NCBI GenBank assembly: GCA_024710585.1
Contig: JANJUM010000062.1
Location: 1-45,855, forward strand
Origin: Desulforhopalus sp.
Lineage (GTDB): Bacteria; Desulfobacterota; Desulfobulbia; Desulfobulbales; Desulfocapsaceae
Direction of reading: 5' to 3'
DNA: 45,855 nucleotides
Below the pieces are notes generated by a model. The model searched no databases. It saw only the letters and a list, made by a program, of their open reading frames with translations, and was not told where the DNA came from. The stretch's first letter is position 1; each line of letters opens with the position of its first letter. Shown here one piece after another: positions 1 to 45,855 of the stretch. The position numbers and the translations under genes are program-made.

Positions 1-404
1 ACCGCCAGCGCCACCCAGGCGTCGGGCATGAGCTGCCCGGTGGTCCAGGCGATCCCCGTGGCCAGGCCGAGGACGACGGTCACCGCCGCCACCGGCAAGG
101 GCCCGTGCGGCAGCCCCTCGAGCCGCAGCAGCAGCCGCAGCAGCCACAGGCAGACCAGGCCCTGAGCGAGCACCGGTCCGAGCCAGAACCGCCAGCCGAG
201 AGAGGCTGCATAGAGGTACAGTCCGTAGAAGATGGAGCGCCCGGCGAGGAGTTCCATGGTGAGAACCCGGCGCACATAGCCCCCGGTATCGAAAAAGACC
301 AAGGGAAAGCCGTTCCACCACACCGGGGCGAGCAGGGCCGCCATGGCGACGGCGAGGGAAAGCGACCAGAAGACAACCTGGCGATATCGCAGAGTTCGTG
401 CCAT
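1..404 (-). CDS. Multi-pass membrane protein, N-terminal part (runs off the window)
   Basis: The reading frame starts at ATG 404 (MARTLRYRQ...) and stays open to the left edge, giving 134 codons with no stop. A GGAGACC ribosome-binding site lies about 7 bases upstream of the ATG. The protein has a hydrophobic N-terminal helix (about residues 10-32), a loop with a DTGGY motif, and further hydrophobic stretches (about 75-90 and 103-134). A short acidic or aromatic loop after the first helix resembles the layout of GT-C type membrane glycosyltransferases, but too little is visible to assign a family. It is transcribed divergently from ppk. Function unknown; that it is a gene is fairly certain from composition, RBS and hydrophobic pattern. 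Confidence 0.7.
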   Translation of the reverse strand, partial: MARTLRYRQVVFWSLSLAVAMAALLAPVWWNGFPLVFFDTGGYVRRVLTMELLAGRSIFYGLYLYAASLGWRFWLGPVLAQGLVCLWLLRLLLRLEGLPHGPLPVAAVTVVLGLATGIAWTTGQLMPDAWVALA

Positions 405-526
405 CTTGCAGGTCTCCAAATGAATATGTCGTCAAAACAGGGGGAAAATATGGCCCTCCAACGCCAGAGGCCGCAGAGACGCTAGCTGCTGGCGACGCAT
501 TTGGCAAGGCCTTTTTCATCGCCCGC

Positions 527-562
527 CAGGTGGCATGCCCGCCGAGAAGGGCAAACCACCTG
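527..562. repeat. Two-part inverted repeat upstream of ppk
   Basis: CAGGTGG (527-533) pairs perfectly with CCACCTG (556-562). Inside, GCCC (537-540) pairs with GGGC (549-552), separated from the outer stem by a symmetric 3+3 internal loop. It could be an RNA hairpin or an operator. It lies upstream of the proposed ppk promoter, so if it is an operator it would act from far upstream. Confidence 0.4.
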
Positions 563-712
563 TATCGTGTCCATTGCGAAGGCCCGGGGAGCTCCTGGCC
601 CACTTCCGCCCGCCTGTAGGGGCTGGCTGCGCTGCCGGCCGCCCCTCGCTATGGGAAGCCACTCCACCTTATTGCCAACTTCGGAGACAAAGTTCGCCGC
701 TCCCTGTTCCTG

Positions 713-742
713 TTGCGTCCGAGGGGCAGAGTGCGCTACCAT
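713..742 (+). promoter_or_regulatory. Candidate sigma70 promoter of ppk
   Basis: TTGCGT (713-718), an 18-base spacer, then TACCAT (737-742). The predicted start near 749 leaves a leader of about 55 bases before the ppk ATG at 805. The -10 is moderate, so this is tentative. Confidence 0.35.
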
Positions 743-804
743 GCAGTGATAGTCTCCCCTTTACGACGATTCGGCAATTCCGCCACCTGCTCCACAAATG
801 CGCC

Positions 805-2931
805 ATGAACCCCACACCGCCCCGCAACGTCGACGCCCACGATGCCTATATCAACAGGGAACTGAGCTGGCTGTCCTTTGCCAGCCGGGTTCTCGAACTG
901 GCCGAGGACGAGACCCAGCCCCTCCTCGAGCGGGTCAAGTTCAGCGGCATCATGGGCATGATCCTCGACGAGTTCGTCATGAAACGCATGGGCGGGCTGC
1001 ACCAGAAGCACCGCACCCGTCCCGACAAGATCAGCTACGACGGCCTCAAGGCGCGGGAAGAGATGACCCTCTGCTGGGCCGAGCTGCAGCGCCAGGCAGA
1101 GACCCTCGGCAACCTCTTCGAGGACCGCCTCAAGCAGGCGCTCACCGCCGAAGGCATTCTCTTCCCGGCCTACGACGAGCTGAGCGGGCACGACAGGGAT
1201 TTTCTTGCCAGGCATTTTCAGGAGTCGGTGCTGCCCATCCTCACCCCGCTGGCAGTGGACGCCTCCCACCCCTTCCCCTTCATCAGCAACCTCAGCTTCA
1301 ACCTCGCCATCGTCGTCACCCAGGAAGACGAGCGCAGCCACTTCGTGCGCCTCAAAGTCCCGGCCAACCGCAACCGCTGGGTGGCCCTGCCGGACAGCCG
1401 CGGCTACGTCCCCCTCGAGGAGATCATCGCCCATAACCTCGCCCTGCTCTTCCCGCAGTCGTTATCCTTCGAGGCCTTTTATTTCCGGGTCACCCGAGCG
1501 GCCAAGGACAACCCCTGGGACCGTGCCCGGCTCGACGACCTCGGCAGCGACGACCTCGAGCCGGGCTCGATTATCGGCATGGTCACCGCCGAACTCAAGT
1601 ACCGCAAGTTCGCCGGCATCATCCGCCTCGAAGTGAGCGAAGACACCCCGGAGGAGCTGCGTGACTGGCTCGTCGAGCAGCTATGCATCGACCCCTCGCA
1701 GTGCATGGTCATCCGCGGCCTCCTCGCCTTCCGCGACCTCCTCGACCTCAAGCTCGAAGGGCGCGCCGAGCTGCGCCATCCGCCTCATCAGCCGAAAACC
1801 CACCCCCGCCTGCGCCAGCTGCCGCCCGACGACCACAACGCCTTCTTCGAGGAAATCAAGCGCGACGACCTCCTCATCCACCTGCCCTATGACGATTTCG
1901 ACACCTCGGTGCTGCGCCTGCTGCAGTATGCCGCCATCGACCCCAGGGTGCTGGCGATCAAGCTGACCATCTACCGCACCTCGACCCAGTCGCCCATCGT
2001 CAAGGCTTTGATGGAGGCGGTGCAGCGCGGCAAGCAGGTGGCGGTGCTGGTGGAAATCACCGCCCGCTTCGACGAGGCGCCGAACATCGCCTGGGGCAAG
2101 ATCCTCGAACAGGCCGGAGCCCACGTCGTCTATGGCGTCGAGCGCCTCAAGACCCACGTCAAGCTGGCCATGGTGGTGCGCGAGGAGGGCGACGGCATTC
2201 GGCGCTACGTGCATATCGGCACCGGCAACTATCACACCGGCACCGCCCGCCTCTACGGCGACCTCGGCATACTCAGCTGCCGCGCCGAGCTGGGCGATGA
2301 TGTCAGCCGCCTCTTCAACGAGCTCACCGGGGCCATCCCCAACCAGGACTACCACCTGCTGCTGGTGGCGCCGCACAACATGCGACAGCGCTTCATCGAG
2401 CTGATCCGCCGCGAAGCCGACAACCGCCGCGCCGGCAAGGCGGCCTCCATCCGCTGCAAGATGAACCAGCTCCAGGACCGGCAGATCATCCGCGAACTCT
2501 ACCTCGCCGCCCAGGCGGGAGTGGAGATTTCCCTCAACGTGCGCGGCCTGTGCAGCCTGCGGGCCGGGGCCCCGGGGCTGTCGGAGAGCATCCGCGTCTA
2601 CAGCATCGTCGGCCGCTTTCTCGAGCATAGCCGCATTTACCGCTTCGAGAACGAGGGCAAGCCGCTCTTCTTCCTCGGTTCGGCCGACTGGATGAAGCGC
2701 AACCTCGAGTCGCGGGTGGAAACGGTGATGCCGGTGCACAGTCCGGCCTTGTGCCGCGAGTTGGAGGAGATCCTCCACGTCTACGAGCGGGACAACACCT
2801 TCTCCTGGGACATGCAGCCTGACGGGAGCTACCGGCGGCGCCAGCCGCAGCCCGGCGAGGAGGCCCTTTCGGCACAGCATATCTTCGCCGAAAGGGCCTG
2901 GCGGCGAGAGGTTCTCTACAGCGAGAAATAG
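805..2931 (+). CDS. ppk1: Polyphosphate kinase 1
   Basis: PPK1 reversibly polymerises the gamma phosphate of ATP into polyphosphate. The start ATG 805 (MNPTPPRN...) gives 708 residues, the usual length. Upstream in-frame sequence is low-complexity and unlike a PPK N-terminus, so the longer frame was not used. Visible family features in order: INRELSWLSF near the N-terminus; the AIKLTIYRT segment; YVHIGTGNYHTGTARLY, containing the His that is autophosphorylated in E. coli PPK1; RFLEHSRIY, with the second essential His; and GSADWMKRNLESRVE near the C-terminus. No strong Shine-Dalgarno is visible. No exopolyphosphatase gene is adjacent. The 3' end overlaps the convergent PagL-like gene by 16 bases. 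Confidence 0.95.
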   Translation: MNPTPPRNVDAHDAYINRELSWLSFASRVLELAEDETQPLLERVKFSGIMGMILDEFVMKRMGGLHQKHRTRPDKISYDGLKAREEMTLCWAELQRQAETLGNLFEDRLKQALTAEGILFPAYDELSGHDRDFLARHFQESVLPILTPLAVDASHPFPFISNLSFNLAIVVTQEDERSHFVRLKVPANRNRWVALPDSRGYVPLEEIIAHNLALLFPQSLSFEAFYFRVTRAAKDNPWDRARLDDLGSDDLEPGSIIGMVTAELKYRKFAGIIRLEVSEDTPEELRDWLVEQLCIDPSQCMVIRGLLAFRDLLDLKLEGRAELRHPPHQPKTHPRLRQLPPDDHNAFFEEIKRDDLLIHLPYDDFDTSVLRLLQYAAIDPRVLAIKLTIYRTSTQSPIVKALMEAVQRGKQVAVLVEITARFDEAPNIAWGKILEQAGAHVVYGVERLKTHVKLAMVVREEGDGIRRYVHIGTGNYHTGTARLYGDLGILSCRAELGDDVSRLFNELTGAIPNQDYHLLLVAPHNMRQRFIELIRREADNRRAGKAASIRCKMNQLQDRQIIRELYLAAQAGVEISLNVRGLCSLRAGAPGLSESIRVYSIVGRFLEHSRIYRFENEGKPLFFLGSADWMKRNLESRVETVMPVHSPALCRELEEILHVYERDNTFSWDMQPDGSYRRRQPQPGEEALSAQHIFAERAWRREVLYSEK

Positions 2932-3449
2932 ACGCCCGCCGACGGCATGTTGAGGCTGGCGTTATGCTCGTAGAGCCCGCCGTTGGACTGGTGGAAGTAG
3001 ATCAGCTCGACACCCCAGGAGGAAGACACTGGCAGGCGCAGCCCCACTTTCGAGGCGAAGAAGAAGGGGCCGCCGAGATCGTGCCTGGTGAACTTGCCCG
3101 CCTCGCTCATCAGGCCGAAACCGAGCCCGGCGAGGAACTCGAGGCGGGGGTGGAAATGCAGCACCAGCTCGGGAATGACGGCCACTTCGCCCAGAGTGGC
3201 GTCGTCGGCGTCATGTTCATGCACCATCCCCAGCGAGATTTCGATGGCGGAGGTCACCGACCTGCCCTTGCCGAAGCGGGTGGTGTAGGGCAGCGAGGGG
3301 CGATAGAGCAGCTCGTATCTGGCGATTGAGGTGTTGCCGAGCGCCTGCAGCCCGGCGCCGGCCCCCGCCTCGCCGGCAGAGGAGGAGCCGGCCAAAAACG
3401 ACAGCGATGCCGCTGTCAGGAGCAGCGGCAGGTAAGACAACGGTTTCAT
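2916..3449 (-). CDS. PagL-like outer-membrane lipid A 3-O-deacylase family protein
   Basis: 177 residues with an N-terminal signal peptide (MKPLSYLPLLLTAASLSFLA, cut near residue 25), amphipathic beta-strand-like segments and an aromatic C-terminal strand (VYFSL), as expected for a small beta-barrel. The motif FHQSN places His153 and Ser155 where PagL has its catalytic His and Ser. PagL removes the 3-O-linked acyl chain of lipid A at the outer membrane. The residue aligning with the catalytic Glu of Pseudomonas PagL, 12 residues after the Ser, is Asn167. Activity is therefore uncertain, although Asn may be common in distant family members. No clear ribosome-binding site. It overlaps the end of ppk tail to tail. 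Confidence 0.75.
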   Translation of the reverse strand: MKPLSYLPLLLTAASLSFLAGSSSAGEAGAGAGLQALGNTSIARYELLYRPSLPYTTRFGKGRSVTSAIEISLGMVHEHDADDATLGEVAVIPELVLHFHPRLEFLAGLGFGLMSEAGKFTRHDLGGPFFFASKVGLRLPVSSSWGVELIYFHQSNGGLYEHNASLNMPSAGVYFSL

Positions 3450-3479
3450 GGTCAGAAGGAAGTATTCTCGTCTTGCATG

Positions 3480-3504
3480 CCCCCGGCAGCGGTCATCCCG
3501 GGGG
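3480..3504 (-). terminator. Hairpin between the HDOD gene and the pagL-like gene
   Basis: CCCCCGG (3480-3486) and CCGGGGG (3498-3504) form a perfect 7-bp GC stem with an 11-base loop, 38 bases after the HDOD stop codon. No T-rich tract follows on either strand, so it may only slow polymerase or protect the mRNA end. Confidence 0.3.
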
Positions 3505-3541
3505 ACCTGGGAAAAGGATGGCAGGGCCGACAGCGGCCTGA

Positions 3542-4738
3542 TCAGAGGATGTCGGCCAACCGCACCGCATCGAGATAGTAGGTCTGCAGTTTTTCGGGGT
3601 CAAGGCACAGCTCGGCAAGCCTGCGGTCGACCTCCTCCCACTGGCAGCGCTCGTAGTTCTCCACCAGCTGCAGATAGGGCGCCAGGGCCCCGCTCCTGCC
3701 CACCAGGGCGTCGTGCACCTCGACGGACAGCGGCAGTCGCCCGACCAGGCTCTCCATGGGGGTGTCGAGCATGGCGTCGAGCAGGGAGAAGAGGCCAAGC
3801 ATGAACATCTCCCCCTCGCTGCACCCCACCTCCCCCGCCACCTGCGCGAGAAACTTGCCGCGAATCGCCGAGAGGCGCAGCAGCTCGTCCGGTTTCTGCT
3901 CCACCAGGCGGCCGGCGACAATCAGCGAGACGAACATGCGTATCCCGCGCTCGCCGAGGAAGGCCACCGCCTGGCGAATCGAGGCAACCGGGTGCACCCG
4001 GCCGAAATAGGCGGAGTTGAGGTAGTTGACCAGCTTGAAGGAGATGGCCGCGTCCTGGTTGATGAGCTCCTCGAGATGACGGAACTCCATGTCCTGGCGG
4101 TTGACCTCGCAGATCAGTCTGGCCGCGGTGAGCTGCCCCGGGGACACTTCGCGGTTCTTGAGGATCTCCGGCCTGGAGAAAAAATAGCCCTGGAAATAGT
4201 GGAAGCCGAGGTCCCGCGCGGCGATGAATTCCTCGTGGGTCTCGATCTTCTCGGCGAGAAAATGGCAGCGCCCCCCCTTGAGCCGCTTGATCATGGCGGC
4301 GATTTCCGGCAACGGGGTGAGACGGAAATCGATCTTGATGATCTTCGCCAGGTCGATCAGCGGCTGCAGGTTGTCGCGGAAGACGAAATCGTCGAGGGCC
4401 AGCGTGTAACCCTTTTTGGCCAACTCGCGGCAGGCGGCGACGACCTCCTCGGTGGGACGCACGTCCTCGAGGATCTCCACCACCACCTCGTTCTTGGCAA
4501 ACAACGTCGGCACGCGGCGCAGCAGCAAGTCCTCGGTGAAGTTGATGAACACCTGCCGGCCGCCGGAGATGCGCTCGATGCCGACGGTGAAGAACGACGA
4601 CGACAAGAGGCTGGAGGTGGCGGTTTCGCCATCGACGCCGGGGAAGGCGTTGGACATGCCGGTGCGAAAGAGCAGCTCGTAGGCGTACAGCTTCTTGTTT
4701 TTATGGAAAATCGGCTGCCGCGCCACAAAGGCATCCAT
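3542..4738 (-). CDS. Degenerate EAL + HDOD domain signalling protein
   Basis: 398 residues from ATG 4738 (MDAFVARQPIF...), chosen because GGGGGA sits just upstream and this is the usual start of the family; an in-frame ATG 17 codons earlier is possible. Residues 1-200 are an EAL-like domain in which the EAL signature reads ELLFR and the metal-binding DD motif reads DDFVF. That is the divergent YuxH type, generally not an active c-di-GMP phosphodiesterase. Residues about 200-398 are an HDOD domain (NQDAAISFKLVNYLNSAYFG; AVAFLGERGIRMFVSL), a protein-interaction/signalling module lacking the HD metal site. It is probably a cytosolic regulator binding nucleotide or partner proteins. It has its own promoter at 4789-4818. 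Confidence 0.88.
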   Translation of the reverse strand: MDAFVARQPIFHKNKKLYAYELLFRTGMSNAFPGVDGETATSSLLSSSFFTVGIERISGGRQVFINFTEDLLLRRVPTLFAKNEVVVEILEDVRPTEEVVAACRELAKKGYTLALDDFVFRDNLQPLIDLAKIIKIDFRLTPLPEIAAMIKRLKGGRCHFLAEKIETHEEFIAARDLGFHYFQGYFFSRPEILKNREVSPGQLTAARLICEVNRQDMEFRHLEELINQDAAISFKLVNYLNSAYFGRVHPVASIRQAVAFLGERGIRMFVSLIVAGRLVEQKPDELLRLSAIRGKFLAQVAGEVGCSEGEMFMLGLFSLLDAMLDTPMESLVGRLPLSVEVHDALVGRSGALAPYLQLVENYERCQWEEVDRRLAELCLDPEKLQTYYLDAVRLADIL

Positions 4739-4788
4739 CTGGGGTCCCCCGTTTAAGAAATGAGAACTGTTACCACAACCTTTGCTCA

Positions 4789-4818
4789 AGTATACACAAA
4801 TGAGCGATAGGGAAACAA
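4789..4818 (-). promoter_or_regulatory. Sigma70-like promoter of the EAL/HDOD gene
   Basis: On the minus strand: TTGTTT (4818-4813), an 18-base spacer, TATACT (4794-4789). The predicted start near 4782 leaves a 44-base leader with a GGGGGA ribosome-binding site. The -10 is nearly consensus. A loose inverted repeat (AGGGAAA 4809-4815 with TTTCCCT 4835-4841) overlaps the -35. Confidence 0.6.
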
Positions 4819-4874
4819 GGGTTGCCAGGCCTTTTTTCCCTGTCGTGCCTCGCCCCGGTCACGCTCGGCAAAGG

Positions 4875-5855
4875 TTAGAGGAGCCCTTCCTGCCGATACC
4901 AGCGGGCGGTTGCTTCGAGACCCCGCCGCAGGTCGAACTGCGGCGTGTAGCCCAGCAGGCGAACCGCCTTGGAGATATCGAAAGAGCGACTCTTGGTGAA
5001 GAAATCGACGCGACGGCGGTAGATGGGCGGCTCAACGCCGAGGGGGATGCAGATCTTCTCGCAGAGGGACCCGGCCAGCTGAAAGGGCCACGCCGGGAGG
5101 TGGATCTTGCGGTCGGCCTTGCCGAGAATGGTGGAGATGGTGGCAAGCAGTTCGTTGAGCATCATGTTCTCGCTGCCGCCGATGATGAACACCTCGCCTG
5201 CCGCCTCCTCTCTCTCCGAGGCGAGCAGAAAGCCCTGCACCAGGTCGTCGATATAGACCATGTGATAGAAGATCCTGCCGTCGCCGAGCACCGGCGAGAC
5301 CGGCTTGGCGGCGAGGCGAAAGAGCTTGAGCAGGCGCATGTCGCCCGGCCCGTAGATGGCGGTGGGGCGAATCACCGCCAGGGCCAGGCCGTTTTTGGCA
5401 GCGAACTCGCGGGCGAACAGCTCGCCCTCGAGCTTGGTGCGCTGGTAGATGTCGGCCGGGGCATAGGGCGACTCCTCGTTGGCCGGGGGATTCTTGACGT
5501 CGCCATGGACGCCTACGGTGCTGCAGTGCACGAAGCGTTTCACCCCGTGGCGCAGGGCGGCCTCGAGGAGATGGCGGGTGCCGCCGACGTGGATATCGTG
5601 GTAGTCTTGGTCGACGGAGGAGGCGGAGCGATACATGGCGGCGATGTTGAAGACCTTGTCGACCCCGGCGACGGCGCCATCCACCGCCCGCGGGTCGCGG
5701 ATGTCGCCTTCCAGCACCTCCAGGCCGGGCTGCGCGGGCAGGGTCACCCGCCGGCGGCTGCGCACCAGCAGCCTGACGCCGACGCCCTGGGCGAGCAGGG
5801 TGGCGCTGAGGTTATGTCCGGTGAAGCCGGTGCCTCCGGTGACGAGTACGTTCAT
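4875..5855 (-). CDS. NAD(P)-dependent sugar epimerase/dehydratase (extended SDR)
   Basis: 326 residues. The N-terminus has the Rossmann motif GGTGFTG; the catalytic Tyr/Lys pair is YQRTK, preceded by a conserved Ser/Thr (HCSTVGV); IRPTAIYGPGD is the substrate-side signature of extended SDRs. It resembles the HpnA/3-beta-HSD-like branch, which acts on sugar or sterol-like substrates, so the exact reaction is open. The start ATG 5855 overlaps the stop of the glycosyltransferase (ATGA), implying coupled translation as last gene of the operon beginning at 9464. An activated-sugar substrate is the simplest reading beside a glycosyltransferase, but that is inference. Confidence 0.88.
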   Translation of the reverse strand: MNVLVTGGTGFTGHNLSATLLAQGVGVRLLVRSRRRVTLPAQPGLEVLEGDIRDPRAVDGAVAGVDKVFNIAAMYRSASSVDQDYHDIHVGGTRHLLEAALRHGVKRFVHCSTVGVHGDVKNPPANEESPYAPADIYQRTKLEGELFAREFAAKNGLALAVIRPTAIYGPGDMRLLKLFRLAAKPVSPVLGDGRIFYHMVYIDDLVQGFLLASEREEAAGEVFIIGGSENMMLNELLATISTILGKADRKIHLPAWPFQLAGSLCEKICIPLGVEPPIYRRRVDFFTKSRSFDISKAVRLLGYTPQFDLRRGLEATARWYRQEGLL

Positions 5856-7066
5856 GATCGTGCCTTTGCGGATGAGTGGGTTGACGGGGGCAGGGCGGCG
5901 ACGAGGTGGCCGTAGAAACCATGCAGCTTCTGCCGATAGGCGTCCAGGGAGTAGTTGTCCCGCGCCACCTGCCGCCCGCGGAGGCCGAGCTCAAGGCATT
6001 TCTGCCGGTCGCCGAGGAGATCGGCCATGGCCTCGGCCATGCCTTCGGCGGTGGCCGGGGCGAGGCGGGCGAAGTCGGCGCTCAGCACCTGGGTGTGGGT
6101 GGGCAGGTCGGTGGCCAGCACCGCCTTGCCGGAGTCGAGATAGGAGTAGAGCTTCATCGGCGTGTTGTTGCCGGAAATGCGCGGCGAGAGGAGGATATCG
6201 GCCTGGCGCAGGTAGTGGCCGAGCAGTTCCACCGGCCGCGGCCCGCAGAAATGGACGACGTCGGAGAGGCCCAGCTCGGCGCAGCGCCTGCGGTAGAAGT
6301 CGATGGCCGCGGGGGTGCCGCCGATGAGCACCACATGGCCCAGGCAGCCCCGCTGCCTGGCGAGGTGAAAACCATCGAGGAGCAGGTCGATGCCCTGGTA
6401 GCGCTCGAGGTTGCCGACATAGAGCATCATCGGCCCCTCGAGACGCAGCTCGCGGCGCAGGTCCTCGCCACCTTCGGGGCAGCCCTCGAGCAGGCTGATG
6501 TCCTCGAGACGCAGTACCGGCTTGCCGGGGGCGCAGGTCCTGGCAATGTCCTCGAGGGCCCGGCACACCGCCACCACCCCGCAGCTCGCCGCCACCGCCC
6601 GCTTCTCGCAGAAACGCAGCAATGGCCCGAGGAACTTCAGGGCAGGGACCTTTTCCACCACCTGCCGCGCCAGCGAGGAGTCCATGTCGTAGACATAGGG
6701 CACGGTGAACATGAGGCGCAAGGCCATGGCGAGAAAGGCCGCCTCCTCCACCGCGTGGACGAGGTCGAAGTGGTGACGGCGCATGAGGCGGATGGCGGAA
6801 AAGAGCATGGCCACGTCGCAGACGACCTTCTTGGCCGACAGCGAGGGCGGGATATCCCTGATGCCGGGCAGGGCCGGGATGCGGTGCAGAGTGACCCCGG
6901 GCAGGGCCACGTTCTCCCCCTCGTGGAAGACGAGGAGATGGATCTCGTGACCGAGCCGGGCGAGTTCCTCGGCGAGCAGGCGCACGGCGATGGGGGTGCC
7001 GCGGTTCTGGAAAAACGGTTGCGGCGCGAGGAGGAGGATGGTCCTCCGGGCCACCTCGCCGCTCAT
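5852..7066 (-). CDS. GT4-type glycosyltransferase
   Basis: 404 residues from ATG 7066 (MSGEVARRTILLLAPQPFF). The N-terminal half has the GT-B acceptor-domain pattern (RGTPIAVRLLAEELARLGHEIHLL). The C-terminal half has the nucleotide-sugar domain: LYVGNLERYQGIDLLLDGF, LIGGTP, and SGNNTPMKLYSYLDSGKAVLATD, which covers the position of the GT4 E-x7-E motif but with a variant first Glu. It should be cytosolic or membrane-associated and transfer a sugar from a nucleotide donor to a lipid or saccharide acceptor. ATGA overlaps at both ends link it to the methyltransferase and the epimerase. Donor and acceptor cannot be read from the sequence. Confidence 0.87.
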   Translation of the reverse strand: MSGEVARRTILLLAPQPFFQNRGTPIAVRLLAEELARLGHEIHLLVFHEGENVALPGVTLHRIPALPGIRDIPPSLSAKKVVCDVAMLFSAIRLMRRHHFDLVHAVEEAAFLAMALRLMFTVPYVYDMDSSLARQVVEKVPALKFLGPLLRFCEKRAVAASCGVVAVCRALEDIARTCAPGKPVLRLEDISLLEGCPEGGEDLRRELRLEGPMMLYVGNLERYQGIDLLLDGFHLARQRGCLGHVVLIGGTPAAIDFYRRRCAELGLSDVVHFCGPRPVELLGHYLRQADILLSPRISGNNTPMKLYSYLDSGKAVLATDLPTHTQVLSADFARLAPATAEGMAEAMADLLGDRQKCLELGLRGRQVARDNYSLDAYRQKLHGFYGHLVAALPPSTHSSAKARS

Positions 7067-7797
7067 GCCGGCCTCCCCCCGTCGGCATGGCGGTCGGCGC
7101 GGACGATGATCGGCGAGCCGAACAGTGCGGTCAGTCCACAGAGACGGCTGCCGCCCTCGAGCAGGGTGGAGAGTCCGCGGTGGCCGAGCTTGCGGTGCAG
7201 CACCATGGGCAGGAAAAACTCGGGGCGAAAGGTCGCCGGGGAAAAGCCCTGCCGGCGCAGTTCGCCGCCGACCTCGGCGCGGGAGAAGAGGGTGAAGGTG
7301 CGAGTGTTGCCCTCCATGCGTTTCTTGGCGGCAAAGAGCAGCTCGTAGAGGACGTTGCTGGAGCGCCGGTCGGGGTAGTCGACCACCACGCAGCGGTCGG
7401 CGACGCGGCACATCTCGGCGAGCAGCTGCCGCCAGCGCTCGGCGTGGGGCAGCAGGCGAAAGGCCATGACCACGTCGAAGGAGCGGTCGGCATAGGGCAG
7501 GGCCAGGCTGTCGCAGGTTTCGTAGGAGAAGGACCCGGCGGGCAGCAGTCGGTCGAGGCGCCTCCGGCAGCAGGGGTCGCTGCCGGTGACCGTCACCCGG
7601 TAACCACGCGTTACCAGGGGCTCGGCAAGCTGTGCGTGGCCACCGCCGACGTCGAGCACCGTCGCTCCGGGCAGATGGCCAAGGAGTTCCAGGGTGATGG
7701 CGGCCTGCCGCTCCAGGAAAAAGGCCCCGGCCTGGCCGGAAAAGCGCGTCGCGTAGTCCTCCGAGGCGGTCTCTATGTCGGCGGTTTCGAGATACAT
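7063..7797 (-). CDS. SAM-dependent class I methyltransferase
   Basis: 244 residues. VLDVGGGHAQLAEPL is SAM-binding motif I; SFDVVMAFRLLPHAERW is the motif II/III region typical of small-molecule or lipid methyltransferases (Methyltransf_11 type). Start: ATG 7797 (MYLETADIE) has an AGGAG four bases upstream. An alternative ATG at 7809 overlaps the stop of the GlpD-like gene as ATGA and would add four residues. The 3' end overlaps the glycosyltransferase start, so it is co-translated with it. Its substrate is probably the product, or a lipid carrier intermediate, of the same operon. Confidence 0.85.
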   Translation of the reverse strand: MYLETADIETASEDYATRFSGQAGAFFLERQAAITLELLGHLPGATVLDVGGGHAQLAEPLVTRGYRVTVTGSDPCCRRRLDRLLPAGSFSYETCDSLALPYADRSFDVVMAFRLLPHAERWRQLLAEMCRVADRCVVVDYPDRRSSNVLYELLFAAKKRMEGNTRTFTLFSRAEVGGELRRQGFSPATFRPEFFLPMVLHRKLGHRGLSTLLEGGSRLCGLTALFGSPIIVRADRHADGGRPA

Positions 7798-7805
7798 GGC
7801 GCTCC

Positions 7806-9464
7806 TCATCGCCCCAGCGGGGCGAAGACCTCCTCCACCAGGGCCACCTGGCGCCCGATCTCGCTGTCGTCCCAGCAGAGCATCGTCGCCATGGCCCGGG
7901 CGATATGGGTGAGAACCTCGCCGGCGGGGCACTCGGCGGCGGCGATATTGGTGCGGCGAAAAACCACATCGGCCAGGGTGACCGCCATCTCGTGCCGGAC
8001 GAAATAGCGCAGCTCGGCCATGAGCAACGGCGGCTCGTGCAATAGCCACGGGTCGCGGCCCTCGCCGTCCTCCTCGGTCAGCAGGGCGAACACCTGACGC
8101 CACTCGGCCCCGTACAGTTTGCCAAGGTGGTCGCGAATGGGTTGGTAACGGTCGCCGAGGCGGGAGATGGCCGGGCCGAAATCGTGGTACTGCGGCGGCT
8201 CGGGGCGGTAGCGCGCGGCGGCGGGGGAGCCCAGCCAGCACCCCTCGGAGAGCAGGCGCACCACCCTGACGGCGATGTCCGGGGCGGTGGTGTACTTGAC
8301 CCCCTTGATGGAGAGCAGCCCCTGGCGGCCATCGAGCCGGCCATGGTCGACGACGGTCGAGCTCTTGTCGAGTTGCACCGTATCGCCGCTGCCGGCCTCG
8401 CCCTTCATCGGCAGGAGTCCGGCATGGCAGAAGGTCACATCCTCCGGCGACAGGGCGGCCGGAGGGTAGATGGCGTTGATGTCGTCGACCATGGAGCGCA
8501 CCATGGCGCCATCGAGGACGATCTCCCCTTCGCTTCCGCCATGGGGGGTATAGGTGGTGCCGATCATCGTGTAGCGCTCCTGCCAGGGTACGAAGAAGAA
8601 GAGGCGCTTGCCGCGTTTGATCAAGGCGTCCTGGTCGGTGAAGTCGGTATAGCCTTCGAGGCCGACGGCGACGCCGTCGAAGAGTTTTCTGCGCACGACG
8701 AGGTTCATCGCCAGGGCCCAGCGCTGCCTGCCACCGCCATCGCCCGTGCCGAGCCTCTGCAGCCAGGGGCCGGCGGCGTTGACCACCGCGCGGCAGGGGA
8801 TATGGAGGTCACGGCCGCTGGGAAGGTCGCGGGCGACCACCCCTTCGACGCGGCCACGGCGCAGGGTCAGGTCGGTGGCCTGTACATAGTTGGCCACCTC
8901 CGCCCCGTAACGCACCGCCTCCTTGATGTATTCCAGCACCAGACGCTCGCTGTCGAGGGTGATGGCATCGTACCACACCGCCCCGCCGCTGAGGTTTTCG
9001 GTGGCGATTCCGGGCACCAGCCACCCCACCTCCTCGCGGGTCAGTGCGGTGCCGCAGGGCAGGCGCCCCGAGGGGGGTAGGCCATGGTTGCGGTCCCAGG
9101 CGATGAGGTCGTAGAGGGCGAAGGCGAGGCGCATGGTCTCTCGTCCCTTGATGCCATGGCCGTAGGTGGGCATGAGACAGCGCAGGGGCTTGACGAGGTG
9201 AGGGGCCAGCCGCATCATGCTGCGGCGCGAGACGATGGACTCGCGCATGCGCTTGAAATCGCCGTGCTGCAAGTAGCGGATGCCGCCATGGACGATCTTC
9301 AGGCTGTTGGCCGAGGTGGCCGCGGCGAAATCGCCCTTTTCGAGGAGGGCGACACGCCAGCCGGCGGTGGCTGCGGCTGCCGCCAGGGCAGCGCCATGGA
9401 TACCGCCACCGACGATGACCACGTCGAAGGGAACATTGTGCAGTCGAGAAAGATCTTTACGCAT
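7806..9464 (-). CDS. GlpD-like FAD-dependent glycerol-3-phosphate dehydrogenase family protein
   Basis: 552 residues, the length of GlpD/GlpA flavoproteins. Residues 19-24 are the FAD-binding GGGIHG; then EKGDFAAATSANSLKIVHGGIRYLQ matches the GlpD signature; VNAAGPW closes the FAD domain; a DAO_C-like helical domain follows (about 415-552). GlpD oxidises sn-glycerol-3-phosphate to dihydroxyacetone phosphate at the inner membrane and feeds the quinone pool. Here it is the first gene of an operon with a methyltransferase, a glycosyltransferase and an epimerase rather than with glpF/glpK. A biosynthetic role, or another hydroxy-acid or phosphate substrate, is therefore possible. No Shine-Dalgarno precedes the ATG; the upstream bases are C-rich. 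Confidence 0.83.
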   Translation of the reverse strand: MRKDLSRLHNVPFDVVIVGGGIHGAALAAAAATAGWRVALLEKGDFAAATSANSLKIVHGGIRYLQHGDFKRMRESIVSRRSMMRLAPHLVKPLRCLMPTYGHGIKGRETMRLAFALYDLIAWDRNHGLPPSGRLPCGTALTREEVGWLVPGIATENLSGGAVWYDAITLDSERLVLEYIKEAVRYGAEVANYVQATDLTLRRGRVEGVVARDLPSGRDLHIPCRAVVNAAGPWLQRLGTGDGGGRQRWALAMNLVVRRKLFDGVAVGLEGYTDFTDQDALIKRGKRLFFFVPWQERYTMIGTTYTPHGGSEGEIVLDGAMVRSMVDDINAIYPPAALSPEDVTFCHAGLLPMKGEAGSGDTVQLDKSSTVVDHGRLDGRQGLLSIKGVKYTTAPDIAVRVVRLLSEGCWLGSPAAARYRPEPPQYHDFGPAISRLGDRYQPIRDHLGKLYGAEWRQVFALLTEEDGEGRDPWLLHEPPLLMAELRYFVRHEMAVTLADVVFRRTNIAAAECPAGEVLTHIARAMATMLCWDDSEIGRQVALVEEVFAPLGR

Positions 9465-9530
9465 CGCGGGAGGGGGTGCGGTTGAGAGAAAACGAGGCCA
9501 GAGTCGGCCGTTTATGGAGGAAAAGCCCGC

Positions 9531-9559
9531 ACTATAAGGCCAAAGCAGTTCCTTGCCAA
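9531..9559 (-). promoter_or_regulatory. Strong sigma70-like promoter of the glpD-like/glycan operon
   Basis: On the minus strand: TTGGCA (9559-9554), a 17-base spacer, TATAGT (9536-9531). The predicted start near 9524 leaves a 60-base leader before ATG 9464. Confidence 0.65.
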
Positions 9560-9575
9560 GGGGTGGGGCGCCTTT

Positions 9576-10151
9576 TCAGGCCTTGCCCGCCAGCATGTCG
9601 CGGCCGAACTGCTCGGCCTTGGCCATCTCGTCGGGGAGGCCCAGCACCGCCTTGCGCTTGTCGACGCCCTTGACGAGGAACTCGCCGCCATACTGGACAT
9701 CCATGGCGTCGAAGATATAGCGCGCCGAAAGGATGCTGCAATCGAAGATCTTCGGCCCTTTGGTGGCGGCGGTGGACAAGAGGTAGCCCTTGCGCCCCTC
9801 GCCCTGGCGAAAGCGCTCCTTGAGCAGGTACTTGCGTGACCAGCGCGCCTGGAAACGGTCGCCGCAGATCTTGGCCTGGGCGGAGAGGGCGTAGAAGTAG
9901 ACCGGGCTGACCAGCAGAATGCGGTCGGCCTCGTCGACCTGGCGGTAGATGTCGCCCATGGCGTCCTTGATGACGCAGTTGCCGGTCTTCTCACAGCCGC
10001 CGCAACCCTGGCATGGGCGAATGTCGAGGTCGTTGAGGCGGATATAGCCAACGCTGCCGCCACCCTGCTCCACCGTGTCGCCGACACGCCGCGCGAGGGT
10101 TTCGCTATTGCCGTTTTTACGTGGACTGCCGAGGAGCATGACGACGTTCAT
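9576..10151 (-). CDS. Flavodoxin-fold NAD(P)H-dependent FMN reductase / iron-sulfur-flavoprotein-like oxidoreductase
   Basis: 191 residues starting MNVVMLLGSPRKNGNSETL, the FMN phosphate-binding loop of NADPH-dependent FMN reductases. CQGCGGCEKTGNC (about residues 47-59) is the compact Cys cluster found in iron-sulfur flavoproteins and related oxidoreductases. SPVYFYALSAQAK is the second flavin-contact segment. GGAGAG six bases upstream supports ATG 10151. Such cytosolic proteins reduce flavins, quinones or metals, often in anaerobes. It is separated from the upstream aminotransferase by a probable terminator and from the downstream GlpD operon by that operon's own promoter, so it is likely monocistronic. 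Confidence 0.87.
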   Translation of the reverse strand: MNVVMLLGSPRKNGNSETLARRVGDTVEQGGGSVGYIRLNDLDIRPCQGCGGCEKTGNCVIKDAMGDIYRQVDEADRILLVSPVYFYALSAQAKICGDRFQARWSRKYLLKERFRQGEGRKGYLLSTAATKGPKIFDCSILSARYIFDAMDVQYGGEFLVKGVDKRKAVLGLPDEMAKAEQFGRDMLAGKA

Positions 10152-10216
10152 GGGTGCTCTCCATGGGGGTTGACGGGGAGGGAAAGTGAGGGCTCTGGCG
10201 CCGTTCCTCCGCCCTA

Positions 10217-10246
10217 TGTACCATTTCCCGCCCCCCTTGTGTACCA
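10217..10246. repeat. Direct repeat of TGTACCA upstream of the FMN reductase
   Basis: TGTACCA occurs at 10217-10223 and again at 10240-10246, 23 bases apart, about 65-95 bases upstream of the reductase start. Two half sites about two helical turns apart could be a regulator target; it may also be chance. Confidence 0.25.
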
Positions 10247-10286
10247 AGAAACGACGACGGGCCGCAGGGATTGCCCCCGCAGCCCG
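10245..10286 (-). terminator. Probable terminator of the aminotransferase gene
   Basis: An imperfect inverted repeat at 10258-10286 becomes a 12-bp stem only in minus-strand RNA, where its two mismatches turn into G-U wobbles. A moderately U-rich stretch follows (TCGTCGTTTCTT on the minus strand). It lies 24 bases after the aminotransferase stop. The wobble asymmetry favours leftward function. Confidence 0.45.
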
Positions 10287-10309
10287 CTGTTTTCGGCAGG
10301 GCGCTGTGA

Positions 10310-11506
10310 CTACCCCTCGAGGGCCTGGGCGATGGCCTCGCAGACGTAATCGATGTTGCCGCGGGTCAGCCCGGCGAGGTTGATGCGCCCGCCCGCCACC
10401 ACATAGATACTCTTCTCGCGGCGCAGCCACTGCACCACCTCGTCGGAAAGGCCGCTGAAGGAGAACATGCCGCGCTGGCTGGTGATGAAGGAGAAGTCCC
10501 CCGGCACGCCGCGCTTCGCCAAGCCTTCGACGAGGAGGGTGCGCATCGCCTTGATGCGCTCGCGCATCGCCGCCAGTTCCTCCAGCCACTGAGCGCGCAG
10601 CCCGCTGTCGCCGAGAACCGTGGTCACCACCAGGCCGCCATGGGCCGGCGGGTTGGAGTAGATGACGCGGATGGTGCTCTTGAGGTGGCTCATCGCCACC
10701 ACCGTCTCGGCGGCGCTGGGGCTGACCACGGTGATGGCCCCGGTACGCTCGTTGTAGAGCCCGAAGTTCTTGGAGAAAGAGCTGGCGACGAAGAAATCGA
10801 GCCCGGCCTCGGCGAAGGCGACGATGCCCGCGCGGTCTTCGGCGACCCCCTCGCCGAAACCCTGATAGGCGAAATCGAGAAAGGCCATCCAGCCCTTGTC
10901 GGCGGCGATTTTCGCCACCTGCCGCCACTGTTGCGGGTTGAGGTCGACGCCGCTCGGGTTATGGCAGCAGGCGTGAAGGAGGACGATATCCCCCGCCGGG
11001 ACCTTTTCGAGGTCGGCGACCATGCCGGCGAAGTCGAGCCCCCGCGAGGCGGGGTCATAGTAGGCGTATTCCCCCAGGGGGAAGCCGGCGGTGGTGAACA
11101 CCCCCTTATGGTTGGCCCAGGTCGGCCGGCTCACCCACACCCGCGCCTCGGGACGGAACTTCTTGAGCAGGTCGCCGCCGACGCGCAGGGCGCCGGTGCC
11201 GCCGGGGGCATGGGCGGTGGCCGCCCGGCCGCTGGCGATGACCTCGCTGCCCTCGCCGAAGAGCAACTCCTGCACCAGGGCGGCGAAGCGCGGATCGCCG
11301 GAGATCGGCAGGTAGGTCTTGCTGCTTTCCCCTTCGAGCAGGAGCTTTTCGGCGGCTTTGACGCACTGCAGGATCGGGGTCCTGCCCGCCTCGTCCTTAT
11401 ACACCCCTACGCCAAGATTGACCTTGTGCGGATTGGTGTCGGCGCGAAAAGCGTCGGTCAGGCCGAGGATCGAATCGGCGGGGGCCGCCACGACATTCTG
11501 CCACAT
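10310..11506 (-). CDS. Aspartate / aromatic amino acid aminotransferase (class I, PLP)
   Basis: 398 residues from ATG 11506 (MWQNVVAAPADSILGLTDAF), chosen for the GGAGGAA eight bases upstream; the frame stays open further but would run into the promoter. NLGVGVYKDE and the SFSKNFGLYNERTG loop, with the PLP lysine at 246, are those of the TyrB/AspC group. It transfers amino groups between aspartate or aromatic amino acids and 2-oxoglutarate in the cytosol. From the sequence alone AspC and TyrB cannot be separated. It has its own promoter, a 120-base structured leader and a downstream hairpin. Confidence 0.92.
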   Translation of the reverse strand: MWQNVVAAPADSILGLTDAFRADTNPHKVNLGVGVYKDEAGRTPILQCVKAAEKLLLEGESSKTYLPISGDPRFAALVQELLFGEGSEVIASGRAATAHAPGGTGALRVGGDLLKKFRPEARVWVSRPTWANHKGVFTTAGFPLGEYAYYDPASRGLDFAGMVADLEKVPAGDIVLLHACCHNPSGVDLNPQQWRQVAKIAADKGWMAFLDFAYQGFGEGVAEDRAGIVAFAEAGLDFFVASSFSKNFGLYNERTGAITVVSPSAAETVVAMSHLKSTIRVIYSNPPAHGGLVVTTVLGDSGLRAQWLEELAAMRERIKAMRTLLVEGLAKRGVPGDFSFITSQRGMFSFSGLSDEVVQWLRREKSIYVVAGGRINLAGLTRGNIDYVCEAIAQALEG

Positions 11507-11633
11507 ATGTTCTTCCTCCGTGTTGTTGGTATGGGTATGACGGCTTCCGCAAGGGGGAGAAGCCCCTCCAGAGAATGGGCTGCCAGGGCGATAGCCCTGT
11601 GCACCGCTGCGCACGCGGCACAGGCGACCTCCG

Positions 11634-11663
11634 AGCATACCGGCTCTGATCAAAGGCTGTCAA
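11634..11663 (-). promoter_or_regulatory. Strong sigma70 promoter of the aminotransferase gene
   Basis: On the minus strand: consensus TTGACA (11663-11658), an 18-base spacer, TATGCT (11639-11634). The predicted leader of about 120 bases contains GC-rich inverted repeats (for example CTGTGC/GCACAG around 11596-11622), so some post-initiation control is possible. Confidence 0.65.
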
Positions 11664-11698
11664 CAGGGAAGAGGCGCGAGCCCCCATCCCCCGCCTCC

Positions 11699-11727
11699 TT
11701 GCCCTTCCTTTTTGCCCATGGTAAAGA
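11699..11727 (+). promoter_or_regulatory. Candidate promoter of the SPOR protein gene
   Basis: TTGCCC (11699-11704), a 17-base spacer, TAAAGA (11722-11727); the predicted start near 11734 leaves a 45-base leader before ATG 11779. Confidence 0.4.
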
Positions 11728-11778
11728 GAGCCTCGAACTCCGTCGCCTCACCACCGCCCTGCCGAGAGAACATTGCCG

Positions 11779-12930
11779 ATGAACCGGATCGTTGCCGCAT
11801 TGCTTGTCGCCAGCGGGGGAGTCGCCCTCCTCCTGGCCCTCTTCATGCCAGGGGGATTTTTCGGCGATCAGCCCCCCGCCACACCGACTGCCCCACAGGA
11901 ACGCCCCGCCTCGGAGAGCCAGTCCCCAACTCCACCCGGAGGCGACTTGCGACCCGCCTCGCCGCCCGCTGCCCCCGCCCTGCCGGCAGCAGCAAGCCTC
12001 CCGGCAACCGCTGAAACCGCGTCGATAACCTCTGAAGCCGCACCGTCACTGCCGCCGGCATTCTCCTCGGATGGCCACGTAGCGAACCTTGCAGGTGATG
12101 CGCCATCCCTCACGCAACAGCCGCCACCCGTATCGGCACAGCCGAGTCCGGCCGAGCCGCCGCTCACAGCCGAGGAGGGCGAAGCGCCGCCGGCAAACGC
12201 CGGCACCGCCGCCTCACCGGCCACGGCAATGCCCGGCCCGGCCATTGAAAATCGAGAGGTCTCCGCCCCGCAACCTGGCGGTGAGGTCGGCGACCTCGCT
12301 GTGGCAGAAGCCCCCCTGCCCGGCATGGGGCTGCTCACCGATACCGGCGAGACCGAGGCCAATCGCGTCCTCGACCCCAACTCGGCCATGGTCAGACCCA
12401 CCGCCAGGGCCAAAAAAACGGCATCGCCCCCAGTTTCCCGGGAACCGCGGCGGCCGGAAAAGGTTAAGGCCGGCGCCCTGCCCTATTCCATTCTCCTGGA
12501 AACCTACGACAACGCCGAAAATGCCCGCAAGGGCCTGGCCTTCTATCAGGGCAGGGGGCTTCAGGCCTTCACGGTGCGGGTCGATCTGGGGGGAGACGGC
12601 ATCAAACACCGCCTCTTCGCCGGCAGCTTCGCCACCGCCGAGGAGGCCCGGGCGATGATCGCCAGCCACCGCCTGTCGGGGAAAATGGTCAAGCGCACCC
12701 CGTTTACCGCGTTGGTCGGCGTCTTCGACCAGGCCGCGGCCATGGACGAGGCCAAGCGCAAGGCCGCGGCCGCCGGCCTCGCAGCCTATTCGGTCGGCGC
12801 CGCCGGTGGCCCCGCGCATCTCTTCGTCGGGGCCTTCTACACCCAGGAAGGTGCCGAACGCCAGTGCCGCGATCTACAGGCGGCCGGCCTGCCGTGCACT
12901 GTAACGCTGCGCGCCGCATCTTCTAGATGA
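11779..12930 (+). CDS. Membrane-anchored SPOR-domain protein
   Basis: 383 residues from ATG 11779 (MNRIVAALLVASGG). A single N-terminal hydrophobic helix (about 4-27) is followed by about 200 residues of Pro/Ala-rich linker and two tandem SPOR-like modules. The first (about 235-300) carries PYSILLETYDNAENARKGL and RLFAGSFATAEEARAMI; the second (about 310-380) carries FTALVGVFDQ and HLFVGAFYTQEGAERQC. SPOR domains bind denuded glycan strands of septal peptidoglycan. The predicted topology is an inner-membrane anchor with a periplasmic domain. Only a weak GAGAGAA lies upstream of the start. It is convergent with the next gene. Confidence 0.82.
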   Translation: MNRIVAALLVASGGVALLLALFMPGGFFGDQPPATPTAPQERPASESQSPTPPGGDLRPASPPAAPALPAAASLPATAETASITSEAAPSLPPAFSSDGHVANLAGDAPSLTQQPPPVSAQPSPAEPPLTAEEGEAPPANAGTAASPATAMPGPAIENREVSAPQPGGEVGDLAVAEAPLPGMGLLTDTGETEANRVLDPNSAMVRPTARAKKTASPPVSREPRRPEKVKAGALPYSILLETYDNAENARKGLAFYQGRGLQAFTVRVDLGGDGIKHRLFAGSFATAEEARAMIASHRLSGKMVKRTPFTALVGVFDQAAAMDEAKRKAAAAGLAAYSVGAAGGPAHLFVGAFYTQEGAERQCRDLQAAGLPCTVTLRAASSR

Positions 12931-12962
12931 TCGCCTCCCGGCAGACATCGCGGCATGTGACC

Positions 12963-12984
12963 GCCCTTGCCAGGCGGCAAGGGC
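12963..12984. terminator. Hairpin between convergent genes
   Basis: GCCCTTGCC (12963-12971) and GGCAAGGGC (12976-12984) form a perfect 9-bp stem with a 4-base loop, between the SPOR gene and the opposing EF-hand-like gene. There is no T tract, so it would be a non-canonical bidirectional terminator at best. Confidence 0.4.
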
Positions 12985-13015
12985 TGGGAAAGAAACTGCC
13001 GGCCCGGGCCGCCCC

Positions 13016-14107
13016 TCAGGCAACCAGGTCGATCTGCTGCATGGTGGTCACCCGGCCACTTTCCATCACCGCCAGGCCGGTCTGGCGCAACTGGCCAAGC
13101 TGATTGTTCGCCTCGTCCTTGATGGCAAAAGCGGTCTCGATAGAGCCGAGATAAAGGGCACCGACACCGGCCATGCCGAGGGAGAGCAGCTGGTCCCGCC
13201 CCTCGGCGTCCTTCGTCCAGATGCGCAGGCGGTCATAGACGGCGTCATTTTCGTCTATCCAGCCGTTGGCGTCGAGGTCGTAGTTACGCAGATCGGCGAA
13301 GCCGTCGCCGGAGAGGGCCCCGAACAGCTCGCTCCCGTCATTGATGACCCCGTCGCTATTGCCGTCCAGGGCGAGGAAGCCACTCTCGGGGGTGACGAAG
13401 GCGATCTGGTCGGCGCTGCCGTCAGCATCGATGTCAAAGTGGAAGTTGCGCTGGGAAAGCTGGGCCGCGGTCCCGGTAAAATTGATCACCAGCGGATCCT
13501 TGAGGGCCTCGCCGGCGCGGATCTCGACATTCTGCTCCTGGTAGAACTCTCGGCTCATCGACAGCGACAAGGAGAAGTCGATGGCCTGGCCGTCACTGGT
13601 GGTGATGGAGCCGCTGGCGGCGAAGTCGAGCCGCTCCCGCTCGTAGTGGGACTCGCTATACTGATAGACGAGGCCGAATCCGGCACCGCCTTGGTCGGCG
13701 GGTTCGGTTTGACTGGCCTCCGCGGCGGGAGCTGCCGGAGCCTCCCCCTGGCTGAGCCGCAGCGGATCGATAACCCGGAAGCGGCGCCCGGTGAGCCTTT
13801 CAAACATCTCCCGCAAGAGTCGCATATTGAGATCGCCGAGCATCTCCTCCTCTTCGCCGGCCTCGACCTGAGCGGGCTGCACGCTGCGCTGCCGCACTTT
13901 CGAGGAGGCGGCGGAGAGCTCGACCCGATCGGCCAGGGCCTGCCGCAGCCGCTGGATGGAGTCCAACCTCTCGCCGGGGCTGCGCTCACCCGCGGCGACA
14001 CGGGGCTGTTCGCCGCCACGCCACATGGTCAGCGACTCGCGCTGGAGATGACGTTCCTGGTAATGATGGAGTGAAGAGAGCTGAATGCTGGAATTGGCTA
14101 TTTTCAT
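13016..14107 (-). CDS. Protein with EF-hand-like calcium loops of the RTX-associated type
   Basis: 363 residues from ATG 14107 (MKIANSSIQLSSLHHYQ), with AGGGAGGG about 10 bases upstream. No signal peptide or membrane helix. Residues about 30-130 are charged and helical; about 150-215 look beta-rich (YQYSESHYERERLDF). From about 235 come three Asp-rich loops: DIDADGSAD, DGNSDGVINDGSELFG and DLDANGWIDENDAVYD, then LRIWTKD and LLSLGMAGVGALYLG. This loop + ELFG + LRIW series is familiar from the C-terminal parts of large RTX/adhesin-like exoproteins, so calcium binding is likely. A 363-residue protein carrying it alone is unusual. Export route and function unknown. Confidence 0.78.
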   Translation of the reverse strand: MKIANSSIQLSSLHHYQERHLQRESLTMWRGGEQPRVAAGERSPGERLDSIQRLRQALADRVELSAASSKVRQRSVQPAQVEAGEEEEMLGDLNMRLLREMFERLTGRRFRVIDPLRLSQGEAPAAPAAEASQTEPADQGGAGFGLVYQYSESHYERERLDFAASGSITTSDGQAIDFSLSLSMSREFYQEQNVEIRAGEALKDPLVINFTGTAAQLSQRNFHFDIDADGSADQIAFVTPESGFLALDGNSDGVINDGSELFGALSGDGFADLRNYDLDANGWIDENDAVYDRLRIWTKDAEGRDQLLSLGMAGVGALYLGSIETAFAIKDEANNQLGQLRQTGLAVMESGRVTTMQQIDLVA

Positions 14108-14302
14108 GGTGGTGGCCCTCCCTGGCCGCAGGTGCTGCGGATCGCCTCTCCGCCCCGAATCGTCCCTGACTCGAGCGCCGGCGAGAGGTCGCTGCCTCTC
14201 GTATCGGCCGCCTGGCCGGGGAAGTTTAGGGGGCCACCCCCGCAACAGCATTTTTTTCACCACAGGAGGCCGACAAGCGCACGGCGGCGAGGCAGGAAAT
14301 CA

Positions 14303-14317
14303 GTTGCCACGGGCAAC
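14303..14317. promoter_or_regulatory. Palindrome overlapping the aspartokinase -35 box
   Basis: GTTGCC ACG GGCAAC is a perfect 6-bp inverted repeat with a 3-base centre, and the -35 hexamer lies inside its left arm. That geometry fits a repressor operator, but no regulator is identified. Confidence 0.35.
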
Positions 14318-14332
14318 TCTTTGCGATAGGAT
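14304..14332 (+). promoter_or_regulatory. Candidate promoter of the aspartokinase gene
   Basis: TTGCCA (14304-14309), a 17-base spacer, TAGGAT (14327-14332). The long leader (about 175 bases) to ATG 14513 leaves room for further control. Confidence 0.45.
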
Positions 14333-14512
14333 TGGGGCCTTCCCGCCAAGGCCCCTGCCCACGGCGGTTCCCCCTTCAGGTCCTTGCGCCCTTCTTCCCG
14401 GATGCTTGCGCTCAACAGCAGCAGGCCCGGGGAGTTCGCCATTGGCCCCCTGGAGACCCGCGACCCCTCCCGGCGGATGACACCCTCCGCCTCTGACCGA
14501 CTCGGTGACACC

Positions 14513-15901
14513 ATGAACACGAACAGGCTGCGAATCGAAAAAATCGGCGGGACCACCATGTCCCGTTTCGGCGAAGTCCTCAAGAACGTCATCCTCAAGG
14601 ACAGCAACGACATCTACAACCGTATCTACGTGGTCTCCGCCTACTCCGGCATCACCAACGAGCTGCTCGAACACAAGAAGACCGGCCAACCGGGCATCTA
14701 CCAGAGCTTCGAGCAGAACCACGAGTACGAACCGGCGATGATCAGCCTGCAGCAGCGGCTGTGCGAGATCAATGCCAGCTTTGCCGGAATCGGCCTCGAC
14801 GTCGCCGTCGCCGACCAGTTCATCTGCGAGCGCATCAGCTTCGCCGTCAATATTCTCAAGAGCATGGACAACGTCATCTCCTCGGGCTATGTCAACCGCC
14901 ACGAGGTGCTGCTCGCCGCCCGCGAGCTGCTCGCCTCCATCGGCGAGATGCACAGCGCCTTCAACAGCGCCAACATCCTGCAGAACCTCGGCTACGACGC
15001 CACCTTTGTCGACCTCAGCGGCTGGCAGGACCGCAAGGAGCGGACCATCGACGAGCGCATCCGTCACTCCTTCGCCAAGCTCGACCCGAGCCGCACCATC
15101 TGCGTCGCCACCGGCTACACCAAGGGCACCGAGGGCATCATGCGCGAGTTCGACCGCGGCTACTCCGAGGTCACCTTTTCCAAGATCGCGGTGATCCTCA
15201 ACGCCGCCGAGGCGGTCATTCACAAGGAGTACCACCTCTGCTCCGGCGACCCGATAATCATCGGCGAAGACCGCGTCCACCCGGTGTGCAACACCAACTT
15301 CGATGTCGCCGACCAACTGGCCGACGTCGGCATGGAGGCCATCCACCCCAAGGCCTCGAAACCTCTGGAGACCGCCGGCATCGCCATCCGTGTCATGAAC
15401 GCCTTCGACCCCAGCCACAGCGGCACCCTGATCACCAAGGACTATATCTGCCCGGAATCGAAGACCGAGGTGATCACCGGCTCGAATGCTGTCACCTGCC
15501 TGGAGATCCACGACACGCGCATGGTCGGCGAGGTCGGCTTCGACATGCGCATCATGCAGGTGCTGCAGAAGTTCAACGTCAGCTATATCAACAAGGCCAC
15601 CAACGCTAACACCATCGACGTGCTCATCGCCGAAAAGGACTGCACCCCGGCCCTGGTGGCGGCGATGGAGCAGCGTTTCGAGGTGGTCACCACCTACGAC
15701 GTGGCCATCGTCTGCGCCATCGGCTCGAACATCGCCAAGCCGGGCATCCTCGCCAAGGCCGCCCGCGCCCTGGCCGACGAAAAGATCAACATCCTCTCCG
15801 TCTCCCAGACCACCCGGCAGACCAACATGCAGTTCACCATGGAGCGCAGCCATTTCGTCGCCGCGCAGCGCGCCCTGCACCGCGCCCTGTGCGAGGAATA
15901 G
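14513..15901 (+). CDS. Aspartate kinase, Ask_Ect-like
   Basis: 462 residues from ATG 14513 (MNTNRLRIEKIGGTTMSRF). EKIGGTTMSRF is the ATP/aspartate-binding start typical of the specialised aspartokinases found with ectoine genes; ordinary LysC enzymes begin with KFGGTSV. The kinase domain covers about residues 8-305 (YTKGTEGIMREFDRGYSEVT; EAIHPKASKPLE). Two ACT domains follow (about 320-460; VGEVGFDMRIMQVLQKFNVSY; IGSNIAKPGILAKAARALADEKINI). It phosphorylates L-aspartate, the first step to lysine/threonine/methionine or ectoine. No ectABC genes are in the window, so its pathway is unclear. Only a weak GGTGA precedes the ATG; upstream in-frame sequence is not family-like. Confidence 0.88.
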   Translation: MNTNRLRIEKIGGTTMSRFGEVLKNVILKDSNDIYNRIYVVSAYSGITNELLEHKKTGQPGIYQSFEQNHEYEPAMISLQQRLCEINASFAGIGLDVAVADQFICERISFAVNILKSMDNVISSGYVNRHEVLLAARELLASIGEMHSAFNSANILQNLGYDATFVDLSGWQDRKERTIDERIRHSFAKLDPSRTICVATGYTKGTEGIMREFDRGYSEVTFSKIAVILNAAEAVIHKEYHLCSGDPIIIGEDRVHPVCNTNFDVADQLADVGMEAIHPKASKPLETAGIAIRVMNAFDPSHSGTLITKDYICPESKTEVITGSNAVTCLEIHDTRMVGEVGFDMRIMQVLQKFNVSYINKATNANTIDVLIAEKDCTPALVAAMEQRFEVVTTYDVAIVCAIGSNIAKPGILAKAARALADEKINILSVSQTTRQTNMQFTMERSHFVAAQRALHRALCEE

Positions 15902-16038
15902 CCATACGCACTAATGGCGCGTCGCCGGCGCGCCCCGAGCTTGAACGGCGTCGCCACGGATACCGCAGCACCCCTCATCTGCACGCAGCCTGAGCGACGC
16001 CACAGGCAGCGTTGATCGCTTTCACACCCCCCAAAATG

Positions 16039-16073
16039 AAAAAACCGCCATCGCCCCAAGGGGCGATGGCGGT
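16039..16073 (-). terminator. Intrinsic terminator of the fumarate-reductase-like operon
   Basis: A perfect 14-bp stem (ACCGCCATCGCCCC with its complement, 16044-16073, centre AA) is followed on the minus strand by TTTTTT (16044-16039). It lies 43 bases after the flavoprotein stop. It probably also stops rightward aspartokinase transcription, although no T-run follows on that side. Confidence 0.85.
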
Positions 16074-16080
16074 CCATGTG

Positions 16081-16100
16081 CCCCCCGGCAGGCCGGGGGG
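16081..16100 (-). repeat. Second hairpin ahead of the terminator
   Basis: CCCCCCGG and CCGGGGGG form a perfect 8-bp stem with a CAGG loop, between the flavoprotein stop and the main terminator. It may protect the mRNA 3' end. Confidence 0.5.
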
Positions 16101-16115
16101 AGACTACTGCGACCT

Positions 16116-17783
16116 TTATGCCATTTCCCGCCGCGCTTCCGGCCAGCGGCGCTCGCTGACCTCGTCGGTGGAGTAGTCGGGCAGGAGGATCGGGGCCACC
16201 GCCGGCTCGGTAATGCCGGCGTCGGCGAGTTCCTTCTCGAATTTGACCACATGGTCGAGGGTCAGCTTCTTCAACTGCACCCCGGAAGTGACATATTGGG
16301 CGGCATTCTTGCCGGCGCGGCGGCCAAAGGTGATGATGTCCTGCAGGCTGTTGCCCATGAGGCGGTTCTCGCCATGGACACCGCCGATGGCCTCACCGGC
16401 GGCATAGAGCCCGGGCACCACCGTCTCGGTGTTGCCGTTGACGTTGATGCCGCCGTTCTGGTAGTGCAAGGTCGGGAAGACGAGCATCGGCTCTTTGGAG
16501 ATATCGATGCCATGGCGCTCGAACTGGATGAACTTGGCGGGCAGTTCCTTCTTCACCGTGCCCGGGCCGTGCAGTTCCTCGATCATCGGCGAATCGAGCC
16601 ACAGGCCGACGCGGCCGGTGGGGGTCATGATGCCCTTGCCTTTCTCCAGCGCCTCGCGGATCAGCTCAGCCGACTCGACATCGCGCGGCTCGAGCGGGAA
16701 GCAGAACTGCTCGCCGTCGATATTGAGCACGTGGGCACCGAGACCACGCACCTTCTCGGTGATCAGCAGGCCGACGTTCTGCTCGGGGTAGGAGACCCCG
16801 GTGGGGTGGTACTGGGTGGAGTGGAGATCCTTGTTGCCGACCCCGGCCCGGTAAGCCATGACCACCCCGTCCATGGTGGCGCCATAGTGGTTGGTGGTGG
16901 CGAAACCCTTGATATGGAGGCGGCCAAAGCCGCCGGTGGCGATGATCACCGCCTTGGCGCGCACCACCGAGAACTCCTTGGTCTCCATGTTGTAGAGGAT
17001 GGCTCCACCGCATTTGCCGTCTTCGTCGAGGAGCAGTTCCACCGCCGGGCTGAATTCGAGGGTGGTGATCTGCTCGGCGCGGTTGCGCACCTCGTCGCGG
17101 ACCACGCGCATGATCTCGGCGCCGGTCATGTCGCCGGAGGACTGCAGCCGCTTGCGCGAGGAGCCGCCGCAGTGGCGGACGACGGTGCGACCATCCTCGT
17201 GCTTGTTGAACATCATGCCCAGGCTTTCCAGCCAGGCGATGGACAGCGGGGCGTCGTTGGCCAGAGCCGCAACCAGGTCGCGCTGGTTGGCGAAGTGCCC
17301 GCCGCCGATGGTATCCATAAAGTGGTAGTAGGGGGAGTCGCACTCGTGGGTGGCCGCCTGGATGCCGCCCTCGGCCATGATGGTGTTTGAGTCGCCGTGG
17401 CGCAGCTTGGTGGAAATGATCACCTTGCAGCCGCCCTGGGCGGCCATGATCGCCGCCGAAGTGCCGGCGCCGCCGCCGCCGATGACCAGCACGTCGGTGT
17501 CATAGTCGATCTTGCTCAGATCGACCTTATCCGGCCGCACCAGCGACTTCGATTCGAGCAGTCGGGCCACGCCCTCCTGATAGACATCGCCCTTGTTGGG
17601 GCCCACCGCCACCTGACGCTTGCCGCTCTCCTGGTAGTCGGGATGATACTTGGCCAGCACCTCGGCCCGCTCGGCCATGGTCAGGGCCGGGTAGTTTTCG
17701 TTGCGTTTGGCCATTGCCACCCGCTCGGGGCGAGTGGCCTCGACCCGCTTGATGAGTTCCTTCAGTTCCGGAGTATATGCCAT
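16116..17783 (-). CDS. Fumarate reductase/succinate dehydrogenase flavoprotein, thiol:fumarate-reductase (TfrA)-like
   Basis: 555 residues, last gene of a four-gene redox operon. GGGGAG (102-107) is the FAD dinucleotide fold. Catalytic regions are intact: HPTG, TEKVRG, HYQNGGI and ENRLMGNSLQD match the substrate-binding His/Arg residues of FrdA/SdhA. The motif that carries covalent FAD in SdhA/FrdA (S-H-T/S) reads SNT here, with Asn133 for His, so FAD should be non-covalent, as reported for TfrA and L-aspartate oxidase. Expected reaction: fumarate/succinate interconversion, with electrons passed via the Fe-S subunit to HdrBC-like subunits. AAGGAGAG precedes the ATG. It is cytosolic or peripheral, with no Tat signal. 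Confidence 0.88.
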   Translation of the reverse strand: MAYTPELKELIKRVEATRPERVAMAKRNENYPALTMAERAEVLAKYHPDYQESGKRQVAVGPNKGDVYQEGVARLLESKSLVRPDKVDLSKIDYDTDVLVIGGGGAGTSAAIMAAQGGCKVIISTKLRHGDSNTIMAEGGIQAATHECDSPYYHFMDTIGGGHFANQRDLVAALANDAPLSIAWLESLGMMFNKHEDGRTVVRHCGGSSRKRLQSSGDMTGAEIMRVVRDEVRNRAEQITTLEFSPAVELLLDEDGKCGGAILYNMETKEFSVVRAKAVIIATGGFGRLHIKGFATTNHYGATMDGVVMAYRAGVGNKDLHSTQYHPTGVSYPEQNVGLLITEKVRGLGAHVLNIDGEQFCFPLEPRDVESAELIREALEKGKGIMTPTGRVGLWLDSPMIEELHGPGTVKKELPAKFIQFERHGIDISKEPMLVFPTLHYQNGGINVNGNTETVVPGLYAAGEAIGGVHGENRLMGNSLQDIITFGRRAGKNAAQYVTSGVQLKKLTLDHVVKFEKELADAGITEPAVAPILLPDYSTDEVSERRWPEARREMA

Positions 17784-17819
17784 GATCTCTCTCCTTGATC
17801 TCGATCTGGTACGTCGATG

Positions 17820-18614
17820 TTATAGATATTGAGTCTCTTTCGGCATCCACTTGCCGCCTTCGAAGAAATCCGGTTCACGCTCGCGCTCGACGTAACGTTT
17901 CTCCAGCTCCTCCTTGCTCATCCCGGCGAGGTCGCCGAGCATGGTCTGGTACTTGCCGGACTCGATTTCGGAAACGCGCTTCTGCAGATGCTCCGCCTGG
18001 GGCAGGATATATTTGCCGTAGACGCGGCGGGCGAGTTGGGCGACATGGTACTGGGGGATCTCGCCGAGACAGCGGCTGGCGCAGAGCCCGCACTGGATGC
18101 AGTCGAAGGAGATTTTCGCCGCCCTGGCGATGTCGCCCTGCTTGATGGCCGAGATATAGCCGAGGACGTCTACATCCATGGGGCAGGCCTTGGTGCACTG
18201 GTTACAGGCGACACAGCGAAACACCTCGGGGTAGAGGGCGTGGATGGCCTCCGCCAGGCCGCCGATGGCGTTGATGTCGTAGGATGCGCGATTGGCCGGA
18301 TAGAAGGGGATCTGCGCCAGGTACATGTTGGCCTCGACCACCGTCTGGCAGGCCAGGCCGAAGTGCAGCTTGTAGTCCCCGGCCATGCGGTAGACGGTCG
18401 GGCAGGCGCCGCAGATGCCGCCGCGGCAGCCGGCGCCGCGCAGGAACTTGAAGCCGGCGAACTCCATGGCCTTCATGATGGTCAGGGTCTCGGGCACCTC
18501 GTACTTCTTGCCCATGATATAGACGGGGATGGCCTTGGCGCCCTCGGGCAGGATGGCCCGGTCTCCGGTGGCCACCCTGGGGGTGGTCTTCTTGCTTTCG
18601 TTGGCGTTACACAT
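17820..18614 (-). CDS. Iron-sulfur subunit (FrdB/SdhB-like, with [2Fe-2S] and two [4Fe-4S] sites)
   Basis: 264 residues. CRGGICGACP is the second part of a [2Fe-2S] ferredoxin domain (about 33-100). CVACNQCTKACPMD and CIQCGLCASRCLGE (about 133-190) are two full 4x Cys [4Fe-4S] motifs. In FrdB/SdhB one cluster is [3Fe-4S] and the last helix contacts a quinone-binding anchor, whereas here both motifs are of the [4Fe-4S] type and no membrane anchor gene is present. Electrons therefore probably go to the HdrB/C-like neighbours. It lies 36 bases before the flavoprotein and 56 bases after the HdrB-like gene; GGAGATA is the ribosome-binding site. Confidence 0.87.
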   Translation of the reverse strand: MCNANESKKTTPRVATGDRAILPEGAKAIPVYIMGKKYEVPETLTIMKAMEFAGFKFLRGAGCRGGICGACPTVYRMAGDYKLHFGLACQTVVEANMYLAQIPFYPANRASYDINAIGGLAEAIHALYPEVFRCVACNQCTKACPMDVDVLGYISAIKQGDIARAAKISFDCIQCGLCASRCLGEIPQYHVAQLARRVYGKYILPQAEHLQKRVSEIESGKYQTMLGDLAGMSKEELEKRYVEREREPDFFEGGKWMPKETQYL

Positions 18615-18670
18615 GGTTTGATATCTCCAAAGAGTGCTGGGATGTTTGCAGAGGCCGTCGACTTCAGGGT

Positions 18671-19555
18671 CTAGACCGCAGCCAGACAGGCTTTTTCGCG
18701 CAGCAGGTCGACCCCGACCGCCTCGTTCATCTCAAAGTGGCAGGTGGCCGCGTCGATGCCCAGGGCCAGCGCCAGCAGCTGGGTGAAATAGAAGGTCGGC
18801 AGCGGCGAGGCAATGGCCGATGCCGCAAGCAGCCGTCCCTGCTGCTTGCCGAGGTTGTACTCGCACAAGGGGCAGCTGGTGGCCAGCGCCTCGACACCGG
18901 CGGCGGCGGCCTGGTTGAGGATATTCGCCGCGGCGCTGTTGTTGCCCTCGGGAGAGGCCAGCACCTGATAGGAGCCGCAGCACTTGTCGGCGGCGGCGAA
19001 GGGTTGCACGGTGGCGCCGAGGGCCTCGAGCAGCTCGCTCATCAGGGCGAAGCTGCCGAAGGGCTCGATGCCCACTTCGGCCGGGCGCTGCAGGGTGCAG
19101 CCATAGTAGGGGGCGACGCGCAGGCCGCTGAGCGGGGCCGCGACCTTGTCGCGCACCTTGTCCCAGCCGACCGTCTCCTTGAGGAAGGTGAGGTAGTGCA
19201 CCACCTCGACCTCGCCGGCGTAGTCGATCTCCTCGTCCATGAAGCGGTTGATGGTGTCGCGCCTGACCGGATCGGTCTTCATCATCAGGTTGGCCCTGGC
19301 CAGGGTGTTGTAGCACATCGAGCACAGGGTCACCAGCTGGTTGGCTCCCTGCTCCTTGGCGCGCACCAGGTTGCGCACCGGCCCCACCTGGTGGATGAGG
19401 TCGTCGGCGGTGAGCGAGTGCACGGCACCGCAGCAATTCCACCTGTCGATCTCCCGCACCTCGACCCCCAGGGCCTCGAGGGCGGCAACAGCGGCCCGGT
19501 CGAGATTCCTGGCCTTGGTTTTCAGAGTGCAGCCCGGATAGTAACTGATCTTCAT
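18671..19555 (-). CDS. Heterodisulfide reductase subunit B-like protein (two CCG domains)
   Basis: 294 residues from ATG 19555 with AAGGAGAG five bases upstream. Two complete Cys-rich (CCG) modules are visible: YPGCTLK...NCCG...CSMC and YYGCTLQ...KCCGSY...CPLC, the pattern that binds the unusual non-cubane Fe-S clusters of HdrB. In methanogens HdrB reduces CoM-S-S-CoB; in bacteria such subunits serve thiol/disulfide, quinone or formate-linked redox. There is no membrane helix, so a membrane partner or soluble thiol electron carrier is missing from the window. It starts eight bases after the HdrC-like gene. Confidence 0.87.
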   Translation of the reverse strand: MKISYYPGCTLKTKARNLDRAAVAALEALGVEVREIDRWNCCGAVHSLTADDLIHQVGPVRNLVRAKEQGANQLVTLCSMCYNTLARANLMMKTDPVRRDTINRFMDEEIDYAGEVEVVHYLTFLKETVGWDKVRDKVAAPLSGLRVAPYYGCTLQRPAEVGIEPFGSFALMSELLEALGATVQPFAAADKCCGSYQVLASPEGNNSAAANILNQAAAAGVEALATSCPLCEYNLGKQQGRLLAASAIASPLPTFYFTQLLALALGIDAATCHFEMNEAVGVDLLREKACLAAV

Positions 19556-19563
19556 CGCTCTCC

Positions 19564-19971
19564 TTAACTGGTGAATTTTCTGAATCCGGCCACCAGGGCG
19601 ATCTGCGGCATTTCCGCAACGGTCTCCCGGGGCAGCGCGGACGGTTCGATATGGTTGCGGCTCTTGCGCAGCACCTGCTGACGCAGGGCTTCCATGACCC
19701 TGGCGATATCGATGCCACGCGGGCATTTCACCGAACAGGCGTGACAGGAGGCGCATTTCCAGTAGCTGTTGACCCCGGAGAGGCGGTCGAGCAGGCCGAA
19801 CTGGGCCAGATGCATGACCCGGCGCGGACTGATGTCCATCTCCTGCGCCATGGGGCACATGCCGGTGCAGGTGGCGCACTGCATGCAGAGCTTGACGCTC
19901 TCGCCGCTCAGTTCCTTCAGCCTGGCGATCGCCGGCAGCGACGGCGTCTTGGCTGTCATCTCGATTGTCAT
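19564..19971 (-). CDS. Heterodisulfide reductase subunit C-like ferredoxin
   Basis: 135 residues with two [4Fe-4S] motifs, CMQCATCTGMCPM (about 29-41) and CASCHACSVKCPRG (about 73-86), as in HdrC. It should pass electrons between the HdrB-like subunit and the FrdB-like subunit. It is the first gene of the operon, with a leader of about 165 bases from the promoter at 20143-20170. A GGAA about eight bases upstream is a weak ribosome-binding site; an in-frame ATG at codon 5 is an alternative start. Confidence 0.85.
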   Translation of the reverse strand: MTIEMTAKTPSLPAIARLKELSGESVKLCMQCATCTGMCPMAQEMDISPRRVMHLAQFGLLDRLSGVNSYWKCASCHACSVKCPRGIDIARVMEALRQQVLRKSRNHIEPSALPRETVAEMPQIALVAGFRKFTS

Positions 19972-20110
19972 GATTCGTTCCGTTTACGATCCGATAGATG
20001 TTTCCTGCCAGGCAGCGCAGGATATTGTGGCGCCTGCGGGACGGCGGAAACCTCCCCGCCCGCGGACACCCTGCCCATTGGCACCATCCTCGCGTTGCGG
20101 GAACGGCGCC

Positions 20111-20139
20111 GGCCCTGGTGCGACACCCGCACCAGGGCC
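20111..20139 (-). promoter_or_regulatory. Perfect 12-bp hairpin at the 5' end of the redox-operon mRNA
   Basis: GGCCCTGGTGCG (20111-20122) and CGCACCAGGGCC (20128-20139) with a 5-base loop. The predicted transcription start (about 20136) falls at the outer edge of this stem, so the mRNA would begin with the hairpin. It could block 5'-end-dependent decay, or act at DNA level as an operator. Confidence 0.6.
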
Positions 20140-20142
20140 GTA

Positions 20143-20170
20143 TATTTACCAAACCATGCGCTTTTTTCAA
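20143..20170 (-). promoter_or_regulatory. Sigma70-like promoter of the fumarate-reductase-like operon
   Basis: On the minus strand: TTGAAA (20170-20165), a 16-base spacer, TAAATA (20148-20143), in a locally AT-rich stretch. Confidence 0.6.
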
Positions 20171-20209
20171 CAGTCTTTATAGACTATGAAATCGGCACGT
20201 TGAGCGGAA

Positions 20210-20231
20210 AGCAATGAATGATTGCTCATTT
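20210..20231 (+). repeat. AT-rich inverted repeat followed by a T run
   Basis: AGCAAT (20210-20215) and ATTGCT (20221-20226) with a 5-base centre, then CATTTTTT. There is no rightward gene upstream for it to terminate, so an operator for one of the flanking promoters is as likely as a weak terminator. Confidence 0.35.
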
Positions 20232-20295
20232 TTTGCCTTGGGCGCGACCGACCCCGCCGGTCCGCGTTCGACGGGGGCCGGCGGACAGGCAGAAC

Positions 20296-20324
20296 TTGCC
20301 AAACCCTGCCGCGGCTGTTATATT
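20296..20324 (+). promoter_or_regulatory. Strong sigma70-like promoter of the small Arg-rich protein gene
   Basis: TTGCCA (20296-20301), an exact 17-base spacer, TATATT (20319-20324); the predicted start near 20331 gives a 68-base leader. Confidence 0.6.
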
Positions 20325-20398
20325 GTTGCCATACTTTCGCATGGTTAGCAGTGACAGCAGTCTTTTCAACCGTTTCAGCCGAAAGGGATGACACCACG

Positions 20399-20680
20399 AT
20401 GAACGCGCCGGCTCATTTCAGCTGGGATGGCGGCGAGCGGAGGCGGCCGAACAGCTGCCGTCGCGTCGCCGATCGCCGCAGCAACCACGAACGACGCCAC
20501 GACCCGCGCACTGGCGGCATGGTTACACCGCGCGGGCTCTTCGCCTGGCTGCGCGCCCTCACCAGAAGGCGCCTCGGGGTGGATCGCCGGAAAAACCCCG
20601 ATCAGCGAAAGGGCAATCGACGCATGGCCACACGCTGTTCCCTGCTCACCCGGGAAGAACTTGCCGATCTCCTCCGCTGA
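20399..20680 (+). CDS. Small Arg-rich protein of unknown function
   Basis: 93 residues from ATG 20399 (MNAPAHFSWDGGERRRP), preceded by AAAGGGA and by a good promoter at 20296-20324. The protein is strongly basic, with repeated RR pairs (ERRRPNSCRRVADRRSNHERR; RRLGVDRRKNPDQRKGNRR), and ends with a short helical LLTREELADLLR. No signal peptide, membrane helix or metal motif. An Arg-rich body suggests nucleic-acid or acidic-surface binding, but I recognise no family. A four-codon frame (ATG 20388) ends in the gene's own start as ATGA. I rate it real because promoter, RBS and start line up. Confidence 0.6.
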   Translation: MNAPAHFSWDGGERRRPNSCRRVADRRSNHERRHDPRTGGMVTPRGLFAWLRALTRRRLGVDRRKNPDQRKGNRRMATRCSLLTREELADLLR

Positions 20681-20711
20681 CCATCCACCAGCGCAAAGAG
20701 TGGTGAGAGGT

Positions 20712-21668
20712 TCAGCGTCCCTGGGGGGAAGCCTCGCTCTCCGGGGGACAGTCGCTTTGCACCGAACAGGCGTCCTGCTGCGGGGCAGCAGACAGGCCGA
20801 AGACGGGGGGGGCGGCCAGGGATTGGTCGCGGGAGACTGCGGAAACCGCGGAGGGGGCCGATGTTGCCGGACGGCAGGCCTGTTGCAGATAGTCGATGAT
20901 GCGCCGCTCGCCTTTGATGAAGCGGAGTTCCTCGCCCTCATCGACGAGCAGCAGAGGCACTTCACGTATCGACAGACTCTGCAGGAAGAGGCGGTTCCCC
21001 TCCGGCTGGTAATCGGGGAAGCGCCGTATACCCTTGACGGCGAAGGAATCGATGGTCTCGATGGGGTTGAAGCGCAGGGTGCAGCGCGTCCCCGCGCCAA
21101 GGCTGGCGATGACCTTCTCGCAGTGTCCGCAGGAGGCGGAAAAGAACAGGTAGAGGGTGGCGGCATCGCCCTCGCCGGGCAGCTCGGCCATGCTTCCCGC
21201 CGCGAGGGTCTCCTTCCTCTCCCCCGGCGAAGAGGTGAACTGCAGGCTCAGGCAAGCCGCCATCACTGCGGTGAAGACAGCCGCGCCGCGGATCATCTGG
21301 CGCAGGCCGCAGCAGAGGTTGAGCAAAACGATGGCGGAAAAAACAATCAGGCAGTAAGAGCAGAACACCCTGGCCACGGCATACTGGAAAAAGACGAGAA
21401 CCGCCTCGGCGGCCAGGGCGGCGAGGAGCAGCAGCCGGGCGAACTTGAGCAGGTGCTCCCGCCGCTGCCGCCCTTTGAAAAACAGCCAGAAGAGGATGAG
21501 GAAAAAGCCCATGCCGGCGAGATTGAACCACAGTGGCGGAACCCTGGTCAGGCTGTCGACCACGGCGCAACCGTCATTGAGGCAGATGGCTTCCTTGCCG
21601 CTGGCGATGAGATAGACCTGAACCGCCGTCAGCGCGGCGGCGAGAAGAGCGATGCTAGCACGGATCAT
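20712..21668 (-). CDS. Vitamin K epoxide reductase (VKOR) fused to a thioredoxin-like domain
   Basis: 318 residues from ATG 21668 (MIRASIALLAAALTAVQVYL). Four to five transmembrane helices carry the VKOR cysteines: loop pair Cys29/Cys34 (ICLNDGC) and active-site pair Cys103/Cys106 (CSYC). After a linker, a periplasmic thioredoxin-like domain (from about 168) has Cys180-Gly-His-Cys183 and a cis-Pro region (IREVPLLLVDEG). VKOR-Trx fusions oxidise cysteines of exported proteins and pass electrons to quinone, replacing DsbB. A 35-residue tail after the thioredoxin fold holds two more cysteines. No separate DsbA is nearby. The Shine-Dalgarno is weak, and a leader hairpin lies at 21702-21737. Confidence 0.87.
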   Translation of the reverse strand: MIRASIALLAAALTAVQVYLIASGKEAICLNDGCAVVDSLTRVPPLWFNLAGMGFFLILFWLFFKGRQRREHLLKFARLLLLAALAAEAVLVFFQYAVARVFCSYCLIVFSAIVLLNLCCGLRQMIRGAAVFTAVMAACLSLQFTSSPGERKETLAAGSMAELPGEGDAATLYLFFSASCGHCEKVIASLGAGTRCTLRFNPIETIDSFAVKGIRRFPDYQPEGNRLFLQSLSIREVPLLLVDEGEELRFIKGERRIIDYLQQACRPATSAPSAVSAVSRDQSLAAPPVFGLSAAPQQDACSVQSDCPPESEASPQGR

Positions 21669-21701
21669 GGCAGTCCCAGAATGGTCGCCCCGACAGATCC
21701 T

Positions 21702-21737
21702 GGCCACCCCGCCAGGCAAACCAGCGGCGGGGCGGCC
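21702..21737 (-). promoter_or_regulatory. Leader hairpin upstream of the VKOR gene
   Basis: CCCCGCC (21707-21713) pairs with GGCGGGG (21726-21732), flanked by GGCC on both sides. The single mismatch becomes a G-U pair only in minus-strand RNA, giving a 12-bp stem about 34 bases before the VKOR start codon. The rest of the 259-base divergent region to elaA shows no gene. Confidence 0.45.
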
Positions 21738-21927
21738 AATGACCAGGGGTCAGGGCTGTAACGGATCGTTTTACGGAATTTTGTCACCCATTAAAGACAA
21801 TTCCCGACTGAACCGCAACTGCGAAGAGACCTCGGCGGAAGCCAAAGTTCCGTTTTCCATCCTTCGACCAGGGGAGCGCGGGCCATAGCCCATCTCCCCG
21901 GCAATTTTAAAGAAAGTCCTCTACGAT

Positions 21928-22401
21928 ATGAACATGGCAGAAAACATTCTCTGGCAATGGCTCCCCTTTGCCGCCCTTGGCGTCGATGACCTCTACGCCA
22001 TTCTCGCCCTGCGCCAGGAGGTCTTCGTGGTCGAGCAGCGCTGCGCCTACCTCGACTGCGACGGCAGCGATCAGGAGGCCCTGCACCTCGTCGGGTGGAG
22101 CGGCGACGGACGATCTCGGCGCCCACTGGCCTATCTGCGGGTACTGCCACCGGCTGGCGACGGCCTGCCGGTGCGCATCGGCCGTCTGCTCACCCACGCC
22201 GATATCCGCCACCGCGGGGTGGCGCGCGACATGCTGCGGCTAGCCATAGAACGACTCGAGACCTTCTATCCGGGGCGGCCCATCGCCATTTCAGCGCAGC
22301 AGTATCTGCTCGGCTTTTACGGGCGTTTCGGATTTTACGCCACCTCGCCACCCTACCTCGAGGACGGAATCCCCCATGTGGATATGATCCGCAGCCCGTG
22401 A
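21928..22401 (+). CDS. elaA: ElaA-type GNAT acetyltransferase
   Basis: 157 residues. LRQEVFVVEQRCAYLDCDGSDQEA is the diagnostic ElaA segment; RIGRLLTHADIRHRGVARDML is the acetyl-CoA-binding motif A (R-x-x-G-x-G/A); QQYLLGFYGRFGF is the C-terminal GNAT strand/helix. ElaA proteins are small cytosolic N-acetyltransferases of unknown in vivo substrate. Start: ATG 21928 or ATG 21934; neither has a good Shine-Dalgarno. It is divergent from the VKOR gene and looks monocistronic. Confidence 0.9.
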   Translation: MNMAENILWQWLPFAALGVDDLYAILALRQEVFVVEQRCAYLDCDGSDQEALHLVGWSGDGRSRRPLAYLRVLPPAGDGLPVRIGRLLTHADIRHRGVARDMLRLAIERLETFYPGRPIAISAQQYLLGFYGRFGFYATSPPYLEDGIPHVDMIRSP

Positions 22402-22450
22402 ACAGGGCGAACCATGGAGTGACGAATACCGGTCACCCTGCCGACAGCGA

Positions 22451-22479
22451 TTGGCAAAACTGGAGAAATACGATACTTT
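22451..22479 (+). promoter_or_regulatory. Candidate promoter of the Csd6-like/Csd4-like gene pair
   Basis: TTGGCA (22451-22456), a 17-base spacer, TACTTT (22474-22479); the predicted start near 22486 gives a leader of about 60 bases. Confidence 0.4.
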
Positions 22480-22547
22480 GATCGCTTCTCCGCATATGGC
22501 ATCCCGGGCAGCGCCCTTCGAACCTTACTTTGTCCCGCATCCCTTCA

Positions 22548-24008
22548 ATGAACTCGCCTTTCGCCTTTCTCGTCCCGCTCCTCCTCCTTGTCCACAGCCT
22601 TTTTCCCTTCGAGGCGACCTTCGCCGCCGATCCCCTCGCTGGCGACGAAAAGACTCTGCGCCTCTTTTTCCACCCCTCTGAAAAGCCCTCCCACCTCCTT
22701 CTCGTGGAAAAAAAACGGCAGAAGCTGACACTCTTCGAGGTGCAAGGGACACTGCGCCCGCTCAGGGAATTCGCCTGCGCCACCGGTGAAAACATCGGCA
22801 ACAAACGCAGCAGTGGCGACTCGCGCACCCCCGAGGGCGTCTATTTCATCACCGAAGTGTACGAAGACAAGAAGATCACCGTCTTCGGCAGCCGCGCCTT
22901 TCACCTCGACTACCCCAACGTCTTCGACAGCCATGCCGGACGCCAGGGTGACGGCATCTTCATCCACGGCACCAACAAGAAGCTGACCCCTAACAGCACC
23001 AACGGCTGCATCACCCTCGACAACCGCGACCTCGACGCACTGGCCCCCTACCTGACGGTGGGCAGCGTGCCAGTCATCGTCCTCGACGCTACCAGCGACG
23101 CCACCCTGGCGGATGCGGTACCCCTGCGCAAAGACGACGGGGTGACGCAGCTCCTGCTCGAAAAGCTCTCCCTCAACGCGGAGGCCATCGCCGGCGAGGC
23201 TATCGACAGCTTGTTCGCAGTGCAGCTCGGCGATCACCTGGTGGTCTCCCTCGGTTTCTACATCTTCCCGGACCGGAGCACCCGCTACAGCGAGCGAAGG
23301 CGGGCCTATCTGAGCCGCACCGCCGGGGGGTGGTGGCGGTCCCTGCACAGCGTTTTCAGCCAGAATTCCGGACCCACCCTCCTCGCACAGAAGCCGCTTA
23401 AGAACGACAATGTCGTCAAAATCCGCGACATAGCCATCGTCGAGGCGGCCATGGCTGCGCAACTGCTCACACCCGGGGGCGGCGGCTCCACCATCGACGC
23501 GTCAGCCGCCACCCCCGGCAACATCCCCCCCGTTACGGCCACCGCACCGCCAGCTGCCGCCCGCACCGCCGCGGCCCCCGCCGACGACAGCCGCATCTCT
23601 GTGGCCGGCGCCAAGGGCCGGGAGGGGGACAAGGCGAAGGAAAAAGCCGCCAAAGCGGCTCGCCCGCCGGCCGACGACAGGGTCGACGAGGTGCTGGCCT
23701 TCGTCGAAAAATGGCGCTCCTCCTGGGCTGCCAAGGACCTCGAGACGTATATGGCCTGCTACAGCCCCAGTTTCACCAGCGACAACCTCGACAAGGCGGG
23801 GTGGCGGGCGCGAAAGGCCTTCCTCAACGACAAGTACAAGTTCATCAAGGTCAAGCTCTCCGAGCTCAAAGTGGTGCCGTCGTCCACCGGGGCCACGGTC
23901 TCCTTCCACCAGACCTACCGCTCCGATCAACTGCAGACCAGCGGCCGCAAGACCCTGCAGCTGGTCAACCGCAAAAACCGCTGGTTCATAGAACGTGAAG
24001 CGATGTGA
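22548..24008 (+). CDS. L,D-transpeptidase/carboxypeptidase-fold murein enzyme with NTF2-like C-terminal domain (Csd6/Pgp2-like)
   Basis: 486 residues from ATG 22548, with a signal peptide (residues 1-31, ...EATFA). The YkuD catalytic domain (about 55-190) shows HLDYPNVFD, then His140 in IHGTN and Cys154 in STNGCITL, the H...S-x-G-C pattern. A central region (200-300) is followed by an Ala/Pro-rich linker (about 305-370) and an NTF2/SnoaL-like domain (about 378-486; FVEKWRSSWAAKDLETYMACY). This order is that of Helicobacter Csd6 and Campylobacter Pgp2, which trim muropeptide tetrapeptides to tripeptides and set cell curvature. Periplasmic. The next gene is the Csd4-like partner; its possible GTG start overlaps this stop. 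The enzyme could alternatively be a true L,D-transpeptidase. Confidence 0.88.
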   Translation: MNSPFAFLVPLLLLVHSLFPFEATFAADPLAGDEKTLRLFFHPSEKPSHLLLVEKKRQKLTLFEVQGTLRPLREFACATGENIGNKRSSGDSRTPEGVYFITEVYEDKKITVFGSRAFHLDYPNVFDSHAGRQGDGIFIHGTNKKLTPNSTNGCITLDNRDLDALAPYLTVGSVPVIVLDATSDATLADAVPLRKDDGVTQLLLEKLSLNAEAIAGEAIDSLFAVQLGDHLVVSLGFYIFPDRSTRYSERRRAYLSRTAGGWWRSLHSVFSQNSGPTLLAQKPLKNDNVVKIRDIAIVEAAMAAQLLTPGGGGSTIDASAATPGNIPPVTATAPPAAARTAAAPADDSRISVAGAKGREGDKAKEKAAKAARPPADDRVDEVLAFVEKWRSSWAAKDLETYMACYSPSFTSDNLDKAGWRARKAFLNDKYKFIKVKLSELKVVPSSTGATVSFHQTYRSDQLQTSGRKTLQLVNRKNRWFIEREAM

Positions 24009-24037
24009 ACCGACCCTTCTCTGACCGGAAGCCCGCC

Positions 24038-25624
24038 ATGCCAAAACCGATCATGGTTCGCACCCTCCTCGCGCTCGTCATGCTCTTCGCCTGCCTCGCC
24101 GCCCCAGCGCAGGGCACCCCCGCCGAGCCGCCACGTCACCAGAGTCTGCACGACGTCTACCTGGCGAACACCGAGCACGAGCTCCATATCTACCGCATTT
24201 ACGGCAAGGAACCCGGCAAGACGATGATGCTCATCGGCGGCATCCAGGGCGACGAGCCGGGCGGCTACCTCACCGCCGATCTCTACGCCGACATCACCCT
24301 GAGAAAGGGCAACCTCATCGTCGTCCCCCGCGCCAACTTCTACTCCATTCTCCTCAATCAGCGCGACGGCATGACCGGCGACATGAACCGCAAGTTCGCC
24401 ACCGCCTCGAAAGAGGAGCGCAGCATGGAGCAGGAGATCGTCTCCATCCTCAAGAAGCTGATCGGCGAAGCCGACTGCCTCCTCAACCTCCACGAAGGCT
24501 CCGGCTTTTTCAGCGAGCAGTGGATCAGCGACGAAGAAAACCCGGAACGTTTCGGCCAGTCGATCATCTACGACGCCGCCAGCTTCCAGGGCAACAAGCG
24601 ACAGCACACCCTCGCTCTGGCCGAGATGGCCGCCACGGTGGTCGACAAGGTCAACCGCCAGATCGACAACCCCCGCCACCATTTCCGCCCCAACAACCAT
24701 AACACGGTCTCGGACAGCTCACGCTTCCTCGAACAGCGCAAGTCGGCGACCTACTACGCCCTCACCGAGGAGAACATTCCCGCCTTCGGCGTCGAAACCT
24801 CAAAGTCGATCCGCCCCAACGCCGCCAAGGTCGCCCTGCAAAAGCTGGTCATCAACGCCTTCATGGAGGAGTTCGGCATCGTCGCCGAGACTCCGGGGCT
24901 GCATGTGGAGGAAGTCCGCCTGCACTATGTGCTGGTCAAGGTCAACAACGGCCACCCCTACGCCATCGCCAACGGCGGCGAACTTCGCGTCAATACGGGG
25001 GACGAAGTGATGGTCACCGACATCCTCGCCAATCTCGACCGTGGCCTGACCGCCGACTTTCTCGACATGGGCAGCCATAACGATACCAGGTTGCCATTCC
25101 GCATCGCCGAGCCTGCCCGGGTGGTGATACGCAAAGATGCCGAGGTCTGCGGCCATATCACCCTCCTCACCGGCATGGCTCTCCCCTCCGGGAGGAGGAC
25201 GGCCAAATCGACACTAGCGGAAAAAGAGGGCTCCGAGGAGAAAGTGCCGCCCCCGACGAAAGCGGAACCACCGCTCGCCGAGCTGCGCGCCGAGCGGTTG
25301 CTGGTCAACGTCGATGGCAATCTGGTGACCATCGGTGATGGCGAGGAACTCGAGGTACCCAGAGACAAGTTGATGGTCATCAAGGGCGTCCGTTCCAATA
25401 TCAGCCGTCTCGACAAAAAAATTGCCGTCAATCTCAAAGGCTTTTCGCCCGAGAAAAACCAGAACCTCGGCAACGACATCAACTTCCCCTTCCTCCCCGA
25501 ACACGATCTGTGGACAAGGTTTTCCGAAGACCGTAAAGGGGAACGCTATCCCATCGAAGCCACCTACGGCGATAGGGAAATCGGCAGATTCTGGCTAAAA
25601 CTCCACTCGAGTGGTGGAGAATAG
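24038..25624 (+). CDS. M99-family murein DL-carboxypeptidase (Csd4/Pgp1-like)
   Basis: 528 residues from ATG 24038 with a signal peptide (MPKPIMVRTLLALVMLFACLAAPAQG); a GTG at 24005 overlapping the upstream stop is an alternative start. The carboxypeptidase domain has GGIQGDEPGG with Gln70 and Glu73, and LNLHEGSGF with His152. This is the Q-x-x-E...H zinc site, with the atypical Gln ligand known from Helicobacter Csd4, and the same 82-residue spacing from Gln to His as I recall for Csd4. Two further domains follow (about 285-390 and 410-528), as in Csd4. Csd4 removes the terminal m-DAP from uncrosslinked tripeptides and is needed for helical shape. Periplasmic, co-transcribed with the Csd6-like gene. 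Confidence 0.9.
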   Translation: MPKPIMVRTLLALVMLFACLAAPAQGTPAEPPRHQSLHDVYLANTEHELHIYRIYGKEPGKTMMLIGGIQGDEPGGYLTADLYADITLRKGNLIVVPRANFYSILLNQRDGMTGDMNRKFATASKEERSMEQEIVSILKKLIGEADCLLNLHEGSGFFSEQWISDEENPERFGQSIIYDAASFQGNKRQHTLALAEMAATVVDKVNRQIDNPRHHFRPNNHNTVSDSSRFLEQRKSATYYALTEENIPAFGVETSKSIRPNAAKVALQKLVINAFMEEFGIVAETPGLHVEEVRLHYVLVKVNNGHPYAIANGGELRVNTGDEVMVTDILANLDRGLTADFLDMGSHNDTRLPFRIAEPARVVIRKDAEVCGHITLLTGMALPSGRRTAKSTLAEKEGSEEKVPPPTKAEPPLAELRAERLLVNVDGNLVTIGDGEELEVPRDKLMVIKGVRSNISRLDKKIAVNLKGFSPEKNQNLGNDINFPFLPEHDLWTRFSEDRKGERYPIEATYGDREIGRFWLKLHSSGGE

Positions 25625-25627
25625 TTC

Positions 25628-25656
25628 TTGACAATGACAATCATTCCTATTATTGT
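25628..25656 (+). promoter_or_regulatory. Consensus promoter with a Fur box in the spacer
   Basis: TTGACA (25628-25633), a 17-base spacer, TATTGT (25651-25656). Positions 25630-25648 match the 19-base Fur consensus at 14 positions (GACAATGACAATCATT core). GACAAT (25630-25635) and ATTGTC (25652-25657) also form an outer inverted repeat. A Fur-type repressor bound here would cover both promoter boxes, making the rubredoxin operon iron- (or peroxide-) responsive. The promoter lies immediately after the Csd4-like stop. Confidence 0.75.
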
Positions 25657-25712
25657 CAGCGCATGGTTCTTACAGCAACCCACCCACTCAACCATGGCAA
25701 GAGGAGGCGATT

Positions 25713-25871
25713 ATGCAGAAATGGGAATGTCCGTGCGGCTATATCTACGATCCGGCAGAGGGAGACTATGAACACGGCGTCGAGCCGGGCACGGCCTGGG
25801 AGGATGTCCCGGCCGACTGGGTCTGCCCGAAATGCGGCGCGGCCAAAGAAGATTTCTGGAAGCATTCCTGA
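25713..25871 (+). CDS. Rubredoxin with a shortened N-terminal metal knuckle
   Basis: 52 residues from ATG 25713, with a strong AGGAGG. The sequence follows rubredoxin closely ([35 protein letters not shown]). The C-terminal knuckle CPKCG is normal. The N-terminal one reads ECPCGY, i.e. Cys-x-Cys instead of Cys-x-x-Cys. The single Fe(Cys)4 site should still form but with altered geometry; such a variant may exist in related anaerobes. It transfers electrons in the cytosol, often to rubrerythrin, superoxide reductase or rubredoxin:oxygen oxidoreductase. It shares the Fur-box promoter with the next gene, 39 bases downstream. Confidence 0.93.
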
Positions 25872-25910
25872 TCAACGAGCTCCCCTCTCACCTCATCAAG
25901 GAGAACGGAC

Positions 25911-26240
25911 ATGAAAATATCGGTCGATAGAAACGTCGTCGAAATCAGCCCGGAATCGAAGCAGGAAGAGGCCAGCCTCGACACCCTGTGGAAAGTGATC
26001 ATTGACTGCTATGGCAACAACAAGAAGCTGGTGCCCATGGGGCAGTTCGTCCCCGGCGTCGACACCCTGGCCCGCTTTAACATCGAAGGCATCAAGGGCG
26101 GTCCGACCGTCTATTCTCCGGACAAAAAAGCCCCGCAGGATGACACCTACTACTGCGCCATCTGCAACAAGTATATGAACGTCAAGGGCGGCGACCCGGT
26201 GCCCCTGTGCTGTGGCCGCGATATGGAGTGTATCGACTGA
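25911..26240 (+). CDS. Unknown N-terminal domain fused to a desulforedoxin-like metal site
   Basis: 109 residues from ATG 25911, with AAGGAGAA eight bases upstream. The C-terminal 30 residues carry Cys82-x2-Cys85-x14-Cys100-Cys101-Gly, the Fe(Cys)4 arrangement of desulforedoxin and of the N-terminal domain of desulfoferrodoxin. Here it is at the C-terminus, behind about 75 residues I do not recognise (MKISVDRNVVEISPESKQEE...). There is no superoxide-reductase domain (no His-rich site), so this is not a neelaredoxin or desulfoferrodoxin. Co-transcribed with rubredoxin under a Fur-type promoter and followed by a strong terminator. A role in anaerobic electron transfer or oxidative-stress response is inferred from context. 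Confidence 0.83.
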   Translation: MKISVDRNVVEISPESKQEEASLDTLWKVIIDCYGNNKKLVPMGQFVPGVDTLARFNIEGIKGGPTVYSPDKKAPQDDTYYCAICNKYMNVKGGDPVPLCCGRDMECID

Positions 26241-26304
26241 CAGCGCGGTGGCAACCTAGGGCAGCAACCCGCCGGATGAGGCCATTGCAACACCTGCAAG
26301 AAGA

Positions 26305-26353
26305 CTGGGCGGGCAGGAACCGAAGAGGTTCCCGCCCGCCCAGTGCCGTTTTT
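26305..26353 (+). terminator. Intrinsic terminator of the rubredoxin operon
   Basis: A 17-bp GC-rich stem with one mismatch (arms 26305-26321 and 26327-26343, loop GAAGA) is followed within six bases by TTTTT (26349-26353). Confidence 0.85.
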
Positions 26354-26414
26354 AAGGTTTTTGCCGTATTTCCCCTCGGCGTCCCTGCCATGGGTCAGCG
26401 GATGGTGACGCCGG

Positions 26415-26834
26415 TCACCCTTCCTCGCCAAGATAGGCACTGCACAGGGTGACGAACTGCTCCGGCAGGGCCGCCGCCCGTTTGCTGTGGGGATCATAGG
26501 CAAGCAGCAGGGTAAAGCCCTCGAACACCTTCTGCCCATCGCCAAGCCGAGTGGCGCTGTACTCCAGCCGGCATTTCTTGCCCTGCAGTTCCCCCACCAC
26601 CACCGCCACCTGCAGTTCTTCATGGAGAAAGACCTGACGCAGGTAGCGGCAGCCGCTCTCGACGACGACTATCGACCGGCCCTCGCCGATATCGCCCTCG
26701 GTAAAGCCGAGGCTGCGCAGAAAACGGATGCGCGCATCCTGAAAGATGAGCAGCGGGCGGTCGTTGCCGAGATGCCTGCCGTAGTTGATATCGCCGATGG
26801 TCACCATATAGGGCGCAAGAAATGGCTGCCTCAT
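26415..26834 (-). CDS. Hotdog-fold acyl-CoA thioesterase (4-HBT family)
   Basis: 139 residues from ATG 26834, with AAGGGGG upstream. MVTIGDINYGRHLGNDRPLLIFQDARIRFLRSLGF is the 4-hydroxybenzoyl-CoA thioesterase-type start with the D-x-N/D-x-x-G-H-x-N pattern and the conserved acidic helix; FLHEELQVAVVVGEL is the second hotdog strand region. It hydrolyses acyl-CoA or aryl-CoA thioesters in the cytosol; substrate unknown. It appears monocistronic and convergent with the rubredoxin operon. Confidence 0.88.
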   Translation of the reverse strand: MRQPFLAPYMVTIGDINYGRHLGNDRPLLIFQDARIRFLRSLGFTEGDIGEGRSIVVVESGCRYLRQVFLHEELQVAVVVGELQGKKCRLEYSATRLGDGQKVFEGFTLLLAYDPHSKRAAALPEQFVTLCSAYLGEEG

Positions 26835-27237
26835 CAATCCCCCTTCTCATTTTCGCTTCGCTATCGGTTGTGGCCGCGGCTGTGCTGCCGCCGCGGCATG
26901 GCAGAGAAGTGAAACCATAGAGGGCCGTCGAGGGCAACAAAAAAGGCGGGGCCGAGACTTCCCCTCGCTGCCAAAAGAAATACAGCATTTCTTTTCGGAG
27001 CCCTGACCGGGCACCCGCGACAGGGACCTGCTCCCTGAGCCGTGCCAAAGCGGCATCCGGGAAATCAGGCCGGGAACCCCGGGGAGAGGCTTCCGCAATC
27101 CCGGCCCGACCCTTCTCAAAATGCCTGAGAGCTGCCGGCGCTGTTGCCGTGATCTCACCTGGTCCGATTCAGGGGGAGTCGGGCCCTGTGTGCATCATGA
27201 TCTGTGCCATGGCTGGCATCCCCGTGCCCTCTCCACT
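26835..27237. other. 403-base region without a supported gene
   Basis: It lies upstream of the thioesterase and downstream of the ComEA-like gene. It contains an AT-rich perfect inverted repeat, AAAAGAAAT (26972-26980) / ATTTCTTTT (26986-26994), several G/C-rich short repeats, and on the minus strand a weak -10-like TATGGT (26919-26914). The open frames that cross it lack start codons with ribosome-binding sites. I see no recognisable RNA element. Confidence 0.4.
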
Positions 27238-27624
27238 TTAAAACTGCTGCAGGTGCGGCCTGAGCCGGGCAAGGAGCTTGTCGCCTATCCCCTTGACTTT
27301 GGTCAGCTCGTCGACGCTTTTGAAGTCGCCGTTCTCCTGGCGATAGGCGAGGATCGCATCGGCGAGCTTCGGGCCGATGCCCGGCAGGGCGGTGAGCTGC
27401 TCTGCGCTGGCGGTGTTGATATTGACACTCCCCACGGCTCCCAGGGCCTCGGGAGCGACCGCCGCCTGCCCCTGGGGAGCCGCCTTGCCCGCCTGAGCAA
27501 CGGCGGCCGCCGCCTCCCTGGGCGCCTCCTTTTTCTCGGCGGCCGCAGCCATCCCCGAAACGGGCGTCATCGCGAAGAGGATGGCGCCAACGACAACCAG
27601 CAGCAGTGCACGTACGTTCTTCAT
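27238..27624 (-). CDS. ComEA-like helix-hairpin-helix DNA-binding exported protein
   Basis: 128 residues from ATG 27624, with GGAGGT four bases upstream. A signal peptide (MKNVRALLLVVVGAILFAM...) and an Ala/Glu-rich linker precede the ComEA-type double HhH domain (about 66-127): SVNINTASAEQLTALPGIGPKLADAIL...VDELTKVKGIGDKLLARL. Such small periplasmic proteins bind dsDNA non-specifically; in competent bacteria ComEA pulls DNA through the outer membrane. No other competence gene is nearby, and many bacteria carry such proteins without known competence. It ends with QQF and is followed by a long non-coding stretch. Confidence 0.88.
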   Translation of the reverse strand: MKNVRALLLVVVGAILFAMTPVSGMAAAAEKKEAPREAAAAVAQAGKAAPQGQAAVAPEALGAVGSVNINTASAEQLTALPGIGPKLADAILAYRQENGDFKSVDELTKVKGIGDKLLARLRPHLQQF

Positions 27625-27795
27625 ACTACCTCCATCAAAAAGGGTTGTGGGTAAGAGCCGCCGCCCGCGGGAGGCGTTCCGCCGGGGAAGCCTCTGGCAA
27701 TCGGATCGTGCGGCCATGATTCCAGCACCTTAGCCGGCATGTCTGACATTTTTCCCACCGCACCCCCTCCCGGGAGATTTTTTTCCCTCCACCAC

Positions 27796-27838
27796 AAAAA
27801 AAACGGGGAACCCGGGCCATCAGACCCGGGTTCCCCGT
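27796..27838 (-). terminator. Intrinsic terminator of ilvC
   Basis: A perfect 14-bp stem (27803-27816 with 27825-27838, 8-base loop) is followed on the minus strand by eight T's (27803-27796), 64 bases after the ilvC stop. Confidence 0.9.
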
Positions 27839-27902
27839 CAATGCGCGACATGGCGCTCCCTCTCCCCCCCGCGGTTACAAGCGCCTGGGGGGAGGAGGCG
27901 GT

Positions 27903-29375
27903 TTAGAAAATCGGCTTCATGGCCTTCATGTGCGAGCGCAGCTCCTCGCCCACCGCCTCGATGGCGGTGTAGCGGATGCCCTCGTTGACCTGGATGAGGT
28001 CGAGGTTGTCGACGCCGGTATCCTCCAGTTCGAGGCCGCGGCCGATGACGTCGGTGTCGATGGTGTTCATGAAATCGGCGAGCAGGGGCACCGCGGCATT
28101 GGCGAAGAGATAGTTGCCGTATTCGGCGGTATCGGAGATGACCACGTTCATCTCGTAGAGCTTCTTGCGGGCGATGGTGTTGGCGATCAGCGGCACCTCG
28201 TGCAGGGACTCGTAGTAGGCCGACTCCTCCTTGATACCGCAGTCGACCATGACGTCGAAGGCCAGCTCGACGCCGGCCTTGACCATGGCCACCATGAGGA
28301 TGCCCTTGTCATAGTACTCCTGTTCGCGGATCTCGACATCGGTGGACGGGGCCTGCTCGAAGGCGGAAGCCCGGGTCTCCTTGCGCCAGCGCAGCAGATC
28401 GGCGTCGTCGTTGGCCCAGTCGGCCATCATCGTCTCCGAGAACTTCCCGGAAGCGATGTCGTCCATATGTTTCTCGAAGAGGGGGCGCAGGATGTTCTTC
28501 AACTCCTCGGAGAGGATATAGGCCTTGATCTTGGCGGGATTGGAGAGGCGATCCATCATCGCCGTGATGCCGCCGAGTTTGAGCGATTCGGTGATCACCT
28601 CCCAGCCGTTCTGCACCAGCTTGGCGGCGTAGCCGGGATCGATGCCCTTCTCCACCATCTTGTCAAAGCAAAGCAGCGAGCCGGTCTGCAGCATGCCGCA
28701 GAGGATGGTCTGCTCGCCCATGAGGTCTGACTTGACCTCGGCGATGAAGGATGACTCCAGCACCCCGGCTTTGTCGCCGCCGGTGGCGCAGCAGTAGGCC
28801 TTGGCGATGTCCCAGCCCTCGCCGTTGGGGTCGTTCTCGCCATGCACGGCGATCAGCGTCGGCACGCCGAAGCCGCGCTTGTATTCCTGGCGCACCTCGG
28901 TGCCGGGGGCTTTGGGGGCGACCATGATGACCGTCAAGTCCTCGCGCACCTTCATGCCCACCTCAACGATGTTGAAACCGTGGGAATAGGAGAGGCAGGC
29001 CCCCTTCTTCATGAGCGGCATGACCGCCGATACCACCTTGCTGTGCTGCTTGTCCGGGGTGAGGTTGATCACCAGGTCGGCGCTGGGGATGAGTTCTTCA
29101 TAGGTGCCGACGACGAAGTCGTTGTCGGTGGCGTTCTTCCACGACTGCCGTTTCTCGGCGATGGCCTCGGCGCGCAGGGCGTAGGAGACGTCGAGCCCGC
29201 TGTCGCGGAGGTTGAGCCCCTGGTTGAGCCCCTGGGCGCCGCAGCCGACGATGACCACCTTCTTACCCTTGAGGTACTCGACGCCGTCGAACTCGGCGGC
29301 ATCCATGAAACGGCACTTCGACAACTCCTCGATCTGCCGACGCAGCGGCAGGCTGTTGAAATAATTGGCACCCAT
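27903..29375 (-). CDS. ilvC: Ketol-acid reductoisomerase, long (class II, enterobacterial-type)
   Basis: 490 residues, the class II length (class I is about 330-340). It is close to E. coli IlvC throughout: [34 protein letters not shown] (NADPH fold), [43 protein letters not shown], and the duplicated C-terminal knotted domain ([31 protein letters not shown]). It isomerises and reduces acetolactate and acetohydroxybutyrate in valine/isoleucine synthesis. GGAGAA precedes ATG 29375. It is divergent from an ilvY-type activator, exactly as in E. coli, so inducer-dependent activation is likely. A strong terminator follows. Confidence 0.97.
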
Positions 29376-29430
29376 GTGTTTTCTCCGTATCTGTAGAATG
29401 TTTCATCGATCTTGCGACCAGTGGTCTAAC

Positions 29431-29453
29431 CTTTCCCCGATATATTGGGAAAG
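29431..29453. promoter_or_regulatory. Inverted repeat over the ilvC -10 box
   Basis: CTTTCCC (29431-29437) and GGGAAAG (29447-29453) with a 9-base AT-rich centre. It covers the ilvC -10 hexamer. A LysR activator normally binds further upstream, so this may be a separate repressor site or chance. Confidence 0.4.
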
Positions 29454-29467
29454 TTCTGTTGCGTCAA
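29439..29467 (-). promoter_or_regulatory. Sigma70-like promoter of ilvC
   Basis: On the minus strand: TTGACG (29467-29462), an exact 17-base spacer, TATATC (29444-29439). The predicted start near 29432 gives a leader of about 57 bases, which contains the palindrome GACCA-G-TGGTC (29416-29426). Confidence 0.65.
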
Positions 29468-29481
29468 GTGATTTGTTCGTG

Positions 29482-29507
29482 ATATTGTGTTGCCGTCATT
29501 GCAATAT
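29482..29507. promoter_or_regulatory. Probable IlvY operator between ilvC and ilvY
   Basis: ATATTG (29482-29487) and CAATAT (29502-29507) form an inverted repeat with a 14-base centre that includes TTGC and CATTGCAA. It lies 15-40 bases upstream of the ilvC -35, where LysR-family activators bind, and before the ilvY start, consistent with autoregulation. Assignment rests on position and symmetry only. Confidence 0.45.
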
Positions 29508-29579
29508 TTTCATCATTGGCCCGCTCCGACTCCTCTTCCCGGGCCCGCACCGGCCCTTTCCCGCCACCGTCCTTTGACC

Positions 29580-30473
29580 ATGAATATCAGGGAACTGGAA
29601 CTCTTTCGCCACCTTGCCTCCACCCTGCACTTCGCCCGCACCAGCGTCGAGTGTAATATCACCGCCTCCGGCCTGACCCGCACCATCCAGCGGCTGGAGA
29701 GCGAGGTGGGCGAGCCGCTGTTCTTCCGCAACAACCGCAGCGTCAGCCTGACCCCGGCCGGCAAGCTCTTCAAGGAGTACTGCGAGGAGACCATCAGCCG
29801 CTGGGCAACGCTGCAGAACTGCCTGCAGAACGACACCGCGCTGCGCGGCGAGCTGGCCATCTACTGCTCGGTGACGGCGGTCTTCTCCATCCTGCCCCGC
29901 CTTTTCGCCAGGTTCCGCAAGGCCCACCCGCGGGTTACGCTGCGCATGCAGACCGGCGACGCCGCCCGCGCCCTGCCCAGGCTGCAGGGCAAGGAGGTCG
30001 ACATCGCCGTGGCCGCCCTCCCCGACCACCTGCCGGAAAACATCGACTTCGTCACCCTGGCCAAGACCGAGCTGGTCTTCATCCTGCCGAAGAACTCGCC
30101 GGAGACAGTAGTCTACTCCCGTGGCGCCATCGACTGGGAGAAAACCCCGGTCATCCTCCCCAGCGAGGGGCTCGGTCGACTGCGCGGCGAGAGGTGGTTC
30201 GCCGACAAGGGGGTCACGCCCCATGTCTACGCCCAGGTGTCCGGCAACGAAGCGATCATCGCCCTGGTCGGCATGGGCTGCGGCGTCGGCGTCGTGCCGC
30301 AGCTGGTGCTGGAGAAAAACAGCCTCAGGGAGGAGGTGCAGGTGCTCCACCCCCGGCCGCCGCTGACCCCGTTCACCGTCGGCGTCTGCACCCTGGCGAG
30401 GAGCCAGCGCAACCCGGTGGTGCGCGCCTTCTGGGAGATCGTCGAAGAGGAGGCCGCAGCCAGCCAGCCATGA
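29580..30473 (+). CDS. ilvY: LysR-family activator of ilvC
   Basis: 297 residues from ATG 29580 (MNIRELELFRHLASTLHFARTS). N-terminal winged helix-turn-helix (about 1-60; ASGLTRTIQRLESEVGEPLFFRNNRSVSLTPAG), then the substrate-binding domain, with CSVTAVFSILPRLFARFRKAHP and GNEAIIALVGMGCGVGVVPQLVLE closely following E. coli IlvY. It should activate ilvC when acetolactate or acetohydroxybutyrate accumulates and repress its own promoter. No clear Shine-Dalgarno. The stop overlaps the surE start (ATGA), so surE and the transporter are likely translated from the ilvY transcript. Confidence 0.92.
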   Translation: MNIRELELFRHLASTLHFARTSVECNITASGLTRTIQRLESEVGEPLFFRNNRSVSLTPAGKLFKEYCEETISRWATLQNCLQNDTALRGELAIYCSVTAVFSILPRLFARFRKAHPRVTLRMQTGDAARALPRLQGKEVDIAVAALPDHLPENIDFVTLAKTELVFILPKNSPETVVYSRGAIDWEKTPVILPSEGLGRLRGERWFADKGVTPHVYAQVSGNEAIIALVGMGCGVGVVPQLVLEKNSLREEVQVLHPRPPLTPFTVGVCTLARSQRNPVVRAFWEIVEEEAAASQP

Positions 30474-31246
30474 CCCCACCACCCACCATTCTGCTCACCA
30501 ACGACGACGGCATCCACAGCCCCGGCCTGGCCAGGCTGCAGGAGGCCCTGGCCCCCCTCGGGCGCATCGTCGTCATCGCCCCCGATCGCGACAACTCGGC
30601 GGTCTCCCACTCGCTGACCATGAACCGCCCGCTCAAGGTGACCCCTCTCGGCGATGACCGCTACACCATCGACGGCACCCCCACCGACTGCGTCGCCGTC
30701 GGCCTCAAGAAGATCCTCGCCAGCCCGCCCGACCTGCTCGTCTCGGGAATCAACGCCGGCCCCAACCTTGGCGACGACATCTCCTATTCGGGCACCGTCT
30801 CGGCGGCCATCGAAGGCACCATGTACGGCATTCCCTCCCTGGCCCTGTCGGTGGGCGGCAGCCCGCCCCACGACTTCCGCGAGGCGATGCGCGTCGCAGC
30901 CCTCATGGCGGCGAGGGCGCTGGCCAGCCCCCTGCCGGCGGACACCCTGCTCAATATCAACGTCCCCAGCACCGGCCGGCCCTGCCGCCTGCGCGTCACC
31001 CGCCAAGGCCGGCGCCTGTGGGAAAACTCGATCCACGAGGCCCTCGACCCCCGCGGAACCACCCACTACTGGATCGGCGGCGGCACCCCGGTCCCCGACC
31101 TGGGCGAGGATACCGATGTCCACGCCCTGGCCATCGGCCTGGTTTCCATCACCCCTATCCACCTCGACCTCACCAACCACGCCGGCATCGCCTACCTCCG
31201 CGAGAGCTGGTGCCTGGAAGAGCTCAACGAGAGCCACAAACCATGA
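30470..31246 (+). CDS. surE: 5'/3'-nucleotidase SurE
   Basis: 258 residues, typical length. The N-terminus ILLTNDDGIHSPGL carries the metal-binding Asp pair; APDRDNSAVSHSLT and VSGINAGPNLGDDISYSGTVSAA are the other active-site segments. It dephosphorylates nucleoside monophosphates (and exopolyphosphate in some species) in the cytosol. The start overlaps the ilvY stop, and the stop overlaps the start of the CDF gene, both as ATGA. In many proteobacteria surE sits with pcm/nlpD/rpoS; the coupling here to ilvY and a cation transporter is different. Confidence 0.96.
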   Translation: MTPPPTILLTNDDGIHSPGLARLQEALAPLGRIVVIAPDRDNSAVSHSLTMNRPLKVTPLGDDRYTIDGTPTDCVAVGLKKILASPPDLLVSGINAGPNLGDDISYSGTVSAAIEGTMYGIPSLALSVGGSPPHDFREAMRVAALMAARALASPLPADTLLNINVPSTGRPCRLRVTRQGRRLWENSIHEALDPRGTTHYWIGGGTPVPDLGEDTDVHALAIGLVSITPIHLDLTNHAGIAYLRESWCLEELNESHKP

Positions 31247-32166
31247 TCGACAATGAACAGCGGCACGCGAGGGGCCTTCTAGCCATCAACGTCGGCCTGG
31301 CTGCCAACGCCCTGCTGGCGGTGCTCAAGACCACCGTGGGCATCATCGGCCACAGCCCGGCGCTGCTCGCCGACGGCATCAACTCCACCTCCGACGTCGC
31401 CTACGGCATCGTGGTGCGTATCTTCATGGGGCTGTCGAGCAAGCCCGCCGACAAGGAGCACCCCTACGGCCACGACCGCCTCGAGTCCATCGCCGCGGTG
31501 GTGGTCGGGGCCTTCGTCATCTCCACCGCCATCTCCATCTTCTGGTCGTCCATCGGCAATGTCTACGACCTGCTCACCGTGCCCGGCGAGGGGGTCGGCC
31601 CGTCGTCCCTGGCGCTGATCATCGCCCTGGCGACCATCGCGGTGAAGATCTGGCTTTCCCTGTGGACCGGCAAGGTCGGCCGGGAGACGCGCAACAACGT
31701 TCTCCTCGCCCTGGCCGCCGACCACCGCAACGACATCTTCTCGGCCCTGGCTGCCACCATCGGCATCGCCGCCGGCCAATTCGGCTACCCCTTCGTCGAC
31801 CCTCTCGCCGGGGCGGTGGTGGCCATCATTATCCTCCTCACCGGGGTGGAGATCATCCGCGAATCCACCGCCGATCTCATGACCACCCTGCCCGGCAAGA
31901 AGCTCACCGAAGAAATCCGCCACGTCCTGGCGGGGATGGACGAGGTCCTCGACGTCGAGGAAGTCCACGGCCACCGTTTCGGCGTCTATCTCGTGGTCAA
32001 CCTCACCATCGGCATCTCCCCCGACCTGACCGTGGCCGAGGGGGACCGTATCGCCACCCGCGTCGAGGATGTGCTGCTGGAGGAGATCGATCTCATGCGC
32101 CGCGTCTTCGTCCACTACCACCCGGTGCGGCCGGGGGCGGGGAAGGCGGCTCCCGGTCGGCAATGA
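31243..32166 (+). CDS. Cation diffusion facilitator, probably manganese-type
   Basis: 307 residues with five to six transmembrane helices (about residues 10-205), then a cytosolic ferredoxin-like domain (about 210-300; MDEVLDVEEVHGHRFGVYLVVNLTI). The metal-binding helix motifs read Asn47-x3-Asp51 (helix 2) and Asp160-x3-Asp164 (helix 5). Zinc CDFs usually have H/D-x3-D with His in helix 5; N/D-x3-D plus D-x3-D is the pattern associated with Mn2+ exporters such as MntE. Proton-coupled metal efflux across the inner membrane is expected. It overlaps surE by ATGA. Confidence 0.9.
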   Translation: MIDNEQRHARGLLAINVGLAANALLAVLKTTVGIIGHSPALLADGINSTSDVAYGIVVRIFMGLSSKPADKEHPYGHDRLESIAAVVVGAFVISTAISIFWSSIGNVYDLLTVPGEGVGPSSLALIIALATIAVKIWLSLWTGKVGRETRNNVLLALAADHRNDIFSALAATIGIAAGQFGYPFVDPLAGAVVAIIILLTGVEIIRESTADLMTTLPGKKLTEEIRHVLAGMDEVLDVEEVHGHRFGVYLVVNLTIGISPDLTVAEGDRIATRVEDVLLEEIDLMRRVFVHYHPVRPGAGKAAPGRQ

Positions 32167-32218
32167 GGCGGCGGCTGCCGCTTGCGAAACGCACCAGACA
32201 CTGACAGAAGCCGCCGCC
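32167..32218. terminator. Large inverted repeat between convergent genes
   Basis: GGCGGCGGCT (32167-32176) and AGCCGCCGCC (32209-32218) form a perfect 10-bp stem with a 32-base loop, directly after the CDF stop and just before the end of the opposing lytic transglycosylase gene. No T tract. Confidence 0.4.
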
Positions 32219-32227
32219 CCGCCGCAG

Positions 32228-33328
32228 TCACATCCCCGGAATACCGATGCGCTGGATGGCCACGGCGTTCTTCCCCTCTTCGTAGGCGGGCAGCCGCCCC
32301 TGCAGGCGTGCCAGGCGAAAGGCCAGGGCGTAGGACAGCACCCGTATCGGATAGTCGCGGGGCAGCTGCATCAGGTAGGGCTGGATGGTGACGAAATCGG
32401 TGGCCCCGTACTGCCCCATGATAAAGCGCAGGCCGCCGTTGGCCGGGCCGATGTTATAGGCGAGCAGGCCGAGGAAAAGATCGTCCTTCATCTCGCCAAG
32501 ATAGTGGCGCAAGGTGGCCGCGCCAACATAGGCGTTGTAGCGGGGGTCGTCGAGCTTGCGCCGCGATGAGGGGAAGTGGTGGTTGGCGGCAGCCAGCGCC
32601 TGATCGGGGACGCGGGTGATCTGGAACAGGCCCTGGCCGCCGTCGCCGCTTGGCCGCGGCAAGAAGGACGACTCGGTCGCGGCTAGCCCCTTAAGGAGAT
32701 CGGCGTCGAGAGCGAACCGGTGCGCCGCCTCGTCGATGGCCTCGCCAAAGGGCTGCGCACGGTCGATCATCCGCTGCAGCTGGACAAGATCGTGGCGACG
32801 ATAGGAAGCGTAGACCTGATGGGCCAGGGTCTGACGTTCCGCCTCCTCGCGGCCGCCGACGAGGAGACGGTAGGAGACGAAAGCCTGGTACAGCCTCTCT
32901 CGAGGCAGGGTGGCCGCCAGCAGGCAGCCAATGGCGATGACCAGCAACGGCGGCAGGAGCGGCGAGACCTTCAGCAGGCGGCCGCGCAGCTTATGCCAGA
33001 GATAGAGGCCGACGCCGCCGACGGCGATTATCGCCAGCACCGCGGCGGCGAAGGGGAGCAGGCTGCCAAGGAGGTCGCGTCCGGAAAAGCGCTGGGCGAA
33101 GAGACCGAGCAGCACCACCACCGCCACCCCGCCGATACTCGTCACCCCGACCATCTCCACCACCGCCAGCATCAGCCGCCGCGCCGGCGAAAAGAGGGGT
33201 GCCGGTGGGGAGAGCACGGCCTTTTTGCCGCCTCCCCCCTTGCCCCTGCCGGTAGAGGATGGCGTTCGCGGAGCTCTGGTGCCGGTGGGGCGTTTTTTCG
33301 CGGGTGGGTCGGAACCTGCTTTGGCCAT
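32228..33328 (-). CDS. Membrane-anchored lytic transglycosylase (SLT/MltC-EmtA fold)
   Basis: 366 residues from ATG 33328 (MAKAGSDPPAKKRPTGTR). A basic Pro/Gly-rich N-terminus (1-48) precedes three hydrophobic helices (about 52-78, 88-112, 122-142). The SLT domain (about 195-350) has catalytic Glu219 in ATESSF, GGQGLFQIT and the AYNIGPANG motif. It cleaves murein glycan strands, forming 1,6-anhydro-muramic ends. The membrane-embedded N-terminus is unusual; most family members are lipoproteins or soluble. In-frame upstream sequence lacks an RBS. Confidence 0.85.
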   Translation of the reverse strand: MAKAGSDPPAKKRPTGTRAPRTPSSTGRGKGGGGKKAVLSPPAPLFSPARRLMLAVVEMVGVTSIGGVAVVVLLGLFAQRFSGRDLLGSLLPFAAAVLAIIAVGGVGLYLWHKLRGRLLKVSPLLPPLLVIAIGCLLAATLPRERLYQAFVSYRLLVGGREEAERQTLAHQVYASYRRHDLVQLQRMIDRAQPFGEAIDEAAHRFALDADLLKGLAATESSFLPRPSGDGGQGLFQITRVPDQALAAANHHFPSSRRKLDDPRYNAYVGAATLRHYLGEMKDDLFLGLLAYNIGPANGGLRFIMGQYGATDFVTIQPYLMQLPRDYPIRVLSYALAFRLARLQGRLPAYEEGKNAVAIQRIGIPGM

Positions 33329-33474
33329 GGCGAGAGTTGCTGAGTTGACGTGCACCCTGCACGGCCTGACGGCTGCGGCCCGCCAGAGAGGGTGCGGAAG
33401 CGGCAAGGGTATCGCCTTCTCCGGCGAAGCGCAAGCCCTGCGAGAGCTTCTCCCCCGAGGCGGCGAAAAGCCCT

Positions 33475-33503
33475 TTGCAACCTCGCCGGAGATCGGCTAT
33501 TGA
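33475..33503 (+). promoter_or_regulatory. Candidate promoter of the caspase-domain gene
   Basis: TTGCAA (33475-33480), a 17-base spacer, TATTGA (33498-33503); the predicted start near 33510 leaves a 60-base leader to ATG 33570. Confidence 0.45.
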
Positions 33504-33569
33504 GGAGGCTGCAGCGGCCCGGCCCCCCGGCCTATAGCCCCACAACCTCAAGCCCTCGACGAGGCGGCG

Positions 33570-36029
33570 ATGCACCTTGCCTACAGAAGTATACTGACCT
33601 GCTGGTTCCTCCTGCTCTGTTCCTGCGCCCCACTGCCCCAGACACCGAGCCTGCGGCTCTCCGGGGTGGCGCTGACCCTCGAGCGACCGGCAGAGGAGAT
33701 CGTCGCCATGTCCCTGGCGCAGCATGGTGACCGGCTGCTCGCCCTCAGCGGTCCGGCCACCACGGGGGACGGTGCTGTCTCCTCCGCCAGAGGCGCCACC
33801 CTGCACCTCTGGGACCTCGGTCTGGGACGGCGCCTGCGGGCCATTCCCCTCGACGGCCTGGCCCTCTCGGCCACGGCCGCCATCTCCCCGGACGGCACCA
33901 AGGCGCTGGTCGGCGGCAAGGCCAAAAAGGGCGCATCGAGCCTCGAACTGTGGGATCTCGACCAGGGCACGAGGGTGCGCAGCTTCCCCAACCTCGACAA
34001 GGAGCTGACCACCGTCGCCTTCTCCCCCGACGGCCATACCCTCATGGCCGGCCACGGTACCTATATCTACCTCTTCGACGCCGCCAGCGGTGAGTTCCTC
34101 CGCCAGTTCGACACCGGCCACACTTCGTCCTTGCCGGGGCAGCCCAAGGCTGTCCACGCCGTTTTCACCCCCGACGGCAGCTATATCGTCAGCGGCGGCC
34201 CCGACGCCTCGGTGAAGATGTGGGATGTCAACACCACCGAAAAGGTGCAGCACTGGGCCGGCCACACGCGTAGCCTGCAGGGGGGCATCACCGGTATCGC
34301 CGTCTCCTCGGACAGCTCCTTCATCTTCACCAGCTCTGCCGGCGACGGCCTGGTGCGTCGCTGGAACGTCGCCGACGGCAGGGTCCTCGCCACCTATTCC
34401 GGCAACGAGGCCCTGTGGCAGGGGGTATGGGGAACCGCACTCTCCCCCGATGACCGCCTCGGCTTCGTCCTCTCCACGACGCCAGCCATCTATGACCTCG
34501 AGACCGGCAAGCTTGTGGCGCGTCTTACCGGCGGCCCGGCAGGCAGCGGAGGGACGACTCCCTCCACTTTGGCCACCGGCATCTTCGACCGCAGCGGCAA
34601 ATCGCTCTTTCTCCCCATGGCCGGGGCGGGGATCAAGGTCTACGACACTGTCACGGGAAGGGAGCGGGCGACGCTGACCAGCTTCACCGATGGTGAATGG
34701 CTGGCGATCACCGCCGAAGGCTACTTCAACGGCTCGCCGCGGGGGCCGCGCGACCTCGCCATCGAGTCCGGCGGCCGGCGCCTTGCCCTGGAGCGGCTCT
34801 TCGACCCCTTCTTCCGCCCCGACGTGGTCATTGCCACCCTGCACGGGGAAGAGACGCGCCCCATCGCACCGCTGACCCTCGCCGAAGCGGTCTCCAGCCC
34901 GCCGCCGACGGTGAGCTTCACCTCCGTCCCCGGCGACGCCGACGGCACCGCGGCCAAGGTCTGCTACCAGGCCAGCGGCCCTGGCGGCATCGGCGAGGTG
35001 CGCCTCTACCACAACGGCAAGCTCATCGTCTCCGACGGATACTACCGCGACATCGTCAAGACTCCGCCGATCAACATCCCCCTCATGGCGATGAACGGCT
35101 CGGCCATCCACGAACGGATGAGCCAGGTGTGGAGCAACACCACCGGCAACCCGATGCCCCTGGTCAGCCACGAAAAAGGCAACCACTTCAGCGACTGCAA
35201 GGAGATCGACCCGGTGGCCGGGGAGAACGAGCTCTCGCTGGCCGCCTTCAACAAGGGCAACACCCTGCAGAGCCCGGCGGTGACCACGCGCTTTCATGCC
35301 GCCAAGGCGCCCACCCCCCACCTCTATATTCTCACCATCGGCATCAACAAGTACCGCGAGCGGGCGGTTAACCTGCGCTTTGCCGCCAAAGACGCCGCCA
35401 GCGTTCGTGCCCGCCTCGCCGAGAGGGCGGCGGGGTTGTTCTCTCCCGCCGCCGTGCACCACGAGACCCTCGACAACGAGCGGGCCGGCAAGGCGGCGAT
35501 CATCAAAAAGATCAACGAGCTGTCACGGATCGTCAACCCCCACGACAGCTTCGTCCTCTACTTCGCCGGGCACGGCGTCCTCCTCCAGGACCAGTACTAC
35601 CTGCTCACCCACGACTACGACGGCAATCTGGCCGAAAACACCCTGCTGAGCTCCAACGAACTTGTAGACATTTCCAAGAAGATCAAGGCGCTGAGGCAGT
35701 TCGTCATCATCGACTCCTGCCATGCCGGAGGCACCGACGACATCGTCGGCAGCCTCTACGAGGCGCGCCTCGGGGTACTGGCGCGCAAGATGGGGGTGCA
35801 TCTCCTCACCGCCGCCGGCTCGGTGCAGGAAGCCCTCGACGGCTATGGGAAAAACGGCCTCTTCGCCCACGCCCTGCTCAACGGCATGGGCGGATCGGTA
35901 ACCGGGGTCGAGGATCTGGTGCGGCGCACCCTGGAGACCAGCGCCAGCCTGCGCGACAAGACCGGGGTCACCCAGGTGCCATTGTTCTTCCCCTATGGCC
36001 GGGACTTCCTCCTCTTTCGCGCCGAATGA
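33570..36029 (+). CDS. WD40-repeat lipoprotein with C-terminal caspase (C14) domain
   Basis: 819 residues. The N-terminus (MHLAYRSILTCWFLLLCSCAP) looks like a lipoprotein signal with the acceptor Cys at about residue 19. Residues about 45-370 form a WD40-like propeller (TLHLWDLG, LELWDLDQG, YLFDAASGE, VKMWDVN, VRRWNVADG, IYDLETG). Residues about 440-570 look Ig-like. The caspase fold (about 590-819) has His668 in YFAGHGV and Cys717 in IDSCHAGG, both intact. Bacterial C14 peptidases of this layout are mostly uncharacterised; most caspase-like proteins studied in bacteria cut after Arg/Lys or act in defence. Here the predicted location is periplasmic/outer-membrane facing, so a cytosolic defence role is unlikely. 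No toxin or defence gene adjoins it. Confidence 0.87.
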   Translation: MHLAYRSILTCWFLLLCSCAPLPQTPSLRLSGVALTLERPAEEIVAMSLAQHGDRLLALSGPATTGDGAVSSARGATLHLWDLGLGRRLRAIPLDGLALSATAAISPDGTKALVGGKAKKGASSLELWDLDQGTRVRSFPNLDKELTTVAFSPDGHTLMAGHGTYIYLFDAASGEFLRQFDTGHTSSLPGQPKAVHAVFTPDGSYIVSGGPDASVKMWDVNTTEKVQHWAGHTRSLQGGITGIAVSSDSSFIFTSSAGDGLVRRWNVADGRVLATYSGNEALWQGVWGTALSPDDRLGFVLSTTPAIYDLETGKLVARLTGGPAGSGGTTPSTLATGIFDRSGKSLFLPMAGAGIKVYDTVTGRERATLTSFTDGEWLAITAEGYFNGSPRGPRDLAIESGGRRLALERLFDPFFRPDVVIATLHGEETRPIAPLTLAEAVSSPPPTVSFTSVPGDADGTAAKVCYQASGPGGIGEVRLYHNGKLIVSDGYYRDIVKTPPINIPLMAMNGSAIHERMSQVWSNTTGNPMPLVSHEKGNHFSDCKEIDPVAGENELSLAAFNKGNTLQSPAVTTRFHAAKAPTPHLYILTIGINKYRERAVNLRFAAKDAASVRARLAERAAGLFSPAAVHHETLDNERAGKAAIIKKINELSRIVNPHDSFVLYFAGHGVLLQDQYYLLTHDYDGNLAENTLLSSNELVDISKKIKALRQFVIIDSCHAGGTDDIVGSLYEARLGVLARKMGVHLLTAAGSVQEALDGYGKNGLFAHALLNGMGGSVTGVEDLVRRTLETSASLRDKTGVTQVPLFFPYGRDFLLFRAE

Positions 36030-36048
36030 CCGGCGGGGAGAAGGCCTG

Positions 36049-37206
36049 TCACAGGCCGCGGCTCTTGTTGCGGCGGCTGTAGGTGAGGCGGTGATAGGTC
36101 TTGATGGCCATCTTTTCGCCGAGGCTGCGTAGCCCGGCGAGGGGGTTCTTGAGGCGCATGGTGGGGCGGTTGCGGATCACCTGGCCGCGGGCGCTGCCCG
36201 CCGGCAGGTGGTGCCGCGAGGCGATCTCGCGGCTGACGATGGCGAAGAGGTTTTCCTGTTCCAGCACCAGCCGCCGCGCCTGGACGATATACGGCAGGCG
36301 GTCCTGGTATTCGTTACCGGCCAGGGTGGCGGCGATGATCTCCCGCGTGCGCCGGTAATCGTTGATATCGATGGCGACGAAGCTCTCTTTCGGAAAGTAA
36401 CGGTCGGCATTGGGGGCGCCGTGGTAGAAGGGCAGGGTATAGCCGAGGAAGGCGTCAGGCAGCTTCTCGGTGAGGTGATGGTCGTAGACGTGGTTCTCCA
36501 CGGCAACGTGGTAGCGGTAAGGATCGAGGGCCTCGGCCTTGTCGTTCATCGGCTTGACGCCGTGGCCATAGACGTCGAGTTCGGGGAAATCCATCTGCAG
36601 GCGCCCGGTGAAGTCGACCCGGGCGGAATGGAGGGTGACCCTGCCGGTGCGCTGCGAGCAGACGGTGGAGATGGACCTCGACTTGGGGAGCGGCGCGGTG
36701 GCTGCCAGCTGATCCCAGCTGATGAACTCCCCCCCCGAAAATGGCAGTCCATAGTGCCACATCAGCCCGGGGTGGTGGAAGATCGCCCCCGGGTGACGCA
36801 TCGCCCACGGCTCCTGGAAGGTCAACACCCAGCCGAACTGGCGCAGATAGTCCCTGCCGAAGACGGTGATCGTCGAAGGCTCGCCGGTGATCAGCAGGGT
36901 GCGCTGGCGCGGGCAGGCGAGCCGCTCCTCGGTGAGGAAGGAGTCGCCGCGGGGCAGATCCTGATAGACCACCAGCCAGTCATACTCGCGGCAGTCGACG
37001 TCGAAGGTGAAGAGACAGTTCCGCCACTGCGGCAGCGACCCGGGAAACTGGCGCAGGAAGGCGGCGGCCGACCGGCCGCGACGCAGGCCGCGGTGCATGA
37101 ACTTGACTTTGATCTCCGCCTTGCCCCACCTCGCCGGCACCTCTGCCAGCGCCTCGCCGCTTGGACCCTCAGGACTGGAAAAGGAATAGAATTGCTCCGC
37201 CACCAC
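36049..37206 (-). CDS. GT10 (fucosyltransferase)-like glycosyltransferase
   Basis: 385 residues; the start is probably GTG 37206 or GTG 37203 behind GAGGGAG, as no ATG occurs before residue 37. The C-terminal half shows the GT10 donor-site signature: YRYHVAVENHVYDHHLTEKLPDAFLGYTLPFYHGAPNADRYFPKESFVAID. GT10 enzymes move fucose from GDP-Fuc to N-acetylglucosamine or glucose; the family name does not fix the donor here. The N-terminal half (KVKFMHRGLRRGRSAAAF...) is less conserved. No GDP-fucose synthesis or O-antigen cluster is next to it. The promoter is at 37269-37297. A small hairpin whose loop is its own stop codon (36043-36057) separates it from the caspase gene. Confidence 0.83.
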   Translation of the reverse strand: MVAEQFYSFSSPEGPSGEALAEVPARWGKAEIKVKFMHRGLRRGRSAAAFLRQFPGSLPQWRNCLFTFDVDCREYDWLVVYQDLPRGDSFLTEERLACPRQRTLLITGEPSTITVFGRDYLRQFGWVLTFQEPWAMRHPGAIFHHPGLMWHYGLPFSGGEFISWDQLAATAPLPKSRSISTVCSQRTGRVTLHSARVDFTGRLQMDFPELDVYGHGVKPMNDKAEALDPYRYHVAVENHVYDHHLTEKLPDAFLGYTLPFYHGAPNADRYFPKESFVAIDINDYRRTREIIAATLAGNEYQDRLPYIVQARRLVLEQENLFAIVSREIASRHHLPAGSARGQVIRNRPTMRLKNPLAGLRSLGEKMAIKTYHRLTYSRRNKSRGL

Positions 37207-37268
37207 TGCTCCCTCGCTACGTCAAAACCCCGTCTCCACCGACCGTTCGCGGCCGGCGCCGGCCGCCC

Positions 37269-37297
37269 ATCCTAGTGCGGCGGAATGGCGACGGCAA
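37269..37297 (-). promoter_or_regulatory. Candidate promoter of the GT10-like gene
   Basis: On the minus strand: TTGCCG (37297-37292), a 17-base spacer, TAGGAT (37274-37269). Confidence 0.45.
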
Positions 37298-37345
37298 GAC
37301 CTTTTTCACCGTCCTCGGCCGCCCCTGGCGCCAGACCTTTTCTCG

Positions 37346-37365
37346 TGGTATATGTCGACACGACA
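37346..37365 (+). promoter_or_regulatory. Extended -10 and palindrome upstream of the zinc-finger/ybaK pair
   Basis: TGGTATATG (37346-37354) has the TG-n extended -10 form; no clear -35. The palindrome TGTCG-ACA-CGACA (37353-37365) overlaps the expected start site and could be an operator. Confidence 0.3.
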
Positions 37366-37406
37366 ACTCATACGGCCCTCCACACCTCAACCAACGTGCA
37401 CCAACC

Positions 37407-37637
37407 ATGAAAACCGCCACCACCCCCTGCCCGGCATGCGGCGGCTCGGGGCAGACCTCCTTCTTTCAGGGCGAGAGCCGCTTCCTGCTCACCTGGGAGG
37501 AGTGTCCGGAGTGCTGCGGCACCGGTCTGTGCCTTGATGCGACGCCCGAACCCCTCGCGCCCACCCCGGCACATGCCACGCCCGGATCCGAGGCGCGGGC
37601 CGCCTCTTCCCCACCCCGCGGAGACGACAGACGATGA
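37407..37637 (+). CDS. Small DnaJ-type zinc-finger protein
   Basis: 76 residues from ATG 37407. Two C-x-x-C-x-G-x-G-like modules, CPACGGSG and CPECCGTG, 26 residues apart, match one zinc site of the DnaJ central domain. The remaining 35 residues are Pro/Ala-rich and probably disordered. No Shine-Dalgarno. The stop overlaps the ybaK start as ATGA, so the two are co-translated; a role linked to tRNA or protein quality control is only suggested by that coupling. Confidence 0.65.
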   Translation: MKTATTPCPACGGSGQTSFFQGESRFLLTWEECPECCGTGLCLDATPEPLAPTPAHATPGSEARAASSPPRGDDRR

Positions 37638-38107
37638 CCCCGGCGATCAACAGCGCCAAGAAGGCGAAGATCCCCTATACCGTGCACAGCTACGACCACG
37701 ACCCGACCGCCACGTCCTATGGCGAGGAAGCGGCGCAGAAACTGGGCCTCGACCCGCAGCGGGTGTTCAAGACCCTGGTGGCACAGACCGACGACCAGGC
37801 CCTGGTGGTGGCCGTGGTGCCGGTGGCGACGACCCTCAACCTCAAGCAGCTGGCCAGGGCCATGGGCGCGAAACGGGCGGAAATGGCCGATAAGGCGGCA
37901 GTGGAACGGGTCACCGGCTATGTCATTGGCGGTGTCAGCCCGCTGGGCCAGAAACGACGTCTGACGACGGTCATCGACAGCAGCGCCGAGCACTTCCCCA
38001 CCATCTTCGTCAGCGCCGGCAAGCGCGGCCTCGACCTCGAGCTGCGCCCGGCCGACCTCGCCAAGCTTACCGGAGCGGGCTTCTTCGCCATCGGCGAGCG
38101 TCGCTAG
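37634..38107 (+). CDS. ybaK: Cys-tRNA(Pro)/Cys-tRNA(Cys) deacylase YbaK
   Basis: 157 residues. SAKKAKIPYTVHSYDHDP, the essential Lys in RVFKTLVAQ, and YVIGGVSPLGQKRRLTTVID are the YbaK/EbsC family marks. It hydrolyses Cys mis-attached to tRNA(Pro) in trans to prolyl-tRNA synthetase. Translationally coupled to the small zinc-finger protein; convergent with the glucan synthase gene 24 bases away. Confidence 0.95.
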   Translation: MTPAINSAKKAKIPYTVHSYDHDPTATSYGEEAAQKLGLDPQRVFKTLVAQTDDQALVVAVVPVATTLNLKQLARAMGAKRAEMADKAAVERVTGYVIGGVSPLGQKRRLTTVIDSSAEHFPTIFVSAGKRGLDLELRPADLAKLTGAGFFAIGERR

Positions 38108-38131
38108 AGGAGAGACGCCCGCCTCCCCACC

Positions 38132-40786
38132 CTATTCTCCGGCGGTCACCGCCTCCGCGGTTTCCTTCTCCCCAGCTTTGCCGATCCTCTTGGCGGGTGG
38201 GGCGGTAATGGTGCTGATCAACCTGCCCGGCATATGCGGGAAGGCGCTGATGATGGCCATGGCCACCGCCGCCAGGTAGGGAATGGACTGCACCAGCAGC
38301 ACGACAATCCACACGATGGTGTCCGGGGGCGGATCAACATCCTGCGCCCTGGCGAGGACGATGGCCCCGAGGATCAATGCCAGGGCGATCATGGCCTCTT
38401 CCCGCGCCGACTGCAGCGCGTACCAGAAGGCGCGCCCCTCGACCTTTTTCGGGGTGCGGAAGAAGGGCAGGCTCCTGGTGACCATGCCGAAGAGGATAGC
38501 CTTGGAGATGGTGTGCGACAGGGCGAGCCCGGCCAGGGCCGAGGCCAGGGTCTGGGAGAGGGTCGCCTTGACGCGGCTGCGGTAAAGATAGAACATCTTG
38601 GCGATCTTGAAGACGAAGAAGGCCAGGGGCACCGCCGAGAGGATGATCATCGGCGGGTCGACGTGGCGGGGAAAGTGGAGCATGCCGATGCTCCAGCCCA
38701 GGGCCGCCATGGTGAAGATGAGGTTGATGCTGTCGGCGATCCACGGCAGCCAGCCGGCGATGAAGTGGTAGCGCTGCCCGTAGGTGAGCCGGCTCTGGTT
38801 GCGCCACTGCAAGGCCTTGGCGTGATGACGGATGATCTGCACCGCGCCGTAGGCCCAGCGGTAGCGCTGCTTCTTGAAGTCGATGAAGGTGTCCGGCATG
38901 AGGCCGCGGCCGTAGGTTTTGGCGATATAGAGGGCTTCGTAGCCCTTTTCGAAGATGCGCAGACCGAGCTCGGCGTCCTCGGTGATGCACCACTCGGCCC
39001 ACCGCCCGACCTCCTCGAGCACCGCCTTGCGCACCATGGTCATGGTGCCGTGCTGGATGATGGCGTTGCGCTCGTTGCGGGTCACCATGCCGATATAGAA
39101 AAAGCCACGGTACTCGGCATAACACATCGCCTTGAAGAGGTTCTCGCCCTCGTCGCGATAGTCCTGCGGCGCCTGAATGATGGCCACCTCCGAGCGCAGA
39201 AACTGCGGCACCAGATCGCGCAGCCAGGTGGGGGTGACCTGATAGTCGCTGTCGATCACCGCCACCACCTCGGCCTCGGGGGCGGTCTTGGCCAGGGCGT
39301 AGTTGAGCGCCCCGGCCTTGAAGCCGGCCAGCTGCCCCTCGTGATAGAACTTGAAGCGCGGCCCGAGCCGCAGGCAGTGCTCCTGCACCGGCTCCCAGAC
39401 CTCGGGATCCTTGGTGTTGTTGTCGACCACCACCACCTCGAAGCGTGGGTAGTCGAGCCTGGCCAGGGCGTCGAGGGTCTCGATGAGCATCGCCGGCGGC
39501 TCGTTGTAGGCCGGGACGTGCACCGAGACCATGGGCAGCTGATCGTCGCTGGCCTCGATGGGAAGCAGGTTGCGGCGCCGCCCGTCGGCCCAGATGGCCT
39601 CCGCCCACTCATGGGCCTCGGCGAGCAGGACGATGACTACGCCGATGATGCCGATGAGCATGAGCAGGCCGACGACGATCATCGACAAGGTCAGATACTG
39701 CTGGGTATAGCTGTAGACGATCCACACCGCCCCGGTGGAAGCGATAAAGGCGATGGAGGCGAGAAAGCCACGGCCGCGCTTGCGCAGGGTGGTGGAGTCG
39801 ATGAGCAGCAGGGCGAAGGTGATGATGGCGATGCCCAGGGAAATGCCGGCCAGGGTTCGCCAGTTCGGCACCTCGACAATGGGCGAGGTGAAGGGGAACT
39901 TGGCCTTGCGGTCGGCGTCGTAGACCCCCCAGTAGGCGCCGACCGAGCCCTCGCTGGTGCGCTTCCAGGGCTGGTCGAAGGCCTCCATGATGTAGTAGGT
40001 GTAGCTCAGTTCCTCTGCCCGCTTGATGAAGCGGCGCAGGAAGGTGGCCTCGTTGAAGGGCGAGGCCACCGCCGCCTTGCGGGTGCGGCCATTGCTCGGC
40101 CAGCCGACCTCGGTAATCACCACCGGCAGTTGCGGGAAGGTCTTCTGCAGCATCTCCATATGCTCGACGATATAGTCGACCGCCTTGTCGAGGTGGATGC
40201 CCTCCCAGTAGGGCAGCATGTGGGTGGCGACAAAGTCGACGTGATTGGCCAGTTCGGGGTGCTTGACCCAGATATGCCAGGGCTCGGCAGTGCTCACCGG
40301 CACGTCCACCGCCGCGCGCACCCGGTCGAGATAGGCGCCGATCTCCTTGACCGTGGTCTCGCCGCGCAGCATCGACTCGTTGCCGACGATGACGCGGATG
40401 ACATTGCGATGGTTTTCCCGCGCCAGACGGATGACCGTCTCGACCTGGCGCTCGTTCTCCTCGAGGTTCTTGTCGATCCACGCCCCGAGGCTGACGTTGA
40501 GGCCGTATTTGGCGGCCATGGCGGGTATCTCCGCCAGCACGCCCTCGGTGGTGTAGAGGCGGATGGCATAGGTCTTGTCGGAGACCAGCTTGAGATCGGC
40601 CTCGATTTCCTCGACCGTCGGCAGGTTGTGCTCGATCTGGTTGTTCCAGGCTTGCATCGGTGAGAAGGAAAAGCCCTGGATGCGTTTGGGCCAGGGGGGC
40701 TCGGTCTCCTGCCGGTTGAGCAGCGCCCAGAAACTGATGGATACCACGGCAATGGCAATGCCGATGAGAACGTTTACTCTCGTCAT
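38132..40786 (-). CDS. GH17-GT2 fusion: beta-1,3-glucan synthase/transferase (NdvB-like)
   Basis: 884 residues. One N-terminal membrane helix (5-23) is followed by a periplasmic GH17 domain (about 35-300) with acid/base Glu137 (VGNESML) and nucleophile Glu225 (ITEVGWPSNG). Two membrane helices (about 310-390) lead to a cytosolic processive GT2 domain with VVVDNN, DSD 511-513, TED 601-603 and QRYRW 639-643, then further helices (about 660-860). Pseudomonas NdvB, with the same layout, makes cyclic beta-1,3-glucans linked to osmotic balance and biofilm antibiotic tolerance. The GH17 half probably transglycosylates the nascent glucan. Promoter at 40912-40941; no exporter gene adjoins. Confidence 0.9.
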   Translation of the reverse strand: MTRVNVLIGIAIAVVSISFWALLNRQETEPPWPKRIQGFSFSPMQAWNNQIEHNLPTVEEIEADLKLVSDKTYAIRLYTTEGVLAEIPAMAAKYGLNVSLGAWIDKNLEENERQVETVIRLARENHRNVIRVIVGNESMLRGETTVKEIGAYLDRVRAAVDVPVSTAEPWHIWVKHPELANHVDFVATHMLPYWEGIHLDKAVDYIVEHMEMLQKTFPQLPVVITEVGWPSNGRTRKAAVASPFNEATFLRRFIKRAEELSYTYYIMEAFDQPWKRTSEGSVGAYWGVYDADRKAKFPFTSPIVEVPNWRTLAGISLGIAIITFALLLIDSTTLRKRGRGFLASIAFIASTGAVWIVYSYTQQYLTLSMIVVGLLMLIGIIGVVIVLLAEAHEWAEAIWADGRRRNLLPIEASDDQLPMVSVHVPAYNEPPAMLIETLDALARLDYPRFEVVVVDNNTKDPEVWEPVQEHCLRLGPRFKFYHEGQLAGFKAGALNYALAKTAPEAEVVAVIDSDYQVTPTWLRDLVPQFLRSEVAIIQAPQDYRDEGENLFKAMCYAEYRGFFYIGMVTRNERNAIIQHGTMTMVRKAVLEEVGRWAEWCITEDAELGLRIFEKGYEALYIAKTYGRGLMPDTFIDFKKQRYRWAYGAVQIIRHHAKALQWRNQSRLTYGQRYHFIAGWLPWIADSINLIFTMAALGWSIGMLHFPRHVDPPMIILSAVPLAFFVFKIAKMFYLYRSRVKATLSQTLASALAGLALSHTISKAILFGMVTRSLPFFRTPKKVEGRAFWYALQSAREEAMIALALILGAIVLARAQDVDPPPDTIVWIVVLLVQSIPYLAAVAMAIISAFPHMPGRLISTITAPPAKRIGKAGEKETAEAVTAGE

Positions 40787-40911
40787 AATGGCCTGAAGGT
40801 CTGCTCCCGCGACGTGCCGGCGGGAAGGGGCGGGATCTTTGCGGGGGAAAGGAAGGTAAGGGTGAAAACGACAGCGTCACCGCCACATCGGCAGCGATGA
40901 CGCCGGAGTTT

Positions 40912-40941
40912 ATGATACCCTCTTTTCCCGCGGCGCAGCAA
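40912..40941 (-). promoter_or_regulatory. Candidate promoter of the glucan synthase gene
   Basis: On the minus strand: TTGCTG (40941-40936), an 18-base spacer, TATCAT (40917-40912); leader of about 120 bases. Confidence 0.45.
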
Positions 40942-40960
40942 GGTATTTCCGGACAGCGCC

Positions 40961-40984
40961 AGCCCTGCCGCGTGCCGCAGGGCT
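40961..40984 (-). terminator. Hairpin at the end of the MltB-like gene
   Basis: AGCCCTGC (40961-40968) and GCAGGGCT (40977-40984) form a perfect 8-bp stem with an 8-base loop, beginning at the stop codon. No T tract follows, so it is a weak terminator or mRNA-end structure. Confidence 0.4.
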
Positions 40985-42198
40985 TAGCGACGCAGGGCGC
41001 GGAGGACGGTCTGCGAGGCGAGCCCGTCCTCGGCGAGGCCGGCCTGCTGCTGAAAGTTGCGGATGGCCTGTTCCGTGGCCGGCCCGAGGTGGCCGTCGAC
41101 TTCGCCGATATAAAGGCCGCGCTGCTGAAGGCGCTCCTGCAGTTCCAGCTTCTCCTCGGCACTGAGCGAGCCGGCCGGGCGCGGCCAGGGCTGAACGAGG
41201 ACACCGCCGCGCCCGGCGATGCGGTCAGCAAGCAGGGCCACTGCCAGGGCGTAGGAGTCGGAGTTGTTGTAGCGCTTGATCACCGAGAAGTTATGCAGCA
41301 TGAGGAAGGCCGGTCCACCCGACCCACCAGGCACCTTGAGCACCGCCTTGTCGTCCGGGGAGGGGAAGGGCTTGCCGTCGGCGCGGCGAAAGCCCTGCCT
41401 GACCCATTCGCCCACCGTCCTGCTCTCCTGCTGCAGACGCTCGCCCCCGGAGGGGACGACCACCTCGTAGCCCCAGGGGAGGCCAGGGCGCCAGCCGTTC
41501 TCGCGCAACAGGTTGGCGGCGGTGGCCAGGGCGTCGGGGATGGAGTTCCAGATATCGCGGCGGCCGTTGTTGTCCATGTCGACGCCATAGGCGAGGTAGC
41601 TGGTGGGAATGAATTGGGTATGGCCCATGGCCCCGGCCCAGGAACCCATGAGGTGGGCGCGGCCGACCTCGCCGCTCTGCAGGATCTTCAGGGCGGCGGT
41701 GAGCTGGGTGCGCGCGAACTTCTGGCGCTTGGCGTCCCCATAGGCAAGGGTGGCCAGGGCCGAGGGGACGTAGAAGAGCCGCTCGGGCTGCTGGAGGATC
41801 GACCCGTAGTTGGATTCGATCGACCAGATGGCGAGGAGCAGGGAAGATTCCACGGCGAAGCGCTTCTCCACCGCCGCCAGGGTGGCGGCATGGAGTTCTG
41901 CCATCTTCTTGCCTTTGGCGATGGCCAGCGGGTTGACACGGGTGTCGAGATAGTCCCAGATCTCGGTGGTGAACTCCGGTTGATAGGCAGCCTTCTCGAG
42001 GACCAGGGGGTCGGGCTCGGTGACGCCGACGAACGCCGTGTCCCAGGTGGATTTCTTGATGCCCTCGCTTGCCGCCTTGGCGGAAAATTCCTCCAGCCAC
42101 CGCGTAAACTTGGCATCGGCCGCCTGGCCCTTCCCCGCCGAGGTCAGAACGCCGAGCATCACCATCGCCACTGCCACCACCGCCTTTGCCACCACCAT
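40984..42198 (-). CDS. Lytic murein transglycosylase, MltB family, with peptidoglycan-binding domain
   Basis: 404 residues from ATG 42198, behind GAGGGGAG. Signal peptide (1-26; ...GKGQA). The SLT_2 domain (about 30-325) has FTRWLEEF, catalytic Glu128 in WSIESNYG, GSWAGAMGHTQFIPTSY and DNNGRRDIW. The C-terminal peptidoglycan-binding_1 domain (about 340-402) has LQERLQQRGLYIGEVDGHLGPATEQAI. It cleaves MurNAc-GlcNAc bonds in the periplasm. No lipobox Cys, so soluble or murein-bound rather than a lipoprotein. Its leader contains the 9-bp hairpin at 42233-42253. Confidence 0.95.
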   Translation of the reverse strand: MVVAKAVVAVAMVMLGVLTSAGKGQAADAKFTRWLEEFSAKAASEGIKKSTWDTAFVGVTEPDPLVLEKAAYQPEFTTEIWDYLDTRVNPLAIAKGKKMAELHAATLAAVEKRFAVESSLLLAIWSIESNYGSILQQPERLFYVPSALATLAYGDAKRQKFARTQLTAALKILQSGEVGRAHLMGSWAGAMGHTQFIPTSYLAYGVDMDNNGRRDIWNSIPDALATAANLLRENGWRPGLPWGYEVVVPSGGERLQQESRTVGEWVRQGFRRADGKPFPSPDDKAVLKVPGGSGGPAFLMLHNFSVIKRYNNSDSYALAVALLADRIAGRGGVLVQPWPRPAGSLSAEEKLELQERLQQRGLYIGEVDGHLGPATEQAIRNFQQQAGLAEDGLASQTVLRALRR

Positions 42199-42232
42199 CG
42201 AACTCCCCTCTCGTCAAAAACCTTGTCTCACC

Positions 42233-42253
42233 GTCGGCCGGATGCCGGCCGAC
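42233..42253 (-). promoter_or_regulatory. Perfect 9-bp hairpin in the MltB-like leader
   Basis: GTCGGCCGG and CCGGCCGAC with a 3-base centre, 35 bases upstream of ATG 42198. On the minus strand TTTTT follows 11 bases after the stem, too far for a standard terminator. It may be an operator or RNA structure. Confidence 0.4.
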
Positions 42254-42353
42254 TTGCCTCATGGAAAGCCTCTCTTTAGCAGAAATGCGCCGGTTTTCCC
42301 AGCCAAATAGGCCTCGATGCTCCTTGCGGCAAGGACGACAGCGGTTTTGGAGA

Positions 42354-42382
42354 TTGCCAAACCTCATCTTTTGGAATACCCT
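42354..42382 (+). promoter_or_regulatory. Candidate promoter of the yqaA-ykgJ pair
   Basis: TTGCCA (42354-42359), a 17-base spacer, TACCCT (42377-42382). The start would fall at about 42389, almost at the ATG (42391). Confidence 0.4.
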
Positions 42383-42390
42383 CGGGGCCC

Positions 42391-42849
42391 ATGGAACCCT
42401 TCTCGGCCCTCGCCGAACACGCCGCCCTGCCGACCCTCTTTCTCCTCAGCTTCCTCGCCGCAACGCTGCTGCCCATCGGCTCGGAGTGGCTGCTGCTGGT
42501 GCTCCTCGTCCAGGGCCATTCCCTGCTGGCGCTGGTGGCAACCGCCAGCGTCGGCAATTTTCTCGGCGCCTCCACCACCTATCTCATCGGCCGCTGCGGC
42601 TCGGAACTACTCACCCGCCGCCTGCTGCGCATCGACGACACGCAGCTCGAGCGGGCAAGAACCCTCTACAGCCGTTACGGGGTATGGTCGCTGCTGCTCA
42701 GCTGGGTGCCGATAGTTGGCGACCCCCTCTGCCTGCTGGCGGGGATCTTCAAGGTCGATTTCGCCCTCTTCTCCCTGCCGGTGCTGCTCGGCAAGACCTC
42801 ACGCTATGCCGCTCTGGCACTGATGGTGCCGGGCGGAGGAGGAATGTAG
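42391..42849 (+). CDS. yqaA: YqaA-type (DedA-related VTT domain) membrane protein
   Basis: 152 residues: four hydrophobic segments (about 14-38, 42-65, 97-120, 125-148) and the family signature VGNFLGASTTYLIGR with YGVWSLLLSWVPIVGDPLCLLAG. YqaA/DedA relatives are inner-membrane proteins implicated in lipid-carrier flipping or envelope homeostasis; the role of YqaA is not known. No Shine-Dalgarno precedes the ATG. Its TAG stop directly abuts the ATG of the next gene, so the two form an operon. Confidence 0.87.
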   Translation: MEPFSALAEHAALPTLFLLSFLAATLLPIGSEWLLLVLLVQGHSLLALVATASVGNFLGASTTYLIGRCGSELLTRRLLRIDDTQLERARTLYSRYGVWSLLLSWVPIVGDPLCLLAGIFKVDFALFSLPVLLGKTSRYAALALMVPGGGGM

Positions 42850-43566
42850 ATGAACAAGAGCCTCATCCTCGACACCATGTACGGGGTCGTCGACGCCTGG
42901 ACCGCGACGCTGCCCTTCACCTGCGCCCCGGGTTGCTGCGCCTGCTGCACCGATCTGGTCACCATCACCGCCGCCGAAGGAGAAAAGATCCTCCACTATT
43001 GCCTGGAGCACGGTCTCCAGCGCTGGCTGGGCGAGGGCCTGGCCACCCGCCCCACCCGTACCCCGCCGACGCACACCCTGAACGATTTCGCCGCCGCCTG
43101 CCTCGAAGGCCGGGAACTTCCCGAGGATGACCAGACAACAGCACGCCCCTGCCTGTTCCTGCAGGGCGGCCGTTGCCGCATCTACCCGGCGCGGCCCCTC
43201 GCCTGCCGCCTCTTCGCTTCCACCGAGCCCTGCCGCCCGCAGCAACCGGCGGCGGTGCCGCCGTGGTACTTCGACGCGGTCACCGCCATCACCCAGGTCG
43301 CCGAGCACCTCGGCCAGAAGGAGTACTGGGGGCGGCTCGAGGACGTCCTCGCCGCACTGCTCGACATCAGCCACTTTGCCCCTGTCGCCAGTCACCTCGA
43401 CCCCATCCTGACCATCCAGGCCCGCCTCCGCACCCTCCCCGCCAGACCGCTGCCCGGCTTTCTCATCCCCGAAGACGAAGAGGGCAGGGTCGAGGAAATC
43501 CTCCAGCGTCTCTTCACCGCCGAGGTCGACGGCAAGAAGCTCGGCGACATCCTCGACGGCCGCTGA
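42850..43566 (+). CDS. YkgJ-family cysteine-cluster protein
   Basis: 238 residues; GGAGGAGG lies at the end of yqaA, just upstream. CAPGCCACCTDL (about 25-36) and CLFLQGGRCRIYPARPLACRLF (about residues 100-121) form the CxCxxC...C...C zinc/iron-binding pattern of the YkgJ (UPF0153) family. Its function is unknown; related proteins act as metal-binding or redox accessory factors. C-terminal residues 140-238 are helical without cysteines. Confidence 0.88.
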   Translation: MNKSLILDTMYGVVDAWTATLPFTCAPGCCACCTDLVTITAAEGEKILHYCLEHGLQRWLGEGLATRPTRTPPTHTLNDFAAACLEGRELPEDDQTTARPCLFLQGGRCRIYPARPLACRLFASTEPCRPQQPAAVPPWYFDAVTAITQVAEHLGQKEYWGRLEDVLAALLDISHFAPVASHLDPILTIQARLRTLPARPLPGFLIPEDEEGRVEEILQRLFTAEVDGKKLGDILDGR

Positions 43567-43641
43567 CGCGGCACCGCTCTTCCCGCCATGGCCATGCCGC
43601 TGCGGCCGGATCGCCCCCGACAAAACGCTACACTAATGTGA

Positions 43642-45390
<1,749 letters not shown>

Positions 45391-45396
45391 GCAGTC

Positions 45397-45855
45397 ATGC
45401 CCCAGGTAACCATCGACACCCCCGGCGGCACCCATATTGCCGTCGGCAGCGGCCAGCCGCTGCTGCTCATCGCCGGGCCCTGCGCCCTGGAATCCGAGGA
45501 TCTGGCGCGGACCGTCGCCACCACCATGCAGGGCATCTGCGCCCGCCTCGGCATCTCCTATGTCTTCAAGGCCTCCTACGACAAGGCTAACCGCACTTCC
45601 CTGTCCTCCTATCGCGGCCCGGGGTTGAAGGAAGGCCTGGCGATCCTCGCCGCCATCCGCCGCGACCTCAGCGTGCCGGTGCTTTCCGACGTGCATGACA
45701 TCACCCAGGTGGCGGCCGCCGCCGAGGTGCTCGACGTGCTGCAGATCCCCGCCTTTCTCTGCCGGCAGACCGATCTGCTGGTGGCCGCGGCACGCAGCGG
45801 CAAGCCGGTCAACATCAAAAAGGGGCAGTTCGTCTCCCCCTGGGACATGGAAAAC
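45397..45855 (+). CDS. kdsA: 3-deoxy-D-manno-octulosonate-8-phosphate synthase, N-terminal part
   Basis: The frame opens at ATG 45397 (MPQVTIDTPGGTHIAVG) and runs off the right edge after 153 codons, against about 270-280 for the full enzyme. LIAGPCALES, FKASYDKANRTSLSSYRGPGL, PVLSDVHD, IPAFLCRQTDLLVAAA and VNIKKGQF are KdsA hallmarks, including the Lys and Cys/His/Asp-region residues of the active site. It condenses arabinose-5-phosphate and PEP to Kdo-8-phosphate for LPS. It starts six bases after pyrG, likely the same transcript. Confidence 0.96.
   Translation, partial: MPQVTIDTPGGTHIAVGSGQPLLLIAGPCALESEDLARTVATTMQGICARLGISYVFKASYDKANRTSLSSYRGPGLKEGLAILAAIRRDLSVPVLSDVHDITQVAAAAEVLDVLQIPAFLCRQTDLLVAAARSGKPVNIKKGQFVSPWDMEN

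Follow-up and report, generated by a model that had tools for sequence, protein, structure and literature searches.

Two adjacent genes in a Desulforhopalus genome are recognizable, from their families and folds, from residues of their active sites and pockets, and from how they are linked and occur together across genomes, as a recurring pair that encodes a YkuD-NTF2 protein (protein 1) and an M99 carboxypeptidase (protein 2). On the evidence of its sequence, protein 2 is a member not of the clade of Csd4 but of a sister clade with altered residues in the mDAP pocket. We propose that the pair is probably a conserved periplasmic unit for trimming murein stem peptides from tetra- to tri- to dipeptides, which would affect wall structure and cell shape. 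The split of the M99 family into two clades, the altered pocket of the second clade (clade B) and the linkage of this clade to a Cds6_C gene appear to be new.

Results

The window analyzed here is a stretch of 45,855 nt of Desulforhopalus sp. contig JANJUM010000062.1 (GCA_024710585.1), taken on the forward strand, and the pair lies at 22548-25624 (Table 1). An earlier sequence-only reading had placed two adjacent genes here, and both open reading frames proved to be real, co-directional and at the coordinates it gave. The ATG of gene 2 is preceded by GGAAG and leaves a gap of 29 bp after gene 1, and an alternative GTG start at 24005 would overlap the stop of gene 1 by 4 bp. The same reading had put both genes under one promoter, which did not hold up, as a consensus scan of 21700-26000 found no sigma70-like site on the + strand upstream of gene 1. 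Because a GNAT acetyltransferase gene lies only 146 bp upstream of gene 1, the transcription unit could begin there, with the GNAT gene as its possible first member; this gene is also near upstream in loci L052, L056 and L057, and more than 2 kb distant in L053 and L054. The same interval holds 3 terminator-like sites, against a mean of 5.1 in shuffled sequence. Scans of the window for Rfam families and tRNA genes found no matches. Judged by eye, both N-termini resemble signal peptides, and both products are therefore probably exported.

Table 1. Features of the locus (nucleotide positions in the window) and of protein 1 (residue numbers)
Feature	Position	Strand	Basis or detail
GNAT acetyltransferase gene	21928..22401	+	Co-directional with gene 1, 146 bp upstream
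Gene 1, YkuD-NTF2 protein, 486 aa, Bd1075/Csd6/Pgp2-like	22548..24008	+	ATG start, profiles, phmmer, fold
Gene 2, M99 carboxypeptidase, 528 aa from ATG	24038..25624	+	PF17033, phmmer, alignment, fold
Terminator-like hairpin, end of gene 2	25601..25619	+	Weak; frequency not above shuffles
YkuD domain, protein 1	residues 50-178		Catalytic His140, Gly141, Cys154
Extra alpha/beta domain, protein 1	residues about 184-272		Predicted model
Linker, protein 1, probably disordered	residues about 307-374		Low model confidence
Cds6_C NTF2 domain, protein 1	residues 382-483		Pocket Tyr401, Phe409, Lys423, Lys468, Glu484

Protein 1, the only YkuD protein found in this genome (95.8% complete), exceeds the cut-offs of both YkuD (PF03734; 68.3 bits, cut-off 23.4) and Cds6_C NTF2 (PF24125; 66.4 bits, cut-off 27). 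Among PDB sequences searched with phmmer, its best match is 7o21 (Bd1075; E 1.4e-35, 126 bits), followed by Csd6 (4xzz; 4.1e-18) and Pgp2 (6xj6; 5.2e-13), and protein 2 matches Csd4 (1.3e-25); such values place the resemblance of both proteins far beyond chance. His140 and Cys154 occur in 32/32 rows of relatives and Gly141 in 31/32. Residues Y233, F242, K257 and K307 of the Pgp2 pocket align with Y401, F409, K423 and K468, and E324 corresponds by position to E484; all five are invariant in the 32 relatives, and their mutation in Pgp2 is reported to weaken or abolish helicity (PMC8038945). Three other Pgp2 residues lack conservation in this alignment: K268 and Y297, which are NMR contacts, and E107 of the active site.

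Protein 2 matches Peptidase_M99 (PF17033) over residues 60-281 with 110.7 bits against a cut-off of 27. Its metal ligands Gln70, Glu73 and His152, with 82 residues between Gln and His, align together with the general base Glu253 with Csd4 Gln46, Glu49, His128 and Glu222, and Arg109, Asn117 and Arg118, the equivalents of Csd4 Arg86, Asn93 and Arg94, are kept as well; the roles of the Csd4 residues in metal site and mDAP pocket are those described in the available text of PMC4220969. Residues 48-523 of the AlphaFold model (pLDDT 87.1) match Csd4 with a VIA Z of 31.9 over 369 residues at 25% identity, and the rmsd of 15.6 may reflect a shift between domains. The next-best fold family reaches a Z of about 21. 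An AspA/AstE or M14 enzyme was considered and rejected, given a PF24827 score of 24.1 bits, below the cut-off of 25, and fold matches with Z of at most about 21 versus 31.9.

These results bear out most of what the earlier reading had said of the two proteins, namely the YkuD domain of protein 1 with its NTF2-like tail, His140 and Cys154, and the metal ligands of protein 2 with their spacing. The predicted structures agree: protein 1 takes the fold of Csd6, Pgp2 and Bd1075 (Z 19.7 to 18.2) and protein 2 the three-domain fold of Csd4. Its claim of exact architectures stands for the M99 protein and fails for the YkuD protein, where the extra domain and the linker before the NTF2 domain rule out identity with Csd6 and Pgp2.

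The M99 proteins of the phylum form two clades (support 100/100 in a tree of 46 rows). Clade A contains Csd4, itself a long branch, and clade B contains protein 2 and excludes Csd4 and clade A (100/100). This careful tree followed a quick tree of 133 rows and omits L023, L026 and the majority of the clade B rows; L026 was pre-labelled clade A and is counted within the 15 clade A rows below, yet the quick tree put it, as a long branch, with clade B. The metal ligands and the equivalents of Arg86, Asn93, Arg94 and Glu222 are present in 115 or 116 of the 116 clade B rows, some of which represent one genome present in two collections. In contrast, three positions of the Csd4 mDAP pocket are replaced: W148 by Phe or Tyr in 114/116 clade B rows, M203 by Gln in 115/116 and L207 by Ala in 112/116 (F172, Q233 and A237 in protein 2), whereas clade A retains them in 15/15, 13/15 and 15/15 rows, respectively. 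His126 is changed to Asn in clades A and B alike. As Leu207 is described as touching mDAP through its backbone N (PMC4220969), its replacement by Ala may matter little.

The YkuD partners also differ from Csd6 at mDAP residues. Protein 1 has S89 and D135 at the positions of Csd6 Glu110 and His155, and Phe in place of Trp158. Among 56 partners of clade B M99 proteins (five of 61 could not be parsed), Glu110 and His155 occur in 2/56 each, versus 3/10 and 8/10 in the YkuD-NTF2 proteins sampled from genomes with clade A as their only M99. Bd1075 has Asp and Ser at the two positions and Pgp2 has Gly at His155, and for this reason we did not treat the two residues as family-defining. Since Bd1075 and Pgp2 act as LD-carboxypeptidases on their own walls despite these differences, changes at these positions of YkuD need not alter specificity.

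Linkage of the two families follows the clades. At 39 of the 44 places with clade B M99, the 3 kb upstream contain a Cds6_C gene in the same orientation; the other 5 have none there, and for clade A the count is 0/12. Although not corrected for relatedness, these counts rule out a pairing that is merely chance or local, and the gene unit noted earlier is conserved. At one further clade A locus a Cds6_C gene is convergent. M99 exceeds its cut-off in 55 of 297 genomes, 54 of which also have Cds6_C; 20 have Cds6_C only and 222 have neither family over cut-off. In the order to which the window belongs, a partner match is present in the 1.5-kb flank at 14/19 clade B loci and absent at 5/19, one of them truncated by a contig end. 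A collection of named genomes gave 520 loci with a relative, and among the best 80, which were examined, 12 have at least 3 kb upstream and no upstream partner. M99 is patchy even inside the genus (9/15 genomes), and two genomes hold both M99 clades. At locus L104, in a MAG labelled Desulfosudis oleivorans, a third gene stands between the two, unlike in the window; the membrane coiled-coil gene found in this place elsewhere had no match in the genome of the window at E 0.01, in a search without a positive control.

Discussion

The setting of the pair outside the epsilonproteobacteria is confirmed, but it is no novelty, since pgp1 and pgp2 within 300 bp of each other were reported in 2014 for Nitratiruptor, Nautilia, a deltaproteobacterial Desulfococcus and Persephonella (PMC3961634). 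As in the window, the two families are close together there outside Helicobacter and Campylobacter; the available text of that paper does not divide the proteins into clades and reports neither pocket residues nor counts. Pgp1/Csd4 has been described from epsilon- and deltaproteobacteria, with its conservation chiefly among bacteria of curved or helical shape (PMC3310789, PMC3310797), and trimming of the wall has been described as one way to produce curvature. A literature search, with most subscription journals outside its coverage, found no publication that treats the pair in Desulfobacterota.

Protein 2 shares with Csd4 and Pgp1 the PF17033 domain, the QxxE...H site, the equivalents of Arg86, Asn93, Arg94 and Glu222, and the three domains, and differs in its clade, its replaced pocket residues and the YkuD-NTF2 gene usually found upstream. 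Protein 1 has both domains, the His/Gly/Cys triad and the NTF2 pocket residues (E324 probably) of Csd6 and Pgp2, whose genes, unlike those of the window, are not beside csd4/pgp1 in H. pylori and C. jejuni; in C. jejuni, pgp2 is reported to be followed by alr, and Pgp2 to produce the substrate of Pgp1 (PMC3961634). In sequence, protein 1 is closest not to Csd6 but to Bd1075, the YkuD-NTF2 LD-carboxypeptidase described as producing the curvature of Bdellovibrio bacteriovorus (PMC8938487). Like Bd1075, it lacks Glu110 and His155 of Csd6, and it has little space for the N-terminal dimerization domain of Csd6. Bd1075, however, is described as monocistronic with one NTF2 domain (PMC8938487), whereas protein 1 has an extra domain, a long linker and an M99 partner.

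By analogy with Csd6, Pgp2 and Bd1075 for protein 1 and with Csd4 and Pgp1 for protein 2, both enzymes would act in the periplasm and in a fixed order. Protein 1 would bind peptidoglycan through its NTF2 pocket and, as an LD-carboxypeptidase, shorten tetrapeptides to tripeptides, which protein 2 would then shorten to dipeptides as a metal-dependent DL-carboxypeptidase. Such localized trimming would change wall structure and hence cell shape, most plausibly curvature, and a role of the pair in curvature is thus suggested. Counting against the proposal are the pocket changes of clade B, the partners without Glu110 and His155, the unpaired loci and the patchy occurrence of M99.

It is quite possible that the trimming is real but that straight rods use it for something other than curvature, such as general upkeep of the wall, cell length, recycling or the passage of flagella. 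Table 1 of PMC8497536 lists only rod-shaped genera under Desulfocapsaceae, the apparent family, the Csd6 homolog of the straight rod Aeromonas caviae is reported to affect length and motility but not gross shape (PMC4398505), and Pgp2 homologs are reported outside curved bacteria too (PMC3961634). However, cells are reported to straighten when Pgp1, Pgp2, Csd4, Csd6 or Bd1075 is deleted. Among the 80 loci examined, only two bear the name of an isolate and neither a MAG nor an uncultured label. For one of these, Desulfocarbo indianensis, a cell shape is on record, and this carrier is vibrio-shaped. Moreover, two single-contig genomes that presumably belong to the rod-shaped Desulfosediminicola species have no M99. 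The literature search found no usable shape statement, in the text available, for the Nautilia and Nitratiruptor strains or for Hxd3/Desulfosudis.

That the M99 enzyme of clade B and the YkuD protein paired with it act on a shifted substrate, a stem that is modified, cross-linked in another way or distinct in some other respect, appears unlikely. The replacements at W148, M203 and L207, mostly absent from clade A, the rarity of Glu110 and His155 in the partners and the two genomes with both clades would fit such a shift. On the other hand, the metal site, arginines and general base of clade B are unchanged, His126 is replaced in both clades, the change at L207 may be of little consequence, and Bd1075 and Pgp2 remain LD-carboxypeptidases with altered positions. 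Rather unlikely, taken as a whole, is a broader reading in which clade B M99 and YkuD-NTF2 would form a second, separately evolved wall-sculpting module distinct from the Csd4/Csd6 system itself; both mDAP sites would have been re-tuned together for a distinct stem peptide or cross-link, the module would mostly be a two-gene operon in Desulfobulbales and usually one of three genes in other orders, with the gene for the membrane coiled-coil protein in the middle, and both M99 types would operate in parallel in some genomes. It is improbable that protein 1 is an L,D-transpeptidase (forming 3-3 cross-links or attaching lipoproteins) or a DpaA-like lipoprotein detacher that is adjacent to M99 for some other reason: its YkuD family, its status as sole YkuD protein, a match to DpaA/LdtF (NF040599) of 32 bits that does not reach the cut-off of 365 and a DpaA fold match (Z 14.9) speak for it, but sequence and overall fold are much nearer to the LD-carboxypeptidases, the NTF2 pocket is preserved, and linkage is strong to an M99 that, by analogy, would depend on tripeptides.

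A unit that trims stem peptides in two steps would be represented in sulfate reducers and their relatives by a sister clade that is usually linked to the partner presumed to supply its substrate and is present in 9 of the 15 genomes of one genus. Because the pair is patchy, it offers a natural comparison between close relatives with and without it, which allows the question of whether stem trimming alone can lead to curvature to be addressed in organisms other than the pathogens where such trimming was first found.

The gene pair and its predicted structures

The two genes described from the sequence alone as back to back do lie next to each other on one strand of the window (see the table), in a contig from a 4.15 Mb genome that is 95.8% complete. 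The first product (protein 1) combines a YkuD domain with an NTF2-like domain (Cds6_C, PF24125), and the second (protein 2) is a Peptidase_M99 protein (PF17033); both have an N-terminal stretch that, judged by eye, resembles a signal peptide. The residues named in the sequence-only reading, His140 and Cys154 in protein 1 and Gln70, Glu73 and His152 in protein 2, were confirmed. Gene 2 has two possible starts: a GTG at 24005, which would overlap gene 1 by 4 bp, and an ATG at 24038, which has GGAAG in front of it, leaves a 29 bp gap and is the more plausible. The proposal of one promoter for the pair found no support: a consensus scan gave no + strand promoter upstream of gene 1, and 146 bp before that gene there is a GNAT gene.

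Coordinates of the genes and domains discussed (L numbers are individual loci or contigs; L138-L140 belong to the window's genome)
Feature	Sequence	Position	Strand	Remark
Gene 1	window	22548-24008	+	YkuD-NTF2 protein
Gene 2	window	24038-25624	+	M99 protein; directly after gene 1
YkuD domain	protein 1	50-178		Pfam profile search
Cds6_C NTF2 domain	protein 1	382-483		C-terminal; Pfam profile search
Peptidase_M99 domain	protein 2	60-281		then ~245 more residues; Pfam profile search
M23 peptidase gene	L138	2248-3213		another contig of the window's genome
Bactofilin gene	L138	3216-3635		adjacent, after the M23 gene
Cds6_C NTF2 protein	L139	366-1844	-	no YkuD match
Cds6_C NTF2 protein	L140	1121-2728	+	no YkuD match
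M99 gene, clade A	L032	1354-2805	+	window's own family
NTF2-domain gene	L032	2873-3685	-	adjoining, convergent
Deep M99 relative	L023	1153-2496	-	GIHGDE
Dead-M99/NTF2 fusion	L063	3792-4958
Intervening gene	L104	4102-4965		membrane, coiled-coil-like
Intervening gene	L076	4176-4865		membrane, coiled-coil-like

The comparison of predicted structures with Csd4 and Csd6, also proposed in that reading, bore out both likenesses. In AlphaFold models (mean pLDDT 82.4 for protein 1 and 87.1 for protein 2), residues 48-523 of protein 2 align with Helicobacter pylori Csd4 at Z 31.9, and the rmsd of 15.6 over 369 aligned residues may be read as shifted domains; for the next-best family, AspA/AstE-like, Z is about 21 and the alignment is confined to the catalytic domain. 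Protein 1 aligns with Csd6 (Z 19.7), Pgp2 (18.5), Bd1075 of Bdellovibrio (18.2) and, more weakly, DpaA (14.9). By sequence, Bd1075 is far ahead (126 bits, versus 69 for Csd6 and 52 for Pgp2). Between its YkuD and NTF2 domains the model of protein 1 has a low-confidence linker and, at about 184-272, an additional domain made up of helices and four strands. To judge from the alignment, this domain may be a degenerate first NTF2 copy, since in relatives such as L115 YkuD is followed by two Cds6_C domains.

Two M99 clades and their linkage to YkuD-NTF2 genes

In a phylum sample of 297 genomes, 57 had a PF17033 match at E 0.001, and in 55 of these it exceeded the cut-off; none of 14 control genomes had one. 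Cds6_C was matched in 74 genomes of the sample, and the two families co-occurred in 54, with M99 alone in 1 and Cds6_C alone in 20. A careful tree of 46 rows separated a high-scoring group that includes Csd4 (clade A) from a low-scoring group (clade B) with 100/100 support, and protein 2 belongs to clade B. The linkage count compared 57 of the 59 M99 places by coordinates, two below the cut-off being left out. A same-strand Cds6_C match lay within 3 kb upstream of 39 of 44 clade B places (90-165 bits) versus none of 12 clade A places (at least 200 bits), a contrast with a Fisher p of 1e-8 when the relatedness of the genomes is ignored; the remaining place is a fragment, with no Cds6_C upstream. 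One further clade A locus (L032) was seen with an NTF2-gene neighbour, convergent on the opposite strand, which counts against a strict linkage rule. Among 19 clade B loci of the window's order, 14 had a match to the partner (the YkuD-NTF2 gene beside M99) in the 1.5 kb flank, that of L041 being a dead-M99/NTF2-type fusion, and five had none there, one of them truncated by a contig end. M99 was found in 14 of 93 genomes of the window's family, with scores like those of clade A in four of the 14, and in 9 of 15 of its genus, where five of the six genomes lacking it are at least 93% complete.

The clades also differ in the pocket. Trp148, Met203 and Leu207 line or touch the mDAP site of Csd4, Leu207 through its backbone (PMC4220969, in excerpt). 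These residues are kept in 15, 13 and 15 of 15 clade A rows, versus Phe/Tyr in 114, Gln in 115 and Ala in 112 of 116 clade B rows, some of which are one genome present in two collections. Where Csd4 has His126, both clades have Asn (12/15 and 116/116). The catalytic positions are shared: the metal ligands Gln46, Glu49 and His128, together with Arg86, Asn93, Arg94 and the general base Glu222 of Csd4 (passages of PMC4220969), align with Q70, E73, H152, R109, N117, R118 and E253 of protein 2, and each of the seven is conserved in at least 115 of the 116 rows of clade B. In a deep relative (L023), His replaces the Gln ligand, perhaps nearer an ancestral M14-like state.

On the partner side, the NTF2 pocket of Pgp2 is lined by Y233, F242, K257, K307 and E324, and helicity is abolished in Y233A, K257A and K307A and partly lost in F242A and E324Q (PMC8038945, in the portion available). 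At the five equivalent positions of protein 1 (Y401, F409, K423 and K468, assigned by alignment, and E484, assigned by position), none of 32 relatives shows a substitution; the alignment gave no conservation of the Pgp2 contacts K268 and Y297 among them. Glu110 and His155 of Csd6 recognize the mDAP side chain (PMC4599014, in excerpt). Each was found in only 2 of 56 parsed clade B partners, and in 3 and 8, respectively, of ten YkuD-NTF2 proteins sampled from genomes with clade A as sole M99 (L141-L150). This need not imply a new substrate, because Bd1075, which has Asp and Ser there, is an active LD-carboxypeptidase (passages of PMC8938487).

Operon form in named genomes

Named genome contigs scanned with the clade B alignment gave relatives at 520 loci. 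The best 80 of these are nearly all from MAGs labelled mostly Desulfobacterales, Desulfobulbaceae or Deltaproteobacteria, with a minority labelled Nitrospirae, Glassbacteria, Gemmatimonadales or Latescibacterota, although MAG labels can err. A YkuD-NTF2 profile match lay upstream in 61 of the 80, three of them (L095, L114, L118) with the NTF2 part left alone by a contig end; no partner was found upstream in the other 19, seven of which have less than 3 kb there. The partner is immediately 5' of M99, as in the window, in 16 of the 61; an ORF of at least 150 codons intervenes in 43, and a gap in one. L063 is tallied apart (the automated count including it was 17): between intact YkuD-NTF2 and M99 genes it carries a fusion of a Cds6_C NTF2 domain with an M99 domain that lacks the Gln/Glu metal site, similar to a gene in L041. 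Seventeen aligned proteins of the intervening type, 15 from the 43 loci and two from loci without a partner (L120, L127), share a membrane segment, a part resembling a coiled coil, and conserved sequence in the C-terminal region; none of four scanned had a Pfam match over cut-off.

A GNAT relative occurs at five of the best 80 of 520 loci, close 5' of the YkuD frame in L052, L056 and L057 and more than 2 kb off in L053 and L054. L056 is from Desulforhopalus sp. IMCC35007, which NCBI places in Desulfocapsaceae, Desulfobulbales, and which has the same M99 catalytic domain, residue for residue, as a genome of the window's genus (G473). The window's genome therefore probably belongs to this family too.

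Other genes in the genome and the window

The window's genome encodes one YkuD protein, three M23 peptidases and two bactofilins. One M23-bactofilin pair has the csd1-ccmA arrangement. Such a pair is not specific to curved cells, because Csd1 and CcmA homologues are widespread (PMC3310797, in excerpt). Judged by eye, one of the two Cds6_C proteins without YkuD is rich in helices and the other is TPR-like; both have Pro/Ala-rich linkers, and the NTF2 domain may serve more generally to direct proteins to the wall.

Elsewhere in the window, a TTGACA...TATTGT promoter match (25628-25658) lies inside a palindrome-like TGACAATGACAATCATT...ATTATTGTCA, which we take to be Fur/PerR-box-like; 3' of it are two ORFs named by eye, one rubredoxin-like (25713-25871) and one desulfoferrodoxin-like (25911-26240), the latter with no Pfam match. 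An 819 aa ORF (33570-36029) weakly matches an EACC1-associated caspase model (62.6 bits, cut-off 140). On the - strand, a cluster at 16116-19971 has genes for three proteins (fumarate-reductase-like FAD, FeS and HdrB/SdhE-like), none of which reaches an NCBIfam family cut-off among the matches listed, and a small Cys-rich ORF.

Novelty, cell shape and meaning

The sequence-only reading stressed the setting of the pair outside the epsilonproteobacteria. The pair itself is not new, because pgp1 and pgp2 within 300 bp were already printed in 2014 for Nitratiruptor, Nautilia, a Desulfococcus and Persephonella (PMC3961634), Csd4 was noted in Delta- and Epsilonproteobacteria (PMC3310797), and Bd1075 is a YkuD-NTF2 case outside the epsilonproteobacteria (PMC8938487), each source as excerpted. 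Of the M99 clade split, its YkuD-NTF2 linkage and the pocket changes, the literature searched, partly in excerpt, yielded no earlier report.

Evidence on cell shape is thin and mixed. In favour of a role in curvature, the isolate Desulfocarbo indianensis SCBM, a carrier (L111), is vibrio-shaped (PMC4559730), and Pgp1 is described as occurring mainly in helical and vibrioid bacteria (PMC3310789), according to passages of both papers. On the same side, no M99 was found in the single-contig genomes G493 (6.8 Mb) and G494 (5.7 Mb), which are close in size to those of the rods Desulfosediminicola flagellatus (6.75 Mb) and ganghwensis (5.65 Mb), with one chromosome each. Against it, every Desulfocapsaceae genus in Table 1 of PMC8497536 is rod-shaped, and the straight rod Aeromonas caviae has a functioning Csd6 homologue (PMC4398505, in excerpt).

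We conclude that the pair in the window is real and conserved, and that clade B is a new variant form of the M99 pair already known. The two products are probably a functional murein-trimming pair, as predicted, and a curved cell is plausible.
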